Below, in pieces: positions 1 through 56,501 of a stretch of 56,501 nt of DNA. Origin of the DNA: Pseudoruegeria sp. SK021 (GTDB lineage Bacteria > Pseudomonadota > Alphaproteobacteria > Rhodobacterales > Rhodobacteraceae); NCBI RefSeq assembly GCF_002119405.1, contig NZ_MTBG01000023.1, positions 1 to 56,501 of the forward strand, in the 5' to 3' direction. The notes beneath the pieces are model-generated. The model saw only the letters and a list, made by a program, of their open reading frames with translations, did no database searches and was not told the DNA's origin. The position numbers and the translations under genes are program-made. The stretch's first letter is position 1, and every line of letters begins with the position of its first letter.

Positions 1-1087
1 ATGTTTCAGGATAGGGGGCGCTGTGGTCCAAAGGCATATCCTGTCCCAGATAAAGGCGCCCGGTCATATATTGCGCCACCAAGAAACGCACCAGAACCCC
101 GATCAGCGCTGAGACCGGGACCGCGACCAACATCCCGACAAAGCCGAACAGCGCGCCAAAAATCGACAGCGCCAGCAACAGCCAGACCGGATGCAGGCCG
201 ACGCTTTTCCCAACCAGATTGGGGGTCAGCACGTTGCCTTCGATCACTTGGCCCAGAAAGAAGATGCCCGCGATGACGCCGATCATCAGCGGATCGCCCC
301 AAAACTGAAACAGCGCCAGTCCGATGGCCAGAACGCCACCGACCAACGCACCGACATAGGGAATGAACGAAACCGCTCCGGCCAGAAAGCCAACGAACAG
401 GCCGAAATTCAGCCCCGCCAGCATCAGCGCCACCGCATAAAACGTGCCTTGAATAAAACACACCATGCCTTGTCCCCGGATGAACCCGGCTAGGGTCTGA
501 TCCATTTCCTTTGCCAGCCGCCGGATGGTCACGGCATGATCGCGCGGCAGCAGGTCGTCGACCCGGGCCACCATGCGATCCCAATCGACCAACATGTAAA
601 ACGACACCACAGGGACGATGATCAAGAGGACCATAATGTTAACGATGGTCAGCGCCGAGGACATCACCCCTTGGAATACATCGCCGCCCTTGGTCTTCAA
701 CGCCTCGCCCAGCCCGGCCAGCGATTGGCTGACCACAGAATCCTCATAGGACCAGCTGGGGAACCGACCATTGACGTAGGTTTTGACGTTCTCAGCCAAT
801 TGTGGGGCCGAGTTGAACAGATCCACCGCCTGATTGATCAACGTGGGCAGGATCAACAGTGCCGAAAGCGCTGCCACGACGACGAAAAACACCGAAATGA
901 TCGCGGTCGCCACAATGCGCGACAGCCCCCTCCGTTCCAGCCAATCTGCGATCGGATCCAGCAAATAGGCGACGGCGCAGCCCAGAATGAAGGGCAAAAG
1001 CACATTGCCCAAAGCCCAGAGCGTGACCAGAACAACGACGGCCGCGATGCTCCAGTATTTCAATTGCTGTTGAGCGGGATGAGCCAT
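1..1087 (-). CDS. AI-2E family (PerM-like) membrane transporter, 3' end cut by the window
   Basis: The minus-strand frame opening at 1087 (MAHPAQQQLKYW) is uninterrupted to base 2 without a stop, giving 362 residues. The family usually has about 350-370 residues, so only a few C-terminal residues can be missing. A first hydrophobic hairpin (about residues 10-35) is followed by a charged linker with LDPIADWLERRG and a second membrane segment, the usual start of AI-2E/PurR-regulated permease proteins. These are multi-spanning inner-membrane proteins. Members have been linked to autoinducer-2 or ion efflux, but the substrate here is unknown. No strong ribosome-binding site precedes the ATG. The next gene, the RTX gene, is on the same strand but is separated by a terminator, so the permease is probably transcribed on its own. 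Confidence 0.8.
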   Translation of the reverse strand, partial: MAHPAQQQLKYWSIAAVVVLVTLWALGNVLLPFILGCAVAYLLDPIADWLERRGLSRIVATAIISVFFVVVAALSALLILPTLINQAVDLFNSAPQLAENVKTYVNGRFPSWSYEDSVVSQSLAGLGEALKTKGGDVFQGVMSSALTIVNIMVLLIIVPVVSFYMLVDWDRMVARVDDLLPRDHAVTIRRLAKEMDQTLAGFIRGQGMVCFIQGTFYAVALMLAGLNFGLFVGFLAGAVSFIPYVGALVGGVLAIGLALFQFWGDPLMIGVIAGIFFLGQVIEGNVLTPNLVGKSVGLHPVWLLLALSIFGALFGFVGMLVAVPVSALIGVLVRFLVAQYMTGRLYLGQDMPLDHSAPYPET

Positions 1088-1321
1088 GAGGGAATCCGGA
1101 TTGTTGCTTGCAACATGTCCTATATTTACCAACACAATTCAACCGCTGGCGACGGTGCAGCCGCAGGGATTGATGTTCCGGTGCGGGGAGGTTGCGAAAC
1201 GCGCCCGCGCGGCGTCACCCCGTCGATCTGTGCCGAAAGTCGACGGCTTCAGAGGGGGGCAGTTTGCCTGCTGTGGTGGCCCTCAAGCGCGCAGGGCCGA
1301 ACGCCGCGGCGCGTGAACAGC

Positions 1322-1351
1322 AAAAACCCCCGCCCTGTTTCGGGGCGGGGG
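1322..1351 (-). terminator. Rho-independent terminator of the RTX gene
   Basis: Read on the minus strand, a 9-bp GC stem (bases 1343-1351 with 1327-1335, seven-base loop) is followed by five T. It lies about 40 bases past the stop of the RTX gene. The rest of 1088-1391 shows no gene; it should hold the promoter of the AI-2E-type permease, but no clear -35/-10 pair was seen. Confidence 0.85.
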
Positions 1352-1391
1352 TGTGATCGGTCTGATGAAAGTCCGACGGTCGTCCGGCGCG

Positions 1392-4300
1392 TTAAACGAA
1401 GTCGAAATCACTGATCCCAAGATCGGTCGCGGTCACGCCAACAAGGGTGATCTGGTGCGCCGCATTGCCGACTTCATGAAGAACCGTATTGGCGCCGTCT
1501 TGGGTAATTCTGAGGTCCGACAGCGCGTTAATGGTGGAGTGGCCGGTGAAGTCCAGCCGGTCCGTGCCATCGGCATAATCCTTGACCACGTCCTTGCCGA
1601 ACGCGTTCGACCACGCAAAGCTGTCCGCTCCAGCCCCGCCAAGATAGAAGTCGTCTCCGGCCTGACCTTCGAGGAAATCATTGCCGGTCGACCCGATCAG
1701 CGCGTCGTTTCCAGCGCCGCCGAACATCACGTCATTGCCCGTGCCGCCGTAGAAGATGTCGCCAGAGGCGCCGCCGGTCAGCGTGTCGTTGCCGGTTCCT
1801 CCGGCGATGGTGATTGCGGTGGCCATGCCGGTGGCGTCGATGACATCCGCGCCGTGAAGGCCATTGATCCGCTCCAATCCCAGCCAACTGCCGATGGAGA
1901 TCGTCAAGCCGGTGGTGACGGTGATGACGGCCTTGTCTTGGCCGGCCCCCGCATTGCGGACCTCGTCGCCGGATTCGCCGATCAGGAAGACGTCATCCCC
2001 TGCGCCGCCGAAGAACAGATCGTTGCCTGAATTGCCGAGCAACGTGTCGTTTCCAGCGCCACCAATCAGCGTGTCGTTGCCTTCGCCACCGATCAAGACG
2101 TCGTTGCCGAGACCACCGGTCAACTTGTCGTTGCCGCCATCACCGAACAACAGCAGATCGCTGGTCTGGCTCGACCCATCGACCACGTCATTTCCGGTAT
2201 AGCCGTTGACGCGCTCGACGCCGCTCCAGCCGGTCATGTTCAGGTTGACCCCAGAGGCGTCGTTGAACTGGGCCTTGTCATAGCCAACCGTGCCGGTATC
2301 GGTCACAATATCAGACCCAGAGACGATGAACTCGTCCGCATTTTCGCCGCCGTCCATCAGGTTGGCGCCGAACGAGCCAATTAGCAGGTCGTTGCCGTCG
2401 CCGCCGAGCAGGGTGTCATTGCCCGATCCGCCGACCAACAAGTCATCTGCATAGCTGCCGTCGAGGTAATCGTCGCCCGCGTTCCCGTACAACACATCGA
2501 AGCCACCATTGCCATAGAGGCTATCGTTGCCGTTGCCGCCGTTGATCGTGTCGTCGCCGGGGCCGCCGCTCATCTTGTCGTGGCCTGAGGGATCGTTGAA
2601 CATGTCGTCGCCGACTGTGCCGGTCAAAGTGCTGTTGCCAGCCCCGCCCGTGACGGTAATGCCGGGGTTGGCAATCTCGATCGCCAGCGTTTTCAGCGAG
2701 ACATTGCCTGCGGCATCTGTGGCCCGTACGGTGATCGTGCGCTCGCCCTTGCCGCTATAGGCCGTTGCCAACGTGGCCTGCTGAAGGTTGCCCGTACCCG
2801 TTCCGGCCGCGACATAGCCGCCGCCATCGCCCCAGTTGATCGCGAGTGACGCGCCTGCTTCTGCGGTGAAGGCGATGGTCGGGGTGGTGTCCAAGGTCGC
2901 GTTGTCGGTGTTCGAAATGCCGGTGTCGCTGGCGTCGGTCAGGTCAATCTGAGTCAGCGACGGCGCACGGGTGTCCAGCGTCACAGTCATGGATTGGGTC
3001 GTCGACAAGCCGCCGGCATCGGTGGCGCGCACTTGAATGGTCTTGGTCCCCGTGGTGCCATAAGCCCCGGACAACGTCAGTTGCTGAAGCAACCCGGTGG
3101 CCGTTCCCGCGTTGATGAACCCGGCGCCATTGCCCCAGTTCACGGCCAGCTTCGAGCCCGCCGTGACTGCAAATTCGATGGTCGGGGTCGTATCCGACGT
3201 CACGCTGTCCCCAGCCGTGCCAGTGTCGCTCGCGTTGGACAACGCCACGTATCTGGGTGCCAGATCGAAAACGCTGACGCCATCATCCCGGAAACCGGCG
3301 GTGAGAAGGTAGGTGTTGCCGTCCACGGTCACGGCGGTTTCGGAATAGATGTATTCCATCGCGACCGAGCTGTTGTCGTCCAGATTTGCAATATTGGTCA
3401 AACTGCCATTCGCGGCGACGGAAAACACGCTGACGCCGTTATCGGTAATGCCGCCCGCAAACAGCAACGTTTGGCCGTTCGCCGTGATCGTGCTGAGCGA
3501 ACTGACCGCATCCAAATTCATCGTGCTGGTATCCGAGACGTTGAACACGTTCGTCAGGATGCCGTTGGAATTGATGGAAAACACGCTGATGCCGTCATCA
3601 AGGGTTCCGGCGGCGAACAGATAGGTTTTGCCGCCAATGACGGTCGTTGTCAGCGCACTGGCCCCGGCCAGATGCGTGGTCGCGGTGTCGAATACGTTCT
3701 GTATCGAGGTCAGGCCCGCGCCATTGACTGAAAATGCGCTGATGCCGTGGTCGTCGCCTCCGGCGCCGTAAAGATAGGTTTTGGCGCCGATCGTGGCGGT
3801 GACCAACGCTTGGACTCCGTCCAGCGCCCGTGCGCCGGTGTCGAAAACGGTCGCGACGCTGCCGAGGCTGCCGCCCGATCCGATCTTGAACATGCTGATC
3901 CCGTTATCGTCGGAGCCAGCGGTGAACAGATAGGTTGAAGATCCAATGGTTGTCGAAGTGAGGGCGCGCACATCTTCTAGCGCGAGGCCAGCCGTGTCGC
4001 TCACATTGCCGACAGTGGTCAGGCGGCCGTTATTGGCGACCGAAAATACACTGAGCCCATTGTCCGAGCTGCCTGCTGCGAACAGATAGGTTGCAGTGCC
4101 AACTTTGGTGACATGAAGGTCTTCGATCTGACTAAGATTCAGCGTCGCTGTGTCCGTAATGTTGAAGACACTCGTCAATGCACCGGATGCGCCAAGGGAA
4201 AACACGCTGATGCCGCCGTCGTAATATCCGCCGGCGAACACATAGGTGGTGGATCCGACAACCGCGGTGGTCAGACTCTCGGCACCGTCCAGCTGCAAGA

Positions 4301-4925
4301 CATCATTGTCAGATACGGTTTGGATCAGTTCATAATTGTAAAGAAAGGTCGGCTTGGCCAAGCGCGGCGCGTAGGATGCCATGGCCGCTGGCGCGAAGGC
4401 GGGGGCCAGACCACCGGGCAGTACAAAGCTGTCTGGATTATGATCTCCGACAATGCCGTCCGTTCCGACCACCGTCCGATTGACAGCGTCTGACAGTGCG
4501 GCAATCAGGGCGATTCCCTCAGGGCCGGCAGCAACTTCGCACGCCGTCAGGGCAACCGTGGCATTCGGGGCCAGCGCCGCTCCGATCCGTGCCAGAACAT
4601 CCGCCTGACCCGGAAGGCTGGCAGTGGTCAGTGCCGTCATCCCAAGAAACAGGGCGCCGGGCTGACCATGGGCGACGATGTGCACTGCCGCATAAGGCGT
4701 ATCGGCGGTTTCCAGCGCGGCTGCGATCGCATCAAGCGGGCAAGTGCCGGTGGACAACTGCAAAACAGTATGGCCCGAGGCCAACCCTTGGGTGAGGGTG
4801 GCGGCTTGGGGAACATTTGCGTCCAGAACCACCAGCGCGGATGCGCCGCTGGGCTGTGTTGCGTCACGCTCAGTGTGTGATGCAGACGCGTCCGGGCTCA
4901 GAACAGAGATCGACATTGGTACCAT
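1392..4925 (-). CDS. Large secreted RTX protein: DUF4347, seven propeller-like repeats, Ig-like repeats, calcium-binding tail
   Basis: 1177 residues. Residues about 30-170 match DUF4347 (VVLDANV, HIVAHGQPGALFLG, LTACEVA). Residues 205-560 hold seven repeats of about 52 residues, each with a core like YLFAAGxxDDGISVFSV (near 228, 280, 332, 385, 436, 487 and 540). The number suggests a seven-bladed beta-propeller. Two Ig/Bap-like units (about 565-655 and 656-750) contain DTTPTI and INWGDGGG. From about 758 to 1105 there are many RTX nonapeptides (GGxGNDxLxG). The C-terminus (FGKDVVKDYADGTDRLDF and after) resembles the type I secretion signal region of Rhodobacterales RTX proteins. There is no N-terminal signal peptide, in keeping with type I export; no exporter genes are in the window. 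An alternative start is Met4 (base 4916). Role in adhesion or the extracellular matrix is inferred. Confidence 0.88.
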   Translation of the reverse strand: MVPMSISVLSPDASASHTERDATQPSGASALVVLDANVPQAATLTQGLASGHTVLQLSTGTCPLDAIAAALETADTPYAAVHIVAHGQPGALFLGMTALTTASLPGQADVLARIGAALAPNATVALTACEVAAGPEGIALIAALSDAVNRTVVGTDGIVGDHNPDSFVLPGGLAPAFAPAAMASYAPRLAKPTFLYNYELIQTVSDNDVLQLDGAESLTTAVVGSTTYVFAGGYYDGGISVFSLGASGALTSVFNITDTATLNLSQIEDLHVTKVGTATYLFAAGSSDNGLSVFSVANNGRLTTVGNVSDTAGLALEDVRALTSTTIGSSTYLFTAGSDDNGISMFKIGSGGSLGSVATVFDTGARALDGVQALVTATIGAKTYLYGAGGDDHGISAFSVNGAGLTSIQNVFDTATTHLAGASALTTTVIGGKTYLFAAGTLDDGISVFSINSNGILTNVFNVSDTSTMNLDAVSSLSTITANGQTLLFAGGITDNGVSVFSVAANGSLTNIANLDDNSSVAMEYIYSETAVTVDGNTYLLTAGFRDDGVSVFDLAPRYVALSNASDTGTAGDSVTSDTTPTIEFAVTAGSKLAVNWGNGAGFINAGTATGLLQQLTLSGAYGTTGTKTIQVRATDAGGLSTTQSMTVTLDTRAPSLTQIDLTDASDTGISNTDNATLDTTPTIAFTAEAGASLAINWGDGGGYVAAGTGTGNLQQATLATAYSGKGERTITVRATDAAGNVSLKTLAIEIANPGITVTGGAGNSTLTGTVGDDMFNDPSGHDKMSGGPGDDTINGGNGNDSLYGNGGFDVLYGNAGDDYLDGSYADDLLVGGSGNDTLLGGDGNDLLIGSFGANLMDGGENADEFIVSGSDIVTDTGTVGYDKAQFNDASGVNLNMTGWSGVERVNGYTGNDVVDGSSQTSDLLLFGDGGNDKLTGGLGNDVLIGGEGNDTLIGGAGNDTLLGNSGNDLFFGGAGDDVFLIGESGDEVRNAGAGQDKAVITVTTGLTISIGSWLGLERINGLHGADVIDATGMATAITIAGGTGNDTLTGGASGDIFYGGTGNDVMFGGAGNDALIGSTGNDFLEGQAGDDFYLGGAGADSFAWSNAFGKDVVKDYADGTDRLDFTGHSTINALSDLRITQDGANTVLHEVGNAAHQITLVGVTATDLGISDFDFV

Positions 4926-5109
4926 TGGTCATGCGGCCTTTGCAGCTGGGTCGCGTCATGAGATGTAAGGGATCATCTACGCAACAGAGTTAAACGTCCA
5001 GACGCTTAGATGAGCGCCTGAGGTCTTGCAACAGGCCGTTAGATAAATGACCGTTTTGTGGCAAAATGTGATCGACCGGCACCGCGCAAGCCGCTGTATG
5101 ATGCAGCCG

Positions 5110-5147
5110 CGCGGCCCGGACTTCGTGGGGTTCTGGCGCGGGCCGCG
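5110..5147. repeat. Inverted repeat (9-bp arms) between gloA and the RTX gene
   Basis: Bases 5110-5118 (CGCGGCCCG) are perfectly complementary to 5139-5147, with a 20-base spacer. It sits about 60 bases past the stop of the minus-strand glyoxalase gene and could help end its transcript, but there is no T-tract. Nothing else was recognised in 4926-5205, which must contain the RTX promoter. Confidence 0.35.
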
Positions 5148-5205
5148 GTCCGATCAGGGTCCCGCACCCCTGCGCTTTAGTTCCGATGCCGCATCCGGCG
5201 ACGGC

Positions 5206-5634
5206 TTACCAGTGGCCGGTATTTTCCATGCTGGCCCATGGTTCTTGCACCGGCAAACGATCGCCCATCTGAAGCAGTTCGATCGAGATATTGTCGGGCG
5301 AGCGTACGAACGCCATGTGGCCATCACGGGGCGGGCGATTGATGATCACACCGTTGTCTTGCAGATGCTGACACATGTCGTAGATGTTCTCGACCTCATA
5401 GGCCAAATGCCCGAAATTGCGGCCGTCCGCAGGCAGGGCATCATCCCCATCCCAGTTATGGGTCAGTTCGACAGGGCATTCGGATTGACCGGGAGGGGCC
5501 AGAAAGATCAGCGAAAAGCGGCCGGCCTCGTGATCGACACGGCGCGTTTCTTCTAATCCCAGAAGGCGATAGAATGCCATCGATGCCTCAAGGTCTTTGA
5601 CGCGAACCATGGTGTGCAGGTATTTGATCTTCAT
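5206..5634 (-). CDS. gloA: Lactoylglutathione lyase (glyoxalase I), VOC family
   Basis: 142 residues from ATG 5634, which has GGAG eight bases upstream (5643-5646). A longer reading frame begins at 5694 but lacks that site, and the family normally begins at MKIKYLHTMVRV. The four expected metal ligands of glyoxalase I are visible: His in YLHTMVRV, Glu in CPVELTHNWD, His in NFGHLAYEV and Glu in ISIELLQ. The enzyme isomerises the methylglyoxal-glutathione hemithioacetal to S-lactoylglutathione in the cytoplasm. Two VOC halves are visible (about 5-60 and 70-125), as in single-module GloA dimers. It stands alone, downstream of the thyX remnant on the other strand. Confidence 0.9.
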   Translation of the reverse strand: MKIKYLHTMVRVKDLEASMAFYRLLGLEETRRVDHEAGRFSLIFLAPPGQSECPVELTHNWDGDDALPADGRNFGHLAYEVENIYDMCQHLQDNGVIINRPPRDGHMAFVRSPDNISIELLQMGDRLPVQEPWASMENTGHW

Positions 5635-5825
5635 GTGGGGCGCTCCATTCACTGACTCAATCGGGGCTTTGCCGATGTAAGCTGGGTCTATCATTGGGGC
5701 GGATCGGTGAGAACCGGGAAGTTACGCGGGGTGTCGGGCTTGGACGCGAAGACGGAGGTTGGCCCTTTTGCGTTTCGGAGGCTATGGAAGGCGATAACGT
5801 CTGATTCCTGAACGCGAGTCCGCCT

Positions 5826-6330
5826 ATGCAGTCGACCCAATACCAACTGGACGAGATCGCCGGCTTGTGTGCCAATCCGGTGCCGACCCTGCGCGCCGTC
5901 GGCCCCGGCATGGAGATGCGTTTTTCCACGGCGCATGAAGTGCTGGATCACGACTTCGTCAGGGTGGTCGATTAAATGGGCAACGACTCTGTGATCGTCC
6001 AAGCGGCCCGTGTGAATGCCGGTGCAGGCACCAAGAAGGCGCGCAACGATGCGGGCTTGATCCACTATCTGATGCGGCATTGGCAATCGACGCCGTTTGA
6101 AATGTGCGAAATGACGTTGCACGTGAAATTGGCGTCGCAATATCTCGTCAACAAGCAAGGACGTGGCACCGTTCTGGGGGGCGAGGACGCCGCCCGGGGG
6201 CTTGCGCCTTTGAAATCCAACGCCGACTGCCGCGATGATCACTTTGCGGCGATGCTCGGCCAAGGCGGCCATCAAGGTCTGGCCGGGGTGACTCTGCCTG
6301 ACAACAATAAGGCCCGATGGTATCGGAAAA
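5826..6330 (+). pseudogene. thyX: Decayed thyX (flavin-dependent thymidylate synthase)
   Basis: Residues from ATG 5826 (PVPTLRAVGPGMEMRF, VLDHDFVRVVD) match the start of alphaproteobacterial ThyX. An in-frame TAA at 5973-5975 stands where the family has Tyr (VVDYMGDD). The frame continues with MGNDSVIVQAARV, LIHYLMRHWQSTPFEMCE and LHVKL. At about 6131/6132 the sequence jumps to YLVNKQGRG and EDAARGL, which in intact ThyX lie some 36 residues further on. The lost stretch contains the signature RHRTANxNEYSxRYS, which binds FAD and dUMP. Similarity fades after LPDNNKARWYRK at about 6329, and the C-terminal third is missing. A stop, an active-site deletion and 3' loss make function very unlikely. 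The alignment is from memory of family sequences. An intact thyA follows. Confidence 0.85.
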
Positions 6331-6600
6331 CCTCAGGTAACCAGTTGACGGCGGAGTTTTACCTAGCCTTCTCAAGAATAAAGCGACTTTTCATAGAGGA
6401 AAATTCTACCCTCTTTTTGAGACGGATTGATCCAGTCCAGCAAACAAGAACCGGCGCGCTAAACCCTGTTTGACTTAAGGGCGAAGGGTGCCAGTTATCG
6501 AAAACCGCTATGGGCCAGTACGAGTAGGCTCTAATCGCATGGCAGTTCGATCCAAGTCTCGGCTCGGTGTCAGTGTTGAAAATGAAAGACGAGAACCAAA

Positions 6601-7434
6601 GTGCGACAGTATCACGAAGCATTGAATGTCATTTTACAGAATGGCGAAGACTCCTCGGATCGTACCGGTACGGGTACGTTGTCTTATTTCGGATTGCAGT
6701 CTCGTTACCGCCTTGCCGACGGGTTCCCGCTGGTTACCACTAAGAAGTTGCATCTGCGGTCCATTATTCACGAGCTGCTATGGTTTCTGTCCGGCGATAC
6801 AAACATAAAGTATCTGAAAGAAAACGGCGTTTCGATTTGGGATGAATGGGCTGATGAGAACGGCGACCTAGGCCCGGTTTATGGGCATCAATGGCGCTCT
6901 TTCCCTGCGCTTGAACCGACAGATCAGCATCTGAATGGAGAGCCTTTGTTCAAAGGGCGTGAGGTCGATCAGATCGCCCAGCTTATTGATATGATCAAGA
7001 CATCGGCTGACAGTCGCCGATTGATCGTTTCAGCTTGGAACCCTGGCGATGTGCCGCGCATGGCTTTGCCGCCATGTCATACGATGTGGCAAGTGCGCAT
7101 TCTGAACAACAAACTGCACCTGCAACTCTATCAGCGATCGGCAGATATGTTTTTAGGGGTGCCGTTCAATATTGCCTCCTATGCCCTTCTTCAGGTGATG
7201 CTGGCCCATGTGACCGGCTACGAACCCGGCGATTTTGTTCATACTTTGGGCGACGCTCACATCTATTCAAACCACATGGATCAGGTGCGGTTACAGCTAT
7301 CTCGAACACCCAAGCCGTTGCCCGAAATCAAAATTAAACGCGATGTGTCATCGATTTTCGATTTTCGCTACGAGGATTTTGAGGTCGTGGGTTATGATCC
7401 GGACCCGGCAATTCGTGCCCCCGTGGCGGTTTGA
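6601..7434 (+). CDS. thyA: Thymidylate synthase ThyA (folate-dependent)
   Basis: 277 residues from a GTG start at 6601; the predicted N-terminus [15 protein letters not shown] lines up with ThyA starts, and no ATG in frame serves better. Visible motifs: DRTGTGTLS (residues 20-28), the GPVYGHQWR segment, LPPCHTMWQ with the catalytic Cys159, [18 protein letters not shown], and HIYSNHMDQ. ThyA methylates dUMP using methylene-tetrahydrofolate and yields dihydrofolate, so it needs a reductase; folA follows after three bases. A short insertion (about residues 103-120) lengthens it relative to 264-residue E. coli ThyA. The base composition of 6340-7911 looks poorer in GC than its surroundings, which fits acquisition by transfer. 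Bases 6331-6600 hold no gene I can recognise; thyA's promoter should be there. Confidence 0.97.
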
Positions 7435-7437
7435 CCG

Positions 7438-7911
7438 ATGATTACTTTGATAGTCGCACGCGATGCAAACGGCGCCATCGGCCGCGAGGGCACCATTCCT
7501 TGGGATGTCCCTGAAGATTTGAAGTCGTTCCAGCGAGAAACGCTGGGGGGCGCGCTGATTATGGGACGCAATACTTGGGACAGTCTTCCTGTTAAGCCAT
7601 TGGCAAGACGTTTGAATATCGTGGTGTCGTCGCGTCCGGACGCAGCGGACACCGTTGTGCCTTCGGTGGAGGCAGCTGTGAAACTGGCATCGGATCAAGG
7701 CTATAACCGAATTTATGGGATTGGCGGCGCCCGGATTTATCAAGAGATGGTCGCGATCGCAGACAGGCTGTTGATCTCAGAAATTGAAATCAAAGTTGAG
7801 GGGGCTGATACGTACTTTCCCAAAATCGACCTGAACAATTGGCGTATGGTCAGTGACAGGCCGTTGCGGATCATTGATCCGAAATGTCGCGTGCGTGAAT
7901 TCATGCGGTGA
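7438..7911 (+). CDS. folA: Dihydrofolate reductase
   Basis: 157 residues, typical DHFR length. The N-terminal strand ITLIVARDANGAIG, the substrate-site stretch IPWDVPEDLKSF (acidic residue pairing with the pterin), IMGRNTWDSLP, NIVVSSRP and the GIGGARIY nucleotide-binding glycines are all present. It reduces dihydrofolate to tetrahydrofolate with NADPH, regenerating what ThyA consumes. It starts three bases after the thyA stop, so the two are co-transcribed and translationally close. It shares the lower-GC look of thyA. The pair probably arrived together and made the neighbouring ThyX dispensable. Confidence 0.96.
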   Translation: MITLIVARDANGAIGREGTIPWDVPEDLKSFQRETLGGALIMGRNTWDSLPVKPLARRLNIVVSSRPDAADTVVPSVEAAVKLASDQGYNRIYGIGGARIYQEMVAIADRLLISEIEIKVEGADTYFPKIDLNNWRMVSDRPLRIIDPKCRVREFMR

Positions 7912-8073
7912 TTATATCGTGAAAATCTGAAACTGTTATTGCCGTTCCATCCTTCGGGAAGGCGTCTTTGATATCACCTACCCGGTCCCAACAAAACGTG
8001 TAGGTGCCGAGTTAGGAGATGTCTGCCCCCTGAGGTTACGGCGACACGCGCGGAACGATATGAAAGGTGAACC

Positions 8074-8409
8074 ATGACTGCACTGACCCTTGTTGGGCTA
8101 AAAACCTGTGACACCTGCCGCAAAGCGCGTAAAGCGCTGACCGAGGCCGGGCACGACGTCACCTTTCAGGATGTCCGCGAGACGCCGCCGACCGTTGACG
8201 ATCTTGCCGGGTGGCTAGAGGCATTTGGCAGTGATCTGGTGAACCGCAAATCTACCACTTGGCGCGGGTTGTCTGAGGCCGAGCGCGCCTGTCCGCCACT
8301 GGCCCAATTGCAGGCGCATCCGGCATTAATGAAACGTCCTGTCCTTGCGGCGGACGGCGCGCTTTATCTGGGATGGGGTCCTGAGACGCAGGCGGCCCTG
8401 CTGGGGTGA
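8074..8409 (+). CDS. ArsC/Spx-family thioredoxin-fold protein
   Basis: 111 residues, usual length for the ArsC/Spx/YffB group. AAGGTG lies upstream of the ATG. The N-terminal strand TLVGLKTCDTCRKARKAL carries a CxxC (Cys12, Cys15) at the active-site position; true arsenate reductases usually have a single Cys there with CxxxxxR. DVRETPPTVDDLAGWLEAFG and NRKSTTWRGL follow the family pattern. A glutathione- or thioredoxin-linked reductase role is plausible, but no arsenic genes are nearby, so arsenate reduction is not claimed. It converges on the bufferin operon with four bases between the stops. The stretch 7912-8073 before it shows only short weak hairpins. Confidence 0.85.
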   Translation: MTALTLVGLKTCDTCRKARKALTEAGHDVTFQDVRETPPTVDDLAGWLEAFGSDLVNRKSTTWRGLSEAERACPPLAQLQAHPALMKRPVLAADGALYLGWGPETQAALLG

Positions 8410-8413
8410 CCGA

Positions 8414-8962
8414 TTAACGCTGGCGCAGAACGAAACGATCGACAGAAATCGGACCGGCGCCACGGACGATCAAAACAATCAGAACAAACACCCAGAAGGT
8501 GCGTTGGTCCATGATCAACGCACCCGACGCGCTGTCGAACCAATGCCCGATCGTCGCGGCATCGGCGTTATGGCCCCAAATGTCGGTCAGGCTTTGTACT
8601 GTGATGAAGCCGATCATGCCGATGGCGGCAAGGCGGGTGAACAGGCCTATTACGATTAGCAACGGCAAGATGAACTCGGCCCAAGTGCCGAACAGCGCGA
8701 TCAGATACTGCATCGTGCTCATCTGACTGACGTCGTAACTGGCCGCCTCCATCGCCTTGGGAAACATCTGCACATAGGCACCGGACGAGGGGAACAGGAA
8801 ACCGAACAGGCCTGTGCCGAGCTTGGTCATGGCCGAGCTCCAGAAGTAACCGAGCAGCACGGCGGCAAAGACAAACCGGGCAAGGCTGGGCAACAGCCAA
8901 GAGCGCGTGGCCCGCTCTAGCAGGTCAAAGGCCCAGTTGTGGAAGCGAATAAGTGCGGTCAT
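8414..8962 (-). CDS. DoxX-family membrane protein, last gene of the bufferin operon
   Basis: 182 residues with four predicted membrane segments (about 28-48, 85-107, 110-130 and 155-172), the DoxX layout. Its ATG overlaps the upstream stop by one base (TGATG), so translation is coupled to the BufC-like gene. DoxX proteins often end operons that encode DUF2282 peptides, MNIO enzymes and DUF2063 partners. Proposed roles include redox partner or quinone-linked functions in the inner membrane; none can be read from this sequence. Residues between segments 1 and 2 form a longer periplasmic loop than in short DoxX proteins. Confidence 0.85.
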   Translation of the reverse strand: MTALIRFHNWAFDLLERATRSWLLPSLARFVFAAVLLGYFWSSAMTKLGTGLFGFLFPSSGAYVQMFPKAMEAASYDVSQMSTMQYLIALFGTWAEFILPLLIVIGLFTRLAAIGMIGFITVQSLTDIWGHNADAATIGHWFDSASGALIMDQRTFWVFVLIVLIVRGAGPISVDRFVLRQR

Positions 8963-9717
8963 CAGCTTGGGCCTTTGGTCAGGGATGTCAGGGCGCCGCG
9001 AGCCAGCAAAAGGCCAAGGGCTGGGGTCAGGTCGAACAACGGGTCTGCATCGGTCGCAGCGGCAAGGGCCACGCCGAATGTTGCAGCATTTTTTAAAGAT
9101 TGGATGAAGGCGGATTGGGCCGGATCAAGCAGATCCAGCATCGGATCGAACTCTGGCCGCGAAATCAGCACCGTTTGGGCGCCGGGTGTCGGGACCGGCG
9201 CGCCGGGTGTCATATTGCGCTGCCAGATGGCGTGGATGGGATAGGGCGATGTCCGCAGTGTGACCGCAGGCGCAAAGGTGAACCGGGTCGCCATAAGCGC
9301 GTCCTGCGACAGGTCTTGCAGGCAAGCCGGATCAAGCGGCGGCGCATCAGCGGCGTGATAGGCGCGGCGCAAGTCCAGTTCCAGCCGGGCGACATCGGCA
9401 AGATAGGCCAGATGCTGTGCTGGTGGGAATTGGGCCAGAAATTCGGGGAACTCTGCGCCATACAGCGCGAGGACCGGGCTTTGGGGGGGGTGCTGGCGTA
9501 GAAACAGCCCGGCCATGGCCTGAAAAAAGGCGTCCCCCACCAGTTTTCGGACCACTGGAAAGCCGGTCTCAAGCGCCTCTGTCAGGCTGACCACCACGTT
9601 GTTGCGATAGACATCAAAGCGTTTGCCCGCAGGGCGGCCATCTGGACCGGTCAAGCCAGCCGGAACCGCCGCAGCGGGATCAAGCAGGGCGGCGACAAAT
9701 TCGGACTGTCCGGTCAT
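8962..9717 (-). CDS. bufC: BufC/HvfC-like DUF2063 partner of the MNIO enzyme
   Basis: 251 residues from ATG 9717, which overlaps the stop of the MNIO gene by four bases (ATGA). A longer frame upstream exists only because it overlaps bufB. The N-terminal region [18 protein letters not shown] and the stretch [19 protein letters not shown] are diagnostic of the DUF2063 domain, here about residues 5-95. A second, more variable domain follows. In bufferin and HvfA pathways this protein presents the precursor peptide to the MNIO enzyme. Position directly after bufB supports that role. The symbol follows the bufferin naming; the function in this organism is inferred. Confidence 0.88.
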
Positions 9718-10583
9718 TGGGGCACGGCTGGCGCGCTTGCGCAGAGGACACGGTTGGCTTGCAGGGCCTCGGCGGCCAGAATCGGCCATTCCGGTACGTC
9801 ATTGTCCCATTCGATCAGGGTTGGCCGTCGTCCCGCCCGAGAAATGGTGTGGGCGTAGAGGGCCCATACCGGGTCAACCACCGGTTTGGCATGGCTGTCG
9901 ATCAGCAGCGGCGCACCGGTATCGTCTTGATCCTCGTCATGACCGCCCAAGTGAATTTCACCCACATGCGCCAATGGAAAGGCATCGATATAGCTGACCG
10001 GATCAGTATTTTGGTTTGTGGCGGACACAAAGACGTTGTTCACGTCAAGCAAAAGCCCACAGCCGGTCCGCGCCACGATCTGCGCCAGAAAATCGACCTC
10101 GGTCATTTCGGATTCGGCAAAGGCCAAATAGCTGGAGGGGTTCTCAAGCAACATCTGCCGTCCGAGGGCGTCCTGAAGCTGGGTGATATGGCTGCACACG
10201 CGGGCCAAGGTCGTCTCGGTATAGGGCAGGGGAAGCAGGTCGTTCAAGAAGTGGGGCGTATGTGTCGACCACGCCAGATGCTCGGAAAAGGATGCCGGAT
10301 TAAGCCAGCCCACAAGATGCTTCAACCGCGCCAAATGCGCTGCATCGAGGGGCGCATCGCCCCCGATCGACAAACCAACCCCATGCACTGAAATTGGAAA
10401 TTGCTCGGCCAGACGGCGCAGTTGTGCCTGTGGTCGTCCGCCATCCCCCATGTAATTCTCGGCGTGAATTTCCAGCCAAGCAACAGGACCGGGGGCGGCG
10501 ATCAGATCCGAGAAATGGTCGGCCTTATACCCGACACCAACCAGGTCGGGCAGGGCGGGGCGGCGTGAGCTGGCATCAAACAT
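9714..10583 (-). CDS. bufB: MNIO (DUF692) peptide-modifying enzyme BufB/HvfB-like
   Basis: 289 residues, standard for DUF692. The TIM-barrel family motifs are in order: [17 protein letters not shown] (His40 and neighbouring acidic residues), [12 protein letters not shown] (His67), [29 protein letters not shown] and LIEWDNDVP. These supply the His/Asp/Glu ligands of the multinuclear iron site. Members convert cysteines of a precursor peptide to oxazolone/thioamide or thiooxazole groups that bind copper. The precursor gene lies 73 bases upstream, separated by a hairpin; the DUF2063 partner overlaps downstream. The context makes the assignment firm, while the exact chemistry is inferred from relatives. 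Confidence 0.93.
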
Positions 10584-10616
10584 GGCGCATTCCTGATCTG
10601 TTGCCCATCGTGAAGA

Positions 10617-10646
10617 CCGGCCCCGTTGGGGAAACAGCGGGGCCGG
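10617..10646 (-). promoter_or_regulatory. Intercistronic hairpin between bufA and bufB
   Basis: Bases 10617-10625 (CCGGCCCCG) pair perfectly with 10638-10646 around a 12-base loop. It lies 10 bases after the bufA stop and has no following T-run on the minus strand. It is therefore more likely a transcript-stabilising or partially terminating hairpin that lets the precursor be made in excess of its enzyme than a full terminator. Confidence 0.6.
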
Positions 10647-10656
10647 GGACGGCCGC

Positions 10657-10965
10657 TTATGTCGACGGCAGGTCGCGGTCGAGGGCGGTCAGAGACCCGT
10701 GACGGTCATCGCCATTGGCCATGGCAGGGAGTTCCATTTCCGTGCAGCTGCCTTTGGTGACGAGGGTCCATGCGTTGCCCTGATAGTCCACTTTCGAGGT
10801 GCCGGCGCAGGTGGTTCCGGGGCCTGCCGCACAATCGTTTTTACCGGCCAGCGACACGCCGAAGCATTTCTCTTGCTCCTGAGCGGCGGCTGGGGTTCCG
10901 GCAAAGCCGGAGACGGCGGCGGCGACGGCCCCAAGGATTGCGAAGGTTTTGATATTGGTCGACAT
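10657..10965 (-). CDS. bufA: Bufferin-type RiPP precursor (BufA1/HvfA, DUF2282)
   Basis: 102 residues from ATG 10965, with AGGAA seven to nine bases upstream; an ATG six bases earlier is too close to that site. A Sec signal peptide (about 1-28: [22 protein letters not shown]) is followed by a small mature region with four Cys in the DUF2282 arrangement: [21 protein letters not shown], and GSCTEMELP. The motif YQGNAW between Cys3 and Cys4 is also typical. Modified Cys residues of such peptides bind copper in the periplasm or outside the cell. It heads a four-gene minus-strand operon. Upstream bases 10966-11140 should contain the promoter; no convincing ECF-type or sigma-70 site was found there. 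Confidence 0.92.
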
Positions 10966-11140
10966 GATCATTTCCTTATGGAAGTTGAAGGTCGTGAGTG
11001 CCGCATCATGGTGGCGACATCGTTATCCTAAACCTTCCCCAAGGTCACATGATACACACGGGGGCGTGAATAACCCCACTGTCATGGAATGTTACGTCAA
11101 TGCTGCATCTGCATAAAATTTTTCGTTAGGAAACAATGCG

Positions 11141-11172
11141 ATAAAAAAAGGCCCGCAGCAATGGCGGGCCTT
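11141..11172 (-). terminator. Rho-independent terminator of thrS
   Basis: On the minus strand a seven-base stem (GGCCCGC, 11164-11170 with 11150-11156), extended by two A-T pairs, is followed by seven T in the run 11143-11149. It lies 25 bases past the thrS stop. Confidence 0.92.
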
Positions 11173-11196
11173 GATGTTGCGATAGTTAGCCGATTG

Positions 11197-13143
11197 TTAC
11201 AGCAAATCAGGCGCGCGGGCCTCTTTGGCAAGGTCCGCGACAATGGCTTCAAGGGTCTGCGTTGCAGTTTGTTTCATACCCAATCGCCGGACAGTGACGC
11301 TGCGCTCTTCCACTTCGCGACCGCCACAGGCAAGGATGACCGGCACTTTGCCAACGGAATGCTCACGCACCTTGTAGTTGATCTTTTCGTTGCGGGTGTC
11401 GGCCTCTGCGCGGATGCCTGCGGCCTTCAGCAGGGCCACAACTTCATGGACGTAGTCGTCCGCATCCGAAACAATCGCGGCCACCACAACCTGACGCGGC
11501 GCCAGCCAGAACGGCAGCTTGCCCGCGTGGCTTTCAATCAGAATGCCGATGAACCGCTCGAACGAGCCCAGCACAGCGCGGTGCAGCATGACCGGACGGG
11601 CCTTGGCGCCATCTGCGCCGATAAAGGTCGCATCAAGCCGTTCGGGAAGGTTCGGATCGACCTGCAGGGTGCCGCATTGCCAGTCCCGGCCGATGGCGTC
11701 GGTCAGAACGAATTCCAGCTTGGGACCATAGAAGGCGCCTTCGCCTTCGCTGATCTCATAGGCGTATCCGGCCGCTTTGCAGGCGTTGCCAAGGGCGTGT
11801 TCGGTCTGATCCCAGCTTTCGTCGGTACCGATGCGCTTTTCCGGGCGAGTCGACAGCTTGATCCGCCAATCGGTAAAGCCCAGATCGGCATAGATTCCGG
11901 CCAGAAATTCGATGAACTTCTTGGTTTCGGCTTCGATTTGCGCGTCGGTGCAGAAAATATGCGCATCGTCTTGGGTAAAGCCGCGCACCCGCATGATCCC
12001 GTGAAGCGCGCCCGAAGGTTCGTAGCGGTTGCACGATCCGAACTCGGCCATGCGCAACGGCAGGTCGCGATAGGATTTCAGCCCTTGGTTGAAGACCTGC
12101 ACATGGCAGGGGCAGTTCATCGGCTTCAGCGCGTTGACGGATTTTTCGCGGGCATGTTCTTCATCCACTTCGACGATGAACATATGCTCTTGATAATTGT
12201 CCCAATGGCCTGATTTTTCCCACAAAACCCGGCTGACGACCTGCGGGGTGTTCACCTCGACATAGCCATCGGCGCGCTGTTTGCGGCGCATGTAATCTTG
12301 CAATTCGGTGTAGATGGTCCAGCCGTTCGGATGCCAGAAGATCTGGCCGGGGGCCTCTTCTTGCATGTGGAACAGGTCCATTTCGCGGCCCAACTTGCGG
12401 TGGTCGCGTAAGGCGGCCTCTTCCAGCATTGTCAGATGGGCTTTCAACTGGTCCCGGTTTTGGAAGGCGACACCGTAAATCCGTTGCAACATCGGGCGGT
12501 TGCTGTCGCCGCGCCAATACGCGCCGGCCACAGACATCAGTTTGAACGCGTCGGCGGGGACTTGGCCGGTATGCTGCAAATGCGGACCACGGCAGAGGTC
12601 CTGCCAGTCGCCATGCCAATACATCCGCAGCGGTTCAGACCCGGGGATCGCCGCAATCAGTTCGACCTTATAGGGCTCATTATTGGCCTCATAATGCGCG
12701 ATGGCGCGGTCGCGTTCCCAGATTTCGGTGCGCACCGGATCCCTGAGATTGATGATCTCTTTCATCTTTTTCTCAATGGCGCCAAGGTCTTCTGGGGTGA
12801 ACGGTTCGGCGCGGTCGAAGTCGTAATACCAGCCATTGGCGATCACCGGGCCGATGGTGACTTTGACGTTGGGCCACAGGTCTTGCACGGCGCGGGCCAT
12901 GATATGGGCCAGATCATGGCGGACCAGTTCCAGCGCCGGACCGGCATCTTGCAACGTGTTGATGGCGATGCTGGCATCGGCGTCAATCGGCCATTGCAAA
13001 TCCCAGTGCGCCCCATTGACGGTCGCGGAAATTGCCTTTTTAGACAGGGATTTAGAGATGCCTTCGGCCACTTCGGCCGGCGTGATGCCTGCGGGATACG
13101 CGCGCGCATTGCCATCGGGGAAAGTGAGAGTGACGTCTGCCAT
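11197..13143 (-). CDS. thrS: Threonyl-tRNA synthetase
   Basis: 648 residues, full length. Domains in order: N-terminal TGS (about 1-62, [14 protein letters not shown]), editing/SAD domain with [11 protein letters not shown] (about 78-90) and the YYDFDR segment, class II catalytic core with [10 protein letters not shown] (zinc Cys) and [15 protein letters not shown] (motif 2), then the anticodon-binding domain after [11 protein letters not shown]. It charges tRNA-Thr in the cytoplasm. SD GAGGAGG lies just upstream of the ATG. It is a single-gene unit closed by a strong terminator; its upstream region carries unusual phased repeats. Confidence 0.98.
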
Positions 13144-13276
13144 TGTGATGGCCTCCTCGTCAGTTTGGCGCCTACGAAACGCCCGGTTGCGGGTATGGTT
13201 CGGCGGCCTTTTTCGACGGGAGAGGGCGGGCTGTCAAGCCACCCGCTGTGCTGTGGCCTGCGGCGGATTTCCGGTG

Positions 13277-13326
13277 TCGGACAATCGTCGGACTTTTATC
13301 GGACTTTCGTCGGACCGGTATCGGTC
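13277..13326. repeat. Five TCGGAC-type hexamers on an exact 11-bp period
   Basis: TCGGAC occurs at 13277, 13288, 13299 and 13310, and TCGGTC at 13321, each starting exactly 11 bases after the last. The intervening pentamers vary (AATCG, TTTTA, TTTCG, CGGTA). The array lies 134-183 bases upstream of the thrS start and outside any recognised gene. An 11-bp spacing puts the hexamers on nearly the same face of the helix, as in arrays bound by multimeric regulators. Function unknown. Confidence 0.8.
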
Positions 13327-13354
13327 CCCGATCATGGGGCAGGGCAGAAACGCC

Positions 13355-13383
13355 AACAGGCAGATCAATCTGATCTGCCTGTT
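13355..13383. terminator. 13-bp perfect inverted repeat, possible terminator of the DUF1127 gene
   Basis: AACAGGCAGATCA (13355-13367) is the exact reverse complement of 13371-13383, with a three-base loop. It lies about 60 bases past the stop of the minus-strand DUF1127 gene and 212 bases upstream of thrS. No strong T-tract follows on the minus strand, so it may be a weak terminator or an operator. A second small hairpin (GACGCGG, 13404-13421 region) lies between it and the DUF1127 stop. Confidence 0.5.
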
Positions 13384-13442
13384 ACAGCGCTGTCGTCTGC
13401 TGCTGTGACGCGGAACCCGCGTCCGTGCTCTTCAGCATCGCT

Positions 13443-13604
13443 TTAGTTGCCATAAACGGCAGTGCGGGCGATTTTTTCGGCGTCGTCACGAACGAGGTTC
13501 AGGTCACGAGCGGTGGCTTCGGACATGTTGCGCAGTTCGGCGGCGGTGCGGTGGAATGCAGCGCGTTTTTGAGCAGCGGTGCGCAGAGAGTTAAAGAAGG
13601 ACAT
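13443..13604 (-). CDS. DUF1127-like small protein
   Basis: 53 residues from ATG 13604, with GGA seven bases upstream; in-frame Met codons at 13610 and 13616 and a longer frame are less well placed. The sequence (MSFFNSLRTAAQKRAAFHR, then a second helix SEATARDLNLVRDDAEKIA) is short, basic then acidic, and helical, as in the DUF1127 mini-proteins abundant in Rhodobacterales. Some relatives influence RNA turnover or phosphate and stress responses, but the assignment of a role here would be a guess. It stands alone between thrS and the DUF2950/DUF3300 pair, all on the minus strand. Confidence 0.75.
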   Translation of the reverse strand: MSFFNSLRTAAQKRAAFHRTAAELRNMSEATARDLNLVRDDAEKIARTAVYGN

Positions 13605-13734
13605 GGTCATTTCCATTTGTTGGACGTTGGCTCTGTTGCCAACACGTCCTAAATGGACCCACGGTGGGGGCGGGACAACGTCCGTTTCGGTCAACCCGCC
13701 ATGCGTTTGCTGCAACGCGGCAAAAGGGGCAGCT

Positions 13735-14697
13735 TTATTGCCCCAATGCTTGCCCCAGTGTTTCCGTCTCGCCCAGTGTCATCACATCCACCGGGGTCCA
13801 TGCGTCGTCCGGATTGTAGAGGGTGATGTCGCGGGCGACCGTCAACGTGTCCTCGCCAAGATCGGCTTGCAGGATGATGCCGTTCTCGGCCACCATGAAG
13901 GTGTGAACGCCGGTGGCGTCATAATCGGCCGGGACCGCGAGGATTGCGTGACCGGCAAGCTGATGCCCGTTGATGATGTAATCCAGCGCGCCGCCCGGGG
14001 CCAAATCGCCTTGCCCATGCAGCACCCGGAAGTAATAGCCCATCAGGGGCTCGGGTTCATAATCGGCGCTGCCATCACTGTAGCCATCAAACGAAGCACG
14101 GGCCAATTGCGCCCCCACCGGACTGTCCGGAACGGCCCAGAACAGACCGTCGCGGGTGCCCGGTTCGGTCGACAGGATGGTGCTGGCAAATTCCAGCACG
14201 CCATCGCCGTTGTGGTCGCTCAGACGATAGTTGGCCTGCACATCCACATAGGCGGTCAGCAGGTCGATCACGTCCAATTCGTTCAGGCCGATGTCCCGGT
14301 CGGTGATTTCGTCCCGGCCCGCAACAACATCGAAATGCCAACTGCCGTCCTGTTTGACCAGCGGGACCGGGAACGGCCACGCATCCGCGCCAAGCAGCAG
14401 GGTCACGCTGTCGTCATCTTCGGGCTGAAAGCGATAGCCTTCGGCATACATGATTTGCAGAACTGCGCGGTTCTCGGCATCCTCAACGGGGTTGCCGGTG
14501 GTCAGCAGATCGCGGGCTTCGGGGCCGAACACGGTCAGCAGGGCCTCAACGTCATGGGTGTCCAAGGCGGTAACGAAGGCGTCTAGCGCATCTTGCGGCC
14601 CGGCATAGGTGGCCGGATCCGCCATTGCCGCGCTGGCCGAGATTGCAAGCGCGAGGCAAGACACCGATGCGCGCGGAAGGGTGCGAAGCTTGGTCAT
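13735..14697 (-). CDS. DUF2950 secreted protein, partner of DUF3300
   Basis: 320 residues from ATG 14697 (AAGGTG nine bases upstream). A clear signal peptide (LPRASVSCLALAISASAAMA) ends near residue 26, so it acts in the periplasm or outside. The body (QDALDAFVTALDTHDVEALL, DGVLEFA, PLMGYYFRVLHGQG, HTFMVAENGIILQADLG) matches DUF2950. This family is found next to DUF3300 genes, as here: the start lies eight bases past the upstream DUF3300 stop. No catalytic motif is recognisable. Function unknown. Confidence 0.85.
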   Translation of the reverse strand: MTKLRTLPRASVSCLALAISASAAMADPATYAGPQDALDAFVTALDTHDVEALLTVFGPEARDLLTTGNPVEDAENRAVLQIMYAEGYRFQPEDDDSVTLLLGADAWPFPVPLVKQDGSWHFDVVAGRDEITDRDIGLNELDVIDLLTAYVDVQANYRLSDHNGDGVLEFASTILSTEPGTRDGLFWAVPDSPVGAQLARASFDGYSDGSADYEPEPLMGYYFRVLHGQGDLAPGGALDYIINGHQLAGHAILAVPADYDATGVHTFMVAENGIILQADLGEDTLTVARDITLYNPDDAWTPVDVMTLGETETLGQALGQ

Positions 14698-14705
14698 GAT
14701 TGGGA

Positions 14706-16145
14706 TCACCTTTTCAGCCTGCCGCCGCCACCGCCACCACGATTGCCGCCGCCTTTGTTGATCTTGCCGCGCTTTGAGGCTGCTTTGGCCTTAGCGCCGG
14801 AGGAGTTTTTCTTCAGGGCACTTGCCTTGGACCCGTTGCCCTTTTTGATCGATGGGGTCTTGGCCGCGGCGGGTTTTTTCAACTGGGCCGCCTTGGCGGC
14901 TGGGGCTGAATTGGCCGCTTTGGCGCGAGCGGGCTTGTCGGCGGTTTTGGCCAGAGCCTGCGCCCGGCCACCATCGCCACCGGGGCGGGTGATTTTGGCC
15001 CCGTCCAGTTTGCCGCCGCCCGCTGTCGGGCGGGAAATGTCGGCGGCGCCAGTATTGGTGCTGAGCCGGTCGCGCAACGCATCGCTTTGGGATTCGGGCT
15101 TTTTGATGGGCAAAGTGGTGGCACCGCCGTCACCGCGCTTGTCGGCGATCTTGTCGCGCGCACCTTGTGCTTTGTCCGGGTCGGGCTTCCAGCCGCCATC
15201 GGGCCCGCGGTCGGGGCGGTCTGGGCGGTCGGGTCGATCCGGGCGCAGCGTGTTGCCGTTGCCCTGGCCAATATTGACGTCGCCATCCACGTCGATGTCG
15301 ATATTCGGGTCGCGGATGATCGGACCGCCACCCCAGCCGCCACAGTTGCGGCAACCCCAGTAATTATTCCAGTCGTCGTCATCGTCGAAGATATTGTCGA
15401 TCACAGCATAGGTGCCAAAGCCGATGGCGCCGGCGATCAGGGCGTCGCTGAGGCCACTGTCGCTGCTTTGGGCATAGACTTCGGACGGGGCGTATTGCGG
15501 CACATAGACCGTGTTGGGATCGGTCGGGGTGATGACGACCTCGTCTTCTTCGACCGCGACGGTCTGGGCGTCGCCGCTGATCAGGGCACCGCTGTCGATC
15601 GCCTGATTGCGCATGACCTGAACCGCGGCCAGCACGTCCTCATCCTGCGCCAGCATGGCGTTGCCCATGGTTTCGGTCCAGTCGATGTGATCGGCCATAT
15701 CCCCGATCACCTGCGGAAAGGCGGTGGCCAGCACGGCGACGGACGGGTCCCAGTCTTGGGCCTCGATATCGGTCTGAAGCGTGTCGGGATCGGCGTCGGC
15801 ATTGTCGGCAAGGAACCGGTCGCTTTTGACCACTTCGAGGGGCTGGGTCGCCGCCACGAGGATCTGGATCAGCAGCGTGTCGGGATAGAGGGCGACCGGA
15901 GCGACAAGGGTTTGCAGTTCGGCATCGGTCAGCAGGGCGTCGTCATCGGCGGCTGCCGCATCGGCTGTGTCGGCATCTGCGGCATCGGGCGCGGCCTCGG
16001 GGGGCGCATCTTGCGGCGCATCCGCAGCCGGTTGCTCGGCTTCGGCCGCCGGTTCGGGTGCGTCCTGCGCATAAACGCTGGCAGCGGGCAGGCCTGCCAG
16101 CAGCAGCACCATGGCTGTGGCGCATGTAAGACACCGGGTGTGCAT
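14706..16145 (-). CDS. DUF3300 secreted protein with basic low-complexity tail
   Basis: 479 residues from ATG 16145, with GGAGG at the right distance; longer upstream reading in this frame overlaps the divergent hydrolase and has no site. A signal peptide (about 1-26) is followed by an Ala/Pro/Asp-rich acidic linker (about 27-70), the DUF3300 core (LVAPVALYPDTLLIQILVAAT, VYVPQYAPSEVYAQ, about 75-225), a Trp/Gly/Asp-rich stretch (WNNYWGCRNCGGWGGG), repeated RPDRPDRPD, and a strongly basic Lys/Ala/Gly tail ending GGGGGGRLKR. The charge flips from acidic to basic along the chain. Exported, function unknown; pairs with the DUF2950 gene downstream. Confidence 0.85.
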   Translation of the reverse strand: MHTRCLTCATAMVLLLAGLPAASVYAQDAPEPAAEAEQPAADAPQDAPPEAAPDAADADTADAAAADDDALLTDAELQTLVAPVALYPDTLLIQILVAATQPLEVVKSDRFLADNADADPDTLQTDIEAQDWDPSVAVLATAFPQVIGDMADHIDWTETMGNAMLAQDEDVLAAVQVMRNQAIDSGALISGDAQTVAVEEDEVVITPTDPNTVYVPQYAPSEVYAQSSDSGLSDALIAGAIGFGTYAVIDNIFDDDDDWNNYWGCRNCGGWGGGPIIRDPNIDIDVDGDVNIGQGNGNTLRPDRPDRPDRPDRGPDGGWKPDPDKAQGARDKIADKRGDGGATTLPIKKPESQSDALRDRLSTNTGAADISRPTAGGGKLDGAKITRPGGDGGRAQALAKTADKPARAKAANSAPAAKAAQLKKPAAAKTPSIKKGNGSKASALKKNSSGAKAKAASKRGKINKGGGNRGGGGGGRLKR

Positions 16146-16315
16146 GGTGATCCTCCGATAAATCTGTCTGCGCCCATACGTTAACCGACCGCGGCGGCTT
16201 GGCAATCCTATTTTTGGGCGGGGGCGGGCGGAGATGAGATCGGCGTGTCGGGAATTAGGGCTTGCGTCTGCGGGGGTGGCTGGCGAGGTTGCGAGAAACG
16301 ACCGAGGAGAAAGCA

Positions 16316-17077
16316 ATGCGCGACCCACAGTATCTGGACACACCGCAGGGACGCAGGCTGGCGTATCATCGCAGTGGCGGACCCGGGCCGGGGGTGGTGT
16401 TTTTGGGCGGGTTCGTTTCGGACATGCAGGGCACCAAGGCGGTACATCTGGAACAATGGGCGCAAGAGCGGGGCCTGTCGTTTTTGCGGTTCGACTATTC
16501 CGGGCATGGCCAATCGTCCGGGGCGTTCGAGGATGGCAGCATTGGCGCATGGACCGAAGATGCGCTGGCGGCGATTGCGGCGCTGACCGAGGGGCCGCAA
16601 ATCTTGGTTGGCTCCAGCATGGGGGGCTGGATCGCGCTGCGCTGTGCCCGGGCTGAACCGCTGCGGATTGCCGGGCTGGTGACCATCGCGGCGGCGCCGG
16701 ATTTCACCGAAGACAGCATGTGGGCGCGCTTTACCCCAGAGCAGCGCGCGCGTCTGGAACAGGACGGGCGGATCGATCTGCCCAGCGACTATGGCGCGCC
16801 CTATTGCATCACCCAAAAGCTGATCGAGGACGGACGCGCCAGCATGGTGCTGCGCGATCCGCTGACCTTGGCTTTTCCGGTGCGGCTGTTGCATGGCACC
16901 GCCGATGCCGAGGTCGACCCAGCCGTGGCGCTGCGGCTGTTGGATCACGCGGTTGGGCATGACATCCGGCTGACCATGGTTAAGGATGCCGATCACCGGT
17001 TTTCCACCCCTGACTGTCTGGCCGTGATTGAGGCGGCGATTGATGAGGTGCTGGCGCGCGGAAAGGTGCAGCTATGA
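16316..17077 (+). CDS. Alpha/beta hydrolase (ABHD10-like)
   Basis: 253 residues from ATG 16316, with GAGGAG seven bases upstream; an earlier in-frame Met at 16262 lacks such a site. The fold markers are in order: oxyanion loop GVVFLGGFVSDMQG, FDYSGHGQSSG, nucleophile elbow GSSMGGW, Asp in LLHGTADAEV and His in KDADHRFS, so the catalytic triad is complete. The sequence type recalls mitochondrial ABHD10 and bacterial carboxylesterases of Rhodobacterales. Substrate unknown. Its stop overlaps the next hydrolase gene by four bases, so the two form an operon. Confidence 0.87.
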   Translation: MRDPQYLDTPQGRRLAYHRSGGPGPGVVFLGGFVSDMQGTKAVHLEQWAQERGLSFLRFDYSGHGQSSGAFEDGSIGAWTEDALAAIAALTEGPQILVGSSMGGWIALRCARAEPLRIAGLVTIAAAPDFTEDSMWARFTPEQRARLEQDGRIDLPSDYGAPYCITQKLIEDGRASMVLRDPLTLAFPVRLLHGTADAEVDPAVALRLLDHAVGHDIRLTMVKDADHRFSTPDCLAVIEAAIDEVLARGKVQL

Positions 17078-18057
17078 TCCTGTCGCTATTGAAATGGTTG
17101 ATTGGCGCGGTGGTCTTGGTTTGGGCTGCGGGGGCGGTGCTGAACTGGGTCGGGCCGACCGAGCCGGTGGACCTGACGACAACGGTGCCAGAGTTGCCGC
17201 CGACCGCCGAGCTGGACCAATGGCTGAGCACGCAGGAAGAGGCGGTGCCGAACCTGCGCGACGGCGCGGAAAAGCGGATCGTCTGGGCCGGGGATGTTGG
17301 CGAGCAAACGCCGCTGTCGCTGGTCTATCTGCATGGGTTCTCGGCCAGTTCTGAAGAGATCCGGCCCGTGCCCGATGAGGTGGCCGAACAACTGGGAGCG
17401 AACCTGTATTTCGCGCGGTTGACGGGCCATGGTGCGGACGGCGCGGCCATGGCGGCAGTCTCGGTCAATGCTTGGGCCAATGATGTGGCCGAGGCGGTGG
17501 CGATCGGGCGTGAGTTGGGCGAGCGGGTCATTCTGATGGGGACCTCGACCGGGGCGACCCTGGCGGTTCTGGCCGCCTCTGACCCAGAGATGGCAGCGGA
17601 TCTAGAGGCCCTGGTGCTGTTGTCACCGAACTTTCGCGCCGCTGGGCTTGGGGGGCGCGTGATCGAATGGCCCTACGCCCGGATCTGGGGGCCGATGGTG
17701 GTGGGGGCCGAGCGGGCGTTTGAGCCGCGCAACGAGGCGCACGGCACCTACTGGACCACGCAGTACCCAACCACATCCCTCGCGACGCTTGGGGCATTGC
17801 AACATTATGTGCGCGGGCTGGATCTGGCCGAGATGACGGTGCCGGCCCTGTTCTTGGTGTCGACATCGGATCAGGTGGTGGATTCGCGCGCCGCACGCCG
17901 GGCGGCTGCGGCTTGGGGGGCGCGCAGTGTGCTGACGCCGGTGGTCATGGCCCCCGAGGATGATCCCGCTGGCCATGTGCTGGCCGGCGATGCCTTAAGT
18001 CCGGGCAAGACCGCCCGGGTGGTGGCCGGAATTGTGGCTTGGATTCGGCAACTGTAA
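17074..18057 (+). CDS. Membrane-anchored alpha/beta hydrolase (lysophospholipase-like)
   Basis: 327 residues, ATGA overlap with the preceding hydrolase. An N-terminal membrane segment (about 4-26, LLKWLIGAVVLVWAAGAVL) is followed by a periplasm-facing or membrane-tethered hydrolase. Visible: LVYLHGFSASSEEI, the nucleophile elbow GTSTGATLAVL, a candidate Asp in STSDQVVDS and His in DDPAGHVLAGD. It resembles serine-aminopeptidase/monoacylglycerol-lipase-type enzymes. Substrate unknown; esterase or lipase activity is inferred from the complete triad. Confidence 0.83.
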   Translation: MILSLLKWLIGAVVLVWAAGAVLNWVGPTEPVDLTTTVPELPPTAELDQWLSTQEEAVPNLRDGAEKRIVWAGDVGEQTPLSLVYLHGFSASSEEIRPVPDEVAEQLGANLYFARLTGHGADGAAMAAVSVNAWANDVAEAVAIGRELGERVILMGTSTGATLAVLAASDPEMAADLEALVLLSPNFRAAGLGGRVIEWPYARIWGPMVVGAERAFEPRNEAHGTYWTTQYPTTSLATLGALQHYVRGLDLAEMTVPALFLVSTSDQVVDSRAARRAAAAWGARSVLTPVVMAPEDDPAGHVLAGDALSPGKTARVVAGIVAWIRQL

Positions 18058-18148
18058 CGGCGACCGTGGCAGGGACTGCGGCCCTGTCGCGAGCGGCGCC
18101 ATTGGTGCGGCCCGGGCAGGGCCGTCCCGGGGTGCGACACGCTCAATG

Positions 18149-18219
18149 TTCACGTGAATTTGATCTTTTTTGACTGTTTTGTGCAGGTGTATCGCCGTTT
18201 TTGTTATAGGGTGATAACA
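18149..18219. promoter_or_regulatory. Candidate operator palindromes upstream of the LacI-type gene
   Basis: Two inverted repeats lie 55-126 bases before the regulator start: TTCACGTGAA (18149-18158), a perfect 10-bp palindrome with a central CG as in LacI-family sites, and TGTTAT-N6-ATAACA (18202-18219). Either could be an autoregulatory site. The region is also poorer in GC than the flanking genes, as expected of a promoter. Confidence 0.4.
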
Positions 18220-18274
18220 TTGCTGTATTGGTTTCAGCAAAATTTGTCCGAATTAAGTTAAAGCAGGTTTCAGG

Positions 18275-19300
18275 TTGAAAAAACGGGTCAGCTCCATTGA
18301 TGTGGCGGCATTGGCGGGGGTCAGTCAGTCGGCCGTCAGCCGGGTTTTCACGCAAGGGGCATCTGTCAGTGCAGAGATGCGGGACAAGGTGCAGCGGGCG
18401 GCGCGGGAGCTTGGCTATCGTCCGAACAAGCTGGCCCGCAGTCTGATTGAAGGCCGAACCCGCATTATCGGCTTGATCCTGACCGATCTGGACAACCCAT
18501 TCTATGCCGACCTTTTGGAAGAGGTGTCGGACGCGTTGCGGGCGCGCGGCTTTGGCCTGATGGTGCAGTTGCCGCGCAAGGTCGAGGAACTTGAGGCGGC
18601 GGTGGCGGAATTCCACAGCTATCGGGTGATGGGCATTCTGTCTCTGTCGGCGATGTTCTCGGGCGAGCTTGACACAGCGTGCCGCGAGTTGGGGATACCA
18701 GCGGTGATGTTGTGCACCGGCCGAGAGCAAGTGCCGATCAGTCAGGTGGTGACCGACAACCGGGGGGCAGGGGCGGAAATCGCGCAGTATCTTCTGGAGG
18801 GGGGCCATCAGCGGATTGCGCATCTGTCGGGAAAATCGCCGCGCCTGAGTACCTATGAGCGGGCCATCGGCTTCCGCGAGGGGTTGCGGGCCGGTGGTGC
18901 CGAGATTTTTGCCGAAGAATCCGGCGGCAACACCTATGAGACGATGGTGGCGGCGACGCTGAAATTGTTTGCGGGTGCGGAGAGGCCGGACGCGGTGTTT
19001 GCCTCGACCGATCAGATGGCCTTGGCGATGATGGAAACCCTGCAAAATGACCTGCATCTGCGGGTGCCCGAGGATGTGTCCATCATTGGCTTTGATGATG
19101 TGCGGGCGGCAAGTTGGGGCAACCATGCCCTGACGACGTGGCGGCAGCCGGTGCAGGCTATCGTGGCGGCGGGGATCGATCTGTTGCTGCGCCTGCGCGA
19201 GGACCCGGCGCAACCCCCGGTCAGCATTGTCATCAAGGGCAAGTTGATTGAGCGTGGCTCGGCCCGCAGACCGCAGCACCGCCAAAGCGGTGCCGCCTGA
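18275..19300 (+). CDS. LacI/GalR-family transcriptional regulator
   Basis: 341 residues beginning with TTG at 18275 (AGG seven bases upstream). N-terminal helix-turn-helix SSIDVAALAGVSQSAVSRVF followed by the hinge region RPNKLARSLIEG. The periplasmic-binding-type effector domain spans about 60-335 (TRIIGLILTDLDNPFYADLL, GFREGL, DAVFASTDQMALAMM, SIIGFDDV). It lies alone after two hydrolase genes and converges on phaZ. No sugar genes are adjacent, so its effector and targets cannot be read from context. Confidence 0.93.
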   Translation: MKKRVSSIDVAALAGVSQSAVSRVFTQGASVSAEMRDKVQRAARELGYRPNKLARSLIEGRTRIIGLILTDLDNPFYADLLEEVSDALRARGFGLMVQLPRKVEELEAAVAEFHSYRVMGILSLSAMFSGELDTACRELGIPAVMLCTGREQVPISQVVTDNRGAGAEIAQYLLEGGHQRIAHLSGKSPRLSTYERAIGFREGLRAGGAEIFAEESGGNTYETMVAATLKLFAGAERPDAVFASTDQMALAMMETLQNDLHLRVPEDVSIIGFDDVRAASWGNHALTTWRQPVQAIVAAGIDLLLRLREDPAQPPVSIVIKGKLIERGSARRPQHRQSGAA

Positions 19301-19355
19301 TTGGTGGCCTGACCGCGCGGGGCCACGGCCCGCAGCGGTTGGCGCCGTCGCCCGC

Positions 19356-20615
19356 TTAGGCGGAGTGCAGCTGCGTGACGTTGCTGGTGCTGTTGGCGTC
19401 GATGAATTCAAGCACCAGTGGCCGGATATTGTTGCGCCAGCTTTTGCCAGCAAAGATGCCGTAATGCCCGGCGCCCGGTTCCAGATGGCTGGCCTTTTTG
19501 CTGTCGGGCAGGCCGGTCAGCAGATCGAGCGCGGCCAGACATTGACCCGGTGCGCTGATGTCGTCTTTTTCGCCTTCGACGATTTTGACGGCCACATTGG
19601 TGATCTTGCCGAAATCAAGCTGATGCCCATCGACCACGAAGCGGTTTTCGGCAATTTCGAGGTTTTTGAAGATTCGCTCGACGGTGGAGAGGTAGAATTC
19701 CGCCGGCATATCCATGACCGCCAGATACTCATCATAGAATCGGTTGTGATGATCGGTGTCCGATGCTTCGCCTTTGGCGACGCGGAGAATCTGGTTGAAG
19801 AAGGCTTCGCCGTGCCGGTCGGGGTTCATGGAGATGAACGAGCTGAGCTGAAGCAGGCCGGGATAGACCAATCGTCCGGCGCCCTTGTGGCAGAAGCCGA
19901 CGCGCTGAATGGCGATTTCTTCGAGTTGGCCCATGGTGATGCGGCGGCCAAAATCGGTGACATCGGTGGCGGCGGCATCGGGATTAACCGGCCCACCGAT
20001 CAAGGTCAGCGATGCCGGCTGCGCGGCCGGGTTTTTCTCGGCCAGCAGGGCGGTGGCGGCAAGGGTCAGCGGCACCGGCTGGCACACCGCGATTACATGG
20101 ACGTTAGGACCAAGGTGTTCAATGAAGTCAGCCACATAGCGGGTGTAATCTTCGACGTCAAACTTGCCGTCCGACACCGGAATGTCGCGCGCATTGTGCC
20201 AGTCGGTGACAAAGATGTCGGCGTCTGGAAGTAGGCTGGCGACGGTGCTGCGCAGCAAGGTCGCATAATGGCCGGACATCGGCGCGACAACCAAGATTTG
20301 GCGGGGCATGGTTTCGCGGCCCTGAACATCGAATTTAACAAGGTCGCCAAAGGGTTGCTTAACGACCGGGTAGGTGGTGACGACGTGGTCGCTGCCATCT
20401 TTGCCCAGAACACTGTGGATGCCCCAGTCCGGTTTGGCGGTCATCCGGGAGAAACTGCGTTCCATCACCGTGCCCCACGCGGCCATCATGTTGAAAGCCG
20501 GGGTTGGCAGAAGGCTGGTTGCTGGGTAGGATCCAAAAGCGCGTGCAGAGGCGCCAAGCCATTGGTTGGTATTGCGAACGGTTTCCATCAAATCGTAGGT
20601 GGCCATGAAACGCAT
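19356..20615 (-). CDS. phaZ: Intracellular polyhydroxybutyrate depolymerase
   Basis: 419 residues from ATG 20615 (GGAGAG five to seven bases upstream). A longer upstream frame on this strand is the complement of phaC. The sequence is the intracellular PhaZ type: YDLMETVRNTNQW at the start, VVAPMSGHYATLLR, the Cys-containing elbow HVIAVCQPVP and the C-terminal His in EPGAGHYGIF. It hydrolyses stored PHB granules to release hydroxybutyrate. It is divergent from phaC with 111 bases between starts, so mobilisation and synthesis share a control region. No PhaR-type box was found in that interval. Confidence 0.95.
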   Translation of the reverse strand: MRFMATYDLMETVRNTNQWLGASARAFGSYPATSLLPTPAFNMMAAWGTVMERSFSRMTAKPDWGIHSVLGKDGSDHVVTTYPVVKQPFGDLVKFDVQGRETMPRQILVVAPMSGHYATLLRSTVASLLPDADIFVTDWHNARDIPVSDGKFDVEDYTRYVADFIEHLGPNVHVIAVCQPVPLTLAATALLAEKNPAAQPASLTLIGGPVNPDAAATDVTDFGRRITMGQLEEIAIQRVGFCHKGAGRLVYPGLLQLSSFISMNPDRHGEAFFNQILRVAKGEASDTDHHNRFYDEYLAVMDMPAEFYLSTVERIFKNLEIAENRFVVDGHQLDFGKITNVAVKIVEGEKDDISAPGQCLAALDLLTGLPDSKKASHLEPGAGHYGIFAGKSWRNNIRPLVLEFIDANSTSNVTQLHSA

Positions 20616-20726
20616 TGTACTCTCCAGATGTGCCGGTCCGCTGAACGCGGCTCGACAGCTTTGGTCCTCCATCACGACAGTAATGTGTGTACCATTAATA
20701 AATCTATTTAAGGGGGGAGGCGGGAC

Positions 20727-22520
20727 ATGACAACCGATCAAAAAACCACGGCGACTGATTTGCAACGCCTGAACGAGAACATTTCTCGGGTTGAGGCGCT
20801 GTCGCAGCGGCTGGTTGCGGCGATGGCGACGAAAAAGCAAATCGATCCCGGACTGCATGCGCCGAGCCATGAGGTCTATTTCAAAGCGGCGTCGGCTTAT
20901 ATGAACACCATGGTCCAGAATCCGGCCAAGGTGATGGAGCATCAGGTCAGTTACTGGGGCAAGATGCTGAAGCATTATGTGGATGCGCAGCATGTTCTGA
21001 CTTCGGGGAAGCTGGCGGCACCACAGGATCCGACCCCCAAGGATCGCCGGTTTTCCAACCCGATGTGGGACACCCACCCCTATTTCAATTACGTCAAGCA
21101 GAACTATCTGCTGACCTCGCAGGCCATCGGTGAGGCGCTGGACGATCTGGACGGGCTGGAAAAGGATGATCGCAAGCGGGTGCAGTATTTCACCCAGCAG
21201 ATCATCGATATGTTCGCGCCAAATAATTTTTTGGCCACCAATCCCGACGCGCTGGAGCGTGCGGTCGAAACCAATGGCCAATCGCTGGTCGACGGGCTGG
21301 AGAATCTGGTCAAGGACATCGAAGAAAACAGCGGCGAGCTGGTGGTGACCTTGGCCGACAAGTCCGCGTTCACGGTGGGCGAGAATCTGGCGATGACGCC
21401 GGGATCGGTGGTGTATCGCAACCGGATGTTCGAACTGATCCAGTACACACCCACGACCGAGACCGTGGATCAGGTGCCGCTGGTCGTCTTTCCGCCGTGG
21501 ATCAACAAATTCTACGTTCTGGATATGAAAGAGCAGAACAGCTTTATCAAATGGGTGGTGGATCAGGGGATCACGCTGTTCGTGGTGTCTTGGGTCAACC
21601 CCGATACCAGCTATGCCGGGGTCGGCATGGATGAGTATTTGGACGAGGGCTATGTCGAGGCGATCACGCAGGTGAAAGCGATCACCGGGCAACCGCAGGT
21701 CAATGCAGTGGGTTATTGCATCGGCGGCACGACCCTGAGCCTTGCCGCGGCGGTTCTGGACAAGCGCGGGGACAAATCACTGAAATCGGTCACCCTGTTC
21801 ACCACCCTGACCGACTTTAGCGATCAGGGCGAAATGTCGGTGTTTCTGGACAATGATTTCGTTGACGGGATTGAACGGGAAGCGGTCGAGACCGGGATGC
21901 TGAGTTCCTTTATTATGGCGCGGACATTTTCCTATCTGCGGTCGAATGATCTGATCTATGGCCCGGCGATCAAGAGCTACATGATGGGGCAGGCGCCGCC
22001 GGCCTTTGATCTGCTGTATTGGAACGGCGACAGCACCAACTTGCCGGGTAAGATGGCGGTCGAATATCTGCGCGGGCTGTGCCAGCAGAACCGCTTTGCC
22101 ACCACCGGCTTTTCGATTGGCGGCGAAAGTGTCACCCTGAAGGATGTGAAGGTGCCGGTCTGCGCCATTGCATGCGAGACCGACCACATCGCGGCTTGGA
22201 AGGCCAGTTATGCCGGGCTGCGGCAGTTCGGCAGCCGGTCGAAGACCTTTTTGCTGTCGCAATCGGGGCATGTGGCGGGCATCGTCAATCCGCCATCCAA
22301 GAAGAAGTATGGTCACTATACCAAAACCGGGATGACGGTGGAGGCTGACGCATGGTTCGACGGCGCGACCCTGAATGAGGGGTCGTGGTGGCCGCGCTGG
22401 CGCGAGTGGCTGTCCAAGCGGGCGGGCAAGCAGGTTCCGGCGCGCGATCCGGGTTCTGACACCCATCCGGTGTTGGCGGCCGCGCCGGGGACCTATGTTC
22501 TGAACCAGCGCTCGACCTGA
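20727..22520 (+). CDS. phaC: Class I poly(3-hydroxyalkanoate) synthase
   Basis: 597 residues, normal for class I PhaC. SD GGGGGGAGG lies six bases before the ATG. The N-terminal PhaC domain (about 85-255) is followed by the alpha/beta-hydrolase part with the modified lipase box GYCIGGT holding the catalytic Cys, an Asp in ACETDHIAAW and a His in SQSGHVAGIVNPP. It polymerises 3-hydroxyacyl-CoA into PHB at the granule surface. Phasin and repressor genes follow on the same strand with their own control elements. Confidence 0.97.
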   Translation: MTTDQKTTATDLQRLNENISRVEALSQRLVAAMATKKQIDPGLHAPSHEVYFKAASAYMNTMVQNPAKVMEHQVSYWGKMLKHYVDAQHVLTSGKLAAPQDPTPKDRRFSNPMWDTHPYFNYVKQNYLLTSQAIGEALDDLDGLEKDDRKRVQYFTQQIIDMFAPNNFLATNPDALERAVETNGQSLVDGLENLVKDIEENSGELVVTLADKSAFTVGENLAMTPGSVVYRNRMFELIQYTPTTETVDQVPLVVFPPWINKFYVLDMKEQNSFIKWVVDQGITLFVVSWVNPDTSYAGVGMDEYLDEGYVEAITQVKAITGQPQVNAVGYCIGGTTLSLAAAVLDKRGDKSLKSVTLFTTLTDFSDQGEMSVFLDNDFVDGIEREAVETGMLSSFIMARTFSYLRSNDLIYGPAIKSYMMGQAPPAFDLLYWNGDSTNLPGKMAVEYLRGLCQQNRFATTGFSIGGESVTLKDVKVPVCAIACETDHIAAWKASYAGLRQFGSRSKTFLLSQSGHVAGIVNPPSKKKYGHYTKTGMTVEADAWFDGATLNEGSWWPRWREWLSKRAGKQVPARDPGSDTHPVLAAAPGTYVLNQRST

Positions 22521-22566
22521 TTTTGTTGGGAAAAGCCGCCTTGCCTGTCGTAGCGTCATTATTTTT

Positions 22567-22607
22567 GCTGCGCTGCAGCAATTCCTCTTGAAATGCTGCA
22601 GCGCAGC
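22567..22607 (+). promoter_or_regulatory. Two PhaR boxes (CTGC-N3-GCAG) forming a 14-bp inverted repeat before phaP
   Basis: CTGCGCTGCAG at 22568-22578 and CTGCAGCGCAG at 22596-22606 each fit CTGC-N3-GCAG, the recognition form reported for PhaR of Rhodobacter and Paracoccus. The full arms 22567-22580 and 22594-22607 are perfect reverse complements with centres 28 bases apart. They lie 66-106 bases upstream of the phasin start, where a repressor would block transcription until granules sequester it. Confidence 0.85.
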
Positions 22608-22672
22608 GGGCATATTGTGGGCAAGGCGCAAACGCGGAATCATCCGCACCCCCCCAATCAGGAGACCTCCAA

Positions 22673-23134
22673 ATGGTTGCTACCAAAACCAACGACATGA
22701 CCAAAATGATGCAAGACATGATGGGGTCGTTCCCTGTCGATACCAAAGCTATGCAAGACGCGTTCAAGACCTCGGCGTCTTTGAACGAAAAAATGTCGAA
22801 AGTGGCTCTGGAAGCTGCTGAAAAGTCGACCGAGATTTCGTCGAAATGGGCCAAAGACGTTCTGGCGAAACTGACCGCCATGACTTCTGTCAAAGCTGAT
22901 CCGTCCGAGTATGGCAAAGCCATTTCTGACTTCGCGTCGGCTCAGGCTGAAATCTCGTCCGAGACCATGGCTGCTTTCGCTGAAGTTGCGAAAAAAGTGC
23001 AGATGGAAACCGTTGAACTGATGATGGCCGCTGGCAAAGACATCAGCGAAGACGCGACTGCTGCTGTTAAGAAAGCAACCGCTGACGCGACTGCTGCTGC
23101 CAAAAAAGTGACCTCGACCGTCGCTGCGAAGTAA
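22673..23134 (+). CDS. phaP: Phasin, PHB granule surface protein
   Basis: 153 residues, ATG preceded by GGAG eight bases upstream. Entirely helical and amphipathic with heptad-like spacing (MSKVALEAAEKSTEISSKWAK, KVQMETVELMMAAGKD) and an Ala/Lys/Thr-rich C-terminus, matching the phasin_2 family. Codon use is strongly biased, as in very highly expressed genes. It coats PHB granules and controls their number and size. It is flanked by PhaR operators upstream and a strong terminator downstream, so it forms its own inducible unit. Confidence 0.94.
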   Translation: MVATKTNDMTKMMQDMMGSFPVDTKAMQDAFKTSASLNEKMSKVALEAAEKSTEISSKWAKDVLAKLTAMTSVKADPSEYGKAISDFASAQAEISSETMAAFAEVAKKVQMETVELMMAAGKDISEDATAAVKKATADATAAAKKVTSTVAAK

Positions 23135-23206
23135 AACGCAGTCGCAGGCAATTTTCGCCTGCATGCGCACACGGAACCGCCCCGTCCCCTGGGGTGAGAT
23201 CCGATG

Positions 23207-23238
23207 AAGAGCGGGCGTCATGCCCGCTCTTTCTTTTT
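23207..23238 (+). terminator. Rho-independent terminator of phaP
   Basis: Nine-base stem AGAGCGGGC (23208-23216) with 23222-23230, five-base loop, then TTCTTTTT. Lies about 75 bases past the phasin stop. Confidence 0.93.
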
Positions 23239-23256
23239 GCTACCGGCTCGCCTACT

Positions 23257-23267
23257 CTGCAACGCAG
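23257..23267 (+). promoter_or_regulatory. PhaR box upstream of phaR (autoregulation site)
   Basis: CTGCAACGCAG fits CTGC-N3-GCAG and lies 18 bases before the phaR ATG, between the phaP terminator and the gene. A repressor bound here would overlap the transcription or translation start region, which supports autoregulation. Confidence 0.7.
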
Positions 23268-23285
23268 CGGATCAACGCTGGAGGG

Positions 23286-23855
23286 ATGCCTTTGTCCGAC
23301 ACCGAAAAACCACTGCTCGTAAAACGTTACGCAAGCCGGCGGTTGTACAACACCGAAACCAGCGATTACGTGACGTTGGAAGATATCGCGGGCTTCATCC
23401 GCGCTGGCCGCGAATTGAAAATCATCGATTTGAAAAGCGGCGATGACCTGACCCGCCAATACATGTTGCAGATCGTGGCCGAGCACGAAAGCAAGGGCGA
23501 AAGCGTCTTGCCCATCTCGGTCCTGACCGATCTGGTGCGCAGCTATACCAGCACGGCGCACAGCGTGGTGCCGCAGTTTCTGGCCTCGTCCTTTGACATG
23601 CTGCGCGACAGTCAGGCCAAGATGCTTGAGACCTTTCCGGGTCTGCCCGGCACTATGAGCCCGCTTTCGGGCTTTGAGGCGATGCAGCGCCAGCAGAAGG
23701 CATTTCTGGCCAAAATGATGCCGGGATGGCCGGGGGGTGAGGGCGATGCCACGCCTGCCGAACCCGAACCCGCAGCCGCTGCGCCGAATGAGATCGAGGA
23801 CATCAAACGCGAGTTGTCAGAGCTGAAAGCGAAACTGGCGAAGCTGCAGGACTGA
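23286..23855 (+). CDS. phaR: PHB synthesis repressor PhaR
   Basis: 189 residues if begun at ATG 23286. A TTG two codons later (23292) has GGAGG at a better spacing of seven bases, whereas the ATG is almost inside that site, so the true start may be TTG. The conserved N-terminal DNA-binding domain (LVKRYASRRLYNTETSDYVT, LEDIAGFIRAG) and the PHB-accumulation regulatory domain (LTRQYMLQIVAEHES) are present. The C-terminus is an Ala/Pro/Glu linker and a short coiled coil (EDIKRELSELKAKLAKLQ). It represses phaP and itself and is released by binding PHB granules. Confidence 0.94.
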   Translation: MPLSDTEKPLLVKRYASRRLYNTETSDYVTLEDIAGFIRAGRELKIIDLKSGDDLTRQYMLQIVAEHESKGESVLPISVLTDLVRSYTSTAHSVVPQFLASSFDMLRDSQAKMLETFPGLPGTMSPLSGFEAMQRQQKAFLAKMMPGWPGGEGDATPAEPEPAAAAPNEIEDIKRELSELKAKLAKLQD

Positions 23856-23895
23856 TCGGCCCGACGGGCCAGAGGGGCGCAAGCCGCGGGCGGAT

Positions 23896-24894
23896 ATGAT
23901 GGCGGGGCACAAGGACGGGGCGCAGGGCCGGATGACCCTTTGGGGCATTGAGGTGTTTGCGGCGATTGCCGAAACCGGATCGATTTCCGACGCGGCCCGG
24001 CGGGTTGGCGCCAGCGCCTCGACCGTCAGTCAACAGCTGAGCAATCTGGAAGCGGCCTTGGGGGCCGGGCTGCTGGACCGGGCGGCGCGGCCAATCCGCC
24101 TGACCCCTGCGGGCCGAATTTTTTTGCGGCGGGCGCGGGCGATCTTGGGCGAGGCCAGTTTGGCGCGCTCGGAGCTGGCGAACCGGGATTTGTCGCAATT
24201 GCAGCGTCTGCGCCTTGGCGTCATTGAAGATTTCGACGCCGATGTGACGCCGCGTTTGCTGACCGATATGGCCGGGCTGTTGCAGTCGTGCCAATTCTTG
24301 CTGGAAACCGGCGCCAGCCACCGGTTGTTCGATCAGCTTGAGACCCGGGTTCTGGATGTGATCGTCGCCGCCGATTCCGGCCCGCCCGCCGACTGGATGG
24401 AGCGCTATCCGCTGTTGCGCGAGCCGTTCGTTGCGGCGGTGCCGATCGGGCGGGGCGGGGCGGTGACCTTGGCCGATCTGGCGGACTTGCCCCTGATCCA
24501 GTACACCCAGCGACATCTGATGGGGCGCCAGATCGCGGCCCATCTGGCGCGGCACGCGGTCGAGGTGAAGCACCGCTTTGAGATGGACAGCTACCACGCC
24601 ATTCTGGCGATGGTCGCCGAGCAAGTCGGCTGGACCATCCTGACGCCGCTGGGGTTTTTGCGGGCGCATCGCTTTAACGACCGGGTCACGATGGTGCCGC
24701 TGCCCCTGCCGCCGCTAAGCCGCAGCCTGTCGCTTTGTGCCCGGCGCGACAGTTTGGGGGCGATCCCCGGCGACATCGCCCTGCGCCTGCGTCTGATCCT
24801 GCAAGATATGGTGGTGGCCCCGGTGCTGGACCGGTTCGGCTGGCTTGACGGCGATCTGCAGGTGGTCAGCGCCGCCGCGGATCAGGTGCCGTAG
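23896..24894 (+). CDS. LysR-family transcriptional regulator
   Basis: 332 residues from 23896; Met13 (23932, MTLWGIEVFAAIAETG) is an equally possible start since neither has a clear ribosome-binding site. The helix-turn-helix SISDAARRVGASASTVSQQL, then LEAALGAGLLDRAARPIRLT, is the classic LysR start. The effector domain spans about 95-310. The 3' end overlaps by 13 bases the end of the convergent aminotransferase gene. It is the only regulator beside the long minus-strand amine-utilisation run, but nothing proves it controls it. Confidence 0.92.
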   Translation: MMAGHKDGAQGRMTLWGIEVFAAIAETGSISDAARRVGASASTVSQQLSNLEAALGAGLLDRAARPIRLTPAGRIFLRRARAILGEASLARSELANRDLSQLQRLRLGVIEDFDADVTPRLLTDMAGLLQSCQFLLETGASHRLFDQLETRVLDVIVAADSGPPADWMERYPLLREPFVAAVPIGRGGAVTLADLADLPLIQYTQRHLMGRQIAAHLARHAVEVKHRFEMDSYHAILAMVAEQVGWTILTPLGFLRAHRFNDRVTMVPLPLPPLSRSLSLCARRDSLGAIPGDIALRLRLILQDMVVAPVLDRFGWLDGDLQVVSAAADQVP

Positions 24895-26072
24895 GCGCGC
24901 TGCTCTTTCACCTCGGCGGCGGCCATGAGCAGAGCATCGGCTATCCCTTCGCAGTCGGCTTGGGTCAGGCGGGCGGGCAGGCGCACATCGCAGGCGCGCA
25001 TCAGCATGGCGCGGGTTTGTGGCAAGTCCGGCAGATCGCCCAGAAATTGCCAATTCCAAAAGGCGCGGGCATTGTCGCGCGACAGGCCGAAAATCTGCAC
25101 CGGGATCCCGCGCGCCTTGGCGGCGGCGATAAAGGCGGTGGCCTCAGCGTCACTCCAGCCTGCCAGTGAAAATTGGATCGAATCCGGCGCGCGCTGTTCT
25201 GGCCCGAGGGCGTCCGGCACCGTGAACCACGGTGCGGCCGCCAATCGCGCGGCGACCAGATCATGATTGGCGCGGCCATCGGCGACCCGGCGTGGCAGCA
25301 CGTCCAGTTGCGGGCGGATCACGGCGGCAGAGAGGTTGTTCATCCGGGTGTTATAGAGGGGCAGGCGGTTCTGCCATGTCTCAAAGCTGGCTGCGACGGC
25401 TTTGTGGCTGCGCCAGTTATGCTCATAGGCGCCGGACATGATGATGGCTCGGGCCACCAGATCGGCGTCGTCGGTCACCAGAATCCCGCCTTCACCGGCA
25501 TTCAGAAGCTTGTAGGACTGGAACGAAAAGCAACCGATCCGCCCCAGCGTGCCAATGTTGCGGCCATGCCACGTGGTGCCAAGGGAATGGGCGGCGTCTT
25601 CGATCACCGGCAGGTCGCGCTCGGCCGCCAAGGCCAGAATCGCATCCATGTCCGATGTGTGGCCGCGCATGTGGCTGATCAGGATGGCGCTGACGTCGTC
25701 GGTCAGTTTGGCGCGGAAATCGGCCATGTCGATCCGGTAATCGCTGCCGACCTCGACCAGCACCGGCGTACATCCGGCATGAACCACTGCCGAGGGCACC
25801 GCCGCAAAGGTAAAGGCGGGGATCAGAACCTTGGCCTTCTCCGGCAGGTCCAGCGCCTTGAGGGACAGGAATAAGGCTGACGAACACGAGGCCACGGCCA
25901 GCGCATAGGTCGATCCGATCAGCGCGGCAAATTCTTGTTCCAGCAGGGCGACCGGGGCATTGGCGCTGGTGTAGCGGAACAGATCGCCACTGCGGAGCAG
26001 GCGGTCAACCTCGACCCGGGCAGCTTCTGGGATCGGTTCGGCGTCATAAACATTGGGCGCGGCAGCGGTCAT
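24882..26072 (-). CDS. DegT/DnrJ/EryC1-family PLP aminotransferase
   Basis: 396 residues from ATG 26072, with AGGAAA about nine bases upstream; an in-frame TTG at 26102 has no good site. The fold-type I core is visible: ASCSSALFLSLKALDLP, PAFTFAAVPSAVVHAG, VIEDAAHSLGTTWHG (Asp contacting PLP) and FSFQSYKLLNAGEGG with the Schiff-base Lys. Such enzymes usually aminate nucleotide sugars or cyclitols. Here no sugar genes are near; it follows the amine oxidase on the same strand after 95 bases and may be the last gene of that run. Substrate unknown. Confidence 0.88.
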   Translation of the reverse strand: MTAAAPNVYDAEPIPEAARVEVDRLLRSGDLFRYTSANAPVALLEQEFAALIGSTYALAVASCSSALFLSLKALDLPEKAKVLIPAFTFAAVPSAVVHAGCTPVLVEVGSDYRIDMADFRAKLTDDVSAILISHMRGHTSDMDAILALAAERDLPVIEDAAHSLGTTWHGRNIGTLGRIGCFSFQSYKLLNAGEGGILVTDDADLVARAIIMSGAYEHNWRSHKAVAASFETWQNRLPLYNTRMNNLSAAVIRPQLDVLPRRVADGRANHDLVAARLAAAPWFTVPDALGPEQRAPDSIQFSLAGWSDAEATAFIAAAKARGIPVQIFGLSRDNARAFWNWQFLGDLPDLPQTRAMLMRACDVRLPARLTQADCEGIADALLMAAAEVKEQRAYGT

Positions 26073-26178
26073 AGTTTCGGATTTCCTGAAAGAGATATTC
26101 AAGAAAACTGTAACCGATGCGCGGTAACAAGGCTATGACCGTTTGCGCCAATGCGGCGGGCGCGGTGCCAAATGTGAT

Positions 26179-27483
26179 TTAAATCCCAAGCCGGTCGCGC
26201 AGGGCGAACCAGGTCATTGCCAGGGCCAGTAGCGGGCTGCGCAGGGCGGTGCCGCCGGGAAAGCCGGGGGTGGGCAGACGGGCCATCAGATCGAAGCGAC
26301 CGGCGGTGCCGGCGATGGTTTCCGACAGAATCTCGCCCGCCAGAGTGGCCAGCGCGACACCATGGCCGGAATACCCCGATGCGGTCAGGATATTGGGGGC
26401 GAGAGCGGCAAAGCAGGGCAGGCGCGACCGGGTAATCGCCAAGGTGCCGCCCCACGCGTGATCAATGCGGACCCCGGCCAGTTGCGGATAGATGGCCAGC
26501 ATCGGCTTGCGGACCACGGCCGCAATGTCGCCCGGAAAGCGGTAGCCGTAGCTTTCGCCACCGCCGAACAGCAGGCGGCCATCTGCGGATTTGCGCCAAT
26601 AGTTCACCACGAACCGGTCGTCCGCCACGGCGATGTCCCCGGGCAGGATGTCAGGCGCACGGTCGGTCAGCGGTTCGGTGGCAAGGATGAAATTGTTGAT
26701 CGGCATCACCCGGGCGGCCACCTCGGGGGCCAATCCGCCGAGATAGCCATTGCAGGCGAGGATCAAATAGTCGGCGGTGATCTGCCCCGTGGCGGTGGTC
26801 ACTTGCGGGCGGGGACCGGCGGCAATGCCGATGACCTCGCTGCGTTCGTGCAAGACGGCTCCGGCGGCCTGCGCCGCTTGGGCCAGCCCAAGGGCAAAGC
26901 GCAGCGGGTGCAGGTGACCCGCGCCATGATCCAAAACACCACCGGCAAAGACCGGCGATCCGGTGGCGGCGGCGATGCCGTCGCGGTCCAACACCTCAAG
27001 CTGGCCATAGTCATAGCGGCGCGCCAGCGTATCGACGAGGGACAGAGCTTGTGGCAGCGCGCTGCTGTGGTGGTAGGCGTGGGCGACACCGGGGCGATAG
27101 GCGCAGTCGATGCCATGATCGGCAATCAGCTGGGCGACCTTTGCCTTGGCGTCCTCGCCGATCTGCCACAGGCGGGCGGCGTCGTCGGGACCAACGAGGG
27201 GCTCAAGCGCGTCTTGCTCAAGGCGTTGGCCCGATCCGACCTGACCGCCATTGCGCCCCGACGCACCAAACCCGATCCGCTGGGCTTCGACCAGCCGCAC
27301 CTGATAGCCGCGCTGGGCCAGATGCAGGGCCGCTGACAGACCGGTGTAACCGCCGCCAACGATGCAGACATCGGTGCGAACCGCGCCGGTCAGCGGTGGG
27401 CAAGGCGGCAGCGGATCGGCGGTGGCGGCGTACCAACTGGGCGGATAGGCCCCGTCTTGGTCATTGGCATGCAGCAGGTTCAT
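26179..27483 (-). CDS. FAD-dependent amine oxidase, gamma-glutamylputrescine oxidase-like
   Basis: 434 residues from ATG 27483, overlapping the upstream glutamine-synthetase-like stop by four bases. The DAO fold begins with a dinucleotide motif VCIVGGGYTGLSAALHLA (about 37-55), then VRLVEAQRIGFGASGRNGGQ. The FAD-binding C-terminal part contains WGGTLAITRSRLPC and SGYSGHGVALATLAGE. This arrangement matches PuuB/OrdL-type oxidases, which oxidise the free amine of gamma-glutamylated amines. Tight coupling to the ligase upstream supports the pairing: glutamylate, then oxidise. The exact amine is not known. Confidence 0.9.
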   Translation of the reverse strand: MNLLHANDQDGAYPPSWYAATADPLPPCPPLTGAVRTDVCIVGGGYTGLSAALHLAQRGYQVRLVEAQRIGFGASGRNGGQVGSGQRLEQDALEPLVGPDDAARLWQIGEDAKAKVAQLIADHGIDCAYRPGVAHAYHHSSALPQALSLVDTLARRYDYGQLEVLDRDGIAAATGSPVFAGGVLDHGAGHLHPLRFALGLAQAAQAAGAVLHERSEVIGIAAGPRPQVTTATGQITADYLILACNGYLGGLAPEVAARVMPINNFILATEPLTDRAPDILPGDIAVADDRFVVNYWRKSADGRLLFGGGESYGYRFPGDIAAVVRKPMLAIYPQLAGVRIDHAWGGTLAITRSRLPCFAALAPNILTASGYSGHGVALATLAGEILSETIAGTAGRFDLMARLPTPGFPGGTALRSPLLALAMTWFALRDRLGI

Positions 27484-28838
27484 ACGTTCAGCAACAGATG
27501 CTCGCGTTCCCACGGCGAGATCACGTGCAGAAACTCGGAATATTCGGTTTCCTTGACGATCTCATAGACCCGGGCGAATTCGCCGCCGAGGATCTCGCGC
27601 AGGCTTGCCGCTTCGCCGAACAGTTCCAGCGCATCATAAAGGCCGTTGGGGATTTCGGTATCGCCAGCATAGGCATCGCCCACGAACATCTCGGTCGGCT
27701 GCTTTTTCTCAATCAGGCCCAACAGACCGCAGGCCAGCGAGGCAGCGATGCCGAGATAGGGGTTGCAATCCATGCCCGCGATGCGGTTTTCAACGCGGCG
27801 GGCGTCGGGTTCCGAGATCGGCACCCGGATGCCGGTGGTGCGGTTGTCGCGGGCCCATTCCAGATTGATCGGCGCGGCGTGATCCTTGACGTAGCGGCGG
27901 TAGCTGTTGACGTACGGCGCAAGGATGGCCACGGCGCTGGGCAGGTGGTTCTGCATCCCGGCGATGAAGTGATAGAAAGCTTGGGTTTCCTCGCCCTCCG
28001 GGGACGAAAAGATGTTTCGCCCGGTGGCGCTGTCGACGACCGAATGGTGGATATGCATGGCCGAGCCCGGCTCGTCCTCGATCGGCTTGGCCATGAAGGT
28101 GGCAAAGCAGTCATGCCGGAAGGCGGCTTCGCGGATCAGGCGTTTGAAATAGAACACCTCATCGGCCAGCTTGACCGGATCGCCATGGCGCAGGTTGATT
28201 TCCAACTGACCAGCCCCGCCTTCTTGGGTGATGCCGTCAATCTCGAAGCCTTGGATTTCGGCGAATTCATAGATGTCGTCGATCACCGGGCCGTATTCAT
28301 CGACGGCGGTCAGGGAATAGGCTTGGCGCGCGGCGGCGGGCCGTCCCGAGCGGCCCATCATCGGTTTGATCGACACGCCGGGATCGACATTGCGGGCGAC
28401 GAGGAAAAATTCCATCTCGGGGGCGATGATCGGGGTCAGGCCGCGCTCTTTGAACAGGCTGACCACCCGTTTCAGGACGTTGCGCGGCGAGATCGCGATT
28501 GGCACGCCGCTGGGATCATAGGCGTCATGGATGATTTGAAGGGTTTTGTCCGCAGTCCAGGGCGCGGCGGTGGCGGTTTCGTAATCCGGGATCAGGGCCA
28601 TGTCTGGCTCGGTGAACCCGGCCTCGCCGGCCGCTTCGGCCCAGCCCCCGGCAATGGTCTGAAAGAACAGCGAGTCGGGCAGGTAGAACTTGCTTTGGCG
28701 CGCGAATTTCGCCGCCGGTACCGCCTTACCCCGGGCAATGCCGGGCAGGTCGGAAATGATGCATTCCACCTCGTCCAGACGGTGCCCTTCCAGATATTTC
28801 TGAGCGGCGGTGGGAATGCGGTCAAGCCAGTCGGACAT
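27480..28838 (-). CDS. Glutamine synthetase-like gamma-glutamylation ligase (PuuA type)
   Basis: 452 residues. Glutamine-synthetase fold with beta-grasp start (VECIISDLPGIARGKAVP) and catalytic core: APEMEFFLV, EGGAGQLEINL, SAMHIHHSVVD, the loop APYVNSYRRYVKDHAAP and ARDNRTTGIRVP. It lacks the C-terminal features of assimilatory GlnA and resembles gamma-glutamylputrescine synthetase, which joins glutamate to an amine with ATP. Three bases separate it from the amidotransferase gene upstream. It is one of two such enzymes in this run, so two substrates or two steps are possible. Confidence 0.9.
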   Translation of the reverse strand: MSDWLDRIPTAAQKYLEGHRLDEVECIISDLPGIARGKAVPAAKFARQSKFYLPDSLFFQTIAGGWAEAAGEAGFTEPDMALIPDYETATAAPWTADKTLQIIHDAYDPSGVPIAISPRNVLKRVVSLFKERGLTPIIAPEMEFFLVARNVDPGVSIKPMMGRSGRPAAARQAYSLTAVDEYGPVIDDIYEFAEIQGFEIDGITQEGGAGQLEINLRHGDPVKLADEVFYFKRLIREAAFRHDCFATFMAKPIEDEPGSAMHIHHSVVDSATGRNIFSSPEGEETQAFYHFIAGMQNHLPSAVAILAPYVNSYRRYVKDHAAPINLEWARDNRTTGIRVPISEPDARRVENRIAGMDCNPYLGIAASLACGLLGLIEKKQPTEMFVGDAYAGDTEIPNGLYDALELFGEAASLREILGGEFARVYEIVKETEYSEFLHVISPWEREHLLLNV

Positions 28839-28841
28839 GGG

Positions 28842-29567
28842 TTACATCCCTGTTGAAAGTGTGACGGGCGTGGCCGGGGTGGTGGCGCAAGCGGTCGTCA
28901 GGAAATCCGCGATGAATGCGGCCGTGGCGCCGGTATCCAGTGGCAAATCGTAGGAACGTTCGGCGGCGGACATAATCCCGGGCGGATATTCCGGGTAATC
29001 AAAGCGCAGCAGGATATAGTCGCGGGCCACATCGGTGCCCAATTCGGGATGGGGCTGTAGGGTCAGGATGGTCTGGCCCATGGTGAAGCCCGCGATGGGA
29101 CAGGCATCGTTGCGGGCAATTACCGTGGCTCCGGCGGGCAATGCGATCACCTGATCTTGGTGCCATGCGGTCAACGCCAACGGCCCCGCGCCGTCCACCT
29201 GATAAACCTGCCGCCCGACATTCCAGCCGCTGGGGGCTTTCACGACGGTGCCGCCAAGGGCTTGAGCGATGGCCTGATGGCCAAAGCAAATGCCCACCAT
29301 CGGACGTTTCGCCGCCCATGCGGCGCGGATGAAATCCTCAAGCGGCGGGATAAAGGCGTGGTCCTCATAGACGCCATAGCGCGAGCCGGTCACCAGCCAC
29401 GCATCGGCGGCGTCAACATTCTCCGGAAACGCCATATCCATGACCGACCAAGTGGAAAAACGCCAACCGCGCCCGCCCAGCAGACGCTGGAACATGTCGG
29501 AATAGCTGCCATAGGTGGCCGCCACTTCGGGCGGAACCGGGCCGCATTGCAGAATGCCTAGATGCAT
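28842..29567 (-). CDS. Class I glutamine amidotransferase-domain protein
   Basis: 241 residues, one GATase-1 domain of the GMP-synthase-like type. The nucleophile Cys sits in VGICFGHQAIAQALGG, and the His/Glu pair in LTLQPHPELG. No synthetase partner domain is attached. Located between two glutamylation ligases it may hydrolyse a gamma-glutamyl intermediate, as PuuD does for gamma-glutamyl-GABA, though PuuD belongs to a different branch. That is inference from position. Only three bases separate it from the next gene. Confidence 0.87.
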   Translation of the reverse strand: MHLGILQCGPVPPEVAATYGSYSDMFQRLLGGRGWRFSTWSVMDMAFPENVDAADAWLVTGSRYGVYEDHAFIPPLEDFIRAAWAAKRPMVGICFGHQAIAQALGGTVVKAPSGWNVGRQVYQVDGAGPLALTAWHQDQVIALPAGATVIARNDACPIAGFTMGQTILTLQPHPELGTDVARDYILLRFDYPEYPPGIMSAAERSYDLPLDTGATAAFIADFLTTACATTPATPVTLSTGM

Positions 29568-29625
29568 GGAAGCCTCACATGATGTCGCCCGACGCTAGTC
29601 TTAGGGCAGACGCAGCGCAAGCGGA

Positions 29626-30939
29626 TCAAACGCGTTCGAACACCGACAGGATCTGGTCGTTGGCAGATAGCGCGTTGGTCTTGATCTGCTCTTGGCGTTT
29701 GACCATGGCCAGCATCTCGACCAGCCGGGGCCGGAAAACACGGGTCATCCGCGGCGAGGTCGCGAAGCGGTCGATGGCGTCGTCCCAACTGGTCGGGCAT
29801 TTCAGGATGCGCTGGCCGTAGGCGTTGCCAAGAATCGGGTCGGGCGGCGACAGGCCGTCCTCAATGCCGATGATCGCGGTGCCAAGGATGGCGGCCATGA
29901 CCAGATAGGGGTTGGTGTCGCCCCCGGCCGAGCGATGCTCAATCCGGCGCGCCGCCGGTGGGCCGCCGGGAATGCGGATCGCGGTGGTGCGGTTCTCATA
30001 GCCCCATGACGCCCCGATCGGCGCATGGTTTTCCGGCGTCATCCGCGCATAGCTATTGCCGTTCGGCGCAAAGATCAGGGTTGCGCCGGGCATGCCTGCG
30101 ACACAGCCTGCCACCGCTTGTTTCATCACGGCAGAGCCGGTCATGTGCCCGTTGTCGAAGATGTTGCGTTTCTTGTCGTCCAGCACCGAGAAATGCACAT
30201 GCAACCCGTTGCCGGCATCGGCATCGAAGGGCTTGGCCATGAAGCTGGCGGCCATGCCGTGCTTGCGGGCGATGCCGCGCACCAGCGATTTGAACAGCCA
30301 GGTGTCATCGGCCACCCGCATGGCGGGGCCATGATCGAGGTTGATCTCGAACTGTCCCAGTCCCGATTCCGAAATGGCGGCTTGGGCTTGAATGCCCATC
30401 GCTTCGGCCCCGTCATACAGATCGTCGAAGAAATGCGCGAAACTGTCCAGCGCCGTGACCGAGTTGATCGCCTGTCCGGTCAGGGGCCGCCCGGTCATCG
30501 GCGACCGCACGGTATCCAGCGCGCCGCCGCTGTCATCGACAAGGGTGAATTCCAGCTCGGTGGCGGCGATGACCTTCCAGCCCTGCTTGGAATATCGGCT
30601 GAGAACCCGGGCGAGGGCATGGCGCGGATCGGCGTCGAACGGTGCGCCATCGTCGGTATACATCCACATCGGCACCAATGTTGCGGGCTCGGGCAACCAC
30701 GGCATCGGCACGGGCCCGCGTTCGGTACAGCGCAATTGCCCGTCCGCATCGCCCGAGGCATGGACCAGCGGGCTGTCTTCGATGTCGGCGCCCCACAGAT
30801 CCAGCGTCAGCACCGACAGCGGCATGCGTTGACCGCTGTATTCCAACTGGGTGGCGTGGCGGGCCGGAAGACGTTTGCCGCGCATCTGACCGTTGAGATC
30901 GGCGCAGGCGGTGCGCAGGCTGGGAGTGGTAATGTCCAT
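29626..30939 (-). CDS. Second glutamine synthetase-like gamma-glutamylation ligase
   Basis: 437 residues, homologous to but clearly different from its neighbour at 27480. Core motifs: AATELEFTLVDD, SESGLGQFEINLDHG, NGLHVHFSVLD, FAPNGNSYARMTPENHAP and ENRTTAIRIPGGPP. The N-terminal part (LRTACADLNGQMRGKRLPA) keeps the ligase pattern. It heads the enzyme part of the run, 90 bases after the permease gene and 58 before the amidotransferase. A role in gamma-glutamylation of an amine or amino acid is inferred from family and neighbours. Confidence 0.9.
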   Translation of the reverse strand: MDITTPSLRTACADLNGQMRGKRLPARHATQLEYSGQRMPLSVLTLDLWGADIEDSPLVHASGDADGQLRCTERGPVPMPWLPEPATLVPMWMYTDDGAPFDADPRHALARVLSRYSKQGWKVIAATELEFTLVDDSGGALDTVRSPMTGRPLTGQAINSVTALDSFAHFFDDLYDGAEAMGIQAQAAISESGLGQFEINLDHGPAMRVADDTWLFKSLVRGIARKHGMAASFMAKPFDADAGNGLHVHFSVLDDKKRNIFDNGHMTGSAVMKQAVAGCVAGMPGATLIFAPNGNSYARMTPENHAPIGASWGYENRTTAIRIPGGPPAARRIEHRSAGGDTNPYLVMAAILGTAIIGIEDGLSPPDPILGNAYGQRILKCPTSWDDAIDRFATSPRMTRVFRPRLVEMLAMVKRQEQIKTNALSANDQILSVFERV

Positions 30940-31029
30940 GGTCTGACCGGGGGCCTTTTCTTGCGGAGGAGGTGGCAGCGCGTTCGGTGCCCCTGCGGCC
31001 GAAGAACATCGGCCGCAGGGGCTGATGGA

Positions 31030-31869
31030 TTAGCGGATCAATTGCGGCCGATAGCGAATGCGCGACCGGGCTGCGGGGGCCAGATGCCGGTTCAGCCGGC
31101 GGTTGACCTGCCCGAAAATGGTGATCACCACCAAGGTTAGCAGCACGAAATATCCGGCAACGATAGGATAGGCCACGAAGGGGTTAAAGGTCTTGTCGGC
31201 GAAATAGCTGGCGTAATACAGGGCGTCGCCTTGCTGTTTCCATGCCGGAAAGCCCGAGAAATAAACCAAGGTGGTGGCGTGGAACAGAAAGATCGCTTCG
31301 TTGGTATAGGCCGGCCATGCCAGCCGCAGCATGGTGGGCCAAGTTACCCGGCGAAACTTGGTCCAGCCGGTCAGGCCGTACGCATCTGCGGCCTCTAGAT
31401 CGCCCTTGGGCACCGACCGCAGTGCGCCATAAAAAATCTCGCCGGAATAAGCGGCGGTGTTCAGAAACAACACCACCAACGCCCCGGCCCATGCCTTGGT
31501 CAGCCAGCTGGTCTGGGCGGTGAGATGGGTGAAGCCGAGATTGATGTCGATGCCGGATTTGGGCAGCAGCACGAAGGTTTCATAGGCCAAAAAGAACTGA
31601 ATGAACAACGGCGAGCCGCGCAGCACGAAGATGAACCATTCCGACGGCTTGCGGATCAGCGCCACCGGGCTGGCCTTGCCCATGGCCACGGCGGTGGCCA
31701 GAACGAACCCAAAGATCAGCGCCAGAACCCCGAAATAGATGTTCCAGATCATCCCAGAGCCAATCAGGGTAAACTGCTGGCACAGGGTAAAATCCGACCG
31801 GGGCAACAGGCGCTCGCCGATCCCGATGGAACGCAGGCCATAGGCTTGGATGGTCTCAAAGCAGGTCAT
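31030..31869 (-). CDS. Polar amino acid/opine-type ABC permease (HisM-like)
   Basis: 279 residues from ATG 31869, which overlaps the preceding permease stop by four bases. Five to six membrane segments. The transport-domain motif is EIFYGALRSVPKGDLEAADAYG (EAA loop), with FVLRGSPLFIQFFLAYE before it. It is the second of two permeases, matching HisQ/HisM pairs that carry histidine, lysine, arginine, ornithine or opines. Likely forms a heterodimer with the product of 31866-32747. Confidence 0.92.
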   Translation of the reverse strand: MTCFETIQAYGLRSIGIGERLLPRSDFTLCQQFTLIGSGMIWNIYFGVLALIFGFVLATAVAMGKASPVALIRKPSEWFIFVLRGSPLFIQFFLAYETFVLLPKSGIDINLGFTHLTAQTSWLTKAWAGALVVLFLNTAAYSGEIFYGALRSVPKGDLEAADAYGLTGWTKFRRVTWPTMLRLAWPAYTNEAIFLFHATTLVYFSGFPAWKQQGDALYYASYFADKTFNPFVAYPIVAGYFVLLTLVVITIFGQVNRRLNRHLAPAARSRIRYRPQLIR

Positions 31870-32747
31870 GCGGTGGCCTTTCGCTGGGCTTCTCCGGCCA
31901 AGGTGGCCTGCCCGTGGGACAGACGCCGCATGAGATGCTGGAAGACGGTGTCCGACACCTGCGTCAGACTGAGGTAGAACACCAGCAGACCAAGGAAGTA
32001 ATACAGCCGCCAGTCCGGGTGCGGATAGCTGAAGGTACTGGTCTTGGCACCGCCCAGTTCGCGCGCCCAATAGACGATATCTTCGACCCCAAGAAGAAAC
32101 AGCAGGGGCGTTGCCTTGACCAAAATTTGCCACAGGTTCGACAGGCCAGGCAGGGCATAGACCCACATTTGCGGCACGAGGATCCGCCAAAAGGTCTGGC
32201 GCTTGCTCATGCCATAGGCCGCGGCGGTCTCAATCTGGCCCACTGGCACAGCCGTCATCGCGCCTGACAGGACATTGGCAGCAAATGCGCCGAAGACGAT
32301 GGCAAAGGCGATCATGGCCAACGCAAAGCCATACACCTCATGCGCCCATTGCGGCGCGTTCGACAGCGGCAGCTTAGCGGCGGTACAGACCACGAAATCG
32401 CTGCCCTGCCGGATCGGCGCGTCCCAGTCGGGGCATTTGACCTTGTGGCGTAGCCATTCCAGCCCCTGATCCATCGCAATGGGAACAAACAGGAAGAACA
32501 CGATGTCCGGCACGCCCCGGACCATGGCGGTATAGGTTTTCCCGAGCCAGCGCAGCGGGGCGATGTCGGACCGGGCCGCCATTGCGCCGCCGAAGCCGAA
32601 CAGCATGGCAAAGGGCGCTGTGATGGCGAGCAGCGCCAGAACGGTCAGGAATGAGCCGTAAAACGCCATGTGCTTGCCCGTTGTCAGATAACAGGCAAGC
32701 CATGGCAGTCCATCAAGCAGCGAAGGATCGGCGCAGCTTTCAAACAT
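31866..32747 (-). CDS. Polar amino acid/opine-type ABC permease (HisQ-like)
   Basis: 293 residues. Membrane segments near 30-55, 85-100, 140-165, 205-220 and 255-275. EAA-loop equivalent: NVLSGAMTAVPVGQIETAAAYG. A Cys/Asp-rich insert between the second and third helices (VKCPDWDAPIRQ, about 100-130) lengthens it relative to the 228-residue HisQ; this insert appears in related alphaproteobacterial transporters. Pairs with the overlapping downstream permease. Confidence 0.92.
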   Translation of the reverse strand: MFESCADPSLLDGLPWLACYLTTGKHMAFYGSFLTVLALLAITAPFAMLFGFGGAMAARSDIAPLRWLGKTYTAMVRGVPDIVFFLFVPIAMDQGLEWLRHKVKCPDWDAPIRQGSDFVVCTAAKLPLSNAPQWAHEVYGFALAMIAFAIVFGAFAANVLSGAMTAVPVGQIETAAAYGMSKRQTFWRILVPQMWVYALPGLSNLWQILVKATPLLFLLGVEDIVYWARELGGAKTSTFSYPHPDWRLYYFLGLLVFYLSLTQVSDTVFQHLMRRLSHGQATLAGEAQRKATA

Positions 32748-32786
32748 CGGGCGAACCCGCGATCAGGCCGGGCCGGTCCATCCGCA

Positions 32787-33509
32787 TCAGTAGGTTGCCG
32801 TTTCCGGACCGAACCATTTGACCAACAGCGCGTTCAGGCTGCCGTCCTCTTTCATCGACGTGATTGCCGCCGACAACTTGTCTTGCAGCTCGCTATCCGA
32901 TTGGCGCACGCCGACAGCAATGCCATCGCCGAGCAGGACATCGTCCCCGACGAAGATCAGATCGGATTCGGCGACGATGGTGACCAGAAAATCCTTGTCG
33001 GTGAAGGCCGCGTCGGCTTCGCCGTTCTTGACGGCGGCAATGGTTTCATCGGGGGTGGCGAATTCCAGCAGGGCGGCACCGGATTCGGCCACATAGCCGG
33101 CTTGTAGCGTGCCGGTCTGCGCCGCGATCACGGCCTCGGACAGATCAAGGTCATCGCTCAGCGCGGCATAGGCAGAGGCGGCTGGCGGGTAGTAATCTTG
33201 GGTAAAGGCAATCACTTCTTTACGCTCATCCGTGATCGACATGCCCGCGATGATGGCATCGTAATTGCCCGACACCAGGTTCGGGATGATGCTGTCCCAA
33301 TCGTTGGTGACCCATTCGCAGGTCAGGTTGGCGCGGAGGCACAATTCGTCGCCCAGTTCGCGTTCCATCCCGTCAACGTCACCATTGTCGTTGATGAAGT
33401 TGTACGGAGGATAGGCGCCTTCGGTTCCCAAACGAACGGTGTCTTGGGCAAAGGCCGTCGCGGCGCTGAGGCTGAGGATCGCGGCAGTGAGGGTTAGAAA
33501 GGACTTCAA
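32787..33509 (-). CDS. Periplasmic amino acid/amine-binding protein of the ABC transporter
   Basis: About 240 residues. An ATG at 33521 has no ribosome-binding site, while a TTG 12 bases downstream (33509) has GGAG six bases before it and begins directly with the signal peptide (KSFLTLTAAILSLSAATAFA). I therefore prefer the TTG. Mature protein: VRLGTEGAYPPYNFINDNG, SDITDERKEV-like region (GMSITDERKEVIAFTQDYY) and DAAFTDKDF, typical of the SBP_bac_3 family. It delivers ligand to the two permeases; the ligand is likely a basic amino acid or polyamine-like amine, judged from the enzyme genes beyond. Confidence 0.9.
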   Translation of the reverse strand: MKSFLTLTAAILSLSAATAFAQDTVRLGTEGAYPPYNFINDNGDVDGMERELGDELCLRANLTCEWVTNDWDSIIPNLVSGNYDAIIAGMSITDERKEVIAFTQDYYPPAASAYAALSDDLDLSEAVIAAQTGTLQAGYVAESGAALLEFATPDETIAAVKNGEADAAFTDKDFLVTIVAESDLIFVGDDVLLGDGIAVGVRQSDSELQDKLSAAITSMKEDGSLNALLVKWFGPETATY

Positions 33510-33546
33510 TGGATGCTCCATTTTATAGCAGGGAATAACAAAGGGG

Positions 33547-34320
33547 TCAGGCGGGGACCGAGGCTGACAGAAATTGTTGCAGCCGGGCCGATTTCGGGGC
33601 CGAGAACAGCGTCACTGGCGGGCCTTCTTCTTCGATTAAGCCTTGATGCAAGAACACCACATGCGAGGACACATCCTGTGCCATCCGCATGTCATGGGTC
33701 ACAATGATCATGGTGCGCCCTTCAGCGGCCAAATCTTTGATCACCTTGACCACTTCTTGTTCCAGTTCGGGATCAAGCGCCGAGGTCGGTTCGTCAAACA
33801 GCAGCGCCTTTGGCTCCATCGCCAATGCCCGGGCGATGGCGGCGCGCTGTTGTTGACCGCCGGATAATTGCGCCGGGTAGGCGTCGCATTTGTCGCCGAT
33901 GCCGACCTTGTCCAGCAGGGCGCGGGCGCGGGCCTCGACCTCGGCCCGGTCTTGTTTCAGGACGGTGACCGGGGCCTCCATCACATTGCCAAGGATGGTC
34001 ATATGCGCCCAGAGGTTGAACTGCTGGAACACCATGGACAGGTTGGTCCGCACCCGAAGGACCTGATGCTTGTCGGCAGGGCGGCGATCATGCTGCGTGC
34101 CCGCCCAGCGGATTGGGTCGCCGTCGAACAGAATGTCGCCCGATTGGCTGTGCTCAAGCAGGTTCGCGCATCGCAGAAGGGTCGATTTTCCCGACCCGGA
34201 GGAACCGATCAGCGACACCACATCGCCGCGATGGGCGGTCAACGACACGCCCTTCAAAACCTCCAAGCCGCCGTAGGCTTTGTGAAGGTCGCGAATCTCG
34301 ATGACGGGCTTGGGTTGCAA
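33547..34320 (-). CDS. ABC transporter ATPase (HisP-like)
   Basis: 257 residues with a TTG start at 34320; AGGA lies about nine bases upstream. Walker A GSSGSGKST, Q-loop FQQFNLWAHMT, signature LSGGQQQR, Walker B ALLFDEPTSALD and the H-loop VTHDM are complete. First gene of the transporter, 37 bases before the binding-protein gene. Bases 34321-34417 upstream should contain the promoter of the whole run; no clear sigma-70 hexamers were seen. Confidence 0.95.
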   Translation of the reverse strand: MQPKPVIEIRDLHKAYGGLEVLKGVSLTAHRGDVVSLIGSSGSGKSTLLRCANLLEHSQSGDILFDGDPIRWAGTQHDRRPADKHQVLRVRTNLSMVFQQFNLWAHMTILGNVMEAPVTVLKQDRAEVEARARALLDKVGIGDKCDAYPAQLSGGQQQRAAIARALAMEPKALLFDEPTSALDPELEQEVVKVIKDLAAEGRTMIIVTHDMRMAQDVSSHVVFLHQGLIEEEGPPVTLFSAPKSARLQQFLSASVPA

Positions 34321-34417
34321 GCGGGGGTTCCTTCCATGTGACGAAGTATTTACCAGTCACTGGGCGCAGGAATGCAAGACCCAACGCGGCGGAAATTGCG
34401 TTTTCTTAGGCAAAGGC

Positions 34418-34595
34418 CTAGGAAAGTGGCGGCAGAGCGGGCAGCCGCAGGTCCGACGCCGTGTCCGCGTCAGCGATTTCGAACAGGTGCAGACGCGCGC
34501 CAAGATCGGGGGGGCGGTGCGGTCCCGATGATGCGCAGCGTCCCGGTTTCGGTGGCCGTTTCGGGCCGGTCACAGATCGGCAGGTCGGCGGTCAT
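34418..34595 (-). pseudogene. Small ORF overlapping terB, interrupted by a C7 run
   Basis: An ATG at 34595 overlaps the terB stop by four bases (ATGA). The frame runs MTADLPICDRPETATETG, TLRIIGTAPP, then hits a run of seven C (G7 at 34508-34514 on the plus strand) and soon a stop at 34470. If the run had six C, the frame would continue PDLGARLHLFEIADADT and SDLRLPALPPLS to a TAG at 34418, with GC-rich third positions as in real genes here, giving 58 residues. It may be a sequencing error, a phase-variable run or a pseudogene. No family recognised. Confidence 0.45.
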
Positions 34596-35038
34596 CCGGC
34601 GGTCTTGGCTTGAACCTTCTGGCGGGCAAGGTTGCTGTCCTGATCCGACACGCCGAGGAAGCTAGAGACCATCCGCAGCAGGCTTTCCTCTTCCGGGTCG
34701 CGATCACCGTCGGCAAGGGCGACTTCCCAGAGGGCCTGAATGACGCCGATGCGGTCGTCGTATTCCACCGCATCCTTGATCGCGCGGGTGAATCGCACCG
34801 TGTCGGGCGCTTGGGCTTCCAGTTCTTCACCTTGGCTGCGCAGACCTGCGGCGGCAAAGGGCGACAGGCCATAGCGGGCGACGAGGATGCGGTCGATCCG
34901 GGTCATTTCGGCAAGGTCATAGGTGTCATCGGCCCGGGCCACCCGCACCAGAAGTGCGGTCAAGGCCAGTCGGGCATCCGCATCGGTCAGCGGGGCGGGA
35001 TCGGGGGCCATCAGGCCTTTTAGGAAATCACCAAACAT
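34592..35038 (-). CDS. TerB-family protein
   Basis: 148 residues from ATG 35038; a much longer open frame upstream is an antisense reading of the glycosyltransferase. The sequence is helical and acidic, with the TerB pattern ALLVRVARADDTYDLAEMTRID and VIQALWEVALADGDRDPEEESLLR. Family members resemble tellurite-resistance TerB and DnaJ-associated TerB domains and bind divalent metal through acidic loops. No other ter genes are present, so tellurite resistance is not implied. Confidence 0.83.
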   Translation of the reverse strand: MFGDFLKGLMAPDPAPLTDADARLALTALLVRVARADDTYDLAEMTRIDRILVARYGLSPFAAAGLRSQGEELEAQAPDTVRFTRAIKDAVEYDDRIGVIQALWEVALADGDRDPEEESLLRMVSSFLGVSDQDSNLARQKVQAKTAG

Positions 35039-35191
35039 GCGGCCAAACCTAAGAGGATCGCGGCCCAAGGAAAAGCCAGAATCGACCGACGCGCTGCGGT
35101 TGCTGCAATCGGCCTGCGCTGCTACTCGGACACATAGTGCGGGCGGCATGTCTGGTGGCTTGCGCAGTGGTCCGTGACAAGGGAGGCGGAA

Positions 35192-36241
35192 GTGTCGAAG
35201 TTTCTGTTCGTCGTGCCGAGGTTTCACACCAACCTGTTCTTTGCCACCAAGGCGCTGGTTCAGGCCGGGCACCAAGTCAAGGTCTTCGCCGCCAAGCGGG
35301 AGCCGACCGAGGATTACAGTTTTGTCACCCCGCAGGTGGTGGGCCGTGATAGTTCGCCGCGCGACCTGCGCCATGATCTGAAAGCGTTCGCCCCTGATCT
35401 GGTGATTTTGCGGACCGCGCGGCCGTTGTCGCGCTGGGTGGAAGGCGCCGGCCGGTTCGGGCGGTTGCCGATGCTGCGCTATGACCAAAAGGCGATGTCC
35501 GAACTGCCCGCCTTTCGGGATGTGCTGGAGCGGGCGGTGCAAGGCTTGCCGCAGTGGCGGGTGACGCCGAAACCGGCCCGGCATGGCGTGGCGAGCATCG
35601 ATCCCCGCGCCCATTATCTGCCTTGGCCGGTTGCCCGTGACCCGGAGGTCCCTGTGCGGCAACGCCAGCCGGACGCGCCTTTGGCAGTGCTCTGTGTCGG
35701 CAAGCTGATGCAGCAGCGCAAGGGCCAGCATAAGCTGATCGCGGCGATGGCGGCGGGGCTGGCGGAGGGACGGATGACCCTGACGTTGGTCGGCTCGACC
35801 CTTGGGTCGGTGCGCGATGCCGACCCGGACCATCTGGACAGCTTGCGCCGGGCGGCAGCGGCGTCCCAAGGGCGGATTACGCTGAAAGAGAATCTGGACT
35901 TTGGCGATATGGGATCGGTCTATGGCCAGCACGATGTCTGTGTGCTGCCTGCGGCCCGCGAACAACTGGGCACCGCGCCGATCGAGGCGATGGCCTATGG
36001 CTGTGTGCCGGTGATTGGCGGGCGCTGCGGCAGCGCCGGGTATCTGACCGACGGGGTGGATGGCCATGTGGTGTCGATGGACCACCCCGAGGTGTTGACG
36101 GCGGTTCTTGATCGGCTGGCCAAGGATCCGGCGCAGCTATCGCAGATGTCAGCGGCGGCGCGGCACACGGCTGAGACAGAATTGGGACCGGCGCGGTTCG
36201 TCCAGCGGATGGAGCAACTTGTGGCCCGGCCAAAGGGCTGA
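35192..36241 (+). CDS. Group 1 glycosyltransferase (GT-B fold)
   Basis: 349 residues from GTG 35192, with GGAGG five bases upstream; an in-frame GTG at 35174 lacks a site. The first strand KFLFVVPRFHTNLFFATKAL and VLCVGKLMQQRKGQHKLIAAM mark the two Rossmann domains. The nucleotide-sugar site is visible as LPAAREQLGTAPIEAMAYGCVPV. This suits transfer of a sugar to a surface polysaccharide or lipid. No polysaccharide cluster surrounds it; acceptor unknown. Confidence 0.82.
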   Translation: MSKFLFVVPRFHTNLFFATKALVQAGHQVKVFAAKREPTEDYSFVTPQVVGRDSSPRDLRHDLKAFAPDLVILRTARPLSRWVEGAGRFGRLPMLRYDQKAMSELPAFRDVLERAVQGLPQWRVTPKPARHGVASIDPRAHYLPWPVARDPEVPVRQRQPDAPLAVLCVGKLMQQRKGQHKLIAAMAAGLAEGRMTLTLVGSTLGSVRDADPDHLDSLRRAAAASQGRITLKENLDFGDMGSVYGQHDVCVLPAAREQLGTAPIEAMAYGCVPVIGGRCGSAGYLTDGVDGHVVSMDHPEVLTAVLDRLAKDPAQLSQMSAAARHTAETELGPARFVQRMEQLVARPKG

Positions 36242-36287
36242 CGCCAAGCGCTCTTGGCATTTTGCTGGCATCCTGTAACAACGCGCT

Positions 36288-37211
36288 ATGGCTATTGAAA
36301 TCCCGTCTCAATCACTGCGCCCGGCGCGCCCTGTTGTTGGCATTCTGTGGATGCTGGTCACCGGCCTGTTGTTTGTCGGCGTGCAGGCGACGGTCAAGGC
36401 GATTGGGCCAGTCGTGCCCGCCGCAGAAGCGGCGTTTTTGCGGTATCTTCTGGGGCTGGTTCTGTTGGTGCCGATGCTGCCAGCTTTGCGGGCCGCGGTG
36501 ATCGGGCGGCGCGACTGGCTGTGGTTCTGTCTGCGTGCTGCGGCGCAGTTGGTCGGTGTGATCTTCTGGTTCTACGCCATGACCCAGATCTCATTGGCCG
36601 AAGTCACCGCGATGAATTATCTGGCGCCGATCTATGTGACCCTTGGGGCGGCGCTATTTCTGGGTGAGGGCTTTGCGCTGCGCCGGTTATTGGCTGTCGT
36701 GGCGGCATTGGTAGGGGCGCTGATCATTCTCAGGCCCGGCTTTCGCGAGATCGGATTGGGGCATCTGGCGATGCTGGTTACCGGCTTGTGCTTTGGGGTG
36801 TCTTATCTGATTGCAAAGTCGCTGTCCGAACGGCACGGGCCCGAGGTCATCGTTGGGCTGTTGTCGATTATGGTGGCGATCGGTCTTGCGCCATTCGCCC
36901 TTGCCGATTGGGTGACGCCGTCGCTTGGAGCTTTGGCTGGGTATTTTCTGGTGGCCGTCTTTGCCACTGGTGGGCATTACGCCATGACACTGGCCTTTCG
37001 GGCTGCACCGGTGACGGTGACCCAGCCGGTGGTGTTCTTGCAACTGGTCTGGGCGGTATTGATGGGCGCAGTGTTCTTTGCCGAGCCAGTGGATGGGTAC
37101 GTGGTGCTTGGCGGCGGCATGATTATCGCCGCAATCAGCTTTATCACGTGGCGCGAGGCACGGCTGAAACGCCGGACCGTGACCCCAACGCCAATGCAGA
37201 CCAAGTCCTGA
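36288..37211 (+). CDS. DMT-superfamily (EamA) transporter
   Basis: 307 residues with ten membrane segments in two EamA halves (about 18-150 and 165-300). Markers: FLRYLLGLVLLVPM, AMNYLAPIYVTLGAALFLGE, and in the second half FQ-like TQPVVFLQLVWAVLMGAVFFAEPVDG. The paired Glu after each half is typical of drug/metabolite exporters. Substrate unknown. It lies 46 bases after the glycosyltransferase and ends six bases from the convergent pqiA-like gene. Confidence 0.9.
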   Translation: MAIEIPSQSLRPARPVVGILWMLVTGLLFVGVQATVKAIGPVVPAAEAAFLRYLLGLVLLVPMLPALRAAVIGRRDWLWFCLRAAAQLVGVIFWFYAMTQISLAEVTAMNYLAPIYVTLGAALFLGEGFALRRLLAVVAALVGALIILRPGFREIGLGHLAMLVTGLCFGVSYLIAKSLSERHGPEVIVGLLSIMVAIGLAPFALADWVTPSLGALAGYFLVAVFATGGHYAMTLAFRAAPVTVTQPVVFLQLVWAVLMGAVFFAEPVDGYVVLGGGMIIAAISFITWREARLKRRTVTPTPMQTKS

Positions 37212-37217
37212 TCCTTT

Positions 37218-37655
37218 TTAGCGGGATTTCGGGGTGAGCCATGACAGGGCGAGCGACAGGCTGACACAGCCGGTAAACAGCCACAAACCCCACGCGGTTT
37301 CGATCCGGCCCACACCCACGCCCTTTGCGACCACGATATAGAGCGCGATCAAAAAGATGTCCGCCATGGCAAGGCGGCCAAAGGCTTTCACGACAGGCAG
37401 CGCCTTGGGACTGAGATAGCCGAACTGGATGCCCGCAAGGCTGAGGATTTTGCCATAGGGGGCGACGATTGCCAGAAATGCGACCAGAAGCGCCAGCGCC
37501 GGGTCGCTGCCCCACAGGCTGCGCAGACCGGACAGGACCGAGATTTCGGACATGCCGAAGACCGGTAGCAATCCAGCCCGCATCAGCGGCGCCGCCCATG
37601 CCACCGGAAAGGCGATCAACAGTCCAAGATTGACGGCGGCCAGAACCGGTCTCAT
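37218..37655 (-). CDS. PqiA-family membrane protein
   Basis: 145 residues with four membrane segments, a single PqiA domain rather than the two of E. coli PqiA. Family signature RLAMADIFLIALYIVVAKG is present, as is SGLRSLWGSDPALALLVAFLAIVAPYGKIL. It follows the mlaF-like gene after 30 bases, which suits a role with lipid-transport systems at the envelope. The start at 37655 is the only good ATG. Confidence 0.82.
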   Translation of the reverse strand: MRPVLAAVNLGLLIAFPVAWAAPLMRAGLLPVFGMSEISVLSGLRSLWGSDPALALLVAFLAIVAPYGKILSLAGIQFGYLSPKALPVVKAFGRLAMADIFLIALYIVVAKGVGVGRIETAWGLWLFTGCVSLSLALSWLTPKSR

Positions 37656-37685
37656 CGCAGGCGGTGCCGCGCCCGACCCCTCATC

Positions 37686-38432
37686 CTAACGCACGGCTTC
37701 GATCGGGCCGGTGGCGCGACCATGGATGAATTGCTGCACATAGGGATCGTCGGTGGCGTCCATCTCGGCCACGGTGCCGGTCCATTTGATTACGCCCTCA
37801 TGCAGCATCGCCACCTTATCGGCGATGGACCGCACGCTGGTCATGTCATGGGTGATCGTCATGGCGGTGACGCCCATTTCCACCACAATCTCGCGGATCA
37901 GATCGTTGATGACGCCGGCCATGATCGGGTCAAGTCCGGTGGTGGGTTCGTCGAAAAAGATGATTTCAGGATCGGCGGCAATGGCGCGGGCCAGCCCGAC
38001 CCGTTTTTGCATCCCGCCGGACAGTTCGGCCGGAAACTGATCGCCAACCGATTCCCGCAGGCCAACCCGGCGCAGTTTTTCGATGGCAATGGCGCGGGCC
38101 TCGGCGCGGGGCTTTTTGCGGGGGCCGCGCAACAGGCGGAAGGCGACGTTTTCCCAGACCTTCATGCTGTCGAACAGGGCCGCGCCCTGAAACAGCATCC
38201 CGAAGCGTTCCAGAAAGGCGTCGCGGTCGCCCTTGGTGGCGTCCTTTCCGTCGACCAGAATGGTGCCGCTGTCCGGGGTGACCAGACCCAGCACGCTTTT
38301 CAGGGTGACCGATTTTCCGGTGCCTGACCCGCCGATGATCACCATGCTTTCGCCTTTGGCGATGGACAGATCAACACCGCACAACACCGCGTTGGAGCCG
38401 AAGGCTTTCTTGACGTTTTGCAGTTCAATCAT
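37686..38432 (-). CDS. mlaF: MlaF-like ABC ATPase of a phospholipid-transport system
   Basis: 248 residues. Walker A GGSGTGKS, signature LSGGMQKR, Walker B IIFFDEPTTGLDPI, H-loop ITHDM. The stretch MLFQGAALFDSMKVWENVAF is typical of MlaF/Ttg2A. It works with MlaE in the inner membrane to move phospholipid between membranes. The ATG overlaps the mlaE stop by four bases. No mlaD-like MCE gene is in the window. Confidence 0.92.
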   Translation of the reverse strand: MIELQNVKKAFGSNAVLCGVDLSIAKGESMVIIGGSGTGKSVTLKSVLGLVTPDSGTILVDGKDATKGDRDAFLERFGMLFQGAALFDSMKVWENVAFRLLRGPRKKPRAEARAIAIEKLRRVGLRESVGDQFPAELSGGMQKRVGLARAIAADPEIIFFDEPTTGLDPIMAGVINDLIREIVVEMGVTAMTITHDMTSVRSIADKVAMLHEGVIKWTGTVAEMDATDDPYVQQFIHGRATGPIEAVR

Positions 38433-39211
38433 GAGGAAAAGAACGCCTCTGTCAGAAGGTAGTTCGAGGCGAGGATCAGCACCGACGACGCCACCACAGC
38501 GGCTTTGACAGCCGCGCCGACACCCTGCGCACCGCGGCCCGAATTCATCCCGAAATAGCAGCCCATTAGCGCAATCAAAAAGCCAAACACGGCGCCCTTG
38601 ACCAGACCCGAGCCCACATCCCAGACCTCAAGGAAATCGAAGGTGTTTTTCAGATAGGTGGCCTCATTAAAGCCCAGCCGCGAGGTGCCCACCAGAAAGC
38701 CGCCCATGATGCCGATGGCATCGCCCACTGCGACGAGGATCGGCACCGACAAGGTGGCGGCAAGGACCCGGGGGGCGGTGAGGTATTTCATCGGATTGGT
38801 CGAGAGGGTGACCAGCGCGTCGATCTGTTCGGTGACCTTCATGGTGCCGATTTCGGCGGCGACGGACGATGCCACCCGGGCCGCTACCATCAAGCCGCCT
38901 AATACCGGCCCAAGCTCACGGGTCATGCCGATGGCGACGATTTGGGGAACCACCGCTTCGGCGCTGAACCGCGCCCCGCCCGCGTAGATTTGCAAGGCGA
39001 GGGCCGCGCCAGTGAATACTGCTGTCATGCCGACCACCGGTAGGCTGAGCCAACCGATGGCAATGAGCGCGTGCCACAACTCGTGGGGATAGTAGGGCGG
39101 GGTTATCATGTGCCGCAGCGTTTGGGCGGTGAACATCGACACCCGTCCCAAAGTGGCGACCATGGCCATAGTCGCACGGCCAAGGGCGGCGACGGGGGAA
39201 AGCAGGATCAC
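38429..39211 (-). CDS. mlaE: MlaE-like ABC permease
   Basis: 260 residues with the MlaE family pattern: [41 protein letters not shown] and [19 protein letters not shown]. Five membrane segments. Partner of the MlaF-like ATPase, with which it overlaps. Its own start overlaps the alr stop by four bases, so alr, mlaE and mlaF are translationally coupled. Confidence 0.93.
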
Positions 39212-40257
39212 GCGGGTCCTCCGGTGTAAGTGCGGGCATAGCGTTGGCCGAGGGAGGTCAGGACCTCATAGCCAATGGTGCCGGCGATATCGGCGATGGC
39301 GTCGACGCCCTGATGGGGGCCGAGGATGTCCAGATAATTGGGATCGGCCCCAAGTGCGGTGATGTCGACGGTCAGCAGGTCCATGGAGACCCGGCCTGCC
39401 AATGGGCAAACCACATCCCCGGCATAGAGCGCGGCTTTGCTGGACAGAGCGCGGTGCAGGCCGTCAGCATATCCGGCGGCAATGGTGGCGATCCGGCGGG
39501 GGCGGTCTGCGACAAAGGTCGCGCCATAGCCGACGCTTTCGCCCGGCGTCACGGTGCGGCACTGGATCACCGGAATGGACAGGGTGACCACCGGGTGCGC
39601 GGTGGTCAGGGGCGCGCCGCCATACATGCCGATGCCGGCCCGGGTCATATCGAAGTGATAATCCGGTCCCAACAAAATGCCGCCCGTGGCGGCCAAGGAC
39701 CGGCGCAGGCCCAAGCCGTCAGTCATGCTGCGGAAGGCGGCAAGCTGCGCGGCGTTCTGGGGATGTCCCACCTCATCCGCGCAGGCCAAATGCGACATGA
39801 CCAGACAAGGTTTGGCGGCCACGGCAGCCCCGCGCAGATCGGCCCAGTCGGACGGCTCAAAGCCAAGCCGGTTCATGCCGGTGTCCAGTTGAATGCCGAA
39901 CGGTGCGCCGGGCAGGGCACCAATATGGCGGATGAACTGTTCCGTCGAGTTCAGCATCGGGATCAGGTTGTGGCTGCGCAGCAGGTCGGTGTCGCCGTCC
40001 ATATGGCCGGAAAACACCCCAATCGCCGGGCCGTCGCCAACTGCCGCGCGGATGGCTGCGCCCTCTTCGGCCACGGCCACAAAAAAGGTGCGAACGCCGA
40101 ATGCGGCGAGTTGTGCCGCCACAGGGCCAGAGCCAAGGCCATAGCCGTCGGCTTTGACCACAGCGGCGGTTTCGGTGCTGTGGCCTGAGCACGCGTCAAG
40201 GGCGCGCCAATTGGCGGACAGGGCGGACAGGTCGATGGTCAGATGTGCAGTTCCCAT
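39208..40257 (-). CDS. alr: Alanine racemase
   Basis: 349 residues from ATG 40257; a longer frame to 40326 adds a Pro-rich stretch not seen in Alr. The PLP Lys lies in [11 protein letters not shown], the second catalytic Tyr in [10 protein letters not shown], and the barrel motifs [12 protein letters not shown] and [12 protein letters not shown] are present. It makes D-alanine for peptidoglycan. It is the first gene of the alr-mlaE-mlaF-pqiA string. Bases 40258-40497 are the divergent control region with cysS; no clear promoter or gene was recognised in them. Confidence 0.95.
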
Positions 40258-40497
40258 GTATCGGGTTTTGACAGGCGGGGGGCAAAGGTCAATAGGACGC
40301 GGTGTCTTTTGGGGTGTCGGGGTCAATGGGCCAAGGGGCTGCGATGTGCGGCCCGGCGGACTGACCTGCGCTATCCGCAGTCACTGTTGACCAAAGTCTG
40401 GCGGCTTGCTGTTCTTTTCTTTCCCAACACAGTCGGATAAGCCCGCTGCACCGCGTGACACGATTGGCCCCGTGAGCCCACGGGATGGAGGCTGAAA

Positions 40498-41994
40498 ATG
40501 GCGGAGATTCGCCTGTACAACACCGCAACCCGGACCCAAGAGGCGCTGACCCCGCTTCAGCCCGGCAATGTGCGAATGTATGTCTGCGGGCCCACGGTCT
40601 ATGATCGGGCCCATTTGGGCAATGCGCGGCCTGTGGTGGTGTTCGATGTGCTGTTTCGCCTGCTGCGGCAAGCTTATGGGGCGGACCATGTCACCTATGT
40701 GCGCAATTTCACCGATGTGGATGACAAGATCAACGCCGCCGCGCTGGCCCGCAAAGAGGCCGGGGTGCCGGCGCCGCTGACTGATTTGATCCGGGAACGC
40801 TCGGACGAGACCATCGGCTGGTATCATGCGGATATGGATGCGCTGGGCGCGTTGCGTCCGACCAAGGCCCCGCGTGCCACCGATTATATCGCCCAGATGA
40901 TCGCCTTGATCGATGACTTGATTACCCGGGGGCACGCTTACGTGGCCGAAGGCCATGTCCTGTTCTCGGTGGAAAGCGACAGCGCTTATGGGTCGCTGTC
41001 GGGCCGGTCTGTCGATGACATGATTGCGGGCGCACGGGTCGAGGTCGCCCCTTACAAGCGCAACCCGATGGATTTCGTGCTGTGGAAGCCGTCGAGCGAC
41101 GACTTGCCGGGCTGGGACAGTCCGTGGGGCCGGGGGCGTCCGGGGTGGCATATTGAATGCTCGGCCATGGCGCGGGACCTGCTGGGCGAAAGCTTTGATA
41201 TCCATGGTGGCGGCATCGACCTGACCTTTCCGCATCACGAGAACGAAATCGCCCAAAGCCGCTGCGCCCATCCCGACGGCGAATATGCCAAAATCTGGAT
41301 GCACAACGAGATGTTGCAGGTCGAGGGCAAGAAAATGTCCAAATCCTTGGGCAATTTCTTTACCGTGCGCGATCTGCTGGATCAGAACATCCCGGGCGAG
41401 GTGATCCGCTTCGTGCTGCTCAGTACCCATTACCGCAAACCGATGGACTGGACGGAAAAGAAGGTCGCGGATGCGGTTCGGACATTGGACCGATGGTCCG
41501 AAGTCTTTGCCGCCTGCCCAGACTTGCTGGACGAAGCCCCGGTCGCCCTGTCGGGCGATGCCGAGGTCGTAACGGCCCTGTCGAGCGATCTGAACACCGC
41601 TGGCGCGCTGGCCGCGCTGCATGGCATGATCAAGCGCATCGATCAGATCGCCGTCGATGACGCCGGTCGCACGGCTGAATTGCGGGTGTTTTTGGCCAGT
41701 GTGTCCCTGTTGGGGATCGATCTGGCCAGCTATGCCAAACGGTTTCTGGCCGGTGAGCGGTTCTTGTCCGCCGAGGCACGGCTGGACGACACCGAAGACT
41801 GGGTGCGCATCAAGCTTCGGACGCTGCTGGAGGCGCGGGCAGAGGCCCGGGCTGCCAAAGACTATGCGCGGGCAGATTTTCTGCGCGACGCGATCATCTC
41901 GGCTGGTATCGTTGTGAAAGACACCGCGGACGGCTTCGATTTCGAACTGACGGACCAGTATGATCCGGCCAAACTGGAGGCGCTTACCCCATGA
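40498..41994 (+). CDS. cysS: Cysteinyl-tRNA synthetase
   Basis: 498 residues. HIGH-type motif in [19 protein letters not shown] (zinc Cys within), [18 protein letters not shown] and the KMSKS loop [10 protein letters not shown]. The C-terminus is the usual DALR/helical tail: [19 protein letters not shown], then [23 protein letters not shown]. It charges tRNA-Cys. A second, separate copy of that tail is encoded by the next gene, which overlaps this one by four bases. Confidence 0.98.
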
Positions 41995-42242
41995 CGCAAT
42001 CTGACGATACCGCGCCGCAAAAGGATACCGATACGATGATCACCCCTGAACTTCGCACCCAGATCGACGCCCTGCTGATCGCACGCACCGAGGCCCGCGC
42101 GGCCGGTGACTACGCCCGGGCCGACGAGATCCGGCAAGCGATTGATGCCGCCGGGATCGAAGTCCAAGACAAAGAGGGCGCGGCGACGCAATGGACCGCC
42201 AAGCCCGATTTTGATCCTTCGAAGCTAGAGGGACTGGTGTGA
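41991..42242 (+). CDS. Free-standing duplicate of the CysS C-terminal tail
   Basis: 83 residues, ATGA overlap with cysS. After a 15-residue hydrophilic lead, the sequence [36 protein letters not shown] and [11 protein letters not shown] parallels the end of CysS ([38 protein letters not shown]) almost position by position. The copy therefore arose by duplication of the last roughly 60 codons of cysS. In CysS this region helps bind the tRNA anticodon arm. A stand-alone copy could assist tRNA binding or modulate the synthetase; that is a guess. Met16 (42036) is an alternative start. It overlaps cimA by four bases. Confidence 0.82.
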
Positions 42243-43897
42243 CCCAAGAGCGGCTCTATTTGTTCGACACCACCTTGCGTGATGGGCAACAGACCCAAGG
42301 GGTGCAATTCTCAACCCCGGAAAAGCTGCGCATCGCGGCGGTTCTGGACCGTTTGGGGGTGGATTACATTGAGGGCGGCTGGCCGGGGGCCAACCCGACC
42401 GACAGTGAATTTTTCGCGCATCCGCCCCAGACCCGGGCCATTCTGACCGCGTTCGGGATGACCAAGCGGGCCGGGCGCTCGGCTGCGAATGACGAGGTGC
42501 TGTCTGGCGTGTTGAACGCGCGGACGCCTGCGGTCTGTCTGGTCGGTAAGACCCATGATTTTCACGTGACCCGCGCCCTTGGCATCACGTTGGACGAAAA
42601 TCTCGACAACATTGCCCAGTCCGTGGCGCATCTGGTGGCGCAGGGCCGTGAGGCACTGTTTGACGCCGAGCATTTCTTCGATGGCTACAAGGCCAATCCC
42701 GACTATGCCTTGCGGTGCCTGAAAGCGGCCTATGACGCCGGGGCGCGTTGGGTCGTGTTGTGCGACACCAACGGCGGCACGTTGCCATCCGAGATCGGCG
42801 CTGTCACCCGGGCGGTGATCGAAGCGGGCATTCCGGGTGATCATTTGGGCATCCACACCCATGACGATACCGGCAATGCGGCTGCAGGTACGCTGGCGGC
42901 GGTGGATGCGGGGGCGCGGCAGGTGCAAGGCACCTTGAACGGGTTGGGCGAGCGTTGCGGCAATGCCAATCTGATCACGTTGATCCCGACGTTGTTGCTG
43001 AAAGAGCCCTATGCCAGCCGGTACGAGACCGGTGTGACCCTTGAGGCGTTGGCGGGGATTACCCGCGCCTCACGGTTGCTGGACGATATTCTGAACCGGG
43101 TGCCGCGCAAGTCCTCGCCCTATGTGGGGGCTTCGGCCTTTGCCCATAAGGCCGGGCTGCATGCCAGCGCGATCCTGAAAGACCCGACGACCTATGAACA
43201 TATAGAACCCGGCACCGTCGGCAATGCGCGGATCATTCCGATGTCCAATCAGGCCGGGCAGTCAAACCTGCGCCGCCGCCTGAGCGAAGCCGGATTGACG
43301 GTCGAGACCGGAAATCCGGCGTTGGCCCGCATCCTTGAGGTGGTCAAAGACCGCGAGGCGCAGGGCTATTCCTATGACACCGCACAGGCCAGTTTCGAAC
43401 TGGTGGCCCGGCGTGAATTGGGGCTTTTGCCTGAGTTCTTCGAGGTGAAGCGCTATAAAGTGACAGTCGAACGGCGCAAGAACAAGTACAACCAGATGGT
43501 CAGCTTGTCCGAAGCCGTGGTCGTGGTCAAAATCGGCGATGAAAAAGTGATGTCGGTGTCCGAAAGCGTGGACAGTTCCGGTCATGACCGGGGGCCGGTC
43601 AATGCGCTGGCCAAGGCGCTGAACAAGGATCTGGGCCGCTTTCAGCCCTATATCGATGACATCCGTTTGGTGGATTTCAAGGTTCGCATCACCGATGGCG
43701 GCACCGAGGCGGTGACGCGGGTGGTGATCGACAGCGAAGACAGCACGGGCCAGCGCTGGTCGACCGTCGGCGTTTCGGCCAATATCGTCGATGCGTCGTT
43801 CGAGGCGCTGCTGGATGCGATGGTCTGGAAACTGGTTCGTGACGGGGCGCCGCCGGTGCACGCGGTCCGGCCCCTTGGCATTGCGGGTACCTCATGA
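42239..43897 (+). CDS. cimA: (R)-citramalate synthase
   Basis: 552 residues, GTG start overlapping the previous stop (GTGA). HMGL-like barrel with LYLFDTTLRDGQQTQGVQF, GWPGANPTD, and metal-site IHTHDDTGNAAAGTL. The Cys-rich loop GLGERCGNANL and the C-terminal LeuA regulatory domain (about 420-545) follow. The TIGR00977 subtype rather than LeuA is suggested by the DTTLRDGQQTQG and LGVDYIEGGWPGANP forms. It condenses pyruvate and acetyl-CoA to citramalate for isoleucine synthesis. A 2-isopropylmalate synthase role is less likely. Confidence 0.9.
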   Translation: MTQERLYLFDTTLRDGQQTQGVQFSTPEKLRIAAVLDRLGVDYIEGGWPGANPTDSEFFAHPPQTRAILTAFGMTKRAGRSAANDEVLSGVLNARTPAVCLVGKTHDFHVTRALGITLDENLDNIAQSVAHLVAQGREALFDAEHFFDGYKANPDYALRCLKAAYDAGARWVVLCDTNGGTLPSEIGAVTRAVIEAGIPGDHLGIHTHDDTGNAAAGTLAAVDAGARQVQGTLNGLGERCGNANLITLIPTLLLKEPYASRYETGVTLEALAGITRASRLLDDILNRVPRKSSPYVGASAFAHKAGLHASAILKDPTTYEHIEPGTVGNARIIPMSNQAGQSNLRRRLSEAGLTVETGNPALARILEVVKDREAQGYSYDTAQASFELVARRELGLLPEFFEVKRYKVTVERRKNKYNQMVSLSEAVVVVKIGDEKVMSVSESVDSSGHDRGPVNALAKALNKDLGRFQPYIDDIRLVDFKVRITDGGTEAVTRVVIDSEDSTGQRWSTVGVSANIVDASFEALLDAMVWKLVRDGAPPVHAVRPLGIAGTS

Positions 43898-44658
43898 GCT
43901 TGGATGCCTGTGCCGCGCTGGTGCAGCGGGGCGACCCGGATCGTTGGCTGAGCCTGATGTCCGCACCGCTGGCGGCGCGGCGGGTGCTGTTGCCGATCTA
44001 TGCCTTCAATCTTGAAGTCGCGCGGGCGCCTTGGGTGACCGTCGAGCCGACGATCGCCGAAATGCGGTTGCAATGGTGGCGGGACGCACTGGAGGAAATC
44101 GCCCTCGGCGGCGCGGTGCGACGGCACGAAGTTGTGACGCCGTTGGCAGCAGTGATCGACGGCGAGGCCGCCCGCCTGCTGGATCGGCTAGTGATGGCCC
44201 GGCGGTGGGACATCTACCGCGATCCGTTCGAAGATAAGGATCATTTCGACACCTATCTGGCCCACACCGCAGGCGAGTTGATGTGGGTCGCGGCCCGGGC
44301 GCTTGGCGCGACTGACCCGGGGCCAGTGGCCGATATGGCCCGGGCCTCGGGGTTGGCGGCTTGGTTTCTGGCGATCCCGGAACTGGAAGCACGCGGGCGC
44401 CAGCCGTTGGTCGATGGTCGTCCTGAGGCGGTGAGGGAACTGGCCGAGGATGGCCTTGTCGCCTTGCGCCGCGCCCGCTGTGCTAGGGCGCAGGTTCCGG
44501 TGGCGGCACGCCCGGCATTGCGGGCCGGATGGCGGGCCGGGTATCTACTGTCGTCGGCGTGCAAAGACCCGCTTAGGGTCGTCAACGGCGCGTTGGCTGA
44601 AAGCGAAGCGCGCCGCCGGGCGTCGTTGATCTGGCATGCCTCATGGGGCAGCTATTAG
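43894..44658 (+). CDS. Squalene/phytoene synthase-family protein (NDUFAF6-like)
   Basis: 254 residues, ATGA overlap with cimA. The trans-isoprenyl diphosphate synthase fold is evident from PIYAFNLEVARAPWVTVEPT, MRLQWWRDALEEI and AGELMWVAARALG, but the DxxxD catalytic motifs of true phytoene synthases are not clear. It resembles the alphaproteobacterial relatives of NDUFAF6, a complex I assembly factor. No carotenoid genes are near. Enzyme or assembly factor cannot be decided here. Confidence 0.8.
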   Translation: MSLDACAALVQRGDPDRWLSLMSAPLAARRVLLPIYAFNLEVARAPWVTVEPTIAEMRLQWWRDALEEIALGGAVRRHEVVTPLAAVIDGEAARLLDRLVMARRWDIYRDPFEDKDHFDTYLAHTAGELMWVAARALGATDPGPVADMARASGLAAWFLAIPELEARGRQPLVDGRPEAVRELAEDGLVALRRARCARAQVPVAARPALRAGWRAGYLLSSACKDPLRVVNGALAESEARRRASLIWHASWGSY

Positions 44659-44671
44659 GGCCGGTTTCGCC

Positions 44672-45904
44672 TTACTTGGCGGCGCTGCGCGGGCCACGGA
44701 AGCTGAGCCAGATCAAAGCGCCGCCAGCCAGCGTTAGGAACGGGATCATCGCGATGTTGACCGCGCTCCAGCCGGCGACAACGCTGCCGCTGGAACAGTT
44801 CATCAAGCCACCCGAGGCCAGCGACGCAACGGTGACGCAGCCAAAAACCACCAGATCGTTTAAGCCTTGGACCCGGCCACGTTCCTCAGGCCGGTGCGCC
44901 GAGGCCAGTAACGAGGTTGCGCCGATAAAGCCGAAATTCCAGCCGATACCGAGCAGGATCAGGGCGACGAAGAAATGCTCCAACTCGACACCGCTGAGGG
45001 CGACGGCCCCCGCGGCTGCGAGAATGGCCAGACCCAGCGCCATGATCCGGGTGGTGCCAAACCGCGCGATCAGGTGGCCGGTGAAGAACGAGGGAACTGT
45101 CATGGCCAGCACATGCGCCGTGACCACATCTGCGGCTGAGCCGTTCGAGAAGCCGCAGCCGACGACCGCCAGCGGGGTCGAGGTCATCACCAAGTTCATC
45201 AGCGCGTAGGAAACCATGCCGCAGATCATCGCAACCGCAATGGTCGGATCGCGCAGCAATTCGCGCCGGGTCCGGGCTTTGGCGGCGTCGGCGCTTGGCG
45301 GCAAGGGGGTGGGGATGTCGAGCAGGAAAAACAGGCTCATACCCACGAGGTTGATCGCCGCTGCCGCAAGGTATGAGCCGACGAAGGGCACCACCATGGC
45401 ATCTGCGGTCAGCTTGACCAGTTGTGGGCCGATAATGGCGGCCACCAAGCCGCCTGCCAGAACATAGCTGATCGCTTTTGGCTGGAAGGCGTCGCTGGCG
45501 GTATCGGCGGCGGCAAAGCGGTAAAAGCCCTGCGCCGACATATAAATGCCGGTTAGGTAGCTGCCCAAAAGGAACAGCGGAAACGATCCGAGAACCAATC
45601 CCGCAGCCGCGATCAACGCCCCCAGCATCCCGCCAGTGGCACCAATGACAAAGCCGGTGCGGCGTCCCCAGCGCTGCATGACGGCACTTAGCCACGGGGC
45701 AGTGGTCATGGACCCGAAGACGATCATCGAGATCGGCAGGGTCGCAAGGCAGGGGTTGGGGGCCAGCATCTGTCCGGCCAGACCGCCCATCACGAAGATC
45801 AGGGGCATCTGGGCGCCGAGCAACGCCTGACAGGCCACCAGCACGGCGACATTGCGTTTCGCGCGGCGGGCATCGGGCGGGGGTATGTCACTGATCGCGG
45901 TCAT
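44672..45904 (-). CDS. Major facilitator superfamily transporter
   Basis: 410 residues with twelve predicted membrane segments. The MFS A-loop equivalent is WLSAVMQRWGRRTGFV after helix 2. A longer cytoplasmic loop separates the halves (PTPLPPSADAAKARTRRELL, about 205-225). Substrate unknown. Its ATG overlaps the cobB stop by four bases, so it is co-transcribed with cobalamin genes, but that does not prove a link. It ends 13 bases from the convergent cimA-operon gene. Confidence 0.88.
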   Translation of the reverse strand: MTAISDIPPPDARRAKRNVAVLVACQALLGAQMPLIFVMGGLAGQMLAPNPCLATLPISMIVFGSMTTAPWLSAVMQRWGRRTGFVIGATGGMLGALIAAAGLVLGSFPLFLLGSYLTGIYMSAQGFYRFAAADTASDAFQPKAISYVLAGGLVAAIIGPQLVKLTADAMVVPFVGSYLAAAAINLVGMSLFFLLDIPTPLPPSADAAKARTRRELLRDPTIAVAMICGMVSYALMNLVMTSTPLAVVGCGFSNGSAADVVTAHVLAMTVPSFFTGHLIARFGTTRIMALGLAILAAAGAVALSGVELEHFFVALILLGIGWNFGFIGATSLLASAHRPEERGRVQGLNDLVVFGCVTVASLASGGLMNCSSGSVVAGWSAVNIAMIPFLTLAGGALIWLSFRGPRSAAK

Positions 45905-47235
45905 GATTTGCTGTCTACGCCGGGTTCTGTTGCGTGGAAAGAGGCCGCAGTGGCGCAGTCGATCACATGGGCAAAAGACCCCATGACCCGTCGATCACGC
46001 AGACCCATGTCGGGCAGGGTTGCCCCGGTTGCGTCCCACGCGGAAAACAGCGGCGTCCCTTGGGCCAGCATTGTCGTGGCGTAGTGAAATTCATGGCCAG
46101 TCCAGTGTCCCTGCAACGGCCCCGCATCGCAGCGAAGGTGGCGGTAGCCTAAATGCAGTTTCCGGGCGGCAAAGCTGGTCTCAAGGTTCAGCAGTCCGGC
46201 CATTCGATGCCGGGTGCCGTTTGCGTCGATCAGCCCATGTCCTAGCGTCATATACCCGCCGCATTCGCCGTAGATGATGCTGCCGGCCGATGCGGCATGG
46301 CGCAGGCTCGACAAGAACCGCTCTGCTGCGGCCAACGGGCCGGCGTGAAGTTCGGGGTAGCCGCCGGGAAGAAAGACAAACTCGGCCGGGGGAACCGGGT
46401 CATTGGCGAGGGGTGAGAACGGCATCAGACTGGCACCCGCCGCCCGCCAATCGGCCAGAAGATGGGGATAGGCGAAGCCAAAGGCGGTGTCCTGCGCGAT
46501 GGCGATGGTCTGGGCCGGGGGGGGCATCCGTGCGGCGGGGGCCGCTGCCGCAAGGGGGGCGGCTAGCGCGGTGATCTGGTCAAGGTCCAGATGCGCGGCG
46601 ACCTGATCCGCCGCAAGATCAAGAAACCGGGCGATGTCCGGGCGTTCGGTGGCCTGTACCAGCCCCAGATGGCGCGACGGGGTGGCCAGATCGGGCAGGC
46701 GCGGCAAGGCCCCCAGAACCGGCAGGCCGAGGGGGGCAAGGGCGCGGCGCAGCATGGCGTCGTGGCGCGGGCTACCCACACGGTTCAGGATGACCCCTGC
46801 GATCTGGACTGTGGGATCAAACCGGGCGAACCCGGCGACCAGCGGCGCGACAGATTGCGCCATGCGGGCGGCATCGACAATCAGCAGCACAGGCAGGCGA
46901 AGGTGTCGCGCCAGATCCGCCGTCGCGCCGCGCCCATCGGGAGGCGCGCCATCAAACAGCCCCATCGCCCCTTCGATCACCAACAGGCCGGGACCGGCAG
47001 CAAGGGCAGACAGACGCGCGGGCGACATCGCCCAAGCGTCGAGGTTGAGGCAAGGGGCAGCGGACGCTGCTTCCAGAAAGCGGGGATCGATATAGTCTGG
47101 GCCGCTTTTGGCACCGCGCACGTCCAGACCGCGCCGCGCCAGCGCCCGCAGCAGCCCCAAGGTGACCGTGGTCTTGCCGCTGCCCGATGACGGCGCGGCA
47201 AGGATCAGGCCGCGGCCCACATCCGCCGGTTTCAT
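45901..47235 (-). CDS. cobB: Cobyrinate/hydrogenobyrinate a,c-diamide synthase
   Basis: 444 residues. N-terminal P-loop APSSGSGKTTVTLGLLRAL, then AKSGPDYIDPRFL, ESAMGLFDG-like IEGAMGLFDGAPPDGR. The C-terminal triad-type glutamine amidotransferase has Cys in IIYGECGGYMTLG and a His in GHEFHYATT. It amidates the a and c side chains of the corrin with ATP and glutamine. CobB and CbiA cannot be told apart from sequence alone. The gene overlaps cobA by four bases. Confidence 0.92.
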   Translation of the reverse strand: MKPADVGRGLILAAPSSGSGKTTVTLGLLRALARRGLDVRGAKSGPDYIDPRFLEAASAAPCLNLDAWAMSPARLSALAAGPGLLVIEGAMGLFDGAPPDGRGATADLARHLRLPVLLIVDAARMAQSVAPLVAGFARFDPTVQIAGVILNRVGSPRHDAMLRRALAPLGLPVLGALPRLPDLATPSRHLGLVQATERPDIARFLDLAADQVAAHLDLDQITALAAPLAAAAPAARMPPPAQTIAIAQDTAFGFAYPHLLADWRAAGASLMPFSPLANDPVPPAEFVFLPGGYPELHAGPLAAAERFLSSLRHAASAGSIIYGECGGYMTLGHGLIDANGTRHRMAGLLNLETSFAARKLHLGYRHLRCDAGPLQGHWTGHEFHYATTMLAQGTPLFSAWDATGATLPDMGLRDRRVMGSFAHVIDCATAASFHATEPGVDSKS

Positions 47236-48101
47236 GGCGTTTCAGCCGGGCGTCCACGCCCAAGGGGGTCGGGGTCGCGCGGGGCCAGTCCCGCAGCCAG
47301 ACCTTGCCAATCCAGCGCTTGGCGCAGGGTCACTGCCCGTCCGACACAGATCACGGCGGGGGGCTCTATGCCCGAGGCGGCAATGTCGGCTTCGGCCCGG
47401 GCCAGCGTTGTCTCCAGCACAAACTGATCGGGGGTCGTGGCAGAGACCACCACCCCGACCGGATCGTTCGGATCCCGCCCGCCCGCAATCAGTTGTGCCG
47501 CGATCCGGCCAATATGCTTCATGCCCATATAGATCACGATGATCTGAGCGGCGCGGGCCAGCGCGGGCCAGTCCAGCGCGCTGGGGGTTTCGCCGGTCTG
47601 GTCATGCCCGGTGACGAAGGCGACGCTTTGATTGACGTCGCGATGTGTGACGGGAATGCCGGCATAGGCCAGCCCGCCGATGCCGGCGGTAATGCCGGGC
47701 ACGATCCGAATCGGGACGCCTTGCTGGATCAGGGTCTGCGCCTCTTCGCCGCCGCGTCCAAAGACGAACGGATCGCCGCCCTTTAGGCGCAGGACACGCT
47801 TGCCTTCGCGGCTAAGCGCCACCAGCTTGAGGGAAATGTCGCGTTGTTGCGGCGAGGGCTTGCCGCCGCGTTTTCCAGCATAAATCCGCTCGGCGTCGGG
47901 CCGGGCCCATGTCAGCAGGTCGGTATTGACCAAGGCGTCGTGGACAATGACGTCGGCCTGCCGCAGGGCGTTCAATCCGTGCAAGGTCAGCAAGCCGGGA
48001 TCACCGGGGCCAGCGCCGCAAAGCCAGACCCAACCGGGCAGCAGCTCGGGCCAGTCACAGTCAGGAAGCGTCGGAGCGGAGAGGGGGGCTGATTCGTCCA
48101 T
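47232..48101 (-). CDS. cobA: Uroporphyrinogen-III C-methyltransferase
   Basis: 289 residues from ATG 48101 (AAGGGGG immediately upstream). SUMT motifs: CGAGPGDPGLLT, VIVHDALV, LKGGDPFVFGRGGEE and VVPGITAGIGGLAYAGIPVTHR. It methylates uroporphyrinogen III at C2 and C7 to precorrin-2, the branch point to cobalamin and siroheme. There is no CysG-type oxidase/ferrochelatase extension. First gene of a minus-strand cobA-cobB-MFS operon, divergent from cbiD by about 105 bases. Confidence 0.94.
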   Translation of the reverse strand: MDESAPLSAPTLPDCDWPELLPGWVWLCGAGPGDPGLLTLHGLNALRQADVIVHDALVNTDLLTWARPDAERIYAGKRGGKPSPQQRDISLKLVALSREGKRVLRLKGGDPFVFGRGGEEAQTLIQQGVPIRIVPGITAGIGGLAYAGIPVTHRDVNQSVAFVTGHDQTGETPSALDWPALARAAQIIVIYMGMKHIGRIAAQLIAGGRDPNDPVGVVVSATTPDQFVLETTLARAEADIAASGIEPPAVICVGRAVTLRQALDWQGLAAGLAPRDPDPLGRGRPAETP

Positions 48102-48205
48102 CCCCCTTCTATGCCGCCATTCCACCGCAGGAAAAAGTGCTGCTGCACGCGGGCGCGGGGCAGGGCCGTCATTGCGCGTGCCCGGGGCAGGTCTATAGTC
48201 GTGCC

Positions 48206-49264
48206 ATGACAACCGCTGATCTTCCTGTGTTGCGCCGTGGCTGGACCACTGGCGCCTGTGCCACCGCCGCCGCCAAAGGTGCGCTGCTGCGGCTGTGGGG
48301 CGGGACGTTCCCGGCCGAGGTGGGTCTGATCTTGCCGCGCGGCGAGACCCCGGTCTGGCCATTGGTTGACATGGCCGCTGGGCCCGATTGGGCGGAATGC
48401 GGCGTGATTAAGGATGCCGGGGATGATCCGGACGTGACCCACGGGGCGCTGATCCGGGTCCGGGCGCGAGCGGCGGGAACCGGCGTCACCTTTCGCGCCG
48501 GTGACGGGGTCGGGACCGTGACCTTGCCGGGACTACCGGTCCCGGTGGGTGAGCCCGCGATCAACCCGGTGCCGCGCCGGATGATGACGGAGATGGTGGC
48601 CGAACTGGCACAGCGATTTGGCCGGGTGCCGGATATCGAACTGACGGTCAGCATCCCCGGGGGGGCTGCACTGGCGGAAAAGACATGGAACCCGCGGCTG
48701 GGGATCGAAGGTGGCCTGTCGATCTTGGGGACGACCGGAGTGGTTCGGCCCTTTTCCTGCGCGGCGTGGATCGCCTCGATCCATCGCGGGATTGACGTGG
48801 CGGTTGCCAATGGCTTGCCGCATGTGGCGGGCTGCACTGGCGCCACCAGTGAAACAGCGGTGCAGCGGCTGTATGGCTTGCCGGATCATGCCATGCTGGA
48901 CATGGGGGATTTTGCGGGCGGGTTGATAAAATACTTGGCGCGTCACCCGGTGGCGCGACTGACCATTGGCGGCGGCTTTGCCAAGCTGACCAAGCTGGCG
49001 CAGGGGGCGCGGGATCTGCATTCTAAACGTGGTCAGGTGGATTTCGCCGCCTTGTCCGCGCTTTCGGTGGCGGCGGGGCTTCCCTCTGTTGCCGATGCAA
49101 ACACAGCCATGGAAGCGTTGCAACGCGCTGGGCCGCCTCTTGCCGGGCTAGTGGCCAAGGAGGCGTGCCAAGCGGTGGGCGAACTGCTTCGGGATGCGCC
49201 GGTGACAGTAGACGTGGTGGTTGTTGACCGGGCTGGGGCCATTGTGGGGCGCGCGGGCGGATGA
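48206..49264 (+). CDS. cbiD: Precorrin-5B (C1)-methyltransferase-type protein CbiD
   Basis: 352 residues from ATG 48206; longer frames upstream lie in the divergent promoter. CbiD markers: RRGWTTGACATAAAKGAL, PRRMMTEMVAEL, SIPGGAALAEKTWNPRLGIEGGLSILGTTG and FAGGLIKYLARH. It adds the C1 methyl after the acetaldehyde group is lost. In the classical aerobic route CobF performs this step, so a CbiD here beside CobK suggests a mixed set. It overlaps cobK by four bases. Confidence 0.92.
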   Translation: MTTADLPVLRRGWTTGACATAAAKGALLRLWGGTFPAEVGLILPRGETPVWPLVDMAAGPDWAECGVIKDAGDDPDVTHGALIRVRARAAGTGVTFRAGDGVGTVTLPGLPVPVGEPAINPVPRRMMTEMVAELAQRFGRVPDIELTVSIPGGAALAEKTWNPRLGIEGGLSILGTTGVVRPFSCAAWIASIHRGIDVAVANGLPHVAGCTGATSETAVQRLYGLPDHAMLDMGDFAGGLIKYLARHPVARLTIGGGFAKLTKLAQGARDLHSKRGQVDFAALSALSVAAGLPSVADANTAMEALQRAGPPLAGLVAKEACQAVGELLRDAPVTVDVVVVDRAGAIVGRAGG

Positions 49265-49995
49265 CGACGGTGCTGTTACTGGCGGGCACTGCCGAGGCCC
49301 GGATGCTGGCCGCAGCGATGGCCGACATGCCAGGCGTGCGCGGGATCGCGTCGCTTGCGGGCGCCACACGGCACCCTGAGCCGCTGGCGCTGCCGACCCG
49401 GATCGGTGGCTTCGGCGGCGATGCGGGATTTGCCGCGTTTTTGGACGCGCAGGGCATTGATGCAGTGCTGGACGCGACGCACCCGTTCGCGGCCCGCATC
49501 TCGGCCCGCAGTTGGGCGATCTGCCGGGATCGCGGGCTACCCTATCTGCAAGTGCTGCGCCCGGCCTGGCATCCGGGACTGGGCGACCGTTGGACGATGA
49601 TCGCGGACGAGGCCGAGGCGACACGCCACATTCGCCGCCCGGCCACGGTTTTTCTGGCCACGGGCCGGCAGACATTGGCGCATTTCGCGGCCCTGTCAGA
49701 CTGCCGGTTGTACTGCCGCCAGATCGATGCGCCCGAGGTGCCGTTTCCTTTTGCCAATGGCGCGTTTCTGATCGGCCGGCCCCCGTTTTCGGTGCCGGAT
49801 GAGGCGGCGTTGTTTTCACGGCTGAAGATTGACTGGCTGGTAGTCAAAAATGCTGGCGGTCAGCCCAGCCGTTCAAAGCTGGATGCGGCGCGGCAGATTG
49901 GCCTGCCGGTTCTGATGATCGCGCGTCCATCGGCGACCGGGGCACCAGAGGTGGAGACGGTGGCGGCGGCCTTACAGTGGCTCAGGCAGAGGTGA
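49261..49995 (+). CDS. cobK: Precorrin-6A reductase
   Basis: 244 residues, ATGA overlap with cbiD. Markers: VLLLAGTAEARMLA at the start, VLDATHPFAARISARSW, and the C-terminal GRPPFSV and VVKNAGG segments common to CobK/CbiJ. It reduces precorrin-6A with NADPH. The stop overlaps the start of the glycosylase gene by one base, so a DNA repair gene is translated from the cobalamin transcript. Confidence 0.9.
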   Translation: MTTVLLLAGTAEARMLAAAMADMPGVRGIASLAGATRHPEPLALPTRIGGFGGDAGFAAFLDAQGIDAVLDATHPFAARISARSWAICRDRGLPYLQVLRPAWHPGLGDRWTMIADEAEATRHIRRPATVFLATGRQTLAHFAALSDCRLYCRQIDAPEVPFPFANGAFLIGRPPFSVPDEAALFSRLKIDWLVVKNAGGQPSRSKLDAARQIGLPVLMIARPSATGAPEVETVAAALQWLRQR

Positions 49996-50624
49996 TGACC
50001 GAACGGACCATCACGACACCGGCCTGTGTGGCCGAGGGGGCGGCGTATTTGGCCGTGATCGAGCCGCGGTTTGCGGCGGCCCTGCGCCTGACCGGTCCCT
50101 TGCCGTTGCGCCGCCGTCCCGACGGATTTGAGCAGCTTCTGAGTGCCATTATCAGCCAGCAGGTTTCGGTCGCATCGGCGGCGGCCATTTGGGGGCGGAT
50201 GGGCGTGGCGCGGCTGACCGGACCGCGCAAGATCCAAGCGGCGAGCGACGATGACCTGCGGGCCTGTGGCCTATCCCGACAAAAGATCCGCTATGCGCGG
50301 GCGCTGGCCGAGGCTCGCCTTGATTATGCGGCCTTGCGCGAGGCGACCAGCGATCAGGTGATCGCAACGCTGGTTCAAGTGCCGGGGATCGGGCGCTGGA
50401 CGGCCGAGGTGTATGCGATGCTGTCCCTTGGCCGGGCGGATGTGTTTTGCCCCGGGGACTTGGCCCTGCAAGAGGCCGCGCGGAGCCTGTTCGCCTTGGA
50501 CGCACGCCCGACCGAGGCCGCCCTGCGCGCCCGGGCCGCGGCTTGGGCACCATGGCGGGCGGTTGCGGCCCGTCTGCTCTGGGCCTACTACCGGGTCGAC
50601 AAGGAACGGGAAGGGATCAGATGA
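49995..50624 (+). CDS. DNA-3-methyladenine glycosylase (AlkA-type, HhH-GPD)
   Basis: 209 residues from ATG 49995, overlapping the cobK stop by one base; AGAGGTG lies just before it. The HhH-GPD core is visible: LLSAIISQQVSVASAAAIW and the helix-hairpin-helix VPGIGRWTAEVYAMLSLGR, then the catalytic Asp in VFCPGDLALQEA. There is no C-terminal Fe-S cluster, and the length is short as in stand-alone AlkA2-like enzymes. It removes alkylated bases from DNA. Its stop overlaps the following esterase gene. Confidence 0.88.
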   Translation: MTERTITTPACVAEGAAYLAVIEPRFAAALRLTGPLPLRRRPDGFEQLLSAIISQQVSVASAAAIWGRMGVARLTGPRKIQAASDDDLRACGLSRQKIRYARALAEARLDYAALREATSDQVIATLVQVPGIGRWTAEVYAMLSLGRADVFCPGDLALQEAARSLFALDARPTEAALRARAAAWAPWRAVAARLLWAYYRVDKEREGIR

Positions 50625-51295
50625 CACGGGCACTGGATTCGCGCAGACGCGCCAGCTTTTCGGGGCAGACCGATTCTGTGGTTGTATTCTTGCACGGCTA
50701 TGGCGCCGATGGGGCCGACCTGTTGGGGCTGGCCGATCAACTTGGCCCGCATTTGCCGGGAACGGTGTTTGTGGCCCCGAATGCCCCGGAAGTTTGCGTT
50801 GGCAACCCGATGGGCTTTCAATGGTTCCCGATCCCATGGATTGACGGGTCCAGCGAAGAAGAATCGATGACCGGAATGCAGGCGGCGGTGGCCGACCTGC
50901 AAGCCTATCTGGATGATATCATCGACGAAGAAGGGATCACGGCGGATCGTCTGATTTTGGTTGGCTTTTCCCAAGGAACGATGATGAGCCTGCACGTCGC
51001 CCCCAGACGGGACGATGAACTGGCCGGTGTGGTTGGATTTTCAGGCCGCCTTCTGGACCCTGAGTCGTTGGAAGACGAGGTGCAGTCGCGCCCCGAGATC
51101 CTGTTGGTGCATGGCGATCAGGATGAGGTGGTGCCGCCGCAATCCTTGCCTGAGGCGGCCAATGCGCTGACAGCAGCCGGATTTCAGGTCTATGTCCACG
51201 TCATGAAGGGCACGGGCCATGGCATTGCGCCGGACGGATTGGGACTGGCACTAGCCTTTATGCGCAATCGTCTTGGGCTGGACGAGGCCGAGTAA
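50621..51295 (+). CDS. Carboxylesterase/phospholipase (alpha/beta hydrolase_2)
   Basis: 224 residues, ATGA overlap with the glycosylase gene. Family markers: VVFLHGYGADGADL, nucleophile elbow LVGFSQGTMMSL, Asp in LLVHGDQDEVVPPQS and His in KGTGHGIAPDG; the triad is complete. It belongs to the bacterial carboxylesterase/acyl-protein-thioesterase-like family and acts in the cytoplasm. Substrate unknown. Confidence 0.89.
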   Translation: MTRALDSRRRASFSGQTDSVVVFLHGYGADGADLLGLADQLGPHLPGTVFVAPNAPEVCVGNPMGFQWFPIPWIDGSSEEESMTGMQAAVADLQAYLDDIIDEEGITADRLILVGFSQGTMMSLHVAPRRDDELAGVVGFSGRLLDPESLEDEVQSRPEILLVHGDQDEVVPPQSLPEAANALTAAGFQVYVHVMKGTGHGIAPDGLGLALAFMRNRLGLDEAE

Positions 51296-51401
51296 AGCGG
51301 CCCGGCATCCTCCCGGGTGTAAAATGCCCGAAAAGTGGTCATATTCGCGTCATATTCCCCCTCTATCCTACCTGTATGGCAGTCCCCGCATCGTGCGGGG
51401 G

Positions 51402-51429
51402 TTGTCAGGCGCAAAACGCCATATATAGT
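51402..51429 (+). promoter_or_regulatory. Sigma-70-type promoter for the HNH gene
   Basis: TTGTCA (51402-51407) and TATAGT (51424-51429) are separated by 16 bases and lie 74-101 bases before the HNH start. The spacer contains GGCG-CAAAA-CGCC. A hairpin CCCCGCA/TGCGGGG (51384-51400) just upstream may end the preceding operon. Confidence 0.6.
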
Positions 51430-51502
51430 TTGAGATATTGCTGGGGCGGGTCGTCTCGCTCTGGGTCCATCACGGACACCAAGGGCAGGGAAGACGTTAC
51501 GC

Positions 51503-52087
51503 ATGAAAGCCGAATTCCGAACGAGTTTTGTCAGAGAGCCACATGGGCTGAAACACCATCCGGCACTGGTGTTGAATGCAGATTATCGGCCTTTATCGTA
51601 TTATCCCCTCTCGCTTTGGCCGTGGCAGGAGGCGATCAAAGCGGCCTATCTGGATCGGGTCGACATTCTGGCCGAATATGATCAGTCCGTCCGCAGCCCG
51701 ACCACCGAGATACGAATACCGTCGGTCGTCGTGCTAAGAGAATACGTTAAACCCCAAAAGCGCGTGGCCTTCACGCGCTTTAATCTTTTTTTGAGAGACG
51801 AGTTTTCCTGCCAATATTGCGGTGAGAAGGGGGATCTGACCTTTGATCACGTCATTCCCCGGGCGCGCGGCGGTGTGACCAGTTGGGAAAACGTCGTGGC
51901 AGCCTGCGGCACCTGCAACCTGCACAAAGGCTCGAAAAGCCTGCGGCAAGCTGGGGTCAGCCTACGCAAGCCGCCACGCCAACCATCGGCCGCGGAACTT
52001 CAGAACATGGGGCGGCGATTTCCACCGAACTTCCTGCACACCAGTTGGATTGATTTTCTGTACTGGGATCAGGAACTGGAAGAATAG
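51503..52087 (+). CDS. HNH-endonuclease-family protein
   Basis: 194 residues. The HNH_5-type domain occupies about 98-150: zinc-binding CQYC (Cys103, Cys106), catalytic DHVIPRARGG (Asp115, His116), WENVVAACGTCNLHKG (Asn130, Cys135, Cys138, His141). The N-terminal part (ALVLNADYRPLSYYPLSLWPW) is characteristic of a widespread bacterial group of unknown role. It is not next to a methylase or phage genes, so restriction or packaging is not suggested. Its own promoter is visible. Function unknown. Confidence 0.9.
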   Translation: MKAEFRTSFVREPHGLKHHPALVLNADYRPLSYYPLSLWPWQEAIKAAYLDRVDILAEYDQSVRSPTTEIRIPSVVVLREYVKPQKRVAFTRFNLFLRDEFSCQYCGEKGDLTFDHVIPRARGGVTSWENVVAACGTCNLHKGSKSLRQAGVSLRKPPRQPSAAELQNMGRRFPPNFLHTSWIDFLYWDQELEE

Positions 52088-52427
52088 CATTGCGGCGCGA
52101 TGACGGTTGAAATGCACCCGTAAAAGTCACCCTACGGGCATTTCTGATGATCCATGTCTCGCATCGGATTTACAGAGATTTTCGGTGCCACTTGTGCTTG
52201 TTCAGATGGCTGATCTCGCGCTCGAAGGTCGGACGTGTGAATGCGCTGCAATCCCGCTTTTTAGCCTCAGAAAGGCAATATCTGCGCCGCCGAGACGCTG
52301 GAAACGGCCCTTCAGTCTCAATCCCACGCAGCTCGCTTTGTTGGACGCAGCCTCGCACAAGTTCTTCATTCTTTTGGGGAAGGTCACGTATCGGCAGGTG
52401 AAGTAGAGCGTCTGTAGTCAGCGGCGA
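52088..52427. other. 340-base stretch without a recognisable gene
   Basis: Short overlapping open frames on both strands (for example 52107-52406 plus, 52170-52358 minus) match no family I know, lack ribosome-binding sites and have codon use unlike neighbouring genes. Base composition looks lower in GC than in the flanking genes. It may be the scar of a degraded gene or simply spacer between the convergent HNH and iron-transport genes. Confidence 0.5.
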
Positions 52428-53195
52428 TCAGACTTGAAATTCCACTGGCGAAGGCCCGTCGACGATCATCATCGGACAGCCGCGGGAACACCGCTCTACG
52501 CGGCTGTCGATGCCGTAAAGCTGACGGATCAAGTCAGGCGTCAGCACTTCGAGGGTCGGCCCGGTCGCGATGATCCGGCCGCCGGCCAAGGCGATCGTCG
52601 TCGTGCAGGACCGCATAACCTGATTCAGATCGTGGACCGCCAGGACGACCACGGCCCCCGTTTCCGCCGCGTATTGCCGCAAAGCCTCGAGGATTTCGAA
52701 CTGCCGATAGAGATCGAGCGCGGAGGTCGGTTCGTCCATCAGCACGACCTTGGGCCGGGTGACCAGCGTTTGGGCGATGGACACGGATTGCCGCTGTCCG
52801 CCCGATAGATCCGGTAATTGCTGTTCGGCCAAGTGGGCAATCCCAAAGCGGTGTAGCACATCGTCCACTGCCGTAAGCTCGCTTGGCGTCAGCCGCCATC
52901 CGCCTTTGCCCTGCTTCAACGCAAGGATGACGGACTCATAGACCGTCAGCGCCGCGGTCATGGCCGTATCTTGTGGCATATAGCGCAGATCGCTTTCCGT
53001 GGCGCCGGAAAGTCGAATGGCGCCAGCGCCGCGCAGTTGCCCGGCGATCCGCCGAAACAAGGTGGACTTCCCGGCGGCGTTCGCCCCCACCAGTGCCGTC
53101 AGCACCCCGCCTTCGATCCATGGGGACGAGGCGTCAGACAGGACCTCGCGTTGACCATAGCGCGCACCAAGCTGTTCCAGCGCCAGTTTTACCAT
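52428..53195 (-). CDS. Iron-chelate-type ABC ATPase (FecE-like)
   Basis: 255 residues from ATG 53195, overlapping the permease stop; a longer upstream frame lies over the permease gene. Walker A GANAAGKST, signature LSGGQRQS, Walker B VVLMDEPTSALD, H-loop AVHDLNQV. The C-terminus RVERCSRGCPMMIVDG has a Cys pair (CSRGC) not usual for FecE. Third gene of the operon after the binding protein and permease. Confidence 0.92.
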   Translation of the reverse strand: MVKLALEQLGARYGQREVLSDASSPWIEGGVLTALVGANAAGKSTLFRRIAGQLRGAGAIRLSGATESDLRYMPQDTAMTAALTVYESVILALKQGKGGWRLTPSELTAVDDVLHRFGIAHLAEQQLPDLSGGQRQSVSIAQTLVTRPKVVLMDEPTSALDLYRQFEILEALRQYAAETGAVVVLAVHDLNQVMRSCTTTIALAGGRIIATGPTLEVLTPDLIRQLYGIDSRVERCSRGCPMMIVDGPSPVEFQV

Positions 53196-54250
53196 GATTT
53201 TCGTCCCTTCGTGAGGATCAGCACCATGAAGAAGGGCACGCCCACCAATGCGGTAATCACGCCGATTGGCAGGACTGCGCCCGGCAGCAGCGCTTTGGAG
53301 AGGACCGAGGTGGCCGACAGGATCGCAGCCCCCGCCAACATCGCCCCGGGCAGGAAGAATCGCTGGTCCTCGCCAAGAAGCAACCGCGCTACATGCGGTC
53401 CGACGATGCCGATGAATCCAATGGTGCCGACGAAGGACACGGGCACGGCCGCCAAGAGCGAGACCAGGAATAGGGCTTCCAAACGAAGTCGCTTGACCGG
53501 TACGCCCATTGCGGCGGCGCGGGTTTCGCCCAGACGGATGGCGGTCAGTGCCCAAGCGCGACGGGCAAAGAGCGGCGCACAGATCGCCAGAATAACTGCC
53601 GTGACCGCAACTTTGCCCCAGGTGGCCTTGGTTAAACTGCCCATGGTCCAGAAGACCACGGCAGACAGCGCTTGTTCCGAGGCGAAGTACTGCAAAAGCG
53701 CCAGTGCCGCGTTGAAGGTAAAGACCAGCGCGATACCCAGAAGGACAATGGTTTCTACTGTTACGCCGCGCAAGGTCGAGAGGCCGAAGATCAGCAGGGC
53801 GGCGGCCATGGCCATGGCGAAGGCATTGACCGGCACCATTAGCCAGAGCGCCGCGGGAAACAGTGCCACCCCCAACACCATGGCCAATGCCGCGCCGAAA
53901 CTGGCCGCCGCCGACAGGCCCAAGGTAAAGGGGCTGGCCAGCGGGTTGGCAAGGATGGTCTGCATCTGCGCCCCAGCCAGTGACAGGCTGGCCCCCACGG
54001 TAACGGCCAGAAGGGCCATCGGCATCCTGATATCCCAGATCACCACGCGCATCTGAAGGTCAGCTGCGCCCGGTGCAAGAATGGTCCGGAATACGTCAGA
54101 TATGGCATAGCGTGCAGGGCCGAGCGACACATCGATGGCGACGGACAACACAAGAAGGCCAGCCAGCCCGGCCAGAACGACAAGTCGACGTGCGACCCGT
54201 CCACGATAGTTTCCTGCATGTAGGGCAGGTTCGGTTGCTACGCTTGACAT
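53189..54250 (-). CDS. FecCD-type iron-chelate ABC permease
   Basis: 353 residues from ATG 54250, GAGGG eight bases upstream. About nine to ten membrane segments, with FecCD motifs RMPMALLAVTVGASLSLAGAQ, NPLASPFTLGLSAAASFGAA and VGTIGFIGIVGPHVAR. A single permease gene implies a homodimer. It imports ferric siderophore, heme or a cobalamin-like ligand; the binding protein next to it and the palindromic operator suggest iron. Confidence 0.92.
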   Translation of the reverse strand: MSSVATEPALHAGNYRGRVARRLVVLAGLAGLLVLSVAIDVSLGPARYAISDVFRTILAPGAADLQMRVVIWDIRMPMALLAVTVGASLSLAGAQMQTILANPLASPFTLGLSAAASFGAALAMVLGVALFPAALWLMVPVNAFAMAMAAALLIFGLSTLRGVTVETIVLLGIALVFTFNAALALLQYFASEQALSAVVFWTMGSLTKATWGKVAVTAVILAICAPLFARRAWALTAIRLGETRAAAMGVPVKRLRLEALFLVSLLAAVPVSFVGTIGFIGIVGPHVARLLLGEDQRFFLPGAMLAGAAILSATSVLSKALLPGAVLPIGVITALVGVPFFMVLILTKGRKSW

Positions 54251-54293
54251 GCGGCCCTCATGCAACGGGCGGGTTCTTGGCTGACCATCGACT

Positions 54294-55430
54294 TCAGTTG
54301 GTCTCGACGCTGTCCAAGGACACCCAATACCCGGGACGGTAATCGACGGGCAGGAACCGCGCGTGCAATTCTGCCAGTGTCGCCTCTGGGTCGAGGTCCA
54401 TAAACAGGTCCGGATGGAGCCACTTGGCCAGTTGCTGAACCGCAACAAAGCTGTAGGGCGTGTTGTAGAACTGGTGCCAAATCGCATGGACTTGGCCCGT
54501 CTCCACTGCCTTGACGCCGGTGAATGCCGGACGCTCCATCAGAGCGGCAAGTTTACGGCGAGCTTCATTTGCGTCAGCGCCGGGACCCACTGGGACCCAG
54601 GCACCGCCGGGAACATAGGCTTCCCAATTGCCGCCAGTCGCGATGATCTGGTCTGGGTCAGATGCGATGATCTGCTCGGGATTGACCGTGCCAAAAGTGC
54701 CCGGGATGAACGGCGACGCCATGTTCTCGCCGCCCGCCAATTCGACAAAACGACCGAAGTTGGCATTGCCGAAAGACATGCAGCAATCCTCGGAATATCC
54801 CGCGGCACGTTCAACGAAAGTCAGCGGTCGGTCGAGATCGGTCTGCGCCTCAATCACGTCGATAACGCGGGCCATTTGTGCCGCGTAGAAGTCATTGAAT
54901 TCTGCGGCACGATCGTCTTCGCCGAAGAGCGTTCCGATAATTTCCATTGACTGCGGCGTATGCTCAAACGGCTTTTCGCGGAAATCAACATAGACGATCG
55001 GAATGCCAACCTTGGCCAATTTTTCCTCGTATCCCGCCTCTTCCGTAGCCTGCTTGGCCTCGAGGTTCATCAGCATGACATCCGGGTTCAGCGCCACGGC
55101 CTGTTCGATGTCAAACGTGCCGTCCTTGAAGCCGCCAAACGTCGGGACGTCGGTGAGCTGGGGGAACTTCTCGACATAGGCGTCATAGCTTTCGGGCGAG
55201 GCTTGCTTCAGATCATCGCGCCAACCCACCACGCGCTCGAACGGGTTCTCCCCGTCGAGAACAGACGTGAAGAACACCTGCCGACCTTCGCCAAGGATCA
55301 CCCGCTGAACCGGCGCATCAACTGTAACCTTGCGACCAGCAATATCGGTCAGGGTGATGGGGTCGGCTTGCACAAGGCTGGCGGCGATTAGGCTCAGCGC
55401 GGAGGCGCCGAGATAGGCACGAAGGGTCAT
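54294..55430 (-). CDS. Periplasmic iron-chelate-binding protein (FecB/TroA-like)
   Basis: 378 residues with a signal peptide (about 1-22). The class III binding-protein pattern is clear: ITLTDIAGRKVTVDAPVQRVI, FDIEQAVALNPDVMLMNLEA, GIPIVYVDF and ASDPDQIIATGG. Near the middle is ERAAGYSEDCCMSFGNANFG with a Cys pair, found in relatives of this subgroup. First gene of the operon, 43 bases before the permease. It is longer than FecB, with an extended C-terminal lobe (YSFVAVQQLAKWLHPDLF). Confidence 0.92.
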   Translation of the reverse strand: MTLRAYLGASALSLIAASLVQADPITLTDIAGRKVTVDAPVQRVILGEGRQVFFTSVLDGENPFERVVGWRDDLKQASPESYDAYVEKFPQLTDVPTFGGFKDGTFDIEQAVALNPDVMLMNLEAKQATEEAGYEEKLAKVGIPIVYVDFREKPFEHTPQSMEIIGTLFGEDDRAAEFNDFYAAQMARVIDVIEAQTDLDRPLTFVERAAGYSEDCCMSFGNANFGRFVELAGGENMASPFIPGTFGTVNPEQIIASDPDQIIATGGNWEAYVPGGAWVPVGPGADANEARRKLAALMERPAFTGVKAVETGQVHAIWHQFYNTPYSFVAVQQLAKWLHPDLFMDLDPEATLAELHARFLPVDYRPGYWVSLDSVETN

Positions 55431-55482
55431 TACAGGAACCTCGTTAAAATGAATGTACGGCTCCAGTAAGGAGACCTAGTAT

Positions 55483-55508
55483 TTTAGTCAACATTAATAT
55501 TGACAAAA
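55483..55508. promoter_or_regulatory. Palindromic operator between the iron importer and methyltransferase
   Basis: Bases 55483-55508 form a near-perfect palindrome: TTT-N-GTCAA-N-ATTAAT-N-TTGAC-N-AAA, with 11 of 13 positions paired. It lies 53 bases upstream of the binding-protein start and 46 bases upstream of the methyltransferase start, in an AT-rich stretch. It is well placed to bind an iron-responsive repressor and to control both directions. The regulator (Fur/Mur, RirA, Irr or IscR) is not identified. Confidence 0.7.
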
Positions 55509-55553
55509 TTACTCGGGAATTTAATGACGACGAAAGTCATTCGGAGGGGCGTT

Positions 55554-56315
55554 ATGCCTGCAACATTCAACACCAACCGCGATCTGCGCGATGATATCCA
55601 AGATTATTGGTCCGACCGTGCTGCGACCTTTGATAACGATCCCGGCCACAAGATCGCGGACGGTGATGAGATGGCGGCGTGGCGGACACTGTTCCAGCGT
55701 CATCTGGGGGCTGGAGATGGTCGACGCCTGCTTGATCTTGCGTCCGGCACCGGTGAGATTGCGCGGCTGTGCCAAGGCATGGGGTTCGAAGTGACCGGCC
55801 TCGATTGGTCCGAGCCCATGCTCGAAAGGGCGCGCGCCAAACTGCCCGGTGTCAGATTCCTGCAAGCGGATGCCGAATGGACCATGCTGCCCGACAACAG
55901 CATGGATGTAATCGTCACCCGCCATTTGGTCTGGACCCTTGTCGACCCCCTCACAGCATTCGCGGAATGGCACAGGGTATTGGCACCGGGAGGGCAACTG
56001 CTGATCGTGGATGGCGATTTTGTCTCGAAAAGTTGGCTGTCCAAGGTGTTGGGACGCCTTGCGCCGGCGAAATCCCATAGTCCCCTCTCGCGGCACCACG
56101 AAATCCTATCGCGCGTCCACTTTTCCAACGGCGCGAGGGCCGAGGAGGTTGCCCGACTGCTCAGCCAGTCTGGCTTCGCGAATTTGACCGTGGACACGAA
56201 CATGAGGGCGATTCACCGGGCACAGTCTTCGCAGTTGGGCTGGCAAAAATCGCTCCTGCGACGGTGGGAACATCGCTACGCGGTTTGTGCAAGTAAGCCT
56301 GCCGAGCAAAAGTGA
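55554..56315 (+). CDS. SAM-dependent class I methyltransferase
   Basis: 253 residues from ATG 55554, GGAGGGG seven bases upstream; in-frame Met codons at 55524 and 55500 are less likely. Rossmann motif I LLDLASGTGEIARLC, motif II FEVTGLDWSEPML, and DADAEWTMLPDNSMDVIVTRH-like motif IV with VLAPGGQLLIVDGDF are typical of UbiE/COQ5-like enzymes. Divergent from the iron importer and sharing its palindrome, it may methylate an iron ligand or respond to iron. Substrate unknown. Confidence 0.88.
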   Translation: MPATFNTNRDLRDDIQDYWSDRAATFDNDPGHKIADGDEMAAWRTLFQRHLGAGDGRRLLDLASGTGEIARLCQGMGFEVTGLDWSEPMLERARAKLPGVRFLQADAEWTMLPDNSMDVIVTRHLVWTLVDPLTAFAEWHRVLAPGGQLLIVDGDFVSKSWLSKVLGRLAPAKSHSPLSRHHEILSRVHFSNGARAEEVARLLSQSGFANLTVDTNMRAIHRAQSSQLGWQKSLLRRWEHRYAVCASKPAEQK

Positions 56316-56351
56316 TCTTTTTTCGCCACCTTCCAGATGTTTGACCCCAGG

Positions 56352-56501
56352 GTGACTCTGTTGCACAAATCAGCTGACGAACGGTTCTCCCCTTTCCCGA
56401 GACGGATTTATCCCACGGCTGTCGTGACAGGGATGCCAAGGGCGGTGTAGCCGTTCAGGATCGCAATGCGCACCTGAACCTCAGCGACTTGGCGGTCAAA
56501 G
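56352..56501 (-). mobile_element. End of an IS5-family insertion sequence, cut by the window
   Basis: From about 56352 the sequence GACTCTGTTGCACAAATC resembles the terminal inverted repeat of IS5-type elements, and the transposase end follows. The outer boundary is approximate; no target duplication can be checked because the other end lies outside the window. Confidence 0.7.
56408..56501 (-). CDS. IS5-family transposase, C-terminal fragment
   Basis: The minus strand reads FDRQVAEVQVRIAILN, GYTALGIPVTTAVG then stop at 56408. This is the characteristic end of IS5-group (IS427/IS1031-like) DDE transposases common in Rhodobacterales. Only about 30 residues are in the window, so intactness cannot be judged. 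Confidence 0.85.
   Translation of the reverse strand, partial: FDRQVAEVQVRIAILNGYTALGIPVTTAVG

Follow-up and report, generated by a model that had tools for sequence, protein, structure and literature searches.

That an unrelated enzyme has taken over from an essential one is usually deduced from a patchy distribution, and the question raised by a locus of Pseudoruegeria sp. SK021 is whether such a replacement has been preserved there with the displaced gene still readable. The window, that is, the whole stretch of 56,501 nucleotides that was analyzed, belongs to a draft assembly in 189 contigs that is listed as 100% complete. In it, a decayed thyX (flavin-dependent thymidylate synthase) lies upstream of thyA (folate-dependent thymidylate synthase) and folA (dihydrofolate reductase), and very probably thyX was replaced by an acquired thyA-folA pair at the same site, the dead thyX being left behind. 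The site is bordered on the left by a glyoxalase-like gene (5206–5694, minus strand; PF00903, 60.6 bits), which is the conserved left neighbor of either thyX or thyA-folA. On the right follow an ArsC/Spx-like gene (8074–8409, plus strand; PF03960, 38 bits), found on the same side in the congeners G001, G005, and G006, and thrS (11197–13143, minus strand), the right anchor of the neighborhood, which lies downstream in the congeners G001, G003, G004, G005, and G006. No regulatory RNA was matched in the window by Rfam at gathering thresholds, promoter-like sites occur in it at chance level, and terminator-like sites number 4, compared with 2.4 ± 1.6 in shuffled sequences.

The frame at 5826–6347 on the plus strand, the 3′ limit of which is approximate, translates as a ThyX-like protein and is a dead thyX. 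The Thy1 profile matches it with 33.6 bits (cut-off 24.8) over positions 1–70 of 191, with one TAA inside, and the translation fits intact ThyX well, with 62% identity to that of the congener G006 and 59% to that of the congener G005 over 177 residues; the highest identities are those to G241 (63%) and to G006, and the DNA matches that of G006 at 73% over 5834–6127. The lesions that the earlier note had described were all recovered. The TAA, at 5973–5975, replaces a Tyr that is conserved in intact ThyX. An in-frame deletion of 38 codons at about 6129, accompanied by one of 4 codons at about 6279, spans the stretch RHRTANVNEYS and removes the whole RHR...NEYS signature, which is kept in the intact congener ThyX and is taken here to be the functional signature of the enzyme. 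Its scar at 6127–6130 (plus strand) corresponds to 114 bp and is seen both as an alignment gap of 38 and in the DNA match, which passes from position 9761 to 9878 of G005 while SK021 advances from 6127 to 6130; CTG flanks both ends of the lost stretch in G005. Past about 6347 no ThyX-like sequence follows, and approximately the last 88 of 304 codons (G006 numbering) are missing.

What remains of the frame has also been evolving without the usual constraint. Of 165 columns with at least 97% conservation in the other rows, the relic retains 62, has substitutions in 29, including the stop, and lacks 74 through deletion. Otherwise conserved residues are substituted at 18 of 72 positions, compared with a maximum of 3 in 41 intact ThyX sequences, which are mostly the best-scoring ones, so that the conserved columns may look stricter than they are family-wide. 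At codon positions 1 and 2 the relic differs from G006 by 0.225 and 0.205, the corresponding values between G005 and G006 being 0.132 and 0.093. The features expected of a functional ThyX are thus broken, the Thy1 domain being partial and both the signature and the C-terminal part gone, and homology, disabling lesions, and relaxed constraint, which together mark a ThyX pseudogene, are all found. The relic, with a GC3 of 72.8, may represent the old thyX of the genus itself; a clade uniting it with G005 and G006 is compatible with the ThyX tree (p-AU 0.79), in which it has a long branch and its decayed sequence carries little signal. A complete thyX elsewhere, which would have spoken against a replacement, was searched for in the SK021 draft genome, and no other match was found.

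Between the relic and thyA lies a junction stretch (6348–6600) for which a comparison with 15 loci gave no match, apart from about 15 bp ahead of thyA, which align with G224. Beyond it are thyA (6601–7434, plus strand; GTG start, 277 amino acids) and, 3 bp further, folA (7438–7911, plus strand; 157 amino acids). Both are intact, as had been claimed, with near full-length matches (PF00303, 394 bits over 2–266 of 266; PF00186, 152.8 bits against a cut-off of 25 over positions 1–140 of 159), but they do not follow thyX directly, the gap being about 255 bp. The translation of thyA contains the Cys-containing segment PPCHTMWQ, which is presumably the catalytic one. The SK021 genome gives a single thyA match and a single folA match, and ThyA and FolA probably supply its thymidylate-synthesis activity.

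In composition the pair stands out from its surroundings, being less GC-rich, as the earlier note had it: GC3 is 56.1 in thyA and 58.2 in folA (56.9 together), compared with 73.6 ± 4.8 for the 21 other genes of the window, none of which falls below 64. Among the 47 of 53 thyA genomes from which ThyA, FolA, and full rpoB could all be extracted, divergent ThyA types being retained, the GC3 of thyA and folA minus that of rpoB is −16.8 in SK021 and on average −0.8 (sd 4.4) in the 46 others, which places SK021 lowest of the 47 (z = −3.7). Host codon use, which had been named as an argument against acquisition, is contradicted by GC3, but the plain codon-usage distance of the pair is among the highest values of the other genes without exceeding them, and stays within the range of short genes.

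The trees point in the same direction. A ThyA and FolA tree was built from 47 of the 53 thyA genomes, leaving out those with divergent ThyA (G008, G057, G092, G142, and G156) and one with a fragment (G268); in it, SK021 groups with G224, G216, and G033 on starred branches, and the four thyA-carrying congeners stand in three other places. Some nodes are weak and the bootstrap had not fully settled. Forcing the five congeneric pairs into one clade costs 98.5 log-likelihood units and is rejected (p-AU 0.0003), and with it vertical inheritance of thyA-folA within the genus; the genus labels change 4 times along the tree, and starred branches force 3 of these changes. In the rpoB tree, on the other hand, the five members of the genus that it includes form one clade (SH-aLRT 100). 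This tree holds 72 of 80 genomes, those without a match (G004, G005, G059, G083, and G196, the first two being congeners) and those with a partial one (G030, G033, and G108) being left out, and its outermost branches carry thyX when it is rooted, by choice, on G060. Both signs by which horizontal acquisition is recognized, a gene tree that disagrees with that of the host and a foreign GC3, were therefore found: because its GC3 is far below that of the host rpoB and the pair joins G224, a member of another genus, and not the congeners, while rpoB keeps the host in its genus, thyA-folA is, judged from its sequence, foreign to the host lineage. The claim of an acquired pair thus held, in that it neither groups with the thyA-carrying congeners nor shares the GC3 of its host.

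Using the ThyA and FolA tree to find the donor, as the earlier note had suggested, gave a nearest sampled relative, G224, but not the donor itself, since the closest sampled kin reach only 84% (ThyA) and 73% (FolA) identity. In a search with ThyA, the first 12 of the best 80 loci, out of at least 595 stretches, are 73–79% identical, and their titles presumably all belong to the family of SK021. A donor outside the family found no support, as Kaistia, the first outside title among the matches listed, has a ThyA identity of 67%, compared with 73–79%; a phage donor found none either, the best phage ThyA being 63.6% identical, below family members (84%). Among 72,556 plasmid records, the best ThyA match (76.5%) is on a 1.26-Mb replicon of Tritonibacter mobilis, and a 285-kb plasmid of Pseudosulfitobacter carries a thyA-folA pair at 70%; the pair can therefore ride on plasmids, although no donor was found among them. 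By these comparisons, the closest kin of the pair belong to the family of the host and not to a distant group.

The swap is not a one-off, as the same site holds either thyX or thyA-folA, depending on the relative. Within the genus, thyA is carried by five of seven genomes, SK021 included, and the glyoxalase site is occupied by thyX in 2 of 2 and by thyA in 4 of 5 genomes (6 of 7 together). In the congeners G005 and G006, which give no ThyA match, an intact thyX lies between the same glyoxalase gene and arsC-thrS, and G001, G003, and G004 have thyA at this site without a relic, the glyoxalase match being separated from that of thyA by only about 170–220 bp; the exception is G002, in which thyA-folA is located away from it. 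Outside the genus, the glyoxalase gene was found at most 3.3 kb upstream in 20 of 20 thyX and 18 of 19 thyA loci (38 of 39), which are a non-random choice from the listed matches, the thyA loci having been picked by nearness to the SK021 ThyA or for convenience and the thyX loci mostly by score; thrS lies downstream in 23 of the 39, within the stretch fetched. The glyoxalase tree gave no resolution, and in a thrS tree restricted to the 29 rows whose match in the fetched stretches was long enough, the thrS of SK021 stands apart from its congeners, so that the history of the neighborhood is more complicated than one swap.

Across the family, ThyX and ThyA exclude each other almost completely. 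Among 295 genomes, FolA accompanies ThyA in 49 of 49 cases, but ThyX in 2 of 232, and SK021 is the only one of the 53 thyA genomes with a ThyX match. The absence of a relic from the other thyA genomes comes from whole-genome searches; the 80 thyA loci compared with the relic represent 53 genomes (13 of them twice) and 14 named contigs, some with flanks of a few hundred bases. At an E value of 0.001, 14 of the 295 genomes match neither synthase, among them the single-contig genome G107, listed as 100% complete, so that the rule of one of the two has unexplained exceptions. A second search of these 14, with a single ThyA and a single ThyX protein as queries (E up to 10), gave a real trace in G164 only, namely residues 1–40 of thyX, the downstream part of which was not found; the other 13 gave nothing or chance-level matches. 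PMC5954106 raises the possibility that larger genomes are supported by ThyA; this found no support here, the thyA genome being the larger in 2 of 8 neighboring pairs or near-pairs, a small sample picked by eye on the rpoB tree.

In the history proposed here, the ancestor would have made dTMP via ThyX, with the gene beside the glyoxalase. A thyA-folA pair that came from a different lineage within the family, G224 being the nearest one sampled, would have entered at this site, downstream of or into thyX. ThyA yields dTMP while oxidizing tetrahydrofolate to dihydrofolate, and the adjacent FolA regenerates the tetrahydrofolate spent, so that a single step could have sufficed for the pair to replace ThyX. 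The function of thyX would then have been lost through the stop codon, the deletion in the catalytic core, the 3′ loss, and relaxed substitution, which would have left the pseudogene. Probably the pair arrived in one event and before thyX died, and its arrival would have relieved selection on thyX, as the earlier note had proposed and as published biochemistry supports; recombination in the conserved flanking genes may steer such swaps to one site.

The loss of the 3′ end may instead have been part of the arrival. With homology on the arsC side and illegitimate joining inside thyX, a process that already has a name, the same event would have delivered the pair and killed thyX, and the stop and the internal deletion would have come later. 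ThyX similarity does end at about 6347 and none reappears downstream; in a DNA search of 5100–8500 against the 15 loci, G005 and G006 with their thyX included, the last thyX match ends at 6287, and the relic-free G001, G003, and G004, with their short gap, fit a left crossover in or before the glyoxalase gene. However, the same appearance would result from a simple insertion downstream of thyX and a subsequent deletion, most of the junction has no match among the loci compared, and the clearest foreign-looking gene on the right side is thrS, not arsC; truncation at arrival is tentatively given somewhat less than an even chance.

Three further accounts depart more strongly from the proposed history. 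The presence of thyA in five of the seven congeneric genomes could suggest that thyA-folA is ancestral in the genus and thyX a later, failed intruder in decay, but this is very improbable: the pairs of the genus are not one clade, two congeners carry an intact thyX at the same site without a ThyA match, the outermost rpoB branches carry thyX under the chosen root, and the foreign composition is that of the pair and not of the relic. It is just as improbable that the decay of thyX came first, while thymidine salvage or a transient thyA at another place sufficed, and that the pair came as a later rescue. Although the sequence gives no dating of decay relative to arrival, and the few family genomes without a thymidylate synthase match mean that salvage-dependent life may occur, the SK021 genome has no other trace of ThyA or ThyX, and thymidylate synthase is described as essential in virtually all species analyzed in PMC5954106. 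An assembly or sequencing artefact, which might be suspected in a draft of 189 contigs, is hardly credible given many independent lesions, two in-frame deletions, and a gene order that matches congeners on both sides.

Beyond replacement in SK021, the site could be regarded across the family as a two-state exchange locus, in which thyX and thyA-folA are near-exclusive, non-homologous “alleles” repeatedly traded between genera by recombination in the flanks, a view for and against which the chances appear evenly balanced. Crossovers would fall in the glyoxalase gene on one side and from arsC to thrS on the other, the vehicles would possibly be gene transfer agents or plasmids, and the linkage of folA to thyA would make a single-step swap viable. 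SK021 would then be the one sampled swap with the loser still readable, and G268 a second round, in which one thyA replaced another at the same site. As the dead predecessor, the incoming pair, congeners in both end states, and the nearest kin of the pair can all be had around one small genus, the order of events can be studied, and the family pattern makes it testable whether an essential gene can be swapped in one step only if the incoming DNA brings a whole functional unit between shared flanks. Switched lineages would be expected to be sensitive to DHFR inhibitors, and thyX relatives without FolA to be tolerant.

In gene displacement in situ, a resident gene loses its chromosomal place to a foreign one, and here too winner and loser are found at the same place in relatives; the genes, however, are non-homologous, one stands against two, and the displacement recurs across the family. 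Rhodobacter capsulatus, which presumably belongs to the same family as SK021, offers a laboratory counterpart, engineered and not natural, in which FolA was needed for full growth. Full complementation of its thyX deletion, as summarized in PMC3352284 (citing Leduc 2007), requires thyA and folA of R. sphaeroides, and thyA alone complements partially, so that FolA may be helpful and not strictly required; ThyA and FolA are treated as a functionally coupled unit in a passage of PMC9931769.

The broader phenomenon, for which PMC9931769 and PMC5954106 cite Stern et al. (2010), is the displacement of ThyA by the non-homologous ThyX or the reverse, and SK021 shares with it unrelated enzymes for one essential reaction and a lateral transfer that leads to a patchy distribution. 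Unlike the displacement as cited there, SK021 keeps the loser as a relic where the winner now sits, the winner has its nearest kin within the family, and both states share one position in many genera. Genomes that hold thyA and thyX together are interpreted as a transition stage in a passage of PMC5954106, and about twenty Asgard MAGs with both genes, thyX often being partial, are mentioned in PMC9931769. Like these, SK021 is a switch caught between two states, partial thyX having already been noted in Asgard archaea; in contrast to them, as far as those passages describe them, it has one workable gene, its relic adjoins the replacement, and its congeners show both end states. Among the titles listed in literature searches, none describes a site that thyX and thyA-folA share in this family, and prior publication is possible. 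Set beside these systems, the SK021 locus is a clear fossil of a known type of event, at a site of recurrent swaps.

The reading of the earlier note, that thyX was displaced here by an acquired thyA-folA pair, is supported, and the finding is real. From 5826 to about 6347 on the plus strand, the frame 1 translation reads as ThyX, and against 41 intact ThyX of the family this relic carries a TAA stop in frame at 5973-5975 (+) and has lost 38 codons in frame at about 6129, with them the RHR...NEYS core, and a further 4 codons at about 6279. Past about 6347 no ThyX sequence is recognisable, at a point where the ThyX of the congener G006 has 88 of its 304 residues left, so that the stop, the missing signature and the lost 3' end of the earlier note were all recovered. 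Of the columns that the relic still covers, 72 reach at least 97% conservation in the other rows, and the relic is substituted at 18 of these; among the intact sequences the highest number of such substitutions is 3, and the median is 0. Differences between the relic and G006 amount to 0.225 at codon position 1 and 0.205 at position 2, against 0.132 and 0.093 between the intact genes of the congeners G005 and G006, and the rise at position 3 (0.53 versus 0.44) is proportionally smaller, a pattern that reads as that of lost constraint. The larger deletion would fit short-repeat deletion, given that CTG flanks both ends of the missing stretch in G005. The ThyX tree gave no placement for the relic.

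The adjoining thyA (6601-7434) and folA (7438-7911), 3 bp apart, are intact, as had been claimed, with Pfam matches of nearly full length. A Pfam search of the strain's whole genome (3.97 Mb in 189 contigs; listed completeness 100%, contamination 0.48%) gave one Thy1 match, the relic itself (33.6 bits, with the TAA inside), which answers the question of a second thyX, and no match to the ThyA or FolA families besides this pair.

The composition of the pair is foreign by GC3, which is 56.1 for thyA and 58.2 for folA, versus a mean of 73.6 (sd 4.8, minimum 64.3) in 21 other window genes, as the earlier note had noticed for GC. Its codon-usage check is less striking: thyA and folA have distances of 0.119 and 0.140, near the top of the range of the other window genes (0.052-0.151) but not beyond it, and short genes score high within that range. 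Stronger evidence comes from the comparison across genomes, since the GC3 of thyA+folA tracks that of rpoB in 46 other thyA genomes, the two differing by -0.8 on average (sd 4.4, lowest -10.5). At -16.8 the window genome is the outlier; the pair is thus near host composition in the other lineages and not here.

The nearest relative of the pair is found in another genus (G224), with 84.1% identity in ThyA and 72.6% in FolA, and only 87.7% in RpoB. The four congeners with the pair are 74-79% identical to the window in ThyA and 55-59% in FolA, and RpoB identity is 92% in the three where rpoB was found. In a concatenated ThyA+FolA tree of 47 rows, the window pair groups with G224, G216 and G033 on starred branches, and the congeneric pairs fall in three other places: G001+G002 (starred), G003+G255 (starred) and G004+G203 (weak, 83/64). 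The label 'genus' needs 4 changes on this tree, and starred branches force 3 of these, whereas the 72-row rpoB tree unites the five genus members that it includes (G000, the window's genome, with G001, G002, G003 and G006) in one clade with an SH-aLRT of 100. Forcing the five congeneric pairs into a single clade costs 98.5 log-likelihood units and is rejected at p-AU 0.0003; rejection is weaker (p-AU 0.015) for a clade of G000 with G001 and G002. The window does not draw in other rows of low GC, G276, G266 and G115 for example, and composition alone therefore does not explain the grouping. The donor search proposed earlier yielded conflict with the genus and a set of kin, the closest ThyA being only 84.1% identical. 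Of the best 80 loci among the matches listed from a named collection, the leading 12, at 73-79% ThyA identity, carry titles (Rhodobacteraceae or Paracoccaceae) that we take to belong to the window's family, so the source probably lies within it.

The before state is preserved in G005 and G006, which have an intact thyX, no ThyA match, and the same neighbours as the window, a glyoxalase gene (5206..5694, minus strand) on the left and arsC-thrS on the right. In G001, G003 and G004, thyA-folA occupies the glyoxalase site; its glyoxalase and thyA matches are separated by about 170-220 bp, and no thyX relic was found. Outside the genus, among loci picked non-randomly and with wide flanks, a glyoxalase gene lies at most 3.3 kb upstream of 20/20 thyX and 18/19 thyA loci, which places unrelated genes at one chromosomal address. 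The pair of G002 (L078), sister in sequence to the on-site pair of G001, is off this site, with no glyoxalase, arsC or thrS in the 16-kb stretch around it; it either moved after acquisition or landed separately. A second fossil at the same site is seen in another genus (G268:C81, L286 6444-10316), where the native thyA is broken: between its two halves lie a divergent ThyA of 298 aa and a fragment that looks, by eye, like a transposase; folA is retained beside the C-terminal half, and the glyoxalase gene lies at 12693-13127. Judging from this arrangement, one thyA took over from another thyA. A divergent ThyA also occurs in G008, G092, G057, G156 and G142.

On the right, window thrS (11197-13143) falls in a 14-row set (95*) near G210, G299, G244 and G033, without any other congener; G005 thrS forms a long branch. 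The window order arsC-doxX-buf-thrS is common to many other genera; G001, G005 and G006 lack the intervening doxX-buf genes, and at this place in G003 and G004 arsC itself went unmatched. Either the donor segment was longer and included thrS, or thrS has a separate history as a second mosaic segment; in GC3 (71.6) thrS is host-like. Genes further right are congener-like: o17074 is 57-60% identical in congeners versus 42-47% in four other genomes matched, and o19356 84-89% versus at most 80% elsewhere. The DoxX, DUF2063, MbnB/TglH/ChrH-family and DUF2282 genes in tandem at 8414-10971, an operon of the bufferin type, vary in their presence between arsC and thrS among congeners. The protein encoded at 1392-4925, 1177 aa long and with many GG.GND-like motifs in its repeats, which we take to be of RTX type, had no match in the congener stretches compared and 31% matches in G013 and G224 only.

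The family sample takes one genome from each genus, 295 in all. A ThyX match is present in 232 (the relic not counted; some partial, e.g. G204, G218) and a full ThyA in 49; only one of the 49, the window genome, has a ThyX match, and the four other congeners with thyA have none. FolA is present in 49/49 ThyA genomes versus 2/232 ThyX genomes (G060, G245), and lies directly beside thyA (within about 110 bp) in 46/49, the exceptions being G268 (1.2 kb from the full ThyA), G008 and G092 (elsewhere). Six more genomes (G026, G069, G103, G117, G256, G282), all of which also have ThyX, give only a partial PF00303 match that belongs to a different thymidylate-synthase-like family; the congener G001 has a similar one (L081 3730-4242, G001:C49), about 25% identical to ThyA, and the open frames concerned span 296-435 aa. 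Neither synthase was matched at E 0.001 in 14 genomes, 6 of which have a completeness of 90% or more and a contamination of 5% or less; when the 14 were searched again with single proteins, G164 yielded the start of a thyX and the others no match above chance level. Thirteen are many-contig drafts, and G107 (single contig, 4.4 Mb, listed as 100% complete) may be a thymidine auxotroph, have an unknown enzyme or reflect a gap in the data. The thyX/thyA state needs 16 changes on the 72-genome rpoB tree, a selection rich in thyA, and well-supported branches force 6 of them; shuffled labels average 20.3 changes, with 12/500 shuffles as low as observed. With G060 chosen by us as root, thyX is the state of the outermost branches, which suggests that it is the older one.

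ThyA uses methylenetetrahydrofolate as both carbon source and reductant, producing dihydrofolate that FolA must reduce, and ThyX leaves tetrahydrofolate and does not absolutely need FolA, as outlined in PMC9931769. A folA-less thyX cell receiving thyA alone would therefore be handicapped, and one receiving thyA-folA would not. In Rhodobacter capsulatus, a passage of PMC3352284 (citing Leduc 2007) states that a thyX deletion took thyA and folA for full complementation and thyA alone for partial. The adjacency of folA and thyA and their near exclusion of thyX fit this dependence. Recombination in shared flanks would bring swaps to one site, as the single landing site suggests; the left junction in the window lies inside or just after thyX, leaving the relic behind, and thyX may have been truncated by the incoming DNA or have decayed after coexistence with the pair. 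From the start of the relic up to thyA the plus strand showed no terminator-like site, so the old thyX promoter could possibly drive transcription of thyA-folA. Events of this type are already known; the value of this one lies in a readable fossil, in before-and-after states within a genus, and in the repeated use of one site.
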